Part shown: positions 1 through 33,989 of the stretch, one piece after another
How the letters are laid out: each line of letters begins with the position of its first letter
How positions within the stretch are numbered: position 1 is the stretch's first letter
From: a virus
Reading direction: 5' to 3' (one strand)
IMG/VR virus record: IMGVR_UViG_3300025634_000006
Span: 1 to 33,989 of that record
DNA length: 33,989 nucleotides
Position numbers and translations under genes: made by a program
Notes under the pieces: model-generated
What the model saw: only the letters and a program-made list of their open reading frames with translations
What the model was told of the DNA's origin: nothing
Database searches by the model: none

Positions 1-1
1 C

Positions 2-283
2 ACTATGGCAGGCGCAGCCCCAACGGGAACAACCGGATCATGTGCCGCGTCATCATTTGTGGGCGGTACACTTGCAGGTAAATTTTCAGCCGCAGTCTGC
101 GCCGCTGGGACATTTATCTTGTCTGGCTTACCAGCGGCAGCAAATGGCTACGTCTGCAATGCACAGGATCAAACCACGCCTGCTGATACTTTAAAACAAA
201 CTGCTAACACAACAACATCAGTTACTTTCAACGCAACAACCGTGGCTGCTGATGCCGTCGTGTATTCATGTGTGGCTTTCTGA
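2..283 (+). CDS. C-terminal end of a probable phage virion/tail-fibre-like protein (5' truncated)
   Basis: The reading frame is open from the first bases of the window, so the gene probably begins upstream. The ATG at 5 has no visible ribosome binding site. The visible 92-93 residues are rich in Thr, Ala, Gly and Val, with alternating hydrophobic and polar residues as in beta-strands. The C-terminus, with Gly-Tyr-Val-Cys-Asn, repeated Thr-rich strands and an ending around Tyr-Ser-Cys-Val-Ala-Phe, resembles a module at the ends of many phage tail-fibre or decoration-type proteins. It lies just upstream of the small coiled-coil and lysis genes, where such structural genes usually end. A virion role is inferred; no catalytic motif is visible. 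Confidence 0.5.
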   Translation, partial: TMAGAAPTGTTGSCAASSFVGGTLAGKFSAAVCAAGTFILSGLPAAANGYVCNAQDQTTPADTLKQTANTTTSVTFNATTVAADAVVYSCVAF

Positions 284-286
284 CCC

Positions 287-361
287 ATGGAGAAATCCCC
301 TACCAAACGTAAAGCACCGTCACCTAAAGATGATGCAAGCTTAGGAACTGAAAATGTTTGA
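287..361 (+). CDS. possible 24-residue basic peptide
   Basis: A short open frame from ATG 287 to TGA 359-361 encodes a Lys/Pro-rich 24-residue peptide. It overlaps the start of the next gene by 8 bases, which would allow translational coupling, as is common in this genome. No convincing ribosome binding site precedes it, and it may be chance coding in a short gap. Confidence 0.2.
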   Translation: MEKSPTKRKAPSPKDDASLGTENV

Positions 362-764
362 CCATGAAATAAAAGAAACTAACCGCCTCCTTGCTGCAAT
401 TGAGCAACAGCTTCGGGTACAAACTTATTTGCTCAAACAATATTTTAAAATGGAGAATAAAATGGCTACGACTCTTTCTGATCTGCTTACCAAGGTGAGC
501 GCCGTTGATGATGCGGCGACTGCCTTCAAAACTCTTGACGATGGGCTGAAAGCTCAAATCACGACCTTGACGACTGAACTTACTGCTGCCCAGAACGCGC
601 AGTCGCCGGATCAAGTTACGATTGACGCTATCAGCGCCAAGCTTGACATTGCTAACGCAACCCTCGCGGGTGCATCAGCTGTCGTGGTCGGAACACCTGT
701 TGCCGATGCAGTGGCTGCAATTCCAGGCGCTACCCCTGTTGTTGCGCCAGTTGCAGCGTCATAA
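354..764 (+). CDS. small coiled-coil phage protein, Ala-rich C-terminus
   Basis: The 136-residue product has a charged helical N-terminus (about residues 1-36), a heptad-like region (about 40-100) and an Ala/Val/Pro-rich tail. It resembles short coiled-coil proteins often found between tail-fibre and lysis genes in phages of Proteobacteria; their function is not known. ATG 354 has AGGA seven bases upstream. A second in-frame ATG at 462 has GGAG six bases upstream and would give a 100-residue protein starting Met-Ala-Thr-Thr-Leu. Either or both could be used. The longer form is chosen because its extra residues look protein-like and fill the gap. Confidence 0.6.
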   Translation: MFDHEIKETNRLLAAIEQQLRVQTYLLKQYFKMENKMATTLSDLLTKVSAVDDAATAFKTLDDGLKAQITTLTTELTAAQNAQSPDQVTIDAISAKLDIANATLAGASAVVVGTPVADAVAAIPGATPVVAPVAAS

Positions 765-774
765 TCCAATAACG

Positions 775-800
775 CCCCGCTGCGTTCCGATGTGGCGGGG
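775..800. terminator. GC-rich stem-loop after the coiled-coil gene
   Basis: CCCCGC at 775-780 pairs with GCGGGG at 795-800 around a 14-base loop, immediately after the stop of the preceding gene. Only a short T run (AACTTT) follows, so this may be a weak terminator or an mRNA-stabilising hairpin. Confidence 0.4.
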
Positions 801-823
801 AACTTTGGCTGAGGGGTGATCCG

Positions 824-1279
824 ATGGTGGAAAATCAAGGTCGCAACATTCCGGTTCCTGATCCAACTAAATTAACAACTGATGCGGTTACGTCACTCAA
901 AGAACACCTGACCGAATTGTTCAATAACAGGTTTGATTATGCTGAAAGCCTCACGAATGAAAAATTCAAAGGTGTCACTCAGCAATTTACGAGCAACGAC
1001 AAGGCGCTCGATGCCGCATTTAAATCTGCCAAGGAAGTCACTGAAAAGACCGAGACCAATTTCGGGAAGCGCATTCAGGATTTAACTGATCTATTTGCAA
1101 CGCAGATGGGCAACCTCGAAAAAGACGTAACCGATTTACGACTCACTCAGCGTGGCGTTACCAGTCATGGCAAGGGCGTGGCTGATGGCTGGGGTTGGAT
1201 TGTTGGTGGGATTGGTATTATCGTAGGCATTGCTTCAGTTATTGGCGTTTTTGTTTCACTTTTACACGGAAGGACTTAA
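824..1279 (+). CDS. coiled-coil protein with C-terminal membrane anchor
   Basis: The 151-residue protein has a hydrophilic, heptad-rich body (about residues 20-110) with repeated Lys/Glu/Thr segments, then a glycine-rich hydrophobic stretch at about 120-146 (Gly-Trp-Ile-Val-Gly-Gly-Ile onward) that should be one membrane span, ending in a short basic tail. This architecture is common in phage genes just upstream of lysis genes, where the family is uncharacterised. The ATG follows AGGGG. Placement before holin-like, endolysin and spanin genes suggests a role in the envelope or at lysis, but this is inference. Confidence 0.65.
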   Translation: MVENQGRNIPVPDPTKLTTDAVTSLKEHLTELFNNRFDYAESLTNEKFKGVTQQFTSNDKALDAAFKSAKEVTEKTETNFGKRIQDLTDLFATQMGNLEKDVTDLRLTQRGVTSHGKGVADGWGWIVGGIGIIVGIASVIGVFVSLLHGRT

Positions 1280-1282
1280 ATC

Positions 1283-1450
1283 ATGTCAATTACAACAATC
1301 ATCATTGCAGTGCTTGCGGTTTGCGGAATCGTGTGGGCCTATCCAAAGCTGCCTTACCCTGGCGGACTTATTCTTGTTATCGTCGTCGCCATTGCTTGCG
1401 TAATCATCCTGTTACAACTCGGCGGCGTTAGCACAGGGCTTCATTTGTGA
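1283..1450 (+). CDS. 55-residue protein with two membrane segments, holin candidate
   Basis: The open frame from ATG 1283 to TGA 1448-1450 encodes 55 residues. They form two hydrophobic segments (about 4-20 and 27-48) joined by a short Tyr-Pro-Lys-Leu-Pro-Tyr-Pro turn. The pattern resembles the small two-span phage membrane proteins of the Thivi_2564 type and class II holins. GGAC lies upstream of the ATG, and the stop overlaps the next start as TGATG. Its place in a run of membrane genes before the endolysin makes a holin or antiholin role plausible. A second candidate is the module at 3086-3511. Confidence 0.6.
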   Translation: MSITTIIIAVLAVCGIVWAYPKLPYPGGLILVIVVAIACVIILLQLGGVSTGLHL

Positions 1451-1920
1451 TGAATCACAATATAACATGGAATAGCATTGAAACTATTTTGGCTACCATT
1501 GACGAAAACACAATATTGAATTATGTCGGAACGGTCGTGGCTGTTATGACTGCGTTCTTTCTCGCTTTGGCTGGCTTGTGGTATCGCATAGAAAATCTTA
1601 ATAGCAAAACTGCCGATGTAATCAATAAGGACTTTGTTCTTACTATCGCCAGGACAGACGCAGACATCGATAACACTATGGCAAGAGCCAATGCAGCATT
1701 CGCTGGGCAAGAGTTAGTTGCAAAACAACTCAATGAGTTTAGGTTTGAAGTGATGAAGGATTATGCACAAAAAGCACTCTTGAAGGAACTTGAGGAGTCA
1801 ATCCTTGGCCACTTTGATGCTGTGGTATCAGAGCTGCGTGGTATTCACAAAGCGACTTTGGTTATGGCCGCTAAGAGAAGGAATGAAACTAAACCAAAAC
1901 GCAGAAGGGCCAAACCATGA
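1450..1920 (+). CDS. membrane-anchored coiled-coil protein with basic tail
   Basis: The 156-residue protein begins at ATG 1450 in a TGATG junction; GTG 1447 is an alternative. A hydrophobic span lies at about residues 25-45, followed by a long charged helical region and a strongly basic C-terminus (Lys-Pro-Lys-Arg-Arg-Arg-Ala-Lys-Pro). It probably sits in the inner membrane with a helical domain on one side. The family is not recognised. It overlaps the next gene by 4 bases, so it is co-translated with the lysis cassette. Confidence 0.65.
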   Translation: MNHNITWNSIETILATIDENTILNYVGTVVAVMTAFFLALAGLWYRIENLNSKTADVINKDFVLTIARTDADIDNTMARANAAFAGQELVAKQLNEFRFEVMKDYAQKALLKELEESILGHFDAVVSELRGIHKATLVMAAKRRNETKPKRRRAKP

Positions 1921-2315
1921 TCTTAACTAAAATTGCAGCGACGCTCACGGCAGGTATGACGCTCGCAGGTGCAGCTTGGGTCTTCGGAGATAACACTGGT
2001 TATCGTCCATGGCTTAAAAGGGAGATGCAGAACTTTACCGCCAACGATTTTAAGCTGGTAATGGATCAAACACAGCAAAACACCTTGGCCATAGCAAAAC
2101 AGGAATTTGACCTTTTGTGGGGACAGCGGAAATTTGGCGCTCTTGATTTTGAGCAGAAAATAACCCTATGTAAGGATGCTCAGCTTTTGCGTTATGGTGT
2201 TACCGATGAATCTGGTGTCCCGATCTGCACAAAAGAAGGAGAACCAATCCTTACATTTAAGCCAACTCAAAAACAGGAGGTTCCAATGAATACTCCAATG
2301 AGAGCTCAGCCATGA
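1917..2315 (+). CDS. small protein with N-terminal hydrophobic segment
   Basis: The 132-residue product has an N-terminal hydrophobic stretch (about residues 5-22, containing Ala-Gly-Met-Thr-Leu-Ala-Gly-Ala-Ala) that could be a signal peptide or anchor. A hydrophilic domain follows with two cysteines (in Leu-Cys-Lys-Asp and Ile-Cys-Thr-Lys) that could form a disulphide outside the cytoplasm. It overlaps both neighbours by 4 bases. Function is unknown; its place directly before the endolysin suggests an envelope-related role. AGGAGG near the 3' end (2275-2280) is a possible internal site but has no long frame behind it. Confidence 0.6.
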   Translation: MILTKIAATLTAGMTLAGAAWVFGDNTGYRPWLKREMQNFTANDFKLVMDQTQQNTLAIAKQEFDLLWGQRKFGALDFEQKITLCKDAQLLRYGVTDESGVPICTKEGEPILTFKPTQKQEVPMNTPMRAQP

Positions 2316-3511
2316 TCCTGACAAAAGAACACCTCCGTGCCATTTCACCCTTCGCCAACGACAAGCTGATCACTGCGCTTGCGCCAGCGATGATGCACTG
2401 GCTACCGATTTATGGGATCACTAACAAGCATGCAGTGTGGATGTTCCTCGGAGAAGGAGCCGAAGAAACTGATGGGTTCAAAACCCTTGAGGAATATGCC
2501 AGTGGTGCGGCTTATGAAGGTCGCAAAGACCTCGGCAATATCCATCCTGGTGATGGTGTTAAAGACAAGGGTCGCGGCATCTTCATGACAACGGGTGCTA
2601 CCAATTATGCTGCCGAAGCAAAAGAACTCGGCATCGACCTTGTGAACCATCCTGAATTGCTTTTGATCGCGGACAATGCGGTTCACGCGGCTTGTGCTTA
2701 CTGGCAGGATCGCAACATGGGGCCAGCGGCGCTGGTTGACGATATTGTAATCGACACTCGTAAGGTCAATGGTGGCCTCAATGGGCTTGCCGCTCGCCGA
2801 ACCTATTGGGGGCGGGCCAAACTGGTGGTAACTGAGGATTTGGACATTCCAGCGCACGTAATCGCCCTTGGTGCGGTGCAGCCGCGTGATCCACCCAGAC
2901 TAGTGCCACTTGCAGCCTCGCCTGCAGCCTTGCCGCCTGCAAAGGCGCAACCGCCCATTCCTATTGAAAAATCGTCTGTAACCCCTCTAAAACCACCTGC
3001 AAGTGGCCTTTGGGCGTGGTTACTATCGTTATTTAAACCCGCGCCTGTGGGAAACAGGCAAAACCCAATTTTAGGAGGTAATTCTATGTTCGACCCAAAG
3101 ACCCTTTTCAGCTCTATTTCTCTTGCCAGCGTTGGTGTATTTATTGGCAGCGCCATTCACGCTGTCGTCGCCGCTTCTTCTGGTGGGCCGATCAGCGCGA
3201 CCACGATCATCACTGGTGTGGCTTCTGCAGCTCTTGCACTGGTGGCTTCCGTTGTGCATACAAATGTAAGCGCTACCACGCTCAAAACTATTGCGGATGA
3301 TACGCCAGTTGTTGCGGCATTTGCAACTTCTGTTTTCCCTCAGTTTGCAGCTGAGATCGCACTTGTTAAAGGCGCGATTGCTGAATTGACAGCAGCCACA
3401 ACCGCCAATACCACGGCCACGGCAGCTTCGGCCACTGCTGTCACTGCCAACACCACGGTCACTGCTGCTAATACCACGGTCACTGCTGCTACTGCGGCCA
3501 GCGGTGCATAA
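2312..3511 (+). CDS. GH19-type endolysin continuous with a holin-like membrane module
   Basis: The 399-residue frame has three parts. Residues about 1-185 resemble phage glycoside hydrolase family 19 lysozyme/chitinase-like endolysins: Glu-Glu-Thr-Asp-Gly-Phe at 51-56 matches the catalytic glutamate region, and Gly-Arg-Gly-Ile followed by Thr-Gly-Ala-Thr-Asn-Tyr at about 87-99 matches the conserved substrate-binding segment. Residues about 190-258 are a Pro/Ala-rich linker with a short hydrophobic Gly-Leu-Trp-Ala-Trp-Leu-Leu patch. From residue 259 the frame continues without a stop into a two-span hydrophobic module that has its own strong ribosome binding site. The enzyme should cleave peptidoglycan glycan strands. 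The full-length product would be membrane-tethered; whether it is the active form or is processed cannot be seen. Confidence 0.8.
   Translation: MILTKEHLRAISPFANDKLITALAPAMMHWLPIYGITNKHAVWMFLGEGAEETDGFKTLEEYASGAAYEGRKDLGNIHPGDGVKDKGRGIFMTTGATNYAAEAKELGIDLVNHPELLLIADNAVHAACAYWQDRNMGPAALVDDIVIDTRKVNGGLNGLAARRTYWGRAKLVVTEDLDIPAHVIALGAVQPRDPPRLVPLAASPAALPPAKAQPPIPIEKSSVTPLKPPASGLWAWLLSLFKPAPVGNRQNPILGGNSMFDPKTLFSSISLASVGVFIGSAIHAVVAASSGGPISATTIITGVASAALALVASVVHTNVSATTLKTIADDTPVVAAFATSVFPQFAAEIALVKGAIAELTAATTANTTATAASATAVTANTTVTAANTTVTAATAASGA
3086..3511 (+). CDS. nested in-frame holin-like protein with its own ribosome binding site
   Basis: A near-perfect TTAGGAGGT at 3071-3078 lies eight bases before an in-frame ATG at 3086. 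Initiation here would give 141 residues. Two hydrophobic segments (about residues 10-30 and 38-57) are joined by a short Ser-Ser-Gly-Gly-Pro turn, then a helix and an Ala/Thr/Asn repeat tail. Two spans plus a polar tail fit phage holins. The product shares its frame and stop with the endolysin, so one mRNA could yield both a tethered endolysin and a free membrane protein. The next gene (Rz) overlaps its stop, completing an endolysin-holin-spanin order. Confidence 0.65.
   Translation: MFDPKTLFSSISLASVGVFIGSAIHAVVAASSGGPISATTIITGVASAALALVASVVHTNVSATTLKTIADDTPVVAAFATSVFPQFAAEIALVKGAIAELTAATTANTTATAASATAVTANTTVTAANTTVTAATAASGA
3408..3491 (+). repeat. 21-bp tandem repeat coding the Ala/Thr/Asn tail
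   Basis: Two nearly identical 21-base units (3450-3470 and 3471-3491, differing at one position) follow a diverged unit at 3408-3428. They encode repeats around Asn-Thr-Thr-Val-Thr-Ala-Ala in the tail of the holin-like module. The length is a multiple of three, so copy-number change would preserve the frame. Confidence 0.75.
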
Positions 3512-3762
3512 TGCTCTGGCTTTACACGGCGCTCGGCGGTGCGGCAGGCATCGTCGGGCTATTGTACTGGGTGTTCAAGGCGTACTACGCTCGAGCCCAA
3601 GCTGCTGCTGTAGCGCAAGAGCGGAAGGCAGGCGCAGATGCAAGGGATGTGGAGGCTACCAATGCTGAAATTAAAAGGACTAACGCTGCTGCTGATGCTG
3701 GGGATGCTGCTGGCAAGTTGTTCGATGCCAATGGCGATCCCAACGACCTCAAAGGGAAATAA
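3511..3762 (+). CDS. Rz: i-spanin (Rz-like)
   Basis: The 83-residue protein has an N-terminal membrane span (about residues 3-22) followed by an Ala/Glu/Lys/Asp-rich coiled-coil with no further hydrophobic segment. This is the architecture of inner-membrane spanins, whose periplasmic helix joins an outer-membrane lipoprotein partner to fuse the two membranes at lysis. The start overlaps the endolysin stop (ATAATG). A lipoprotein gene begins inside it in another frame, which is diagnostic of Rz/Rz1 pairs. The call rests on architecture and context, since spanins share little sequence. Confidence 0.8.
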   Translation: MLWLYTALGGAAGIVGLLYWVFKAYYARAQAAAVAQERKAGADARDVEATNAEIKRTNAAADAGDAAGKLFDANGDPNDLKGK

Positions 3763-3913
3763 GCCGCTCGATTGTGTTAATTGGCGGCAAGGGCCAAGCG
3801 TAAGTTACAATCGCAAGGGTGACGTGCTCACGCCGGAAACTTTGCAATCCATCCACGTGACCAACCGCTGGATGGCGGTGAACAATGCAGCGGAAGGGGC
3901 TTCTTGTCCGTGA
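3662..3913 (+). CDS. Rz1: o-spanin lipoprotein (Rz1-like), starting inside Rz
   Basis: ATG 3662 has GGAGG at 3651-3655. The 83-residue product has a short basic N-terminus, a leucine/methionine-rich signal segment and a lipobox Leu-Leu-Ala-Ser-Cys with the lipidated cysteine at residue 20. The mature part has Pro and Ser/Thr and two further cysteines. It starts in another frame within Rz and runs 151 bases past its stop, so it is partly embedded. It would be anchored in the outer membrane and bind the i-spanin coiled-coil. In-frame starts upstream at 3638 and 3647 lack a comparable ribosome binding site. Confidence 0.82.
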   Translation: MLKLKGLTLLLMLGMLLASCSMPMAIPTTSKGNKPLDCVNWRQGPSVSYNRKGDVLTPETLQSIHVTNRWMAVNNAAEGASCP

Positions 3914-4293
3914 GTGCTCGCGCCAGCCTTTGGGTAAATGAGCATGTAACACCGCATGAACGCGGCGTGCATTTCCGTTGTCCAGGATGCAATGAGGTTC
4001 ACGGCATCAGGTATGAGCCAAAAGGTTGGACATTCAATGGCAATCTTGAGCGACCAACCTTCTCGCCTTCAGTGCTTGTCCGTGCGGGCCACTATGCAGG
4101 CGGTGCAGCTGCTGAAACTGGCAAATGCTATTGCAACTATGAAGAACGAACAGGTAAGACATCTCCATGGAAGTGCTTTCAATGTCACTCTTTCGTGAAG
4201 AATGGCCGGATTCAATTTCTTGGTGACTGCACCCATGCCTTGGCTGGACAAACTGTTGATCTTCCGCTTTGGGATGATAGGTTTAACGAATAG
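3910..4293 (+). CDS. DUF6527-like zinc-binding phage protein
   Basis: Four-Cys pattern: Cys-Pro-Gly-Cys near the start, then Cys-Tyr-Cys and Cys-Phe-Gln-Cys-His in the second half. It also has the conserved Trp-Thr-Phe-Asn-Gly-Asn, Pro-Thr-Phe-Ser-Pro-Ser and Gly-Asp-Cys-Thr-His-Ala-Leu-Ala-Gly segments that I recognise from DUF6527, a family common in phages and of unknown function. GTG 3910 overlaps the Rz1 stop as GTGA, with AAGGGG upstream; TTG 3904 is an alternative. The cysteines suggest zinc binding. It sits between spanins and the end of the transcription unit. Confidence 0.72.
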   Translation: MSARASLWVNEHVTPHERGVHFRCPGCNEVHGIRYEPKGWTFNGNLERPTFSPSVLVRAGHYAGGAAAETGKCYCNYEERTGKTSPWKCFQCHSFVKNGRIQFLGDCTHALAGQTVDLPLWDDRFNE

Positions 4294-4302
4294 GAGATAA
4301 CT

Positions 4303-4521
4303 ATGTGGCTTAATTATATTTCGAGTGATCCAACAGCACAAATAGCTTTTGTGATCTGCTTATCGGTTGTTGTTATAGTTTGGATGCTAAAAAATTCCGA
4401 GAATACGAGAGTAATGAGGGAGCTTCGCGATGATGCTGATCGATCTAGAAAAATAGCTGAAGAGCGTTACACTGAGATCATGCGTTTGAACGCTCTCCTG
4501 AAATCCAAGAAAGACAACTAA
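4303..4521 (+). CDS. small membrane-anchored coiled-coil protein
   Basis: The 72-residue product has one hydrophobic span (about residues 12-29) and a charged helical C-terminal half rich in Arg, Glu and Asp. GGAG precedes the ATG. It is the last gene of the rightward unit, immediately before two terminators. Architecture resembles an i-spanin, but a better Rz candidate exists upstream, so the role is left open. Confidence 0.6.
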   Translation: MWLNYISSDPTAQIAFVICLSVVVIVWMLKNSENTRVMRELRDDADRSRKIAEERYTEIMRLNALLKSKKDN

Positions 4522-4538
4522 CTCGCTTCTCAATCGCC

Positions 4539-4564
4539 CACCGTGAGCGTCATCACGGTGTTTT
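4539..4564 (+). terminator. intrinsic terminator of the rightward lysis unit
   Basis: A perfect 8-bp stem, CACCGTGA (4539-4546) with TCACGGTG (4553-4560), closes a 6-base loop and is followed by TTTT. It lies 18 bases past the last rightward stop. Confidence 0.85.
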
Positions 4565-4568
4565 CCTC

Positions 4569-4619
4569 CCAAACAAAAAAGCCCTGCTCCTTAACTGGAT
4601 GCAGGGCTTTTTTGTTTGG
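4569..4619. terminator. bidirectional intrinsic terminator between convergent units
   Basis: A perfect 19-bp inverted repeat (4569-4587 with 4601-4619) closes a 13-base loop. The GC core is GCCCTGC/GCAGGGC, and A6/T6 runs flank it on both sides, so either strand gives a hairpin followed by U-rich RNA. It can end the rightward lysis unit and the leftward unit. Its right end overlaps the CCA end of the tRNA by 3 bases. Confidence 0.93.
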
Positions 4620-4690
4620 AGCGAGGTAAGGGAATTGAACCCTTGTCTTTAGTTTGGAAAACTATGGCTCTACCATTGAGCTAACCCCGC
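4617..4690 (-). tRNA. tRNA-Gly(UCC), CCA encoded
   Basis: Read on the minus strand, the 74 bases fold as a cloverleaf. The acceptor stem GCGGGGT pairs with ACCTCGC (one G-U pair). The D arm is GCTC/GAGC. The anticodon loop TTTCCAA gives anticodon UCC. The T arm is AAGGG-TTCAATT-CCCTT, with discriminator T and an encoded CCA. The anticodon stem has an A-A mismatch at its first pair, so it has only four good pairs. It reads GGA/GGG glycine codons and may supplement the host pool. The last three bases lie inside the terminator stem, so the terminator hairpin may define the 3' end of the transcript. Confidence 0.93.
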
Positions 4691-4848
4691 ATTAAATTAT
4701 CAGCAATGTGACGTGGTGGTTGGAAAAGTTTTTCAGCAGCCTTGTTGCCCTTCGCGGCCATTAGGGCTTGGCCGTTCTTTGAACGCAGCCAACGCTTGGC
4801 CCTGATAACTTGCCGCTCAGGGAATAATTTTAAATTCGGTTTAGCCAT
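4681..4848 (-). CDS. 55-residue basic protein
   Basis: ATG (complement of 4846-4848) opens a 55-residue frame rich in Lys, Arg and Ala, with Lys-Arg-Trp-Leu-Arg-Ser-Lys near the middle. It overlaps the preceding gene by 8 bases, and its TAG falls at tRNA positions 8-10, so the CDS overlaps the tRNA gene. The ribosome binding site (GGATG) is weak. The basic composition suggests nucleic-acid binding, but no family is recognised. Confidence 0.5.
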   Translation of the reverse strand: MAKPNLKLFPERQVIRAKRWLRSKNGQALMAAKGNKAAEKLFQPPRHIADNLMRG

Positions 4849-5053
4849 TTTCACATCCTTTTAATTTGGGGTTCTGTTCACATTCACATCCAGTCGGGCC
4901 TGCTTCCGGCACTGGATTCTTTCTGCACACAATGGGCTTTGGCGGCCCGTACAATTCAACAGACTGGCAATTCTGATCAGCGACCACCTCATCCTTAGCA
5001 GGCAACGGAATGAGGTTAGTTGTGCAAATCAAGATAGCTAAGATCAATCCCAT
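4841..5053 (-). CDS. small exported Cys-rich protein
   Basis: The 70-residue product has an N-terminal hydrophobic segment (about residues 2-16) like a signal peptide or anchor. The mature part has five cysteines, including Cys-Glu-Cys, and several prolines. A Cys at residue 10 within the hydrophobic segment is not in a convincing lipobox. The start directly abuts the stop of the upstream gene (TAAATG), implying coupling. Probably periplasmic with disulphides; function unknown. Confidence 0.55.
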   Translation of the reverse strand: MGLILAILICTTNLIPLPAKDEVVADQNCQSVELYGPPKPIVCRKNPVPEAGPTGCECEQNPKLKGCENG

Positions 5054-5539
5054 TTAGAATTGTATCTCGTTAGGCTCGCGCTTGCCAGGCACAGGCTTAA
5101 AGAAAGGCTCGCCCTTTGGCTCTCCAGAGAATTCACCCTTTGGTAACGGAACAGGCTCAACCTCCTTCTCTTCTTCGTGCTTCGCCATATCCTCTGGCGC
5201 GACCTTGATTGTTTCGATTGCGCCAGCAATTTTCTTGATGTGCTGCTCGCTGAGGATTTTTTGTTTCTCAAGAAGAGCAACTGTCTCCTCAATCAACCTA
5301 CGGAAACTGCCAGCACTGTCAAGGGATTTGTTCAGCGTGGCAATGTGATTGTTTGCTGCGGTTCTTGATGCAGCAATGTCATCCATATGCTTCCCCAGCC
5401 CTTCATCCAGAGCCTTCAAAGCATTGACGCTTGAATCATGAACATCCCCATTCAACCCGCCAAGCTTCTCGATAGCTTCACGGATGTCCGTTCCGGCATC
5501 ACCCAATTCATCAAGCTTCTTCAAAAAATCCAAAATCAT
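5054..5539 (-). CDS. coiled-coil protein with Pro/Glu/Lys tail
   Basis: The 161-residue protein is largely helical with heptad spacing (about residues 1-110). A charged, proline-rich tail follows containing Glu-Pro-Val-Pro-Leu-Pro and Gly-Glu-Pro-Lys-Gly-Glu-Pro. No cysteine or membrane segment is seen. AAGGAGA precedes the ATG. No family is recognised; a structural or scaffold-like role is possible. Confidence 0.6.
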   Translation of the reverse strand: MILDFLKKLDELGDAGTDIREAIEKLGGLNGDVHDSSVNALKALDEGLGKHMDDIAASRTAANNHIATLNKSLDSAGSFRRLIEETVALLEKQKILSEQHIKKIAGAIETIKVAPEDMAKHEEEKEVEPVPLPKGEFSGEPKGEPFFKPVPGKREPNEIQF

Positions 5540-5577
5540 TTGTCTCTCCTTTTATTTCAGTTGTGGTGGTTGTTAAA

Positions 5578-5817
5578 TTATGATTTCACTTTGGCTTGCC
5601 AAGCCTCAAAGTCTGCCTTCTTTGGAACTCTGTTGTCGCCGAATACGCACTTGCTGAAATGCTGATGCATCGGATCAAGTTCCGGTTGGTTCTTTAGAAC
5701 GACGACGATGGCCACCTCTGAATCACGACCACGCGTGTAGATCAGGTGATCATTCGCCATATTGTACCACCAATCGTGCTCTGCCAGTTGATCCCAGAAT
5801 TCTTTAGGTGTCTTCAT
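5578..5817 (-). CDS. hypothetical small phage protein
   Basis: The 79-residue acidic protein has aromatic-rich N-terminal residues (Trp-Asp-Gln-Leu, Asp-Trp-Trp-Tyr), a central Val-Ala-Ile-Val-Val-Val-Leu strand and a C-terminal helix. AAGGAG lies upstream of the ATG, and the gene overlaps the preceding one by 14 bases. The family is not recognised. Confidence 0.55.
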   Translation of the reverse strand: MKTPKEFWDQLAEHDWWYNMANDHLIYTRGRDSEVAIVVVLKNQPELDPMHQHFSKCVFGDNRVPKKADFEAWQAKVKS

Positions 5818-6010
5818 TCTTCTTCTCCTTCTCTATTGGTCTTGGGTCTATGTAACCATCAACCTTACACTGCTGCTGCGGCAATAGGATTGACGGATGG
5901 GCTTTCGGGCGAACGGTTTTGCACTTCGGGCACTCCACGCCTAAGCGGCTGCGCAATTCGCGCTTGTGCTCCTTCGCATCATTCCAATAATCTCCAACAT
6001 CACCAATCAC
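5804..6010 (-). CDS. conserved small phage protein with Cys-X2-Cys
   Basis: The 68-residue protein has a helical charged N-terminus, then Cys-Pro-Lys-Cys and, after Pro-Ser-Ile-Leu-Leu-Pro-Gln-Gln-Gln-Cys, a third cysteine. This N-terminal Asp-Tyr-Trp plus Cys-Pro-X-Cys plus Leu-Leu-Pro layout is one I recognise from uncharacterised proteins of phages infecting alphaproteobacteria. The GTG start overlaps the previous stop as GTGA. Zinc binding is possible. Confidence 0.6.
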   Translation of the reverse strand: MIGDVGDYWNDAKEHKRELRSRLGVECPKCKTVRPKAHPSILLPQQQCKVDGYIDPRPIEKEKKNEDT

Positions 6011-6276
6011 TTCAAACTCTCAATCGTGTAAAGGCCTCTGTTGCCACGACCCAATGGAGAGTTGCGAACGATCCGCAGCTTATCAAGAGGCAACTTGCTG
6101 GAAGCCGACTTGATAATTGCGGTGGCATTCTTAGTGCTGATTGGCTTCCCACAATCCTTCTGAACAGCTTCCGCAATCACGTCAATCGCAGAAGTGTTGT
6201 GTTGGATTAAGTGCATCACCAAAGCCCTTTCACGTGGGCTGTACTTCTGATTAAGTTTCAAGTTCTTCGATAGCAT
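6007..6276 (-). CDS. small basic helical protein, possible DNA-binding
   Basis: The 89-residue protein follows AGGAGA eight bases before its ATG and overlaps the helicase gene by 26 bases. It is basic and predicted helical. Residues about 15-60 have helix-turn-helix-like spacing (Thr-Ser-Ala-Ile-Asp-Val-Ile-Ala-Glu-Ala then Lys-Asn-Ala-Thr-Ala-Ile-Ile), and the end resembles a winged-helix strand (Gly-Leu-Tyr-Thr-Ile). A DNA-binding partner of the helicase is a reasonable guess only. Confidence 0.5.
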   Translation of the reverse strand: MLSKNLKLNQKYSPRERALVMHLIQHNTSAIDVIAEAVQKDCGKPISTKNATAIIKSASSKLPLDKLRIVRNSPLGRGNRGLYTIESLK

Positions 6277-7720
6277 TTTTCAAGTCTCCTAGGGCAAGGT
6301 CTGCAAAAGACCTTTTCCCTTTTACATTGTTAATAACAAAGCGATCAATTCCTGCTCGCGCAATAATATCAAGATAAAGTCCCACCTCAGTCGAACCCAA
6401 GCGGCAGGTGCGCATTTCAGATTGAGTGCGAAGAATTGAATTGAAGGTGTGGGAATAGTAAATTCCTTTTCTGCAAACATATTGAAGGCCGTCCGTTCCT
6501 GTTCCTGCTGAAGCAGGGTTGGCTATGAACAGCCGCACCTTATCGTCGTTGATGAATGCCTTCTTGGCAGCTTGCTTCTCTTCTCTGGTGTTGCCACCGT
6601 AGTAAGTGACAGCCTTATCACCATAGCGCTTCTTCAGCAACTCAATGTCAGGCCTGAAGCGGCACCAAACAACAAGCTTGTCATCTTGAATAGCCTGGAA
6701 CTGATCAAAAGCCTCAATGCGTGGGTTCTCCTTCAACCAGTGGAGCTCTTTGTCGTTGCCAACAATGTAACCTCCACCAATTTGTTGCAACTTGAGGAAG
6801 AGAACTCCAATATTGCTGATGGTCAAAAGTTCACCAACAGGAACGTCAGTTCCAAAGTTATTGGCCAACCTATCATACTCAAGCAAGAACGTTTCGCGCA
6901 GTGACTCTTGGGCTGTGCGTTGCTCAGGTGTCAGGTTGAACACCAACTCGTCCGGCGGCATAGCGTCAGGAATTCCAAACTCCTGCCTTGTTGCGCGGAA
7001 TGTGTAAGGGGCAATGAGGCGATTGAATACGTCGAGCTGACGCGCGCCGATAAATTCCCTGCCGTCGCGGCCACCCATAACACAGAACTGGGCTTGGAAG
7101 GCAGTCTTGTATTCAATGCCGATGATGTCTTCACTCAGGAAGCAGAATTGAGACCATTCATCCACCAACGACTTAGCAATTGGCGTACCAGTCATGATGC
7201 CTTTGTTTTCACAGAACTTGCCAAGGCTATTGGCTCGGAACCAAGACTTTGACTCTTTGTTCTTGATCGTCTGTGACTCATCGATGACAAACATGATGCG
7301 GTCGCCACGCCGCTTAACTAAGTCAAGCAGCGGCTCGAAAACCTTTTTGGAACGCAATGACTCAATATTGAAAGTTAGGATATGCTTCTCACCTTCCTTC
7401 GGTGCTTTCAATGCCCAGTCGGGTAGCTTCTTGCCATCCCAAGCATTGCGGCGTTCCTTCAGGTTAGTCCACCAATGCTTTTCAAATTGCTCAACCACCC
7501 ATTGAATGTGAACCTCGCTCGGATAAGCGAAAACAATCAGTGTGTCAACCTCATCAAGTGTTGCCTTTGTGCAAAAGATATCGAAGCACAACTTGGTCTT
7601 GCCCGTTCCTGGATCAGAGAACATGGCAAACCACTTTTGCTTCATGAGGTGGTCATAGCCCTTCAGCTGTGGGCCCTTGGGCAACATGCGCGTGTGTTCA
7701 AGCCAGTTGAGTTCGGTCAA
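6251..7720 (-). CDS. SF2 helicase/translocase, SNF2-like
   Basis: Starting at TTG 7720 (AGAAGG six bases upstream, overlapping nothing), the product is 489 residues. Motif I Ser-Asp-Pro-Gly-Thr-Gly-Lys-Thr lies at 35-42, motif II Asp-Glu-Ser-Gln at 147-150 and motif III Thr-Gly-Thr-Pro at 177-180. Motif V-like Ala-Gly-Thr-Gly-Thr-Asp-Gly and a motif VI-like Gln-Ser-Glu-Met-Arg-Thr-Cys-Arg lie in the C-terminal third. The size and the Asp-Glu-Ser-Gln/Thr-Gly-Thr-Pro pair fit phage SNF2-type SF2 ATPases that translocate on double-stranded DNA, used in replication or recombination. The next in-frame ATG, at about residue 12, is an alternative start. Confidence 0.87.
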   Translation of the reverse strand: MTELNWLEHTRMLPKGPQLKGYDHLMKQKWFAMFSDPGTGKTKLCFDIFCTKATLDEVDTLIVFAYPSEVHIQWVVEQFEKHWWTNLKERRNAWDGKKLPDWALKAPKEGEKHILTFNIESLRSKKVFEPLLDLVKRRGDRIMFVIDESQTIKNKESKSWFRANSLGKFCENKGIMTGTPIAKSLVDEWSQFCFLSEDIIGIEYKTAFQAQFCVMGGRDGREFIGARQLDVFNRLIAPYTFRATRQEFGIPDAMPPDELVFNLTPEQRTAQESLRETFLLEYDRLANNFGTDVPVGELLTISNIGVLFLKLQQIGGGYIVGNDKELHWLKENPRIEAFDQFQAIQDDKLVVWCRFRPDIELLKKRYGDKAVTYYGGNTREEKQAAKKAFINDDKVRLFIANPASAGTGTDGLQYVCRKGIYYSHTFNSILRTQSEMRTCRLGSTEVGLYLDIIARAGIDRFVINNVKGKRSFADLALGDLKNAIEELET

Positions 7721-7721
7721 G

Positions 7722-7961
7722 TTACACCTTCTTTTCTGCAAGCGGTTTTGGCACTGCCTTGAGCTCATTCAGCAGAGTTGCAATTTCTGCTTTTGATCTG
7801 CTTAAACGAATTTCATGGATGTAGCCATACTTGAGGGAAACGGGAGTGAAGCACTCAATGTCAACGTCACCATCAATGTGCCCACAAATAACAGTCTCCT
7901 CATTCTCAATCATCACTCTGCGGTTAGGGAAAATGTCCGCAGCTTCCCAAATATATTTCAT
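7722..7961 (-). CDS. hypothetical small protein upstream of helicase
   Basis: The ATG at 7961 is preceded by TTGGAGG with good spacing; a TTG start five codons upstream would lie within that binding site and is unlikely. The 79-residue product looks mixed alpha/beta, with an acidic Asp-Gly-Asp-Val-Asp-Ile-Glu centre and a basic C-terminus. Its stop is one base before the helicase TTG, so the two are coupled. No family recognised. Confidence 0.58.
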   Translation of the reverse strand: MKYIWEAADIFPNRRVMIENEETVICGHIDGDVDIECFTPVSLKYGYIHEIRLSRSKAEIATLLNELKAVPKPLAEKKV

Positions 7962-7991
7962 CGTCAAAACCTCCAATGTTGTTGAAAACCG

Positions 7992-8115
7992 AAAAGGCTC
8001 GTAGCTCGGAAAAAGTGCTTGTTTCCAAAACCCGCCCTTACTTCCTTCTTATTCTCTTTTCTTTTTCTTAGAAGAGAGTAGGAAAAGAAGGAAAAAAGAG
8101 AGCTACGAGCCTTTT
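7992..8115. repeat. 16-bp perfect inverted repeat enclosing a pyrimidine/purine hairpin
   Basis: The 154-base gap 7977-8130 contains a perfect 16-bp inverted repeat (7992-8007 with 8100-8115). Inside it, a long pyrimidine tract (about 8039-8069) is followed by a purine tract (about 8070-8100). These also pair in part: TTCCTTCTT at 8042-8050 with 8085-8093, and CTCTT near 8054-8058 with AAGAG near 8071-8075. The whole gap can fold as one long two-level hairpin. T runs follow both outer arms, so a bidirectional terminator is possible. An origin, triplex (H-DNA) or protein-binding cruciform are alternatives. Confidence 0.8.
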
Positions 8116-8130
8116 GCTTTTTAGCCCAGA

Positions 8131-8700
8131 TTAACCAATTTTAGCCAATCCGTCCCGCAACATACCGTTGATGGTGTTGCTGCGTGCACCCAAGTCAATG
8201 TACTCAGCATAGGTCTTGTTTGGTTTTTCGGAGATCAGCTCGAACGTCTTGTGGCTAGCTGAGCCAACGCGGTAAGGGTTGGCCTTATCCTTCGCCAATG
8301 ACAGAGTCATCGCACGGCGCGTACCCTTGCGCTCAGCCTTGGGCTTATCGCCCTTAGGGGCTTTGGGGGCCTTAGCAGGCTTAACTTCCTTAGGGGCACC
8401 CGCTTCCTTCGGCTCTGGCTTCTTGACCTCATCCACAGGTCCATCAAGAACCTCCCAAACGCGGCGCACCGCTGTCTCACGATCAGAGAATTTTTTGATC
8501 ACCTTGGACTTGTCAACGATCACCTCATTGTAGATTGCTGCAAGAATGGTGCCAGTGAACAACGGGTTCTGGGTAAGGTCATCAAGCTTCGAAATGATGA
8601 TGCCTGAGTTGCCTGTTGCCTGGGCATCCTTCTTGGTTGGGAATGCCTTGACTTCAACAGCGTCGGTGGCTTGGTCGATGAAAATTTTATATGCGTTCAT
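8131..8700 (-). CDS. phage protein with Lys/Ala/Pro histone-H1-like linker
   Basis: The 189-residue protein has an N-terminal alpha/beta region (about 1-85). A Lys/Pro/Ala/Glu linker (about 92-128, repeated Lys-Ala-Pro-Lys units) resembles bacterial H1-like tails. A C-terminal domain (about 135-189) has a Lys-Thr-Phe-Glu-Leu-Ile helix and Tyr-Ala-Glu-Tyr-Ile-Asp-Leu-Gly-Ala-Arg-Ser-Asn-Thr-Ile, compatible with a helix-turn-helix. DNA binding is inferred from the basic linker and this domain. A long hairpin region separates it from the downstream gene. No named family is claimed. Confidence 0.58.
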   Translation of the reverse strand: MNAYKIFIDQATDAVEVKAFPTKKDAQATGNSGIIISKLDDLTQNPLFTGTILAAIYNEVIVDKSKVIKKFSDRETAVRRVWEVLDGPVDEVKKPEPKEAGAPKEVKPAKAPKAPKGDKPKAERKGTRRAMTLSLAKDKANPYRVGSASHKTFELISEKPNKTYAEYIDLGARSNTINGMLRDGLAKIG

Positions 8701-8759
8701 TTTGATATTCCTTATTTGAGGTTGGTCTCTCCCACCACCATGATGGAAGAGTTAATTTA

Positions 8760-9686
8760 TCAGGCCATCGCCAAGAGTTCCTTCTTGACAGTGAGCTTAA
8801 GTTGGGCGTTGTTTCCAAACATAGCCTTGTCAAATCGAGCCTCCGCTTTGTTGCCAGCAACGTGGTCAGCCCAATGAGTGACCGCATTCAAAGCACCCCA
8901 GCCGTTGCCTTGAATGGCGCCGGGAGCTTTGTGGTAGGAGTGCAGAATTTGACGGACAGCCAGCGGCTGCTCGCGATCATCGCCAATCATCCTGTTCACG
9001 ATGGTGTCAAGTTCCTTACCTTCAGACTCAACAAAGTGGCTTGCGAACAATCGCACAGTTTCGAACTCACTCATCTTCAGGCTCTTGAGTGCCTTGGCTT
9101 CAATTCCGAGCTTGACGACTTCTTCCTTAGCCATGCCTACGGCATCACGTGCCTTACTGAAGTCGAAGTGCTTTGTGTGGCTTTGGATATATTTGCGCCC
9201 AGACTCATCAAGTTTCCAAACAATCGCATTGTCACAAGCAACACGGTTCGCAGTAACACAAATTGACGTTGCGTTGCCGACCTCATGATAAGAACTCAAC
9301 AGCAAGTAGCCATTCACTTCGTCATTGCCACCAACCTTGAAGCTGGAGTCAATCTTGGCCAAGGCCCAAAGACCACGACCACCACGGATTTGCCCAAGCC
9401 GCTCAAGGTGCGCTCCACCTTCATCGGAAAAGTCCTTGAACATTTTCACGATGTCACGGTTCTGAACGGGCTTCCACCCAAGACCAGTAACAGTGAGCAG
9501 GCTTCCGTTGTCGGAACGCACAAGTGCCTTCTTCCGCGAAGGCATCACCTTCCCCTCAAACTCATAAGACATGTCACGCTGAGTGACATCCCAGTTGAGG
9601 CCTGTCTTCTTAAGGATGTCGCCTACTGAGTCCTTCTCGCCAACGTCAGCCATTGTATGGCCTGCAAAATCAGAATGTATTTTCAT
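8760..9686 (-). CDS. DUF932 phage/plasmid-like protein
   Basis: The 308-residue protein matches the DUF932 (TIGR03299) phage/plasmid family in length and features. These include an early Leu-Asn-Trp-Asp-Val segment, Val-Thr-Gly-Leu-Gly-Trp-Lys-Pro-Val-Gln-Asn at about 66-76, a central Val-Thr-Ala-Asn-Arg-Val-Ala-Cys-Asp-Asn and a C-terminal Gly-Ala-Leu-Asn-Ala-Val-Thr-His-Trp-Ala-Asp-His. DUF932 proteins are widespread in phages and plasmids and often lie near replication or recombination genes; their biochemical role is not established. AAAGGAAAA precedes the ATG. Confidence 0.85.
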   Translation of the reverse strand: MKIHSDFAGHTMADVGEKDSVGDILKKTGLNWDVTQRDMSYEFEGKVMPSRKKALVRSDNGSLLTVTGLGWKPVQNRDIVKMFKDFSDEGGAHLERLGQIRGGRGLWALAKIDSSFKVGGNDEVNGYLLLSSYHEVGNATSICVTANRVACDNAIVWKLDESGRKYIQSHTKHFDFSKARDAVGMAKEEVVKLGIEAKALKSLKMSEFETVRLFASHFVESEGKELDTIVNRMIGDDREQPLAVRQILHSYHKAPGAIQGNGWGALNAVTHWADHVAGNKAEARFDKAMFGNNAQLKLTVKKELLAMA

Positions 9687-9867
9687 TTGTATTTTCCTTT
9701 GCTTTCATGTTGAGTTCAATCCGCGTCAGTTGACGCCGAATGTTAGTTGGGTCAAAGCGTTGGTTGTGGAACGATAACGCATAACTTAGTTTCGGATGAA
9801 GGGCTTCAAGAGCAACAAGCATGCTCTTGAATTCTTTGATTAGGATGACCTCTGTTGGAACTTTCAT
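9670..9867 (-). CDS. hypothetical 65-residue protein
   Basis: A small basic, helical protein whose 3' end overlaps the DUF932 gene by 17 bases and whose start overlaps the upstream gene by 4. No domain is recognised. The heavy overlap on both sides supports real coupled translation. Confidence 0.5.
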   Translation of the reverse strand: MKVPTEVILIKEFKSMLVALEALHPKLSYALSFHNQRFDPTNIRRQLTRIELNMKAKENTNENTF

Positions 9868-10154
9868 GATCCATCTTCCACTTTCTTGAGGGTGGTGATA
9901 ACCTCCTCATGAGTTGTTGCTTCAGCATCATTCCATTTTGCAACGGTTTCGAAGCCTAATTTTACGACCTCATCACGCAACAGCTGTCCTTTTTCTTTGA
10001 ATTCTACTCCATCGTAGCATCTTCGAATTGCGCCACCAGCACAAAAGCAGACAGCCTCTGGATCATTCCACCAGCAAGACTTCCCATGCGCATCATAAGC
10101 ATAGCCGCCTTTGCGCCAGTTCTTCGGATCAGCAATCAGTTCATAGGCTTTCAT
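9864..10154 (-). CDS. DUF6197-like small protein
   Basis: The 96-residue protein has Cys-Phe-Cys-Ala-Gly-Gly-Ala-Ile-Arg-Arg-Cys at about 36-46. It ends with the Trp-Asn-Asp plus Ala-Thr-Thr-His-Glu-Glu-Val-Ile pattern that I recognise from DUF6197, a family of unknown function in phages and actinobacteria. The protein at 25989-26285 shows the same layout (Ala-Arg-Asp, a Gly-Ala-Leu block, then Asn-Tyr-Glu-Asp-Tyr), so the genome seems to carry two distant copies on opposite strands. Confidence 0.65.
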   Translation of the reverse strand: MKAYELIADPKNWRKGGYAYDAHGKSCWWNDPEAVCFCAGGAIRRCYDGVEFKEKGQLLRDEVVKLGFETVAKWNDAEATTHEEVITTLKKVEDGS

Positions 10155-10611
10155 TTTGTTTTCCTTCCAGATGGTTCTTGATCAATTCATAGCCTTTGCC
10201 GTCACGGTCGCGCCAAAACTCAAGACCATAGTGACCAGTCTTGATAGCGAATTGACTTGCAATTTTAGCAGTTAGGTGGATGCCGTAATAATGGAAGATG
10301 ACATCTTCCTTCCCACGCCAAGTCAGGTCGATAATTTTCTCCCCATCCCAACACCAACCATGCTCAACCGGAAAGCCCACAGCTTCCGCCATTGCGTAAC
10401 CTTGGCAATATTCCCAGTTGTTTTTCAGCGCAGTCAGCAGCGCATTGCCGAAGCAATTCCTTTCCTCCAGTTGCAGGTGGCCACCTGTTGAGATGCCCTT
10501 TGTTGTTTGAGACTTGCCGTGGCTCAGGACCAACCCTGTTATGCGTGGAAGCTTTGAAGCAAAGCCACCCTCATAGCCAAACAAGGTCTTGACAGTTTCT
10601 TCTAATGTCAT
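10141..10611 (-). CDS. probable Cys-His-Asp enzyme-fold phage protein
   Basis: The start is placed at the ATG on 10611 because GGAGAG lies just upstream; an ATG 12 codons earlier lacks such a site. The 156-residue product has Asn-Cys-Phe-Gly-Asn-Ala near residue 52, then Tyr-Cys-Gln-Gly-Tyr-Ala, then Val-Glu-His-Gly-Trp-Cys-Trp-Asp-Gly and Ile-Asp-Leu-Thr-Trp. The ordered Cys, His and Asp resemble a transglutaminase/papain-like triad seen in uncharacterised phage proteins. Substrate is unknown. A hairpin with the ribosome binding site in its loop (10614-10625) precedes the start, as in the leader elements elsewhere. Confidence 0.62.
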   Translation of the reverse strand: MTLEETVKTLFGYEGGFASKLPRITGLVLSHGKSQTTKGISTGGHLQLEERNCFGNALLTALKNNWEYCQGYAMAEAVGFPVEHGWCWDGEKIIDLTWRGKEDVIFHYYGIHLTAKIASQFAIKTGHYGLEFWRDRDGKGYELIKNHLEGKQNESL

Positions 10612-10612
10612 T

Positions 10613-10801
10613 TCACTCTCCAGTGTTCGATAAAGGTGATGAATCAAAATAACGAATACGAACGATTTTGCTAACGTGCGCAGCCTTTTCTTGCCATTTC
10701 ACAGCAGCACTTATTTCACCTCTGTCAAGAAGTTCTCTTGCTGTTTTATAATACCAAGCAGATGTTTTTGTTCGGTCTTTGAATTCGAGATCGATTTTCA
10801 T
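10613..10801 (-). CDS. small protein headed by a structured leader
   Basis: The 62-residue basic protein (helical, Lys/Arg/Ala-rich centre) begins at the ATG on 10801, directly after a complete leader element (10804-10880). Its last codons (Asn-Thr-Gly-Glu-stop) are the DNA of the SD hairpin that serves the next gene, so translation ending here would melt that hairpin. No family recognised. Confidence 0.58.
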   Translation of the reverse strand: MKIDLEFKDRTKTSAWYYKTARELLDRGEISAAVKWQEKAAHVSKIVRIRYFDSSPLSNTGE

Positions 10802-10803
10802 TT

Positions 10804-10880
10804 CACTCTCCAGTGTTTCTGATGGGCCTCATCAGCACCCGCTCTACGGATGGAAGGGAGATCAATCTCCCTTTTCGGCC
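10804..10880 (-). promoter_or_regulatory. four-hairpin leader element, copy 4 (before the 10613-10801 gene)
   Basis: Minus-strand RNA, 5' to 3'. After CCGAAA comes stem A AAGGGAGA-UUGA-UCUCCCUU (10854-10873), which contains the stop of the upstream gene. Then come a single C, stem B CAUCCG-UAGAG-CGGGUG (10836-10852), stem C CUGAUG-AGGCC-CAUCAG (10819-10835), GAAAC and stem D CACU-GGAG-AGUG (10804-10815). The ATG follows two bases later. Stems A, B and C differ in sequence from the other copies but keep pairing. Confidence 0.8.
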
Positions 10881-11107
10881 TCGACTTTAAATGCAGTCCA
10901 GCACTTCCACTTGGCTAGCCAGATTTCAAGCTTCACTGGCACCTCAGGCAACTTGCTTATGCCACGGTTGAGGCGGCTGATCTCAGTCTTGCATGCCCGC
11001 TCAGCCGCCTTAAAGTTGCCGTGGTTGGATATCAGCTTGGCGTTCCCATCACTGAACACAGCCATAGAAGCCCAAGGCCGTAACACCTCTTCGATTGGCT
11101 TTTTCAT
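10862..11107 (-). CDS. hypothetical 81-residue basic protein
   Basis: The ATG overlaps the preceding stop (ATGA). The product is helical, with Lys-Ala-Ala-Glu-Arg-Ala-Cys-Lys and three tryptophans in the C-terminal third (Ile-Trp-Leu-Ala-Lys-Trp-Lys-Cys-Trp). The TGA lies inside stem A of leader copy 4, so ribosomes ending here would affect that hairpin. No family recognised. Confidence 0.55.
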   Translation of the reverse strand: MKKPIEEVLRPWASMAVFSDGNAKLISNHGNFKAAERACKTEISRLNRGISKLPEVPVKLEIWLAKWKCWTAFKVEAEKGD

Positions 11108-11772
11108 TTCGATTTCTCTGCTTCTGCAAGTTTTTTCATGTCGGCCATTGAATCGGTGTTGCCATTAAAGAAACGACTTGGGTTAATCTGATAGCCGCTT
11201 TCACGGTAGATCAATTGTGCAGCCAATAGTGTATTGTGGTAGCGTTCCAGCGCATAGCCAGCTTCGCCCGCAAGATGAACAATCCACCCGCCTCGACAAT
11301 GCGTAGTATTGCAAGTGTGCCAATTTCCCATATCAAGTGCCTTTGGCTGGCTGACAGCCTCAAAGATTTTGGCGTGAATGTTTTCAATCTTTGGGATTGG
11401 TGGTTGCCCAATAATGCCCTCTGTTTCTTTTTCAGGGTCGCCGCATAGATTTTCTTTGATATAGAGGTGGGAGACATTTGAGCAGTCTGAGCAGTCTGAG
11501 CAGCCTGAGCAGTCTGAGCAGCGTGAGCAGTCTGAGCAGTCTGAGCAGCGTGAGCAGCGTGAGCAGCCTGAGCAGTCTGAGCAGTCTGAGCAGTCTGAGC
11601 AGCCTGAGCAGCCTGAGCAGCCTGAGCAGCCTGAGCAGGCTAAGCAGTCTGAGCAGTCTGAGCAGTTGTCACAATTCTTTAAGGTTGCTAACCTCGCTGC
11701 AGCCTCAGCTTCGCTACCCCAGCGTTCAACCGAAGCGCGGTTGCCGTTTTTACCTTCGATCCAAGTTGTCAT
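11104..11772 (-). CDS. Cys-repeat phage protein with His/Cys C-terminal domain
   Basis: The ATG at 11772 has AAGGAG six bases upstream; an earlier TTG would lie in the binding site. The 222-residue protein has a short N-terminal region (Trp-Ile-Glu-Gly-Lys-Asn-Gly and a helix). It then has 21 consecutive X-X-Cys triplets, mostly Ser-Asp-Cys or Ser-Gly-Cys (about residues 35-98), followed by a C-terminal domain. That domain carries Asn-Trp-His-Thr-Cys-Asn-Thr-Thr-His-Cys-Arg-Gly-Gly-Trp, a segment I recognise from phage proteins with such repeats. The triplets probably form a stacked beta-solenoid or bind metal; function unknown. Confidence 0.72.
   Translation of the reverse strand: MTTWIEGKNGNRASVERWGSEAEAAARLATLKNCDNCSDCSDCLACSGCSGCSGCSGCSDCSDCSDCSGCSRCSRCSDCSDCSRCSDCSGCSDCSDCSNVSHLYIKENLCGDPEKETEGIIGQPPIPKIENIHAKIFEAVSQPKALDMGNWHTCNTTHCRGGWIVHLAGEAGYALERYHNTLLAAQLIYRESGYQINPSRFFNGNTDSMADMKKLAEAEKSK
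11480..11665. repeat. 9-bp tandem repeat array coding the Cys triplets
   Basis: About 20 copies of a 9-base unit close to TGAGCAGYC run without interruption, varying mainly at the middle bases. On the coding (minus) strand each unit gives two X-X-Cys half-turns (Ser-X-Cys). A long plus-strand frame here (Leu-Ser-Ser repeats) is a by-product of the periodicity. There are no spacers, so it is not a CRISPR array. Confidence 0.92.
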
Positions 11773-11783
11773 CTTCTTCTCCT

Positions 11784-11915
11784 TCAATTCAATTCAGTTA
11801 CACAATAATCAACCGAGTGATTATTGCGGCAGATCGTCATCGCGTCGCTGTACATCTGACCAAGATAGAAAGTGCAGAGCACAGCGACGACAAGAGCAAT
11901 GGCAATGAGTTTCAT
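11784..11915 (-). CDS. 43-residue membrane or exported peptide
   Basis: The ATG (complement of 11913-11915) overlaps the previous stop as ATGA. The product has an N-terminal hydrophobic stretch (about residues 3-18, Leu-Ile-Ala-Ile-Ala-Leu-Val-Val-Ala-Val), then a short polar tail with two cysteines. Its TGA lies 9 bases before the Cys-repeat gene's ATG. It may be a membrane-anchored micropeptide or a small secreted protein. Supported by the overlap and by filling the gap exactly. Confidence 0.55.
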   Translation of the reverse strand: MKLIAIALVVAVLCTFYLGQMYSDAMTICRNNHSVDYCVTELN

Positions 11916-12187
11916 CCCAACACCTCTACGAATTTCCAATGGCTGTCTTTTCGGATCATTGCTGTCGGGTCTGACAATCTGTTCGCACCTTTCAATTTGA
12001 AGAGGCGCGGATCGTTGGTGCTCATTGGTCTTTCATACGCTGGATGGTCCAACTTTCCGTTCTTCAATGATGTACACTTCCACCCAATGTAATAAGGCTT
12101 TTCAAAATGCACGATTGCGATGACTTCATCCGGATATATTCCGGCATTTATTCCCTTGGTAGTTGGGTATGCGAGGCACTGTTTCAT
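11912..12187 (-). CDS. hypothetical 91-residue protein
   Basis: The start is placed at 12187 (TTGGAG six bases upstream, TAAGATG junction); a longer frame would overlap the upstream gene by about 60 bases. The product is basic, with an N-terminal Met-Lys-Gln-Cys-Leu-Ala-Tyr and a beta-rich middle (Val-Ile-Ala-Ile-Val-His-Phe). No family recognised. Confidence 0.55.
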   Translation of the reverse strand: MKQCLAYPTTKGINAGIYPDEVIAIVHFEKPYYIGWKCTSLKNGKLDHPAYERPMSTNDPRLFKLKGANRLSDPTAMIRKDSHWKFVEVLG

Positions 12188-12188
12188 C

Positions 12189-12515
12189 TTACGCTCCAAT
12201 CGCTTCATCAAGCTTTCCGATAACATCATCAACGTCGAACTCTTCCACATCTAATTGATCTAACATATCCTTGGCTTCTGAAAGAGCCTCAACTGCTGCC
12301 TCAGCAACTTTTGCCTTGTCGCCTTGTTGTAAGTTTTCAGGAAGATTTTCGATGTACTCTTGTTCTTCGTTCATGATTGTGTCGACATCACCAAACAATT
12401 CAGCAGCAAACTCACGGAAAGCCTCAACAGCTACCTTGGCTGCTTCATGAATTTTGCGAAGCTCTTCGCATTGAGGATAAAGAGCACGGATGGCCTTGCG
12501 GCGGTCGTTGTTCAT
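12189..12515 (-). CDS. acidic helical phage protein
   Basis: Begins at the ATG on 12515 with AAGGAG six bases upstream and a 4-base overlap with the preceding 50-residue ORF. The 108-residue protein is strongly acidic and almost entirely helical, ending in Asp-Val-Glu-Glu-Phe-Asp-Val-Asp-Asp-Val. Acidic helical phage proteins often inhibit or mimic nucleic-acid-binding host proteins, but nothing here shows that directly. Confidence 0.55.
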   Translation of the reverse strand: MNNDRRKAIRALYPQCEELRKIHEAAKVAVEAFREFAAELFGDVDTIMNEEQEYIENLPENLQQGDKAKVAEAAVEALSEAKDMLDQLDVEEFDVDDVIGKLDEAIGA

Positions 12516-12664
12516 AGTGCACTCCTTACTGCATAACCGATGACAGCAGCCACCCAATCCTTAGCGTGCTTATCGCCGCGCTCATAGTCGATGGCAATTT
12601 CAACTGCCTTGAAAGCTGAATGGCCATAAGCCTTCAGCAACTTGATTATTGTTTCGCGTTTCAT
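12512..12664 (-). CDS. 50-residue helical ORF
   Basis: ATG at 12664 follows GAAGGGG, one base after the stop of the upstream gene (TGAaATG). The 50-residue product has an amphipathic helix (Ile-Ile-Lys-Leu-Leu-Lys-Ala-Tyr) and Trp-Val-Ala-Ala-Val-Ile-Gly-Tyr-Ala near the end. It fills an otherwise unexplained gap, and both ends overlap or abut neighbours, which supports coding. Confidence 0.6.
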   Translation of the reverse strand: MKRETIIKLLKAYGHSAFKAVEIAIDYERGDKHAKDWVAAVIGYAVRSAL

Positions 12665-12665
12665 T

Positions 12666-12869
12666 TCAAAACCCCTTCGCTATTAGAGGCTGCGCCGATT
12701 GCTCAACGATGAAAGAAGCGTCGTGAAGGGCCTGAGCAAATTCAGGCTCGCCATTCTTAGCTTCCAGCTTCAATTCATAAGCTAGCTCAGCGATGATATG
12801 AGTAAACCCATAATCGGATATTGCTTGCTTTAAGCAACCTTGGTGTAGGTGGTTATCTAAAAGTGCCAT
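12666..12869 (-). CDS. small protein headed by a structured leader
   Basis: The 67-residue acidic/helical protein begins at the ATG on 12869, directly after leader copy 3 (12872-12950). It contains two His near the start and Asp-Tyr-Gly-Phe-Thr-His-Ile. No family recognised. Confidence 0.58.
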   Translation of the reverse strand: MALLDNHLHQGCLKQAISDYGFTHIIAELAYELKLEAKNGEPEFAQALHDASFIVEQSAQPLIAKGF

Positions 12870-12871
12870 TT

Positions 12872-12950
12872 CACTCTCCAGTGTTCATGTTTCCGATGAC
12901 CATCATCAGTAGCAGCCTAACTGCTAGACGGGCTTGAGCCCGTTTCGGTC
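12872..12950 (-). promoter_or_regulatory. four-hairpin leader element, copy 3 (before the 12666-12869 gene)
   Basis: Minus-strand RNA, 5' to 3'. Immediately after the upstream TAA comes GACCGAA. Then stem A ACGGGC-UCAA-GCCCGU (12928-12943), a single C, stem B UAGCAG-UUAGG-CUGCUA (12910-12926), stem C CUGAUGA-UGG-UCAUCGG (12893-12909), GAAAC plus a linker, and stem D CACU-GGAG-AGUG (12872-12883). The ATG follows two bases later. The element fills the whole gap between stop and start. Confidence 0.85.
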
Positions 12951-13709
12951 TTATGCGTATTCAACTTTCAGTCCATTGTCATTGAGCAACTTGCAAATCC
13001 GCTCCATCTCTTCTTGGGTTGCAGTGATGTGCATCTTTCCGCTCAGCACGAAGGGCTTGTCAGCATTGTGGCTTGCTTGGATGCGATTTTCATTGCGGCC
13101 GTAAACCGCCAACTCAGGGTTCGCTTTCTTCCAGCTTTCAACGATGACATAATTCGTCTGGTAAGCGTTGTTGCGCTTTTCTTCAGCTTCAGACTTCACG
13201 ATTTTCTCAATCAACATACGAGCCATATCAGCAAAGCGATAGCCACCGTTCTTGCGATCTTGAAAGCGGGTTGTTCCAATCTCAAGATCAATCCCAATGC
13301 ATGGGCCAGTGCGCCACTTTGAGCCCGAGCTTGCGAAACGTTCGCGGTGATAGATGCTAGCAATATTGCCGTTGATTTTCAAAATCGTGGCTGATCTGAA
13401 TGAGTAGGTGTTCTCAATCAACTTTGTTTCAACTTCACAAGTGAAATCTTTTTTGTAGTTTGTCTTTGCTTGGTGAGTGATCTCAACAGCCAGATTTTTA
13501 TAAATGTTCGTCCACTTGTTGCCTAATGCTTCAGCCTTCACCTTGGTGGCTTCCTTCTCAGCTAACCACTTTGCCTTTTGGGCAGCGTCCTTAGCTTCAG
13601 CAGCATCCTTTTCCTGTTTGGCCAGCAGTTCGGCCTTTTGCGTTTCAAGAGCCTTGATTTGCTCATCGATGGCTGTTGGGGTTGCCACAGCTTCAATTTG
13701 ATTTGTCAT
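12951..13709 (-). CDS. coiled-coil protein headed by a structured leader
   Basis: The ATG at 13709 is used because an earlier ATG lies inside the SD hairpin of leader copy 2. The 252-residue protein has a long N-terminal coiled-coil (about residues 10-70, Lys/Glu/Ala heptads). A mixed alpha/beta domain (about 75-200) contains Ser-Phe-Arg-Ser-Ala-Thr-Ile-Leu-Lys-Ile and Trp-Arg-Thr-Gly-Pro-Cys-Ile-Gly-Ile. A C-terminal strand-helix part ends in Val-Glu-Tyr-Ala. It is the largest product of the leader-bearing region. No named family recognised. Confidence 0.65.
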   Translation of the reverse strand: MTNQIEAVATPTAIDEQIKALETQKAELLAKQEKDAAEAKDAAQKAKWLAEKEATKVKAEALGNKWTNIYKNLAVEITHQAKTNYKKDFTCEVETKLIENTYSFRSATILKINGNIASIYHRERFASSGSKWRTGPCIGIDLEIGTTRFQDRKNGGYRFADMARMLIEKIVKSEAEEKRNNAYQTNYVIVESWKKANPELAVYGRNENRIQASHNADKPFVLSGKMHITATQEEMERICKLLNDNGLKVEYA

Positions 13710-13712
13710 TTT

Positions 13713-13789
13713 CACCATCCAGTGTTTGAGTTTCTGATCTCGTCAGTCACCGCCTTACGGTGAGACGGGCCTGAGCCCGTTTCGATCTT
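13713..13789 (-). promoter_or_regulatory. four-hairpin leader element, copy 2 (before the 12951-13709 gene)
   Basis: Minus-strand RNA after the upstream TGA. AAGAUCGAA is followed by stem A ACGGGC-UCAG-GCCCGU (13765-13780), one C, stem B UCACCG-UAAGG-CGGUGA (13747-13763), stem C CUGA-CGAGA-UCAG (13734-13746), GAAAC and linker, then the D region CACUGGAUGGUG (13713-13724). Here D is less perfect (CAC/GUG) and the ribosome binding site is weaker, GGAU. The ATG follows three bases later. It fills the gap exactly. Confidence 0.85.
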
Positions 13790-14023
13790 TCAGACCAAAC
13801 CTTTTATCGCTGCCTCCAAGGTTGATTCTTGGCGAATGACGAGAGGAAGATCAAGTTCATTTTTCTGCTCAACGTCAGTCACAAACCATTGAACAGCTTC
13901 AAAGCGCGTATGCATTGGCCAGACTTTGTAGCGATTAAACTCACCGAAGGTTTTGGGCTGAGCAGCGCGACTTCCTGCAGCCAAAGGGTCGTTGGTGATG
14001 GTCTTTGGGAAAGTTAGCTTCAT
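13790..14023 (-). CDS. first gene of the leftward unit, headed by a structured leader
   Basis: The 77-residue protein starts at the ATG on 14023, three bases after leader copy 1. It has a basic N-terminal half (Pro-Lys-Thr, Arg-Tyr-Lys-Val-Trp), then Thr-Arg-Phe-Glu-Ala-Val-Gln-Trp-Phe-Val and an acidic stretch. As the promoter-proximal gene of the leftward unit it may act early in infection. No family recognised. Confidence 0.6.
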   Translation of the reverse strand: MKLTFPKTITNDPLAAGSRAAQPKTFGEFNRYKVWPMHTRFEAVQWFVTDVEQKNELDLPLVIRQESTLEAAIKGLV

Positions 14024-14026
14024 CTT

Positions 14027-14114
14027 CGCTCTCCAGCGTTAAAGTTTCTGATCATCGTCAGTTGCGGCCTCACCGCAAGACAGCGCAAGCAAAAGCTCAC
14101 GCAGTTTCGATCTT
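14027..14114 (-). promoter_or_regulatory. four-hairpin leader element, copy 1 (head of the leftward unit)
   Basis: Minus-strand RNA: AAGAUCGAA, then stem A (14080-14105) with core GCGUGAGC-UUUU-GCUUGCGC and an A-U/C-G extension across a U-U mismatch. Then one C, stem B UUGCGG-UGAGG-CCGCAA (14062-14078), stem C CUGA-CGAUGA-UCAG (14048-14061), GAAAC and linker, and stem D CGCU-GGAG-AGCG (14027-14038). Compared with copies 3 and 4, D has a compensatory change (A-U to G-C) that keeps the pair. The ATG follows after three bases. Confidence 0.85.
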
Positions 14115-14157
14115 GTTTTATTTTCACTCCCGGAAACCAGAGGCAGCGTGGGCGTTT

Positions 14158-14267
14158 GGAACCGCTTCACACTTAGGGGCTTCATCCGGCCTAGGTTCTT
14201 CTGCTTTCGCTCCTAGGCCTGCCCCACTCCCTACCGGAGAGGAGGTTCCTTATGCTTGGGGGAACCC
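14158..14267 (-). ncRNA. foldable GC-rich segment, possible structured 5' RNA of the leftward unit
   Basis: Nested complementarity: GGGGC (14176-14180) with GCCCC (14221-14225), and inside it GGCCTAGG (14188-14195) with CCTAGGCC (14212-14219). Read on the minus strand, the inner loop holds GC-GAAA-GC (14203-14210), a GNRA-type tetraloop, favouring a leftward transcript. GGTTCC (14244-14249) can pair with GGAACC at either 14261-14266 or 14158-14163, so two exclusive folds exist. It lies upstream of leader copy 1. Function and RNA class are unknown; a DNA site (origin or operator) is an alternative. Confidence 0.45.
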
Positions 14268-14506
14268 GACCCGCTTAATCAATAAACATGTTATGCGCCA
14301 TTTTTCAGGAAAAGAAAAGGTCTTTTATCACTTTCCACAAAATAATTTTACCCACAATTCATTGAGAAAACGGACATAAATGGCTCGCGGTTTTGACGAA
14401 AATCAGGAACTTTCGCTTTTCGCCACCCTTCCGCCTTGTTTTCAGGGCATAAAGAAAAGGTTGCAAAAACGGCATCATGCCTAAGCCAACTTGAAAGGAA
14501 GTAACT
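14268..14506. other. rest of the divergent control region, no gene seen
   Basis: About 240 AT-richer bases between the leftward unit and the rightward unit. Promoters for both directions should lie here, but I see no convincing -35/-10 pair. TTGACG near 14391 lacks a good -10 at 17 bases. A minus-strand TAACAT near 14290 has only a poor -35. Just before the rightward gene, GGCAT-C-ATGCC (near 14470-14480) can form a small hairpin, and AAGGAAG precedes ATG 14507. Confidence 0.5.
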
Positions 14507-15364
14507 ATGAATAAAAATGTTCCAGCTGTGCAAGCCGCTGTAGAAACTTTAACCCCCACAAAAAAACTAAAACAAGAAACTGTCGATCCATCGCTGCCTG
14601 TTGTCAGTGATGAGTTGGCGGAAATGCTCGGCGGTGTTGGCACTGGCCTTGAGCACGTTCGCGCAAAGGACGTTCTCATTCCACGCCTCACTATTCTGCA
14701 AGGGTTGTCGCCGCAAGTGAAACCTCAGCACGCACTCTATGATGAGAATGCACGTGTTGGGCAAATTTACGATGTTGCTTTGTCCCAAATCTTTAAAGAG
14801 GTTCACATCCTTCCATTGCACTTTGTTACGCAGTGGCTGGAATGGGCACCGCGTGCTTCAGGCAAAGGGCTTGTTGCCATTTACGAAGAACAGCCAGACC
14901 CATCGACATATACTGTCAATGAAAAAGGCAAGTGGATGAAGCCGAATGGAAACCAGATTATTGAGACTGCGCAATTCTTTTGCCTGAACCTCAGTGCTGG
15001 TGGCCGCCCTTGCTTCATTCCCTTCTCAAGCACCCAGCTGAAGAAATCTCGCAAGTGGCTCACCTATGCCACCAATGAGAAGGTTGTGAACAATGGAGTG
15101 GAAGTGACACCTCCACTCTTTTATCGTTCGTACGTCTTGTCAACTGTCCCTGAGTCGAACAATGAAGGTGATTGGATGGGATGGAAGATCACCCCTGACG
15201 TAACCATCGCTGATCTTGGAAACTTCACTGGTCGCCTCCGAGCAGTGAAGGACTTCCGTGAAAAGATTCTCAAGGGCGAAGTCAAGGCTGATCTCTCGAA
15301 CGTTGATGAAGATGCTGGCGACAGCCGTCAAGGTGCGCAAGCTGACACAGGGCAGAAAATGTAA
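14507..15364 (+). CDS. conserved phage protein, first of the rightward unit
   Basis: The 285-residue protein has a variable N-terminus. A conserved core follows around Asp-Val-Leu-Ile-Pro-Arg-Leu-Thr-Ile-Leu-Gln-Gly-Leu-Ser-Pro-Gln (about 55-70), then Gly-Gln-Ile-Tyr-Asp-Val and a Trp-Leu-Glu-Trp-Ala-Pro-Arg segment. I recognise this pattern from an uncharacterised family near replication and recombination genes in many phages. The C-terminus is acidic (Asn-Val-Asp-Glu-Asp-Ala-Gly-Asp), as in single-stranded-DNA-binding proteins, but that role is not established. AAGGAAG precedes the start, and the stop overlaps the next ATG. Confidence 0.7.
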   Translation: MNKNVPAVQAAVETLTPTKKLKQETVDPSLPVVSDELAEMLGGVGTGLEHVRAKDVLIPRLTILQGLSPQVKPQHALYDENARVGQIYDVALSQIFKEVHILPLHFVTQWLEWAPRASGKGLVAIYEEQPDPSTYTVNEKGKWMKPNGNQIIETAQFFCLNLSAGGRPCFIPFSSTQLKKSRKWLTYATNEKVVNNGVEVTPPLFYRSYVLSTVPESNNEGDWMGWKITPDVTIADLGNFTGRLRAVKDFREKILKGEVKADLSNVDEDAGDSRQGAQADTGQKM

Positions 15365-16005
15365 TGGAACAGGAAGCACTCGACGCTATCATGGGTGCGG
15401 CAGAGGGTGGGACAATTAGTCCTGCCCTCAAGCTCCAACTCGATAAAGTTGCCAAGCGTGTTGGCGATATCGACACAGAGATTGCTGCGCTTGAAGAAAA
15501 ATCAAAAACCCTTTCGAAGGAACGCCACAACATCACTTCGAAAGTTCTGCCAACCGTACTGAACCAGTGCGGCCTTCAATCATACGCCACTGACAATGGC
15601 CTTGAGGTTGAGCTGGACACTGTTGTGTCAGGTTCATTGCCTAAGGATGAAGCCAAGCGCAAGCTGGCCATCGCTAAGGTGAAAGAGTACGACGGCGAAG
15701 GCATCATCAAGATGGAAGTCTATGCTGAGTTCATGAAAGGTGAATCCTCGCAAGCTGAGAAGTGCCTCGCGGCAATTCAGAAGGCAGGGTTCAACCACGC
15801 CGTAATGATCGAAGGCATTCATCCGCAAACTCTCGCAGCTTTTGCGCGTGAGCGTTTGAAGAAGGGGAAGGAAGTTGACGGTGAAGCCATTGGCCTCTAC
15901 ATTCAGCAGGTCGCTAAGGTGAGCCCTGTTGAAGTGAAGATCAAGCCAAGCCACTCGAACCCACGGCCTCCCAAAGAGCCAAAAGCCAAGAAGGGAGACA
16001 AGTGA
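15364..16005 (+). CDS. conserved phage protein with coiled-coil and basic tail
   Basis: The 213-residue product starts at an ATG overlapping the previous stop (TAATGG). It has an N-terminal coiled-coil (about 18-55, Glu/Lys-rich). A domain follows with Val-Leu-Pro-Thr-Val-Leu-Asn-Gln-Cys-Gly-Leu, Ser-Gly-Ser-Leu-Pro-Lys-Asp-Glu and a helical segment, then a Lys/Pro tail. The order (helical pair, Leu-Pro, Gly-Leu, Ser-X-X-Pro-Lys-Asp) matches a family commonly next to the preceding gene in phages. A role in DNA replication or recombination is inferred from context only. Confidence 0.65.
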   Translation: MEQEALDAIMGAAEGGTISPALKLQLDKVAKRVGDIDTEIAALEEKSKTLSKERHNITSKVLPTVLNQCGLQSYATDNGLEVELDTVVSGSLPKDEAKRKLAIAKVKEYDGEGIIKMEVYAEFMKGESSQAEKCLAAIQKAGFNHAVMIEGIHPQTLAAFARERLKKGKEVDGEAIGLYIQQVAKVSPVEVKIKPSHSNPRPPKEPKAKKGDK

Positions 16006-16487
16006 TGTTTCAGAACCTTCAACTCCCATGGCCGAACATTGTTGACCTTTATGAAGCTGGCAAGGTTCGCCGCTGGCACACCATGCGTGCGGTCGATCCG
16101 CAGACCAACGCAGATCACAGTTGGGGTGTTGCCTTCTTGATCCTGTTGCAGTGGCCTGATGCTTCAGCGAACTTGATCAAGGCGGCTTTGTTCCATGATC
16201 TTGGCGAACGCTGGGCTGGGGACATTCCTGGGCCAGCAAAACTCGCCAATCATTCGCTGTCATTGGCTTCAAAGGCCTCTGAGAAATCCTACTTTGAGTC
16301 ACTCGGGTTCGAGATGCCTGAGTTAACTCAGGACGAGAAGACTAAGTTGACCATCGCTGATCGGCAGGAAGCTTGGATGCATCTCAATATGGGTGCTGCT
16401 TCAAAGGACATTGACAACGCAATGGCCAATTTGCAAAATGACGTCCAAGCGATCTTCGCCGCTCAGGAGATGGGAGGTCGCGCATGA
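16005..16487 (+). CDS. HD-domain phosphohydrolase (YfbR-like 5'-nucleotidase)
   Basis: ATG 16005 sits in a TGATG junction. The 160-residue protein has the HD ligands in order: His25 in Arg-Trp-His-Thr-Met, His64-Asp65 in Phe-His-Asp-Leu-Gly-Glu and Asp119 in Ile-Ala-Asp-Arg-Gln-Glu. Asp-His-Ser-Trp-Gly-Val-Ala at 37-43 and Gly-Asp-Ile-Pro at 72-75 match YfbR-type deoxynucleoside 5'-monophosphatases. It probably hydrolyses dNMPs, close to ThyX, and would adjust thymidylate pools. Substrate is inferred. Confidence 0.83.
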   Translation: MFQNLQLPWPNIVDLYEAGKVRRWHTMRAVDPQTNADHSWGVAFLILLQWPDASANLIKAALFHDLGERWAGDIPGPAKLANHSLSLASKASEKSYFESLGFEMPELTQDEKTKLTIADRQEAWMHLNMGAASKDIDNAMANLQNDVQAIFAAQEMGGRA

Positions 16488-17443
16488 CAACACACATCAT
16501 CGGTGCAGGAATGGCTGGCCTGCTGGCTGGCAATATGCTCAGGAACCAAGAGATAAAAATCTTTGAGGGTGCTGCTGCTCTGCCTAACAATCATGCTGCC
16601 TTGCTGCGGTTCAGAACGCGGGCAGTTTCTGATGTTACGGGCATCACCTTCAAGAAGGTGAATGTGATTAAAGACGTTCACACTGAGCACAAAACGCGGC
16701 TGGCCGCCATGGCCAGCTATTCAATGAAGGTCAATGGCAAGCCCTCGCTGCGCTCAATCAACAGTGCCTTTGGTGCGGAAGTTTCCGAACGCTACATTGC
16801 CCCACCAGACTTCATCAAGCGCATGAGCAACAGTCTTGAGAGTTCGATAGTTTTTGGCTATTCTATCGACCTGAACTTTATCAATTCTGTTCGTAAGCGT
16901 GGCGATCCAATCATATCCACCATGCCGATGGATGCTCTTGCCAATCTTCTTGGCTACAAAGGCTTCACCAAGTCGAAGTTTGAGAAGCGTGATGGGGCTG
17001 TGCTTAAGGTTGGGCTTCCGGTCGATTGGGAGTTCTATGCCACCCTATACTTGCCGGATGATAATTGCTTAGCATACCGCTCTTCAATCACTGGCAATGA
17101 AATGATAATTGAATTCCCAAAGGAGCTGGAGTCGGATTGTGATGAACGTAAACTCTATGAACTTGCTCAATCCTATCTTGACAATTTTGGGCTTGGTTCG
17201 CAAGACCTGCGTTGGGTTAAATACAAAAAGCAGCCCTATGCAAAAATTCAAAACATCGATGAGGCTGAACGGAAGGACTTTATTCTTTGGGCCTCAAAAG
17301 AATGGAACATATATTCACTTGGTCGTTTCGCCACGTGGCGTCCAGGACTGTTGCTTGACGACGTTGTGCACGATGTGCGTCTGATTCAAGCTATGATTGA
17401 AGGCGACAATTCAAAACACTATGAGGAGAAGAAAAATGGCTAA
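16484..17443 (+). CDS. FAD-dependent oxidoreductase-like protein, UDP-galactopyranose-mutase-like fold
   Basis: The 319-residue protein starts with a dinucleotide-binding beta-alpha-beta: Gly7-X-Gly9-X-X-Gly12 and Glu28 at the end of strand two, the FAD-binding pattern. The C-terminal end has Leu-Gly-Arg-Phe-Ala-Thr-Trp-Arg-Pro-Gly and Asp-Asp-Val-Val-His-Asp-Val, like the FAD-contacting segment of UDP-galactopyranose mutases and amine oxidases. It overlaps the flavin-dependent ThyX start. It may be a nucleotide- or base-modifying flavoenzyme, or a flavin/redox partner; the substrate cannot be read. Phages place UGM-like proteins here without known function. Confidence 0.75.
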   Translation: MTTHIIGAGMAGLLAGNMLRNQEIKIFEGAAALPNNHAALLRFRTRAVSDVTGITFKKVNVIKDVHTEHKTRLAAMASYSMKVNGKPSLRSINSAFGAEVSERYIAPPDFIKRMSNSLESSIVFGYSIDLNFINSVRKRGDPIISTMPMDALANLLGYKGFTKSKFEKRDGAVLKVGLPVDWEFYATLYLPDDNCLAYRSSITGNEMIIEFPKELESDCDERKLYELAQSYLDNFGLGSQDLRWVKYKKQPYAKIQNIDEAERKDFILWASKEWNIYSLGRFATWRPGLLLDDVVHDVRLIQAMIEGDNSKHYEEKKNG

Positions 17444-18164
17444 GGTCAAATTGATTGATTACACAGGCAAGGGCAATCCAGATGACTATCACGCCGCACG
17501 CATGTTGGTGTTTACCAAGGCTACACGAATGAGCCTTGAAAATGCTTGGGAAGGTATTCTGAAGATGGACTCAACAGCACTTCAAAATGAGTTGCTGTAC
17601 ATGGCCAGCACCATCCCCAGCTCATGGGAGTTTGCGGATTGCACATTCCTGATTACGCAAGTCAGCCGCTCAACATGCCAACAGATCACTCGCACTCGCA
17701 CTGGCTCTTACGCAATGCAATCCCAACGCGTGATTGATATGGGTGCGGCCACTTATGATGACAAAGGCAAAGCAGCAACAGTTGCAATGGAAGAAGGCAT
17801 CACCAACTACCGCAACCTTGTTGGGCAGGGCGTGCCGTTGGAGGATGCACGTGAAGTTCTGCCAATTGGCGTTCACTCTGCAATCGTCTGCAAGTACAAC
17901 TTCCGCAATCTTGTTGAGCTGTGCATGAAGCGCAACAGTCTAAGGGTTCAAGACCAATACCGAGACATCATTGAGAACATGCGCATGCAGGTGCTGAATG
18001 TTTGGCCTTGGGCTGAGCCATTCTTCGTTCCGAAGCAGAGCAAGGCAATCGCCTTGCTCGAAGAAGCAGCCACTGCCTTACGCAAGCTAGAGGGGCTTGA
18101 TGGGGCAATGTACAACGGCATCAGCGGCAAGCTTGCAAAAGCTGCTGACTTGATGAAGGTGTGA
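17436..18164 (+). CDS. thyX: flavin-dependent thymidylate synthase ThyX, variant motif
   Basis: The ATG at 17436 follows GAGGAG and overlaps the FAD gene by 8 bases. The 242-residue protein fits ThyX in size and in the signature region (residues 86-98): Arg86-Thr87-Arg88, then seven residues and Ser96-Gln97-Arg98. The canonical motif is Arg-His-Arg-X7-Ser; the histidine is replaced by Thr87, and a usual Asn by Ala93. ThyX makes dTMP from dUMP using methylenetetrahydrofolate, FAD and NADPH. The His change is seen in some phage/alphaproteobacterial-type sequences and need not be inactivating. The 3' end overlaps the HAD gene. Confidence 0.88.
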   Translation: MAKVKLIDYTGKGNPDDYHAARMLVFTKATRMSLENAWEGILKMDSTALQNELLYMASTIPSSWEFADCTFLITQVSRSTCQQITRTRTGSYAMQSQRVIDMGAATYDDKGKAATVAMEEGITNYRNLVGQGVPLEDAREVLPIGVHSAIVCKYNFRNLVELCMKRNSLRVQDQYRDIIENMRMQVLNVWPWAEPFFVPKQSKAIALLEEAATALRKLEGLDGAMYNGISGKLAKAADLMKV

Positions 18165-18604
18165 TGATGGTGGAAAAACCTTACGTCATTGTTGACCTTG
18201 ACGGCACATTGTGCAATGATGATCATCGCAAGCACCTCGCTGAAGCGAAGCAGTGGGACGAGTATCATTCGCTCTGTCACCTTGATAAACCCAACCCTGA
18301 CATGGTTGCGACCATCAAGGCTTTCTTCTTGGCAGAGCACCCTGTTCTGGCGGTCACTGGTCGCAATGAAAAGTGGCGCAAGATGACAGCAAATTGGCTG
18401 CACGACAATGGCCTCGGACATTGCATCGAACAAGTTTTCATGCGGCCGGACGATGATTACACCAAAGCTGGTGAGCTAAAGTTGAGACTCTTGAAGGAAA
18501 ATGCAATGGTAAACCCTAGCGAAGTGCTGGTGGCGTTCGATGACACTGAAAAGGTCATTGAAGTCTTCCGCAACGCTGGCATAAAAACGTATCAGGTGAA
18601 ATGA
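18164..18604 (+). CDS. HAD-family phosphatase (polynucleotide/nucleotide phosphatase-like)
   Basis: From ATG 18164 (TGATG junction; the next ATG, 18167, is also possible) the 146-residue product has motif I Asp-Leu-Asp-Gly-Thr at 11-15. It has motif II Thr-Gly-Arg-Asn-Glu in the middle, Lys-X-X-Leu and a C-terminal Phe-Asp-Asp-Thr (motif IV-like). This is the phosphatase domain layout seen in T4 polynucleotide kinase phosphatase and related phage proteins, without a kinase domain. It likely removes 3' or 5' phosphates from nucleotides or nucleic acids. Overlaps both neighbours. Confidence 0.8.
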   Translation: MMVEKPYVIVDLDGTLCNDDHRKHLAEAKQWDEYHSLCHLDKPNPDMVATIKAFFLAEHPVLAVTGRNEKWRKMTANWLHDNGLGHCIEQVFMRPDDDYTKAGELKLRLLKENAMVNPSEVLVAFDDTEKVIEVFRNAGIKTYQVK

Positions 18605-18915
18605 TGAGCAAGACAGTTGACCAACGCTTAACCGACCTAGGCAAGTTGTTCAAGCAACGCAATGCGCTGTATGGCGACAACTACAAGTTGTTCGGCAAGA
18701 TCATGGTGCTGATGTTCCAGAACAAGCCTGTGACACTTACCACAGAAGCTGACTTCAATCGCTTTGCACTTTACGTTCAAATTGTTGGCAAGGTGACTCG
18801 CTATGCCAATCAGTTTGCAAAAGGTGGCCACGAAGACAGCCTCGACGACAATTCCGTTTACTCTCAGATGCTGCAAGAAATTGATCAACTTATCAAAAAG
18901 GAAAAGCAGGGATGA
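18601..18915 (+). CDS. DUF1599/Nmad1-like small protein
   Basis: The 104-residue helical protein has Arg-Asn-Ala-Leu-Tyr-Gly-Asp-Asn-Tyr near the start, a Lys-Val-Thr-Arg-Tyr-Ala-Asn-Gln helix and Asp-Ser-Leu-Asp-Asp-Asn-Ser-Val-Tyr. This matches the Asn-X-X-Tyr-Gly-Asp ... Lys-X-X-Arg ... Asp-X-X-X-Asp layout of nucleotide-modification-associated DUF1599 and related phage proteins, which are all-alpha NTP-pyrophosphatase-like. A role in nucleotide metabolism fits the neighbouring genes. Confidence 0.58.
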   Translation: MMSKTVDQRLTDLGKLFKQRNALYGDNYKLFGKIMVLMFQNKPVTLTTEADFNRFALYVQIVGKVTRYANQFAKGGHEDSLDDNSVYSQMLQEIDQLIKKEKQG

Positions 18916-19157
18916 AATTCGAACCAACAAAGCACAAGGTGCTGATCCGCATTGGCGGCCTCTATCGCATTGCGCAAATCTACGAAATGGGTGGTCGCTT
19001 TTTCTTCCCGAATGGACGTGAGGAAAACTTTGTTGAGATGACTGATCACGGCGGTTCAACCTCACGCAAGGATATAACTTGGATGGACATTGAACCTGCT
19101 TCAGGATTTGCCGTCGATAAAACTGCTGGCAAATTCAAACTCGTGCAGGCTGCATAA
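18912..19157 (+). CDS. hypothetical 81-residue protein
   Basis: A mostly beta small protein with Val-Leu-Ile-Arg-Ile-Gly-Gly-Leu-Tyr-Arg-Ile and an acidic-basic middle (Glu-Met-Thr-Asp-His-Gly-Gly-Ser-Thr-Ser-Arg). It overlaps the preceding gene by 4 bases and meets the exonuclease gene at one base. No family recognised. Confidence 0.5.
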   Translation: MKFEPTKHKVLIRIGGLYRIAQIYEMGGRFFFPNGREENFVEMTDHGGSTSRKDITWMDIEPASGFAVDKTAGKFKLVQAA

Positions 19158-19687
19158 TGCGATACATTTTCTTCGACAATGAAACGGACGGGCTGATCGG
19201 TTCAACAGCCATCCGCCAAGAACGTTGGCCGCGCATCATCGAGTTCTACGGAGCACTTTACGATGAGGAGAATTTTGTTGAGGACTTAGGTGTTCTGATC
19301 AATCCAGGGCGCAAGATCAGTAAGGAGATAACTGACATAACGGGCATCACTAATGAGATGCTTGTTGATCAACCCATGCTGCCTGAGTTCGCCCCAAAGA
19401 TCAAAGCCCTCTTCGAGCAGGCGAACTTTGCTGTTGCACACAACTTGTCCTTTGACAAGACGGTTGTTGATCTTGACTTCTTACGGATGCGGCTTGACGC
19501 TGTTCAATGGCCTGCCCTAATCTGCACTGTTGAAGCCAGCGAGCATTACAAGATGCGGCGCTTGAAGCTGATTGAGCTGCATGAGTTCTTGTTTGATAAA
19601 CCGTTTGACGCTGCTCATAGAGCTAAGCCAGACGTTGACGCTATGGTGCGGTGCTTTTTTGAAATGAAACGTAGGGGTGACGTATGA
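19157..19687 (+). CDS. DnaQ-like DEDDh 3'-5' exonuclease (polymerase III epsilon type)
   Basis: The 176-residue protein has all DEDDh ligands: Asp7 and Glu9 in Phe-Asp-Asn-Glu-Thr-Asp-Gly, Asp100 in His-Asn-Leu-Ser-Phe-Asp-Lys (His95, Asp100), and His154 with Asp159 in His-Arg-Ala-Lys-Pro-Asp. Length matches a bare proofreading domain. It removes mismatched 3' ends and is expected to work with the split polymerase downstream, as epsilon works with alpha. The genes between are small and overlap, so the module is co-transcribed. Confidence 0.93.
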   Translation: MRYIFFDNETDGLIGSTAIRQERWPRIIEFYGALYDEENFVEDLGVLINPGRKISKEITDITGITNEMLVDQPMLPEFAPKIKALFEQANFAVAHNLSFDKTVVDLDFLRMRLDAVQWPALICTVEASEHYKMRRLKLIELHEFLFDKPFDAAHRAKPDVDAMVRCFFEMKRRGDV

Positions 19688-19875
19688 AGTCCGAAATCGT
19701 CGAAATTTCTGCTGTTATGGTTCACGAGACTGAGAAGGCTGTCTTGATTGATCACGGCGGAAAAGAAAAGTGCTGGTTGCCAAAATCAGCAATTGAATTT
19801 GAAAAGAGTACTGATGGCAAGACAATCACCATCAGCCTGAAACAAAGCCTCGCAGAAGAGAAAGGGATCATTTGA
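19684..19875 (+). CDS. small phage protein, possible SH3-like fold
   Basis: The 63-residue protein has Ala-Val-Met-Val-His-Glu-Thr-Glu-Lys-Ala-Val-Leu-Ile-Asp-His-Gly-Gly-Lys-Glu and Cys-Trp-Leu-Pro-Lys-Ser. It looks like an all-beta domain and resembles a family of small phage proteins with Thr-Glu-Lys-Ala and Trp-Leu/Ile-Pro-Lys. Function unknown. 4-base overlap with the exonuclease gene. Confidence 0.6.
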   Translation: MKSEIVEISAVMVHETEKAVLIDHGGKEKCWLPKSAIEFEKSTDGKTITISLKQSLAEEKGII

Positions 19876-20198
19876 TGACCGAAGATGAAGCAAAAACGAA
19901 ACGTTGTTGTGATGGCGAAAAAACCGCAACAGGGAAATGCGAAGGTTCAACCTGTATGGCGTGGCGGTGGATAGGTGTTGCTAGTGAAAGCACGTCAACC
20001 ACAGGCCCTGATTATGCCCACTACCCATTGCCTGAAGGGGAAGGTTGGACACATACGTTCAGCAGCGAGGATGGCCAACTCTTGACTGGTGCTGATTACG
20101 AAGGTGGGCCTTACCGTCAAGTGTGGACAAGACCGCGACCAGATGGAACACGCACTGGCGTTTGTGGCCTTGTAGAGCAAGGTGGAACACGCCCATGA
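19875..20198 (+). CDS. Cys/Trp-rich small phage protein
   Basis: From ATG 19875 (TGATG junction) the 107-residue protein has Arg-Cys-Cys-Asp-Gly, Glu-Gly-Ser-Thr-Cys-Met-Ala-Trp-Arg-Trp and near the end Gly-Val-Cys-Gly-Leu. This spaced Cys-X-Met-X-Trp and Gly-X-Cys-Gly layout occurs in short phage proteins of unknown function and suggests a metal or iron-sulphur site. Several Trp, Pro and Gly residues. It overlaps the next gene by 4 bases. Confidence 0.6.
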   Translation: MTEDEAKTKRCCDGEKTATGKCEGSTCMAWRWIGVASESTSTTGPDYAHYPLPEGEGWTHTFSSEDGQLLTGADYEGGPYRQVWTRPRPDGTRTGVCGLVEQGGTRP

Positions 20199-20854
20199 CA
20201 ACAATCTCAACAAAGTTCTCAGTGGGTGATGTCGTCTATTGGGGATACACCACCTCTGAAAAAGCCCAACATGCCTGCCCTGATTGCAACGGAACTCGCC
20301 AATGGAAGGCAACGTCACCAGCAGGCGAAGAATATGAATTCCCGTGTCCGCGTTGCACTGCGTATCTATCCGACGATACGCTGTCCTTGAATTATCAAAC
20401 CTTCAAGCCTGCTGTCAAGAAGATGACCATCGGCAGCGTTCAATATAACTCGCAGCCTTACAGTGGCGATAGCAATGCGCAGTATATGTGCGTTGAAACG
20501 GGTGTTGGTAGCGGAAGCGTTTACTCAGAAGACAAATTGTTTTTTCATGAACCAGAAGCCTTAGCAGCAGCAGACATTCAAGCGAAATTTCAGAACGTCA
20601 GTATTCCGCACATTGTGAAGCGATATAACAAATCTATTTCAATCAGCGAGTATCAACTTTCAAATGCTAAGTTAAAAAACGCTGCTGATGAACGATCAAG
20701 AGCACGGTCGCTGCTCTGGCACTTCGATGAACTTGTTGACAAGATAAAAGAGGCTGAAGACAAAGATACTATCATTGAGGCTGTTGATGATTATTTGAAG
20801 TACGATTGGGAAGCCGACAAGGCTAATGCGTCACCCGAAAAGGAAGCGTCATGA
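20195..20854 (+). CDS. zinc-ribbon protein with helical C-terminal half
   Basis: The ATG at 20195 overlaps the previous stop; a frame running further upstream would overlap that gene by 76 bases, so it is not used. The 219-residue product has Cys-Pro-Asp-Cys-Asn-Gly-Thr (about 28-34) and Cys-Pro-Arg-Cys (about 51-54), the paired Cys-X2-Cys of a DnaJ-type zinc ribbon. A beta-rich part follows, then helical regions with acidic clusters (Glu-Ala-Glu-Asp-Lys-Asp). Possibly a nucleic-acid- or protein-binding accessory factor; no named family. Confidence 0.6.
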   Translation: MTTISTKFSVGDVVYWGYTTSEKAQHACPDCNGTRQWKATSPAGEEYEFPCPRCTAYLSDDTLSLNYQTFKPAVKKMTIGSVQYNSQPYSGDSNAQYMCVETGVGSGSVYSEDKLFFHEPEALAAADIQAKFQNVSIPHIVKRYNKSISISEYQLSNAKLKNAADERSRARSLLWHFDELVDKIKEAEDKDTIIEAVDDYLKYDWEADKANASPEKEAS

Positions 20855-21102
20855 TCAAGTTTGATGAAATGAAACCACCACAAATTCCCCCAGAGCGTCA
20901 AAAGATTGAAGCCATAATTCAATTGGGGCTGGATGAGGGTGTTGACGTTACTGAGGCGATTGACCTTCTGGATGCAATAGATGGTGATTTCGATTTAGAA
21001 GAGAGTGACGATGATGGTGGCGAAACTCCTTGGACTGATCAAGTCCAAATAATTAGTCATTGTCCATGTTGCTACAGGCAAAATCCTGTGGAGTGGTTTT
21101 AA
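20851..21102 (+). CDS. acidic small protein with Cys-X-Cys-Cys tail
   Basis: The 83-residue product is highly acidic (Asp-Gly-Asp-Phe-Asp-Leu-Glu-Glu-Ser-Asp-Asp-Asp) with a Pro-rich start and Cys-Pro-Cys-Cys near the C-terminus. It overlaps the previous gene by 4 bases. No family recognised; DNA mimicry is possible for such proteins but is only a suggestion. Confidence 0.55.
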   Translation: MIKFDEMKPPQIPPERQKIEAIIQLGLDEGVDVTEAIDLLDAIDGDFDLEESDDDGGETPWTDQVQIISHCPCCYRQNPVEWF

Positions 21103-21127
21103 TCACGAAATGTAAAGGAGATGCGTG

Positions 21128-21424
21128 ATGGCACAAAGAACATTTGAGAATTACACTCCTGTTCAAAGATTAGTTGCTGCAGCAAGAGTAGAGTTGACCG
21201 ACCTCGCGTATGATCAAACTGAGGCAGGTTGCTTACTTGCGCGTTGGGCCAACGGTAAGCTTTGCGGCATAAATAATGCAAGCCCAAATGATCGCTATAT
21301 CAATATCTGCTCTTCCACCGACACAGAAGCTGACGCTGACTTAGGCCATTGGATCGTCAGGGACAATGGTAAATTTTACGTTTTGACTGATGAAGAGTTC
21401 AATTCTTGTTGGAGCCGAGTGTGA
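21128..21424 (+). CDS. hypothetical 98-residue protein before the polymerase
   Basis: AAGGAG at 21115-21120 places the start at ATG 21128; GTG 21125 is possible. The product contains Ala-Gly-Cys-Leu-Leu-Ala-Arg-Trp-Ala and His-Trp-Ile-Val-Arg-Asp. It overlaps the polymerase start (GTGA). No family recognised. Its separate ribosome binding site after a 25-base gap is unusual here. Confidence 0.55.
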   Translation: MAQRTFENYTPVQRLVAAARVELTDLAYDQTEAGCLLARWANGKLCGINNASPNDRYINICSSTDTEADADLGHWIVRDNGKFYVLTDEEFNSCWSRV

Positions 21425-22497
21425 CAATTCGTAACCGAACAGCATTTTCCTTCCGCAATGCCATTGGCAACCTGAATGCCAATCATAAGAAGGTGACAGA
21501 AATAACAGGCGGCTTCTCAGTCATCACCGACACTGCTAGCACCTTCGCCCATACGCGTTGGACAAAGCTTTGCAAGAAGGCAGGGAGCAAGCCCATCTTC
21601 GGGATTGAATTGGCTGTGACCAAGTCAGTGAATGAGAAGAAGCCTGGCTTTGATTATTGGACGTTCATCGCGCAGGACAGCCTCCGCCCACTTCATGAGT
21701 TGTTGTTGCTGGCCACGAATCAATTCCGCTACGTGCCTCTTTTGACGATGGAACAAGCCATAAGGGCTGAAGGCGTATTCAAGATAGCAGGCTCAAAGTC
21801 TGACTATTCAGAACTTCCCCAAGACATCTTTGTTGCACTTTCACCTTCAATGAACCGCGCCCAATATAAAAAGGCCAGCGAGCTCAACCGCAACTTCGTC
21901 TTGGCAAGTGACAATCGTTACATTGAACCGGAAGACAGAGAGCTTTTTCAAATTCAGCTTGGACGCGATGCTTCTGTTCAGACTTATCCGCAGCACTTGA
22001 TGACCAATGCTGAGTTGATCAAAGACCTTCAACACCGTGGTGTTGGTGATGAGAATATCACCCAGAGCCTAAGCAATCGTGAATTCATATTTGCGAATTC
22101 CAACGCTCACCAGTTGGCTAGCACCTTGCTAGTTCCTGAGAAGCCACAAACCCTTGAAGCGATGTGCATTGAAGGAGCGGCGAGGTTGGGGTGCAACTTG
22201 AATGATCCGGTTTACAAGGCGAGGCTCTATAGAGAGCTTGACCTAATCGCGCTGAAGGAATTTGAGGACTACTTCTACATCATCGCTGACATCTGCCAAT
22301 GGGCAAGGCAACGCATGATCGTTGGCCCTGCACGTGGTTCTTCTTGCGGCTCTCTCGTTTGCTACCTGCTTGAGATCACTACCGTTGACCCAATTCCATA
22401 TGGATTGATCTTTGAACGCTTCATCGACGTTAACAGAGGTGGATGGTTTTTGAATCCAAAAATAGAGAAATTATTAGAGGGACAAAATGGGGCTTAA
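21421..22497 (+). CDS. dnaE: DNA polymerase III alpha, N-terminal half (PHP region and first part of palm)
   Basis: The GTG at 21421 overlaps the upstream stop (GGAG seven bases before). The 358-residue product aligns by eye with the start of DnaE polymerases. Ile-Thr-Asp-Thr-Ala-Ser-Thr-Phe-Ala-His matches the PHP region but lacks the usual His after Asp, so the PHP site is probably inactive. Later come Ala-Ser-Asp-Asn-Arg-Tyr, and Gly-Pro-Ala-Arg-Gly-Ser-Ser-Cys-Gly-Ser and Phe-Glu-Arg-Phe-Ile-Asp-Val-Asn-Arg-Gly-Gly, the palm segment just before the catalytic site. The last 17 residues match nothing in the family. The catalytic aspartates are on the next gene, so this half alone cannot polymerise. 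Confidence 0.88.
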   Translation: MTIRNRTAFSFRNAIGNLNANHKKVTEITGGFSVITDTASTFAHTRWTKLCKKAGSKPIFGIELAVTKSVNEKKPGFDYWTFIAQDSLRPLHELLLLATNQFRYVPLLTMEQAIRAEGVFKIAGSKSDYSELPQDIFVALSPSMNRAQYKKASELNRNFVLASDNRYIEPEDRELFQIQLGRDASVQTYPQHLMTNAELIKDLQHRGVGDENITQSLSNREFIFANSNAHQLASTLLVPEKPQTLEAMCIEGAARLGCNLNDPVYKARLYRELDLIALKEFEDYFYIIADICQWARQRMIVGPARGSSCGSLVCYLLEITTVDPIPYGLIFERFIDVNRGGWFLNPKIEKLLEGQNGA

Positions 22498-24511
22498 TTT
22501 TATTCCAGAGCGCATGGCGAAATACTCTGCCAAAGAGCTTCGAGATATCAATCACTCAATAACAGCTTCTGTCGTATTGCAGAAATATCTTTCTGGCCCT
22601 AAGCCGCAGAGCACAATCGGCTTGGCAGCAGAATACCTGCTTGGGTGGAGTGAAGAATTTGTTCCATTCAACAATGAACTTTACTATGATCAAACGCTCC
22701 CTGATGTGGACATAGATTTCTCCGACACAAAGCGTTATATGGTCTTTGATTATATGGCCGAGAAGTATGGCAAAGATCACGTTGCAAGACTTGGAACAGT
22801 TTCGTTGCTCCGTCCGAAGTCAGTTTTGCAAAACACTGCTGCTGCGTTGGATATACCGCGCTGGAAGATCGACAAAGTGACCGACGCGATCATTGATCGC
22901 TCAGGTGGTGACTCACGTGCGTTGCAAGCCACTGAGGACACCCTGAAGGAAACTCAAGTAGGCAAAGAGTTGATCAACGAATATCCAGAAATATTAATCG
23001 GCGTACGGATGGAAGGCGAGCCTAAAAATTACAGTCAGCACGCTGCCGGAATGATCATCACCGAGCGACCTATTATTGATTATGTCGGCATTGATGCGCG
23101 CACTGGCGCAACACAATGTGACAAGAAGGATGCAGAAGATCTTGGGTTATTGAAAATCGATGCCTTGGGACTAACTCAACTTTCAGTGTTTGAGGACTGC
23201 CTGCAGATGGCTGGGCTTCCGATGAACCATCTAAATTCAATTCCGTTGGATGATCCATTGGCATTTGAGGTTTTGAACAAGGGGTCATACTCTGGAGTTT
23301 TTCAATTCAATGGGTTGGCGTTGCAAAGCATCACAGATCAAGTTGAAATTGCTGAATTGAATGACATCGTCTCCATCACTGCTCTTGCGCGTCCTGGTCC
23401 ATTGAACACAGGCGGCACAAATCAATGGATAAAAGTCAAGACTGGAAGAGAGCAAGAAAGTTATCCGCATCCAATATTTGAACCTTATTTGAAAAGCTCT
23501 CTTGGTGTGGTCGCATTTCAAGAACAGATTATGATCATTGGCCGCGAAATTGGAGAACTTTCCTGGGGAGATGTTTCGGCATTACGTAAAGCAATGAGCA
23601 AGAGCCTCGGGGTAGAGTTTTTCAATCAATATGGCGACAAATGGAAGAAGGGCGCTTTGGAAAAAGGCATCCCTCAAGATGTCACTGATAAGGTGTGGAC
23701 AGATTTGTGTGCGTACGGCGCGTGGTGTTTTAATTTGTCGCATGCTGTTGCTTATGGGTTGGTAAGCTATTACTGCTGCTGGCTGAAGGCGCATTATCCG
23801 GTTGAGTTCGCTGCAGCAACCCTCAGCCATACCGAAACACCCGAAGCCCAAATCTCAATGCTGCGCGAGATGCACCGTGAAGGCATCAGCTACGTGCCAG
23901 TTGATGCTGAGGTGTCAACCAACAATTGGGCCGTAGGATACCGTGACAATAGCAAGTTGCTGGTTGGGCCGCTGAGCTCTGTGAAGGGCATTGGCCCGAA
24001 GCTCGTATCGCAAATCCTTTCATCACGTGCGCGCGGTGAGCCACTAGCGGGCCGCGCCGCAAAGTTGTTGGCCAATCCTGAGACTGACATTGATGACTTG
24101 TGGCCAATTGGCACCCGCTTCAAAAACCTGATGCCTAATCCAGCTGATAGGAACATCCACAGCCCACCCACTGACGTCAAGAAGTGTCAAGTGAATGGCC
24201 AATATCAAGACGTGATGGTGCTCTGCACTCTCAGCCAGATCAAGCCGAAGGACGAGAATGAATTGATCAACATTCAGAAGCGTGGCTATGAATTCAAAGG
24301 CCCAAGCCAAGCCCTAAACTTGCGTCTGACAGATGACACTGACACCATCTTCGCCAAGATCGATCGGCATGACTATGAAGTGCTTGGGCAACCGATTGTT
24401 GAGCGTGGGCGTCCGGGCAAGGCACTCTACGCAATCAAGGGCACAATACCGAAGGACTTCCGAATGATCAACGTCAAGTTCGTTCGCTACATTGGGGACA
24501 TGGAGGAATAG
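22487..24511 (+). CDS. dnaE: DNA polymerase III alpha, C-terminal half (catalytic)
   Basis: The ATG at 22487 has AGAGGG upstream and overlaps the N-half by 11 bases in another frame, so it is a separate protein of 674 residues. The first 70 residues do not match DnaE. From 71, Leu-Pro-Asp-Val-Asp-Ile-Asp-Phe carries the catalytic Asp73 and Asp75, and Lys-Ile-Asp-Ala-Leu-Gly carries Asp225. Ala-Leu-Arg-Lys-Ala-Met-Ser-Lys-Ser and Leu-Ser-His-Ala-Val-Ala-Tyr-Gly are the finger motifs, and Val-Lys-Gly-Ile-Gly-Pro is a helix-hairpin-helix. A C-terminal OB/tau-binding region appears shortened. It should form the active enzyme with the N-half. Confidence 0.9.
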   Translation: MGLNFIPERMAKYSAKELRDINHSITASVVLQKYLSGPKPQSTIGLAAEYLLGWSEEFVPFNNELYYDQTLPDVDIDFSDTKRYMVFDYMAEKYGKDHVARLGTVSLLRPKSVLQNTAAALDIPRWKIDKVTDAIIDRSGGDSRALQATEDTLKETQVGKELINEYPEILIGVRMEGEPKNYSQHAAGMIITERPIIDYVGIDARTGATQCDKKDAEDLGLLKIDALGLTQLSVFEDCLQMAGLPMNHLNSIPLDDPLAFEVLNKGSYSGVFQFNGLALQSITDQVEIAELNDIVSITALARPGPLNTGGTNQWIKVKTGREQESYPHPIFEPYLKSSLGVVAFQEQIMIIGREIGELSWGDVSALRKAMSKSLGVEFFNQYGDKWKKGALEKGIPQDVTDKVWTDLCAYGAWCFNLSHAVAYGLVSYYCCWLKAHYPVEFAAATLSHTETPEAQISMLREMHREGISYVPVDAEVSTNNWAVGYRDNSKLLVGPLSSVKGIGPKLVSQILSSRARGEPLAGRAAKLLANPETDIDDLWPIGTRFKNLMPNPADRNIHSPPTDVKKCQVNGQYQDVMVLCTLSQIKPKDENELINIQKRGYEFKGPSQALNLRLTDDTDTIFAKIDRHDYEVLGQPIVERGRPGKALYAIKGTIPKDFRMINVKFVRYIGDMEE

Positions 24512-24703
24512 ATGTTCAATTTGATCAAGAGATTTTTCTGCGACCATGTTTGGATGAGCCTTTGGTCTGAAGAGGAAGGAAAACACATAACTGAATACAT
24601 CTGTGCGAAATGCGGAAAGGAACACAAACTTGTTATTGAGTTTGAGCCTGATGAGAATTACTACGACAATGATGAGAATTATTACGCCGATGGTGAGCAA
24701 TAA
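24512..24703 (+). CDS. small zinc-binding protein with acidic repeats
   Basis: The 63-residue protein has Cys-Asp-His near residue 10 and Cys-Ala-Lys-Cys-Gly-Lys-Glu-His in the middle, enough for one zinc site. An acidic tail carries a repeat of Asp-Glu-Asn-Tyr-Tyr, encoded by duplicated DNA at about 24652-24685. It starts right after the polymerase stop and overlaps the HNH gene by 1 base. Confidence 0.6.
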   Translation: MFNLIKRFFCDHVWMSLWSEEEGKHITEYICAKCGKEHKLVIEFEPDENYYDNDENYYADGEQ

Positions 24704-25050
24704 TGGGCCGCAGAGATGACATCTATGAACGCCTGATGGCCAACACTGAATTGTTGGTTGACAATGGCTTGTCGAAGCCCTGCCGAATTTGGAAAGGCCA
24801 CAGCAGCGGTAAGGCAGGTCGCGGTCGTAATGGGCGCGGGCACAGCTATCCTCGCGGCAGCGTGAACGGCGAGACTGTTGCTGTTCATCGCGTTATCGCA
24901 ACGCATGCTTATGGTTACATTCCACCGCGCATGACTGTTGATCACATTTGCAAGAACCGAATGTGCATTGAGGAAGAGCATCTTGAAGTCGTGACCCACA
25001 AAGAGAATTGCAGACGAAGAGATAGAAGCAGGAAGAAAAAGGAGAACTAA
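24703..25050 (+). CDS. HNH homing-type endonuclease
   Basis: The 115-residue protein has the HNH core: His62 in Val-His-Arg-Val, then Val-Asp-His at 79-81, Cys83 and Cys88 around Lys-Asn-Arg-Met (zinc), His93 in Glu-Glu-His-Leu-Glu-Val and a basic end. An N-terminal Arg/Gly/Ser-rich stretch precedes it. Small free-standing HNH proteins cut DNA and spread as homing elements. It lies one gene after the split polymerase, whose gene break sits at the conserved active site, so the two may be connected historically. Confidence 0.88.
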   Translation: MGRRDDIYERLMANTELLVDNGLSKPCRIWKGHSSGKAGRGRNGRGHSYPRGSVNGETVAVHRVIATHAYGYIPPRMTVDHICKNRMCIEEEHLEVVTHKENCRRRDRSRKKKEN

Positions 25051-25051
25051 C

Positions 25052-25441
25052 ATGCAAACCAAAATCCTAGAAATCCGTGATAGTGCAACTTTCATTCTAG
25101 TGCTTTGTGTTGATATGAATCCAACACCAATTAGCATTAATGATCGGCACACCTCGAGGGATTACCAAGCTGAAAGGCATGCTTATCAATGCTGGGCGCT
25201 GCGCACTTATGGCTTCCCTTGCGATAAGCAGCCTAACATTTTGATCACGCCATTGCGCGCTGATGGAAAAGCGAACAACGACCCTTACTCTTGGGGTGAC
25301 CGAACGTTTAAGACAGCCCACAATTTTATCACCGATCATTGGCATGAGCTCTCGGAGGGTGACGTTGTTGATGTTGAGTTCATCCTCGGAGAAACAAAAG
25401 CACCAAAAACCAGCCAACGTTTAACCGAAGTGCCATTTTGA
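25052..25441 (+). CDS. conserved phage protein of unknown function
   Basis: The 129-residue protein begins Met-Gln-Thr-Lys-Ile-Leu-Glu-Ile-Arg-Asp and contains Asp-Pro-Tyr-Ser-Trp-Gly-Asp-Arg-Thr and, near the end, Asp-Val-Val-Asp-Val-Glu-Phe-Ile-Leu-Gly-Glu-Thr-Lys. I recognise this arrangement from a widespread family of phages infecting alphaproteobacteria, uncharacterised. It starts one base after the HNH stop, with AAGGAG upstream. Confidence 0.68.
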   Translation: MQTKILEIRDSATFILVLCVDMNPTPISINDRHTSRDYQAERHAYQCWALRTYGFPCDKQPNILITPLRADGKANNDPYSWGDRTFKTAHNFITDHWHELSEGDVVDVEFILGETKAPKTSQRLTEVPF

Positions 25442-25453
25442 AGGAGAAATAAC

Positions 25454-25987
25454 ATGCAGAAAAGATTTATATTCGGCCCATTGATGAATAAAGAAACACT
25501 GGAAATTGTTGAAGAACACATCGAAGCTGCAAAGGCAATGCAAGACCACAAGAAAGACCGACAGCTTGCCGAAGGCTTAAAAATTATGTTCGATTTGTAT
25601 CATAGAGTTGAGCAATATTACAGCGCAGGGATGATGCTTAATTTCAATGTTCTTTCAAGAACTGTTCGAAAAGGCAATGACACTTGGTGGCACGACCCTA
25701 AGACAGGTGAAAAAGTTGTCCGCAATCGGCCAGAAATGATGATGCTGATGGTTTCGGAAATTGCTGAAGCGATGGAAGGCTATCGCAAGAACAAGATGGA
25801 TGATCATCTTCCAAATCGTCCAATGGAAGAAGTTGAGTTTGCTGATCTTGTCATTCGGGTTCTTGACTATTGTGGAGAATTCCATATCGATCTTGATGGT
25901 GCAATTATGGAGAAGCTAGCCTACAACCGCAATCGCGCTGATCATAAGCCCGAAGCGCGGTTGGCCGAAGGCGGAAAGAAGTTCTGA
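25454..25987 (+). CDS. MazG-like all-alpha NTP pyrophosphohydrolase (1)
   Basis: The 177-residue helical protein has Met-Val-Ser-Glu-Ile-Ala-Glu-Ala-Met-Glu-Gly (about 97-107) and Glu-Val-Glu-Phe-Ala-Asp-Leu-Val-Ile-Arg (about 126-135). These are the acidic Glu/Glu and Glu-X-X-Asp metal-binding helices of MazG-like enzymes, and the C-terminal Lys-X-X-Tyr-Asn-Arg is also typical. Such enzymes hydrolyse noncanonical or excess NTPs; phage versions can also lower host (p)ppGpp signalling. Substrate not visible. AAGGAG precedes the start. Confidence 0.8.
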   Translation: MQKRFIFGPLMNKETLEIVEEHIEAAKAMQDHKKDRQLAEGLKIMFDLYHRVEQYYSAGMMLNFNVLSRTVRKGNDTWWHDPKTGEKVVRNRPEMMMLMVSEIAEAMEGYRKNKMDDHLPNRPMEEVEFADLVIRVLDYCGEFHIDLDGAIMEKLAYNRNRADHKPEARLAEGGKKF

Positions 25988-25988
25988 C

Positions 25989-26285
25989 ATGATGAATGCA
26001 AGTGACGTAATCTTTACTCGAGCGTGCTGGACGCGCAACGCCAATGCGCGCGATGAAGATGGAAGCCCATGCCGGCCAAACTCGCCCAAAGCGAAAATGT
26101 GGGACGCGGTCGGCGCATTGCGTAAGGCTTACGGCGACCACACAAAACAATATTGGGAAGCTCACCAAAAGCTGAGGAAGCATATCTTATCGAAATTTAA
26201 TCACACTGACTTGGTTCTTTGGGCGCAAGATACAACTTTGAATTATGAAGACTACCACCGCACGCTGAAGGAGATTGGATTGTGA
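25989..26285 (+). CDS. DUF6197-like small protein, second copy
   Basis: The 98-residue product has Trp-Thr-Arg-Asn-Ala-Asn-Ala-Arg-Asp-Glu-Asp-Gly-Ser-Pro, an Asp-Ala-Val-Gly-Ala-Leu-Arg-Lys-Ala block and a final Asn-Tyr-Glu-Asp-Tyr helix. This is the DUF6197-type order also seen at 9864-10154 on the other strand. The cysteines of the other copy are missing here. It starts with tandem ATG codons one base after the MazG-like stop. Confidence 0.58.
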   Translation: MMNASDVIFTRACWTRNANARDEDGSPCRPNSPKAKMWDAVGALRKAYGDHTKQYWEAHQKLRKHILSKFNHTDLVLWAQDTTLNYEDYHRTLKEIGL

Positions 26286-26596
26286 CAAGAGAAGATTTTA
26301 TGACCCGTTATGAGGCTGCTGCCCATAAGGTTCAAACTGCGATTGGCTTTTTGATCGAGCATGAAAAGGCGTTCGGCGTAAGGTTCGCTTCAGTTGAACC
26401 GAAGCATATGCGCACTGGCATTGACTTGACTAAAGCTGATCAAGGTTCATTGACTGGATTGTTGATTAAGAAAGGCCTTATCACTGAGGATGAACTTTTC
26501 GAAGCTCTTGCTGAGGGGATGGAGCGTGAGGCTGAAAGCTACCAAAAGACAGTGCAAGAGAAAGTCGGACAGAATGTGACGATTGGATTGATGTGA
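26282..26596 (+). CDS. hypothetical 104-residue protein
   Basis: Starts at GTG 26282 overlapping the previous stop (AAGGAG upstream). The product has an amphipathic N-terminal helix with Tyr-Glu-Ala-Ala-Ala-His-Lys-Val-Gln-Thr-Ala, a central Lys-His-Met-Arg-Thr-Gly-Ile-Asp and a Glu-rich C-terminal half. No named family; likely a small cytoplasmic accessory protein. Confidence 0.58.
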   Translation: MTREDFMTRYEAAAHKVQTAIGFLIEHEKAFGVRFASVEPKHMRTGIDLTKADQGSLTGLLIKKGLITEDELFEALAEGMEREAESYQKTVQEKVGQNVTIGLM

Positions 26597-26994
26597 TGGA
26601 TAACAAAACTGAAGCCATGAACTACCTTCTTTCGTTGGGTTGTGAAATCACCCCATGCGGAAGCCGCGTCACCTGCAGCAATCCAAGGCCGGAAGCCGAT
26701 GAGGACTTTCTTGTTTTCCTCCCTGGAGAAGTGAACATTGAATTTATGGAAGCACTTCACAATTATGGTTATCAGTGGGAAGGTGGTGAACACTACAAGG
26801 AAGCCGCAAGCACCTTTATGAGTTGGCGTGATTCAAAAGAGAATGTGAACCTGATCATCAGTCAATCGGCGCAGTTTGTCTCCGATCATAAAAAGGCCAC
26901 AGCCGTTTGCAAGCGTCTTGACCTCACTGACAAGAACCAACGCATTGCTGTTTTCCAAGGGTTGCTTTACAGCAATTGGGATTGGAAACCATGA
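26596..26994 (+). CDS. conserved phage protein, nucleotidyltransferase-like
   Basis: From ATG 26596 (TGATG junction) the 132-residue product has Phe-Met-Ser-Trp-Arg-Asp-Ser-Lys-Glu-Asn-Val-Asn-Leu-Ile-Ile, a helix, then Ala-Thr-Ala-Val-Cys-Lys-Arg-Leu-Asp-Leu and Gln-Arg-Ile-Ala-Val-Phe-Gln-Gly-Leu-Leu-Tyr. I recognise this C-terminal pattern from a phage family that databases sometimes call nucleotidyltransferase-like, without proven activity. The N-terminal Cys-Gly-Ser-Arg-Val-Thr-Cys segment may bind metal. Confidence 0.66.
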   Translation: MDNKTEAMNYLLSLGCEITPCGSRVTCSNPRPEADEDFLVFLPGEVNIEFMEALHNYGYQWEGGEHYKEAASTFMSWRDSKENVNLIISQSAQFVSDHKKATAVCKRLDLTDKNQRIAVFQGLLYSNWDWKP

Positions 26995-27089
26995 ACTGGA
27001 AAGGCCAACTATTCTATAGCTTGCTTGCAGTGTTTGTGTGGAGCGCATTGGTGTTTTTAGTTGCAACAATAATTAAAGCAGGATGGTGA
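26991..27089 (+). CDS. 32-residue single-span micropeptide A
   Basis: ATG 26991 overlaps the previous stop (ATGA). The peptide starts Met-Asn-Trp-Lys-Gly-Gln-Leu-Phe-Tyr, has one hydrophobic span (about residues 8-29) and ends Ile-Lys-Ala-Gly-Trp. A second ORF of the same length at 31323-31421 matches it at many positions, including the Trp-X-Gly, Leu-Phe-Tyr and Ala-Thr-X-Ile-Lys-X-Gly-Trp anchors. This conservation after divergence supports a real peptide. Probably an inner-membrane micropeptide of unknown function. Confidence 0.68.
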   Translation: MNWKGQLFYSLLAVFVWSALVFLVATIIKAGW

Positions 27090-27091
27090 AA

Positions 27092-27205
27092 ATGGAATAT
27101 GTTCTCGCAGCGGTCGTGTTATTTATGATTTATTGCGGATGTGGCTTTATGGGGCTACTTTCTGAGCGCTTTGATATTGTACTTTGGTGGATGAAAAGAT
27201 CATGA
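27092..27205 (+). CDS. 37-residue single-span micropeptide
   Basis: ATG 27092 lies two bases after the previous stop. The peptide has a hydrophobic segment (about residues 3-22, with Cys-Gly-Cys-Gly-Phe) and a Trp-Trp-Met-Lys-Arg-Ser tail. It overlaps the next gene by 4 bases. Fits the row of overlapping membrane micropeptides in this region. Confidence 0.55.
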   Translation: MEYVLAAVVLFMIYCGCGFMGLLSERFDIVLWWMKRS

Positions 27206-27450
27206 GCTATCCTGAATTCGGGCCGAAGGAAACTCCAGCTTGGGCAGTGGTGAAGGATGGAGTGATTTTAGTCAATACGGTTTATGAAAGCCGTATTGGG
27301 GTTATCGTGAATTATCTTCTTACTGAAGAGGCCATATTGACGAGTGCTGCGACTTCTGATGAGCGGATTGAAAAGGCTTGGGTGAAGTTCAAAAGCCCTT
27401 CAATGGACGTTGTTGAGATCACCTTGACACTCAAGCAGAGGGTGCAATGA
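27202..27450 (+). CDS. hypothetical 82-residue protein
   Basis: ATG 27202 (ATGA junction) is preferred to GTG 27184. The product is mixed alpha/beta, with Ala-Val-Val-Lys-Asp-Gly-Val-Ile-Leu-Val-Asn-Thr-Val and a C-terminal Val-Val-Glu-Ile-Thr-Leu-Thr-Leu strand. Its first 17 bases (Met-Ser-Tyr-Pro-Glu-Phe start) are identical to the start of the gene at 28701, although the rest is different. It ends one base before ctrA. Confidence 0.58.
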   Translation: MSYPEFGPKETPAWAVVKDGVILVNTVYESRIGVIVNYLLTEEAILTSAATSDERIEKAWVKFKSPSMDVVEITLTLKQRVQ

Positions 27451-27451
27451 C

Positions 27452-28228
27452 ATGAGAGTTTTGCTGATTGATAATAGGGATGCCACTGAGGCAATCTCCC
27501 TGAGGCTAATGGCCGAAGGCTTCACCGTCACAGCGGCTGATACGGGTGAGGGAGGTATCGAACTGGCCAAGCTCTATGATTATGAAATCATCCTGATGGA
27601 TTTGAACCTGCCTGATATATCGGGATTTGATGTCATAAAGCGCCTGCGAGCTGCAAAAATAACTGTACCGATCATGATTTTGTCTGGTGTGACTTCCATT
27701 GAAGATAAAGTTTTAGCGCTGAACCTTGGTGCTTCGGATTACTTGATTAGGCCCTTTCACAGGGATGAGCTTGTAGCGAGGATAAAGGCGATTGTGCGCC
27801 GCTGGCACGGCCACTTTGAATCAGCCATCCAAATTGGCGACCTGACGGTTGACATTGATTCACAGTCGGCCAAAGTTTTGAAAAACTACCTTCGTCTCAC
27901 GCCGAAAGAATACCTGATGTTGGAATTGCTGGCACTGCGCAAAGGTAAATTGGTTACCAAGGACAAGCTATTCGACTATCTTTATGGTGGCTTCGACACT
28001 CCTGAGTTTAAGATTATTGACGTGTTTATTTTCAAAATTCGCCGCAAACTTGCGATCGCTTCGAATGGTGAGAGCTTTATCGAGACAGTTTGGGGGCGGG
28101 GCTTTTTATTGCGCGAGGGGTTCTACAATGAAAACCACTACTACTCCCCTACGAAAATTAACCGCAAGCGCGTGCTGGTGCCTGCAGGTGCAGAATTGAC
28201 AGTAACTGCCGTTGGAGGGAAAAGCTAG
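27452..28228 (+). CDS. ctrA: CtrA-like cell-cycle response regulator
   Basis: The 258-residue protein matches CtrA of Caulobacter along its whole length: a receiver (about 1-118) with phosphoacceptor-type Asp50 in Leu-Met-Asp-Leu-Asn-Leu-Pro and Ile-Leu-Ser-Gly, and an OmpR-type winged helix (about 145-235) nearly identical to CtrA (Leu-Tyr-Gly-Gly, Lys-Ile-Ile-Asp-Val-Phe-Ile-Phe-Lys, Glu-Thr-Val-Trp-Gly-Arg-Gly). Changes: the acidic cluster Glu-Asp-Asp becomes Asp-Asn-Arg (7-9), and the conserved switch Lys is Arg100. CtrA's C-terminal Ala-Ala, used for ClpXP turnover, is replaced by a 25-30-residue extension ending Gly-Lys-Ser. It probably binds CtrA sites with altered control; gcrA follows, overlapping by 1 base. 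Confidence 0.93.
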   Translation: MRVLLIDNRDATEAISLRLMAEGFTVTAADTGEGGIELAKLYDYEIILMDLNLPDISGFDVIKRLRAAKITVPIMILSGVTSIEDKVLALNLGASDYLIRPFHRDELVARIKAIVRRWHGHFESAIQIGDLTVDIDSQSAKVLKNYLRLTPKEYLMLELLALRKGKLVTKDKLFDYLYGGFDTPEFKIIDVFIFKIRRKLAIASNGESFIETVWGRGFLLREGFYNENHYYSPTKINRKRVLVPAGAELTVTAVGGKS

Positions 28229-28701
28229 TGGCTAAACCTCTAAATAAAATTAGAGCCTGGACTGAAGCTGAAGACCAAAGGCTTGAGCATTGGCTCATTG
28301 TTGAAGCAGTCAGTTCGTCGCTCGCTGCTATTGAACTAACCAAGGAATTTCCAGTGAGGCAGTGCTCCGCAGAACCTTTCACCCGCAACAGCGTTATTGG
28401 GCGGATGACGCGGTTGAAACTTCATCAACTGCCCGCTTATATAGAGGCTCAAAAGCGCAAGACTGTTGTTCCTCGTAGGGCGCGTGGCCCACGCAAAAAG
28501 CCTGCACTCAAAGAGATTGATGGTCAAGCGTTAGAACTCAATGCCCCTTATAAAGGGCCGTTAGGCTTTAAGCCTAAGGGGCTTTGCCAATGGATCAAGA
28601 AGTCCAGCAAAATATGCGGGGTGGAATGTCGTGGCAGTTATTGCGATGAGCATGCTGCGAGGGTTTATCGGCCACGCGACAACCCAATAGGAGGACGATG
28701 A
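28228..28701 (+). CDS. gcrA: GcrA-like cell-cycle regulator
   Basis: Starts at GTG 28228, sharing its first base with the end of the ctrA stop. The 157-residue protein has GcrA's N-terminal DNA-binding pattern (Ala-Trp-Thr-Glu-Ala-Glu-Asp, then Arg-Asn-Ser-Val-Ile-Gly-Arg-Met-Thr-Arg-Leu at about 53-63). It has a basic linker and the C-terminal domain Cys120-Gln-Trp ... Cys130-Gly ... Ser-Tyr-Cys139-Asp-Glu-His142. The N-terminal domain carries an insertion between the two helices. GcrA binds GANTC-methylated promoters and sigma70 and activates cell-cycle genes. A phage version could take over this programme with CtrA. Confidence 0.92.
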   Translation: MAKPLNKIRAWTEAEDQRLEHWLIVEAVSSSLAAIELTKEFPVRQCSAEPFTRNSVIGRMTRLKLHQLPAYIEAQKRKTVVPRRARGPRKKPALKEIDGQALELNAPYKGPLGFKPKGLCQWIKKSSKICGVECRGSYCDEHAARVYRPRDNPIGGR

Positions 28702-28904
28702 TGAGCTATCCTGAATTTAAAGATATTCGTGATAAGAAAGCCCTGGTATTCAGCGCGGCGCAACGTTTGGTAAGCGAGCTTCATCTTGATGACCTTGTTG
28801 AAATAATGAACAAGGCCAAATGTGACAATGACCAAATTGAACATTTCTCAGGCCTATTTAGTGAATTGGAAAAGGCTGTGTCAAATTGCGAGGGTGGAGC
28901 ATGA
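28701..28904 (+). CDS. hypothetical 67-residue protein
   Basis: GGAGG at 28690-28694 fits ATG 28701 better than ATG 28698. The product is a small acidic helical protein (Val-Ser-Glu-Leu-His-Leu-Asp-Asp-Leu-Val-Glu-Ile-Met) with two cysteines. It shares the first 17 bases with the gene at 27202. No family recognised. Confidence 0.55.
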   Translation: MSYPEFKDIRDKKALVFSAAQRLVSELHLDDLVEIMNKAKCDNDQIEHFSGLFSELEKAVSNCEGGA

Positions 28905-29028
28905 AAAACTCACACATCATTTTTACGCTCTTGCTCTCGCTGGCCTCACAAAGCCAAAGCTTTGCATCACCCACGCTGAGTTCGCCCAATTGAAAATAGA
29001 TTATGCTGACAGGTTTAAGGGAGAATGA
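28894..29028 (+). CDS. 44-residue ORF, GTG start
   Basis: A GTG at 28894, after a GAGG-containing stretch, opens 44 residues (Tyr-Ala-Leu-Ala-Leu-Ala-Gly-Leu-Thr-Lys-Pro-Lys-Leu-Cys-Ile). The frame ends where the next gene begins (29025, ATGA). A competing ATG at 28901 in another frame would give a 30-residue signal-peptide-like peptide ending at 28993. The chosen frame is preferred because it reaches the next gene and looks more protein-like. Confidence 0.45.
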   Translation: MEHEKLTHHFYALALAGLTKPKLCITHAEFAQLKIDYADRFKGE

Positions 29029-29237
29029 GGATGCCGCACCGAAGAACAGGAGCGCACAGAGGAACACCTTCGAGAAACTGCACTCTTTGCGTTTTCCGGA
29101 GTGGCAAGAAATGCAACCTAACGCGAGATCGTGACGATGAGAACGGCCCACGCCAATCAGTCGGAAAACTAGATGCCTGCATAGATTTTATGAGAAAGCA
29201 ATCCCATGACCCAAACCCTTCCCAGCGCCACGATTGA
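29025..29237 (+). CDS. small basic Cys-containing protein
   Basis: The 70-residue protein is rich in Arg, Asp and His, with Cys-Thr-Leu-Cys and a later Cys in Lys-Lys-Cys-Asn, perhaps a zinc knuckle. ATG 29025 overlaps the previous stop; the in-frame ATG 29031 has AGGGAG better spaced. It overlaps the next gene by 32 bases. No family recognised. Confidence 0.48.
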   Translation: MRMPHRRTGAHRGTPSRNCTLCVFRSGKKCNLTRDRDDENGPRQSVGKLDACIDFMRKQSHDPNPSQRHD

Positions 29238-29565
29238 AGCCGTGCGTGAGGCGTTGGGCTGTTCTCACTGTGGAAATGTATATCTGTCTTACGGAGAATG
29301 CCCTTGCGCTGCTAGATGGAGAACTGCCCAAATGAAAACAACTGATAACTGGCGACCAGAAGAAATGAAAACGTTTGGTGATTGGGTAGGACTGATTGGA
29401 TACGCAATGGGTTTAATAACATGCTTTGGCGCTGTCCTTGAACAAAACACCCCGCTTGCGATTGCGGGCCTCATAACATCGATTTCGTTGGGGCTAATTA
29501 GACTTGGCGACCGCATTTGTAGAGCGATATTTGAAAGCTCACTTAGGAGTAAAGACAATGGCTGA
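29206..29565 (+). CDS. two-span membrane protein with N-terminal Cys motif
   Basis: The 119-residue protein has an N-terminal soluble part with Cys-Ser-His-Cys and Cys-Pro-Cys (zinc-like), then two hydrophobic spans (about residues 60-77 and 83-100). In the middle a GGAG plus ATG (29332) repeats the ribosome binding site and start of the gene at 30099, so a shorter product of 77 residues, with both spans but without the Cys motifs, could also be made. Function unknown. Confidence 0.52.
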   Translation: MTQTLPSATIEAVREALGCSHCGNVYLSYGECPCAARWRTAQMKTTDNWRPEEMKTFGDWVGLIGYAMGLITCFGAVLEQNTPLAIAGLITSISLGLIRLGDRICRAIFESSLRSKDNG

Positions 29566-30085
29566 TACTTTTCAAACCCGCGTCAATGATTGGATGCAAG
29601 CTTGCTTCGGTGCCGAGATAAGCAAAGACAAAGGTGAACGCAATCACCGCTTCTTAGAAGAAGCCCTTGAATTGGTACAATCTATCGGCTGTACACAATC
29701 AGAAGCCCACCAGTTAGTTGAGTATGTTTATGGCCGACCACAAGGCGACATAAATCAGGAAGTTGGTGGTGTCATGGTAACGATGGCGGCGCTATGTCTA
29801 GCCAATGGTATTGACATGCACGATGGTGGCGAAACGGAGTTAACTCGCGTTTGGACGAAGATTGAAAAGATCAGAGCCAAGCAGGCCGCAAAACCAAAAC
29901 ATTCGCCGCTCCCACAAGTCGAGCCAAACCCAGCCCGCGCATTGATCGTGGAACTGCAAGGTGCTTTGCTTGCCACAATGGATGAAGGGTGGGTTGTGCT
30001 ATGCGAGGCCCAAAATTGCAAAATATGCCCAAAAATAGAAATGGCTTTAGCTGGAGCCGATGGCTGGTTAAAGGCAAACCCATAG
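29558..30085 (+). CDS. MazG-like NTP pyrophosphohydrolase (2)
   Basis: TTAGGAG upstream fixes the start at ATG 29558. The 175-residue product has Arg-Phe-Leu-Glu-Glu-Ala-Leu-Glu-Leu-Val-Gln, Gly-Asp-Ile-Asn-Gln-Glu-Val-Gly-Gly and a Glu-Thr-Glu-Leu helix. These are the metal-binding Glu/Asp helices of all-alpha NTP-pyrophosphatases, close to the phage family resembling phosphoribosyl-ATP pyrophosphohydrolase. A Cys-X2-Cys tail is extra. Two such enzymes in one arm suggest active nucleotide-pool editing. Confidence 0.75.
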   Translation: MADTFQTRVNDWMQACFGAEISKDKGERNHRFLEEALELVQSIGCTQSEAHQLVEYVYGRPQGDINQEVGGVMVTMAALCLANGIDMHDGGETELTRVWTKIEKIRAKQAAKPKHSPLPQVEPNPARALIVELQGALLATMDEGWVVLCEAQNCKICPKIEMALAGADGWLKANP

Positions 30086-30098
30086 GAGAACTGCCCAA

Positions 30099-30461
30099 AT
30101 GAATGATGTTGAGAAACTGCTGGAACGATTGCGCGAAACAAGCGGAATATGCGGGAGACAATCAGCCGAACTTTACAAATCAGGGGCCGATGAAGCGAGG
30201 CGCCAAGATTTTGTAAAAGCGCATAATGTTGTGTTAGATGCAGAGATTGCCATCGTCCAACTCCAATCCGAACTCGCCGCCGCCCGCGCTGGCAATGATG
30301 CGGTGTGGAATGAAGGGCGCGATACCTGCTTAGATTTGGTCTCAGAAGATCGGTTCTTTACAGACGGGCAATGCAGTTGGTCAAAATTCATGCTTGATAA
30401 ATTTCAAGACGAAGCTCGCGCCCTCAAGCGCCCCACACCCACAGCAGGAGATAAGGGATGA
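30099..30461 (+). CDS. helical protein with shared repeat module (copy 1)
   Basis: The 120-residue coiled-coil protein contains Gln-Ser-Glu-Leu-Ala-Ala-Ala-Arg-Ala-Gly-Asn-Asp-Ala-Val and ends Thr-Pro-Thr-Ala-Gly-Asp-Lys-Gly. The same two segments occur in the gene at 31423-31716, while the rest is unlike. Start has GGAG and a repeat of the ribosome-binding context at 29319-29336. Function unknown. Confidence 0.58.
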   Translation: MNDVEKLLERLRETSGICGRQSAELYKSGADEARRQDFVKAHNVVLDAEIAIVQLQSELAAARAGNDAVWNEGRDTCLDLVSEDRFFTDGQCSWSKFMLDKFQDEARALKRPTPTAGDKG

Positions 30462-30643
30462 AGCGCGATTTAGAAATGTGTTCAATTTGCGGTACGCCCG
30501 CGTGGGACATGCGCCCCTATGGCCCGAAGGGCGAACCCATTTGTTTCATATGCGCTGGCTCTCCATCAAAATCAGAAGAAATTCAAAAACATTACGAAAG
30601 CCAAATGCGCTTCGTTTATGAACAACGCAGTAAGAAGGATTAA
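30458..30643 (+). CDS. small zinc-finger-like protein
   Basis: The 61-residue product has Cys-Ser-Ile-Cys-Gly and Cys-Phe-Ile-Cys-Ala-Gly, two Cys-X2-Cys pairs, making one likely zinc ribbon, then a charged helix. It overlaps the previous gene by 4 bases. Confidence 0.62.
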   Translation: MKRDLEMCSICGTPAWDMRPYGPKGEPICFICAGSPSKSEEIQKHYESQMRFVYEQRSKKD

Positions 30644-30647
30644 CCCA

Positions 30648-31049
30648 ATGACAAAGATTGAACCATACATCATCGCTAACGCAAAGCTACTGCTGGGCCG
30701 CTTGAAGCCACCGGATGATATTGAGGAGCATGAAGCCCTTTCCGCTCTCATTACCATGGGCGAGCTTATTGCAGGTGGGACGCATGTGGTGGTTCCAAAG
30801 GAACCGACTGAGGCGATGATTGAAGCGTGGTCACTCGCCAAGCCGCAAAACTGGGCCGATGCGCATATTTCTGATGATGACGCTAATCGTGCTTGGTCAA
30901 CGGCTGATTGGCAAGCCATGATTGCAGCAGCACCCAAACAACCATCAGAGGCCGCCCCTAATTCGGAGTGGGATACATTAAGCCCGGAGCAGCAGGCTGT
31001 GATAAAGCAGAACTTCTTGGCTGATATGTATGGAGGAACTGATGACTAA
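30648..31049 (+). CDS. conserved phage protein
   Basis: The ATG at 30648 is chosen; a longer frame would overlap the zinc-finger gene by 125 bases. The 133-residue product has Val-Pro-Lys-Glu-Pro-Thr-Glu-Ala-Met-Ile-Glu-Ala-Trp and Asp-Trp-Gln-Ala-Met-Ile-Ala-Ala-Ala-Pro. This pair marks a common phage/prophage family of unknown role, found in many modules of small genes. The N-terminal region is variable. Confidence 0.62.
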   Translation: MTKIEPYIIANAKLLLGRLKPPDDIEEHEALSALITMGELIAGGTHVVVPKEPTEAMIEAWSLAKPQNWADAHISDDDANRAWSTADWQAMIAAAPKQPSEAAPNSEWDTLSPEQQAVIKQNFLADMYGGTDD

Positions 31050-31089
31050 CCCCACAGCCATCGAAGCTTTTCTCGCGGCAAACAAATAG
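31042..31089 (+). CDS. possible 15-residue ORF
   Basis: TGGAGG lies 6 bases before ATG 31042, which opens only 15 codons (Met-Thr-Asn-Pro-Thr-Ala-Ile-Glu-Ala). It overlaps the previous gene by 8 bases. It may be a leader peptide or the remnant start of a lost gene. Confidence 0.25.
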   Translation: MTNPTAIEAFLAANK

Positions 31090-31098
31090 GAGAATGAT

Positions 31099-31326
31099 AT
31101 GGTGCAATGGAAAGTGAACGTGGAAACCCCGATGAAAAACTTAGAAGTTTTGCAAGTTCTCGCGTCATATGGAGACATTAAAATTTCAATTGTTGAAATT
31201 GAAAAACATCCCTTTGTCAGAGTGCGTAAGGGCCACGAAACTATTATTTTGACCAAGGACGAATATGAATATTTTTATGAGGCAGTCGAGGAAGCAATGC
31301 ACACATTGAACCAGAGAAAAGCATGA
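31099..31326 (+). CDS. hypothetical 75-residue protein
   Basis: AGGAG precedes the ATG. The alpha/beta product has Val-Gln-Trp-Lys-Val-Asn-Val, a Lys-Ile-Ser-Ile-Val-Glu-Ile strand and a Tyr-Glu-Tyr-Phe-Tyr-Glu-Ala helix. It overlaps the next micropeptide by 4 bases. No family recognised. Confidence 0.55.
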   Translation: MVQWKVNVETPMKNLEVLQVLASYGDIKISIVEIEKHPFVRVRKGHETIILTKDEYEYFYEAVEEAMHTLNQRKA

Positions 31327-31421
31327 CTTGGCAGGGCAAACTATTCTACGGCTTGATAGCGGCTTTTGCGTTTTTCGTTGAGGCGGGTTTTGTCGCAACA
31401 GCAATCAAAGGAGGATGGTGA
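31323..31421 (+). CDS. 32-residue single-span micropeptide B (paralogue of 26991-27089)
   Basis: ATG 31323 overlaps the previous stop (ATGA). The peptide starts Met-Thr-Trp-Gln-Gly-Lys-Leu-Phe-Tyr-Gly-Leu, has a Phe/Ala-rich span and ends Ala-Thr-Ala-Ile-Lys-Gly-Gly-Trp. Same length, orientation and end anchors as the peptide at 26991-27089, and in both the stop follows GGATGG. Probably a membrane micropeptide. Confidence 0.68.
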   Translation: MTWQGKLFYGLIAAFAFFVEAGFVATAIKGGW

Positions 31422-31422
31422 C

Positions 31423-31716
31423 ATGATAGACATTGAGATTGAGAAGCTGCGCGAGCGGTGCAAAGATTTTTACCAACAAGCGCAACGCAAAGCCATCATG
31501 CGAACTGGAAGTCCAGTTGATGATCTATGTGAGTTTATCCAATCCGAACTCGCCGCTGCCCGCGCTGGCAATGATGCGGTTCGTGCTGCGTACAATGAAG
31601 GCTTCATGGAGGGAACTAAAGAACACACAACTAGTGCAGGCGGAAACACATGGCAAGAAAGTAGGGCCTACAAGAACTTAAGCCGCCACACGCCCACAGC
31701 AGGAGATAAGGGATGA
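31423..31716 (+). CDS. helical protein with shared repeat module (copy 2)
   Basis: AAAGGAGG precedes ATG 31423. The 97-residue coiled-coil protein carries the Gln-Ser-Glu-Leu-Ala-Ala-Ala-Arg-Ala-Gly-Asn-Asp-Ala-Val segment (DNA 31548-31590 is about 43 bases with one mismatch to 30262-30304) and the same Thr-Ala-Gly-Asp-Lys-Gly end as the gene at 30099. The front part is unrelated. It looks like a chimera made by recombination. Confidence 0.6.
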   Translation: MIDIEIEKLRERCKDFYQQAQRKAIMRTGSPVDDLCEFIQSELAAARAGNDAVRAAYNEGFMEGTKEHTTSAGGNTWQESRAYKNLSRHTPTAGDKG

Positions 31717-31784
31717 TTTGGGTGTTGTGTTTTTTCGGAGTTGTCTTGAGTGTTTTATTGATTAACAAAGCTAGAGGCGATTGA
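31713..31784 (+). CDS. 23-residue membrane micropeptide
   Basis: ATG 31713 overlaps the previous stop (ATGA). It gives a short hydrophobic peptide (Ile-Trp-Val-Leu-Cys-Phe-Phe-Gly-Val-Val-Leu) with a basic end. The next gene starts 1 base after the stop. Its tight packing and an AGGAG-type site upstream support translation. Confidence 0.4.
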   Translation: MIWVLCFFGVVLSVLLINKARGD

Positions 31785-31785
31785 C

Positions 31786-31986
31786 ATGACTGAGTTCAGA
31801 TTTGAAGAACCATCACCCCATGGACTGGTTTACGTTCCGAAAGGTCACATGGCGCTGCTCAGGCACCAAGACATTCGGTTCCAAGGCAAGCCGTTGATTG
31901 ATTTATCTCGTGATGAATTGCAACAAGCCCTCGCTCAAGCCTTAGACTTTTCTAAGACCTGCGGTGTCAACTTGGTATTAGGATAG
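31786..31986 (+). CDS. hypothetical 66-residue protein
   Basis: The product has Gly-Leu-Val-Tyr-Val-Pro-Lys-Gly-His-Met-Ala-Leu and a helical second half (Leu-Gln-Gln-Ala-Leu-Ala-Gln-Ala-Leu). No membrane segment or metal site. No family recognised. Confidence 0.52.
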   Translation: MTEFRFEEPSPHGLVYVPKGHMALLRHQDIRFQGKPLIDLSRDELQQALAQALDFSKTCGVNLVLG

Positions 31987-31991
31987 ATTTG

Positions 31992-32111
31992 ATGACTGAC
32001 AACCCACAATTCTCTGAAAGCGATTGGGTGTGCTTGATCTGCGGCAAGAAGTCTAATGACCAAACGGAACTTTGTGTTCCTGGTAAAGTAAGCAAGGAGA
32101 AAGAGAAATGA
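31992..32111 (+). CDS. 39-residue Cys-X2-Cys peptide
   Basis: ATG 31992 opens 39 residues with Cys-Leu-Ile-Cys-Gly-Lys and a later Cys, ending Lys-Glu-Lys-Glu-Lys. The stop overlaps the next start (ATGA). This half-zinc-ribbon is similar in style to the other Cys-X2-Cys small proteins of the arm. Confidence 0.52.
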   Translation: MTDNPQFSESDWVCLICGKKSNDQTELCVPGKVSKEKEK

Positions 32112-32644
32112 AATACTCTCAAGCTGTAACGATCGATTACAAGAACTGGAAAGGTGAACGGCGTAAGCGCGAGGTGTTCCCGTTGGAAATATGGTATGGC
32201 GAAACGCGATTTCATAATGGCCGGCAATGGTTCTTGAAGGCGCTTAACCTTGAGGACAATGTTGAGAAGGACTTCTGCCTCGCCGACATTCAGGGATGGT
32301 TTGTGCCAAGTGACGTTCATGTTGGTGTTGATACTGCTTATCCAGAAGCAATGGTTGTACTGAATTCAGTTTCAACACTGGTTGAAGGTGTTGTGGAAGA
32401 AACAACAATTCCAAAGCAAGCGAAAACTTGGCGAGAACGTTTGAAGATTGGTGTGCCAGAGACACCCAACGATTTCAAAGATGCCGTTATTGATACAGGG
32501 TTGTTCCTCTCGCAAATTGAAAACTACCGCCCAACGCTCGGCATGAACTACGTGCGCACCAAGAAGTTGTTCGATGATCTTGTTCAGCGGGCACAAGAAG
32601 TGATGTTCAAACTGAATGGCGCTTATTTGAAGGAGCATAAGTGA
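32108..32644 (+). CDS. WYL-like domain protein
   Basis: The 178-residue product begins with a beta-rich WYL-type domain (about 6-60): Ile-Asp-Tyr-Lys-Asn-Trp, Arg-Glu-Val-Phe-Pro-Leu-Glu-Ile-Trp-Tyr and Trp-Phe-Leu-Lys-Ala-Leu-Asn. A helical C-terminal part follows. WYL domains sense ligands or nucleic acids and regulate transcription or defence; phage copies are common. No helix-turn-helix is seen, so this may be a stand-alone sensor or anti-defence factor. Confidence 0.68.
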   Translation: MKYSQAVTIDYKNWKGERRKREVFPLEIWYGETRFHNGRQWFLKALNLEDNVEKDFCLADIQGWFVPSDVHVGVDTAYPEAMVVLNSVSTLVEGVVEETTIPKQAKTWRERLKIGVPETPNDFKDAVIDTGLFLSQIENYRPTLGMNYVRTKKLFDDLVQRAQEVMFKLNGAYLKEHK

Positions 32645-32982
32645 TGGGCGACGATGGAAAAAGCGGATCAATCAACAGTCGAATGGCAGTTGTTGATGAA
32701 TTGCTCAAGCCTTGTCCATTTTGTGGTTTAGAAGCACAACACAATAATGGTGGTGGCAGCACCTATGGCCGTCTTTGGTGGCATGTAGGTTGCCCCAAAT
32801 GCGATGTTTATTTTTACGACAGAGAGGTTTGGATAAAAGGTGAGTCCAAACTCGACCCTGCATACCCACCAGAAGAATGCTTCGCTCGGTGGAACAGAAG
32901 GGTTGCTGATGAAAAATTAGTCACCCGCAGGCTCGCAAAAACGGGCAAAAACGAAAACTTAGAAAATCGGGGGAAGTCTTGA
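32644..32982 (+). CDS. Lar-like restriction alleviation zinc-ribbon protein
   Basis: From ATG 32644 (TGATG junction) the 112-residue product has Leu-Leu-Lys-Pro-Cys-Pro-Phe-Cys-Gly, then Val-Gly-Cys-Pro-Lys-Cys and Ala-Arg-Trp-Asn-Arg-Arg. The Lys-Pro-Cys-Pro-Phe-Cys-Gly ... Cys-X2-Cys ... Trp-Asn-X-Arg order is that of Lar-type proteins of lambdoid phages, whose founding member relieves type I restriction. The activity here is inferred. Confidence 0.72.
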   Translation: MGDDGKSGSINSRMAVVDELLKPCPFCGLEAQHNNGGGSTYGRLWWHVGCPKCDVYFYDREVWIKGESKLDPAYPPEECFARWNRRVADEKLVTRRLAKTGKNENLENRGKS

Positions 32983-33248
32983 TAAAACACTCAGAGGCTG
33001 TTGTTGCCTTTAATTCAAGTCCCTTGACGCAGGAAGCTATTGATAGTTTCTTAAACAGTGAAGGGCCAAGCAGCATCATCGTCGTAATGCCAAACCAAAA
33101 AGACCCGAGTGCAAGCGGCCAATTTTATCAGTTCACTGTCGAAAAAGTCACATTGAAGGATGGTTGCCAATTGCTAGCATTTTATTGCGCCGACTGTGAC
33201 TTCCCACGCAAGACTGTTCGAGTTATTCCTCTTGAAAGGCAATCATGA
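32979..33248 (+). CDS. hypothetical 89-residue protein
   Basis: Starts at TTG 32979 (GGGGAAG upstream, TTGA overlap). The alpha/beta product has Ile-Ile-Val-Val-Met-Pro-Asn-Gln-Lys and Phe-Tyr-Cys-Ala-Asp-Cys-Asp. It overlaps the primase-like gene by 4 bases. No family recognised. Confidence 0.5.
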   Translation: MIKHSEAVVAFNSSPLTQEAIDSFLNSEGPSSIIVVMPNQKDPSASGQFYQFTVEKVTLKDGCQLLAFYCADCDFPRKTVRVIPLERQS

Positions 33249-33989
33249 TAACCTCCCTCACTAGCATCAAGGCTGTTCGCGCTTACCTCAACCGCATTGG
33301 CGCAGAGGCGCGCAGCCTCCACTCAGCAGTGTTGAAGGAACGGCGAGGCGATTACTGGAAGGACGTTGCCGTCATAACAGTTTCCAAGACGGGCGAGGTG
33401 ACAGCGCCGATGGCTTACGCGCCAACAGCTGCCGAAGCCGCCAGTATCGCCCAAGAATGTTCCGAGGCCGAATGGCCAGAGCACGTTCGGCCCGACTCAA
33501 TGCGCAACGCGCCGGATGCGTTGAAGAATGCTAAGCCTGAGAGCCTGTTCGAGTTCCGTGATGAGAGTGACAACATCATAATGATCCAGCAGCGCATCCA
33601 GAAGAAGGGCGACAGAAGCTACATCCCTTGGACATATTGGTCGGACAACGTCTGGCGGGCCATGGAACCGGAAGGCAAGTTGCCGCTCTGGGGGATTGAG
33701 CAGCTCAAGACCAATTCAACAGTGTTTATCCATGAAGGGGCGAAGGCTGCACGCTATATTCGGTGGATGGTTGAGGGAAAGTCCCCTGAAGCCCTGGAAG
33801 CTCTTAAAAACCACCCCTGGGGCGACGAATTAGCCTCTGCAGCGCACCTCGGTTGGATCGGCGGAGCCTTGAGCCCAGCCCGTACCGACTGGAGCATCAT
33901 TCGTCGGCTGGGGATCAAGCGCGCTTACATCGTGAGCGACAATGATGAACCTGGAGTTGCGGCCGTATCAGCGATCAGCTTTCAGCTGC
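33245..33989 (+). CDS. DNA primase/TOPRIM-like protein (3' truncated by window)
   Basis: The ATG at 33245 overlaps the preceding stop. The frame stays open to the end (248 codons, no stop). Val-Phe-Ile-His-Glu-Gly-Ala-Lys-Ala-Ala-Arg matches the TOPRIM glutamate motif. Ala-Tyr-Ile-Val-Ser-Asp-Asn-Asp-Glu-Pro-Gly near the end is a TOPRIM Asp-X-Asp motif. His-Pro-Trp-Gly-Asp-Glu-Leu-Ala-Ser-Ala lies between. This fits the primase half of a phage primase or primase-helicase. The helicase part, if present, lies beyond the window. Confidence 0.82.
   Translation, partial: MITSLTSIKAVRAYLNRIGAEARSLHSAVLKERRGDYWKDVAVITVSKTGEVTAPMAYAPTAAEAASIAQECSEAEWPEHVRPDSMRNAPDALKNAKPESLFEFRDESDNIIMIQQRIQKKGDRSYIPWTYWSDNVWRAMEPEGKLPLWGIEQLKTNSTVFIHEGAKAARYIRWMVEGKSPEALEALKNHPWGDELASAAHLGWIGGALSPARTDWSIIRRLGIKRAYIVSDNDEPGVAAVSAISFQL

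Follow-up and report, generated by a model that had tools for sequence, protein, structure and literature searches.

Repeated elements in a leftward gene cluster

The window, a stretch of 33,989 nucleotides covering positions 1 to 33,989 of IMG/VR virus record IMGVR_UViG_3300025634_000006, contains four leftward genes that are each led by a repeated RNA element (c1 to c4), and a fifth led by a Shine-Dalgarno hairpin only (Table 1). The four elements are all on the minus strand, within 3.3 kb. Protein searches of viral contigs and of annotated phages returned no relative of the 252-aa protein, and those of viral contigs none of the DUF932 protein. A search for a promoter-like site before the operon gave nothing convincing.

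Table 1. Features of the four elements and of the genes that they precede (the caret marks the predicted cleavage site; R1, covariance model).
Feature	Position	Strand	Details
Ribozyme c1, type II	14050..14112	(-)	R1 41.6 bits, E 1e-10; structural scan
c1 predicted cleavage	between 14079 and 14078	(-)	GUC^UUGCGG
c1 competing hairpin	14048..14061	(-)	CUGA with UCAG, from sequence; family enrichment
c1 Shine-Dalgarno hairpin	14027..14038	(-)	CGCU-GGAG-AGCG; -3.8 kcal/mol; start codon 14023
Gene after c1	13790..14023	(-)	77 aa, no family match
Ribozyme c2	13736..13787	(-)	R1 69.6 bits, E 1.6e-19; RF02276 27.6 bits (cut-off 37)
c2 predicted cleavage	between 13764 and 13763	(-)	
c2 competing hairpin	13734..13746	(-)	CUGA with UCAG, from sequence; family enrichment
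c2 Shine-Dalgarno hairpin	13713..13724	(-)	CACU-GGAU-GGUG; -1.1 kcal/mol; start codon 13709
Gene after c2	12951..13709	(-)	252 aa, no family match
Ribozyme c3	12898..12950	(-)	R1 60.6 bits, E 1e-16; RF02276 27.2 bits
c3 predicted cleavage	between 12927 and 12926	(-)	
c3 competing hairpin	12893..12909	(-)	CUGAUGA with UCAUCGG, 7 pairs; minimum-energy fold
c3 Shine-Dalgarno hairpin	12872..12883	(-)	CACU-GGAG-AGUG; -2.3 kcal/mol; start codon 12869
Gene after c3	12666..12869	(-)	67 aa, no family match
Ribozyme c4	10825..10880	(-)	R1 50.6 bits, E 1.4e-13; RF02276 21.3 bits
c4 predicted cleavage	between 10853 and 10852	(-)	UUC^
c4 competing hairpin	10819..10835	(-)	CUGAUG with CAUCAG, 6 pairs; minimum-energy fold
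c4 Shine-Dalgarno hairpin	10804..10815	(-)	CACU-GGAG-AGUG; -2.3 kcal/mol; start codon 10801
Gene after c4	10613..10801	(-)	62 aa, no family match
Lone Shine-Dalgarno hairpin	10614..10625	(-)	CACU/AGUG; start codon 10611
Fifth gene	10141..10611	(-)	156 aa; Shine-Dalgarno hairpin without ribozyme

Three of the copies lie between one gene's stop codon and the next start codon, and the fourth, c1, precedes the first gene of the operon. Element c2 begins 2 nt past the stop codon that ends the gene after c1, c3 begins immediately where the gene after c2 stops, and c4 overlaps the 3' end of gene 10862-11107, whose stop codon (10864-10862) falls inside the stem III loop. A sequence-only reading had described the leaders as inserted in otherwise gap-free gene order; the overlap of c4 is a correction to it. 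The distance from the end of stem II to the next start codon is 23-28 nt, and the gene blocks between neighbouring ribozymes measure 315, 837 and 2074 nt.

Identity and fold of the elements

Judged computationally from sequence and fold, the repeated "leader RNA" is four copies of the type II hammerhead ribozyme, a known self-cutting RNA and a named class, which the sequence-only reading had not recognised. Each copy reads, 5' to 3', stem II (4 bp, open), GAAA, stem III, NUH^, stem I, CUGANGA and stem II again. The long-range stem II (GATC/GATC, GACC/GGTC, GGCC/GGCC) encloses the core GAAA…NUH^…CUGANGA, and in both the structural scan and the covariance model loops cap stems I and III while stem II is open, the arrangement of type II. 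All hammerhead core positions (C3 U4 G5 A6 N7 G8 A9, G12 A13 A14, A15.1-U16.1 and H17) are present, and the four copies retain the invariant core letters, whereas the stem letters vary. The motif CTGANGA-N3-12-GAAAC has six occurrences in the window, of which four fall at these elements, and this is not chance, since only 0.34 are expected. Irregularities are one extra U after A9, before stem II, in c1 (14054, following CUGACGA) and c3 (12902), and one U.U mismatch in stem III of c1.

The sequence-only reading had listed four successive hairpins, A to D. Its stem A is hammerhead stem III and its stem B is stem I, a fixed 6-bp helix with a 5-nt UNANG loop, which pairs as quoted in all copies (loops UGAGG, UAAGG, UUAGG and UAGAG). 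Stem II was missed, however, and stem C competes with the ribozyme, so that the order of four hairpins is not the functional fold. Stem C consists of the catalytic core strand paired with its own 3' tail; it is a competing or post-cleavage hairpin, incompatible with an active ribozyme. Energy models, which ignore hammerhead tertiary contacts, favour folds other than the hammerhead in all four copies, and in c3 and c4 they pair the core strand with the tail.

Stem D is a hairpin presenting the Shine-Dalgarno sequence, with GGA in the loop in 5/5 copies and at 0/14 other leftward starts. The hairpins of c1 to c4 are weak (-1.1 to -3.8 kcal/mol). The covariation claimed for them amounts to a single compensatory change, CGCU/AGCG in c1 versus CACU/AGUG in c3 and c4, with a wobble in c2 (CACU/GGUG). 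The lone copy before the fifth gene was found as described; its local fold may favour other pairing, and the covariance model gave no ribozyme match there. In c3, c4 and the lone copy the hairpin modules are nearly identical, as though one had been duplicated. Stem D is absent from the listed relatives. A search for the core combined with such a hairpin returned two loci, both chance matches without a hammerhead, and the Shine-Dalgarno hairpin is therefore seemingly specific to this phage.

Homologues, covariation and comparison with known hammerheads

A covariance model (R1) built on 44 relatives, with the window copies left out, matched exactly the four sites in the window (41.6-69.6 bits, E 1e-10 to 1.6e-19; next best E 0.86), confirming the placement of the elements. 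Relatives were retrieved with a DNA pattern blind to stem I. Among its 139 viral matches, stem I nevertheless had 6/6 pairs in 138 and stem II 4/4 pairs in 137. In genomes, 50 of 67 matches to this pattern were real and the remainder resembled chance matches; 17 loci from the genome scan were dropped when they failed the structural scan. That scan gave 210 matches over 150 loci and none in shuffled sequence. With these additional homologues stems I, II and III were all found to covary (score 0.82, versus 0.18 when shuffled and at most 0.13 when slid), strongly supporting the earlier claim that the RNA structure is under selection. The extra U of c1 and c3 also occurs in relatives whose folds are otherwise perfect.

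At Rfam's own cut-offs a tRNA was the sole match in the window. The lead to the hammerhead came from a sub-threshold search, in which RF02276 matched c2, c3 and c4 (c1 was not listed) below its gathering cut-off of 37 bits. Since the same cut-off recovers only 3 of 92 relatives, the low scores reflect the coverage of the model and not non-membership.

Placement was conserved in the family. An ORF start lies at most 120 nt downstream in 194/195 relatives (median 23 nt), and 132/190 relatives begin within -1 to +4 nt of an upstream ORF's stop codon; random positions come within 4 nt of one in 3.3% of cases. An ATG ORF of at least 50 aa begins within 60 nt in 173/195 relatives; the corresponding counts are 1025/3928 for random positions and 22/196 for the opposite strand. 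This stop-to-start placement is kept in unrelated phages, in clusters of up to 11 ribozymes per phage on a single strand; at least two same-strand hammerheads flanking phage genes constitute an array, and the window holds four. Tandem type II hammerheads in prophages have already been published, and the new findings are the rule of stop-to-start placement, the blind spot in Rfam and the enrichment of the refolding hairpin. No description of the rule was found in the open-access literature, to which the search was confined.

The elements share with type II hammerheads (Perreault et al. 2011, PMC3088659; RF02276) the core CUGANGA / GAAA / NUH and three stems with stem II open. They differ in lacking the pseudoknot between loop I and the 3' tail that most published members have, in a stem I fixed at 6 bp with a 5-nt UNANG loop, and in scores under the RF02276 cut-off. 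The pseudoknot is reported for the majority only (PMC3088659) and is thus not a defining requirement; among our homologues at least four such pairs were possible in 16/287, about the chance level, and mutual information between loop and tail indicated no clear pairing, so it is not a feature of this family. A hammerhead built in the same way is that of Burkholderia phage Bcep176 (NC_007497 12168-12237; 44.9 bits with our model), which shares the 6-bp stem I, the 5-nt length of its loop (UUAUG) and the 4-bp stem II and also begins just past a stop codon. Bcep176 RNA cleaves in vitro, a GAAA to GUUU mutant is inactive, and a version with the consensus core cleaves better (PMC7151607). It differs in its core variant CUGCUGA (C6; the window copies retain A6) and preference for Mn2+, in being a single copy, and in that the next annotated gene is on the opposite strand. 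The HHphage hammerhead of haloviruses HF1/HF2 similarly lies 13 nt before the start codon of an early gene, and a 5' end has been mapped close to where it cleaves, but it belongs to an archaeal virus, is a single copy and has a core insertion near C3 (PMC3088659). Arrays around phage genes are also known from the ardA-associated hammerheads of Agrobacterium and Legionella, of which a triple set is active in E. coli; prophage tandem copies were cleaved within native transcripts of ~2 kb, and the study suggested that such hammerheads serve to process long phage transcripts (PMC3088659). In contrast to those arrays, the ribozyme-led genes of the window have no known family and no ArdA match; downstream proteins of the relatives matched ArdA in 3/120.

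Proposed transcript cleavage and alternatives

We consider it probable (roughly 80%) that these type II hammerheads act in cis on the leftward phage transcript, cutting it at four sites while it is being made. From the stop-to-start position of three copies and the location of one before the first gene, the phage probably splits a long message into separate ones for its genes, with no enzyme involved. RNA processing, one of the uses previously suggested, is thereby retained as likely, while a binding protein or RNase would not be needed by a self-cutting ribozyme of a named class. We infer cleavage of the window copies and separation of the messages in vivo, followed by refolding and an effect on stability or translation. 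The upstream message would carry a 2',3'-cyclic phosphate at the end of its terminal stem III hairpin, while the downstream one would begin precisely with stem I and bear a 5'-OH, so that cuts at 14078, 13763, 12926 and 10852 would yield operon units each with a flush 5' hairpin. Once freed by cleavage, the CUGANGA strand could form a hairpin with the UCAG tail that stacks on stem I, in keeping with the enrichment of the core-tail hairpin and the predicted folds of the 3' products; the refolded hairpin would hinder re-ligation, shield the 5' end and keep the Shine-Dalgarno sequence accessible. The extra U in c1 and c3 and the U.U mismatch in c1 could slow cleavage, and ribosomes could block c4, which lies partly in translated sequence. 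The fifth gene has its Shine-Dalgarno hairpin without a ribozyme, and cleavage would thus not be required for the expression of every gene.

The core-tail hairpin is open to another interpretation. CUGA/UCAG complementarity of at least four pairs occurs in 69/258 family members (swapping the tails gives 44 +/- 3.3, and shuffling their letters 22 +/- 4), and the tail has AG in 41/66 cases after a stem II ending in UC, versus 18/183 after other stems. Together with the length of the hairpin in c3 and c4, where it is the predicted minimum-energy fold, this might indicate regulated switches, in which a pre-cleavage hairpin keeps the ribozyme off unless folding kinetics, upstream translation, a ligand or a protein favours the hammerhead, cleavage then tuning downstream genes up or down. 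We regard this as unlikely, as the hairpin is missing from most relatives, no ligand or protein is known as a candidate, the tail is transcribed last, when the ribozyme is already complete and fast cleavage would come first, and simple post-cleavage refolding predicts the same hairpin.

The copies could also be remnants or products of selfish spread, duplicated, partly inactive and of little function, in line with the core insertions and the near-identical Shine-Dalgarno modules; yet the stems diverge between copies and remain paired, the insertion is tolerated in well-folded relatives, and exact placement is maintained in unrelated phages, which makes this distinctly improbable. Still less credible is a non-catalytic leader whose hairpins would be bound by a protein of phage or host or would set translation, its hammerhead likeness being irrelevant: the GGA found in every stem D loop would suit it, but the core is constant amid varying stems, stem II, a prediction of the hammerhead fold alone, has its pairs in nearly all viral matches, and the listed relatives do without stem D. 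Finally, ribozymes flanking short gene blocks leave ends that a hammerhead could re-join, so that ligation might produce circular or rearranged RNAs from the intervening segments; a search for splicing or circles arising from arrays of this kind found neither (PMC3088659), and the refolding hairpin would oppose the reaction, leaving this the most far-fetched of the explanations.

The cleavage reading has a tentative extension, namely that the UCAG tail has been selected to capture the CUGANGA strand as a one-way switch, acting either just after cleavage or just before it. In the former case the cut would be locked and the new mRNA 5' end capped by two stacked hairpins; in the latter the hairpin would serve as a kinetic timer leaving a set fraction uncut.

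One type of element, placed stop-to-start in many unrelated phages with up to 11 copies each, points to segmentation of messages, for which exact cut sites are predicted here, and since the Rfam type II model overlooks nearly all of the subfamily, phage hammerheads are under-annotated. If the one-way switch is real, mRNA ends and dosage would be set individually for each gene by a phage subfamily that is widespread and for the most part escapes Rfam.

Four type II hammerhead ribozymes in the window

The four minus-strand elements c1-c4 of this 33,989-base virus record are new members of the type II hammerheads, for which both tandem prophage copies and the proposal that they cut long phage transcripts have been published (PMC3088659). 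The sequence-only reading described a four-stem leader; its stems A and B stand as ribozyme stems III and I, but the letters of the copies reveal that stem II was overlooked, being formed by the flanking GATC/GATC, GACC/GGTC and GGCC/GGCC. Element c2, for example, reads GATC-GAAA-CGGGC UCAG GCCCG-UC^UCACCG-UAAGG-CGGUGA-CUGACGA-GATC (^ marks cleavage).

With Rfam's model of the type II hammerhead (RF02276) three copies scored 27.6, 27.2 and 21.3 bits, all under the cut-off of 37. A covariance model built on 44 relatives, with the window copies left out, recovered all four, and since the next match reached only 10 bits, the window contains exactly four ribozymes. The same model found none ahead of the fifth gene, which is preceded by a Shine-Dalgarno hairpin only. 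At window positions 12902 and 14054 an additional U separates CUGANGA from stem II, as it does in four loci with relatives (L056, L117, L163 and L226); some hammerheads carrying it are otherwise perfect.

Features of the window (nt, from the end of stem II to the start codon; bits, score with the held-out model)
Feature	Position	Strand	Gene following	nt	Bits	Predicted cut	Remark
c1	14112-14050	minus	13790-14023	26	41.6	14079/14078	hammerhead core letters
c2	13787-13736	minus	12951-13709	26	69.6	13764/13763	hammerhead core letters
c3	12950-12898	minus	12666-12869	28	60.6	12927/12926	hammerhead core letters
c4	10880-10825	minus	10613-10801	23	50.6	10853/10852	hammerhead core letters
Leader upstream of c1	14110-14280	minus
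Fifth gene	10141-10611	minus
Cys-Ser-x repeat protein	11104-11772	minus
DNA polymerase ORFs	21406-22497, 22487-24511	plus
tRNA-Gly (TCC)	4617-4690	minus

The Cys-Ser-x protein, with its long repeat (CSDCSDCSGCSG...), is coded by a CTGCTCAGA-type tandem repeat and matches PHROG families of unknown function. The phage DNA polymerase lies in two overlapping ORFs, both matching phrog_405 in consecutive parts; this arrangement may reflect a frameshift, an assembly error or a natural split.

Relatives in viral and genome records

A first search pattern, with core letters, cleavage site and loop AGG fixed, yielded 31 viral loci, mostly with perfect hammerheads ahead of a start codon. A second placed no constraint on stem I or its loop and constrained stem II in part of a single strand; it yielded 74 loci in genomes and at least 120 in viruses. 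Among its 139 distinct viral matches stem I, to which the pattern is blind, showed 6/6 pairs in 138 (about 0.3% expected in random sequence), and stem II all four pairs in 137. The structure check was passed by 50 of 67 genome matches; the other 17 look like chance matches and act as an internal control. The covariation score, from pair counts in the 44 relatives, was 0.82; shuffling gave 0.18, and sliding the partners no more than 0.13. The covariation claimed from the four copies is thus borne out, the stem-I-blind retrieval being the stronger test because the 44 relatives were picked by a scan that demands pairing.

Stem I of the family has 6 bp and a 5-nt loop; among 249 loops the first base is U in 248, the third A in 199 and the fifth G in 193. 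Stem II almost always has 4 bp in the structural scan, a length that the search pattern itself favours. Most published type II hammerheads have a pseudoknot between loop I and the tail (PMC3088659), whereas in this family it occurs at chance level only.

At its cut-off Rfam reported 3 of 42 model hits (17 loci) and 0 of 50 (16 further loci). The largest array seen comprises 11 hammerheads, all on the same strand and spanning about 5 kb of a 67,627-base virus record (L042), compared with 9 in a 43.5-kb virus record and 4 in the window. By record title, genome hits came from Gastranaerophilales, Synergistales, Planctomycetes, Acidobacteria, Alphaproteobacteria and others. On a 6.28-Mb contig of Singulisphaera sp. 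GP187 (L220), seven model hits lie in 5.1 kb on one strand, where Rfam reports none; this array is possibly a prophage.

Placement between stop and start codons

Of 195 viral cases, 194 have an ORF start no more than 120 nt downstream, the median distance from stem II being 23 nt. When upstream ORFs of 60 or more codons are considered, stem II begins at -1 to +4 nt of the stop codon in 132 of 190, sharing the last stop-codon base in 47 of these, while 3.3% of random positions fall within 4 nt of a stop codon. The window copies obey this rule: c2 begins 2 nt and c3 0 nt past the stop codon, and c4 overlaps it. The genes that follow are short, with a median product length of 101 aa, and most are unknown; ArdA and other antirestriction proteins recur among their products.

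Element c1 precedes the operon's first gene, and its cleavage would remove the operon's leader and set it free as a separate RNA. This leader contains nested inverted repeats (GGAACC, GGGGC, GGCCUAGG / CCUAGGCC, GCCCC, GGUUCC); its folding energy is ordinary for its composition (z -0.6) and it has no Rfam match.

A GGA in the loop of a 4-bp hairpin occurs ahead of the four ribozyme-led genes and the fifth gene, and ahead of 0 of 14 other leftward genes. This Shine-Dalgarno hairpin is weak, and a two-part pattern found none behind other viral hammerheads; it may tune translation in the window phage.

Core-tail hairpin and predicted cleavage products

Directly beside stem I, (A)UCAG of the tail is complementary to CUGA(U) of the core. 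The complementarity noted as stem C is present in the copies, but this hairpin and the active fold are mutually exclusive. No description of it, of the stop-to-start rule over many phages or of the size of the Rfam gap for this subfamily was found in the open-access literature. The hairpin is enriched in the family: at least 4 pairs are possible in 69 of 258 distinct ribozymes, versus 44 +/- 3.3 with tails swapped and 22 +/- 4 with tail letters shuffled. Tails start with AG in 41 of 66 cases behind a stem II ending in UC versus 18 of 183 behind other stems (Fisher p = 4e-16, which, as the sequences are related, overstates their independence). For both results, a GAAAC tail was a requirement in part of the first retrieval, and some tertiary role of the tail is an alternative reading. 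For c1, c3 and c4, the 3' product, truncated close to the start codon, is predicted to fold with this hairpin included; the c1 prediction shifts when more downstream bases are included. We read the core-tail hairpin as probable refolding after cleavage, a brake before cleavage being less likely.

In vitro cleavage of the hammerhead RNA of Burkholderia phage Bcep176 has been published (PMC7151607, whose Table 2 sequence matches the Bcep176 DNA analysed), and tandem arrays of other prophages have shown activity, in one instance in E. coli (PMC3088659). From established hammerhead chemistry, each predicted cut would leave an upstream RNA whose 3' end is the stem III hairpin carrying a cyclic phosphate, and a downstream RNA whose leading nucleotide, the 5' base of stem I, bears a 5'-OH. 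In bacterial mRNA decay, RNase E prefers a 5'-monophosphate and single strand, and hairpins block 3' exonucleases. This general knowledge suggests that both ends left by cleavage would be protected.
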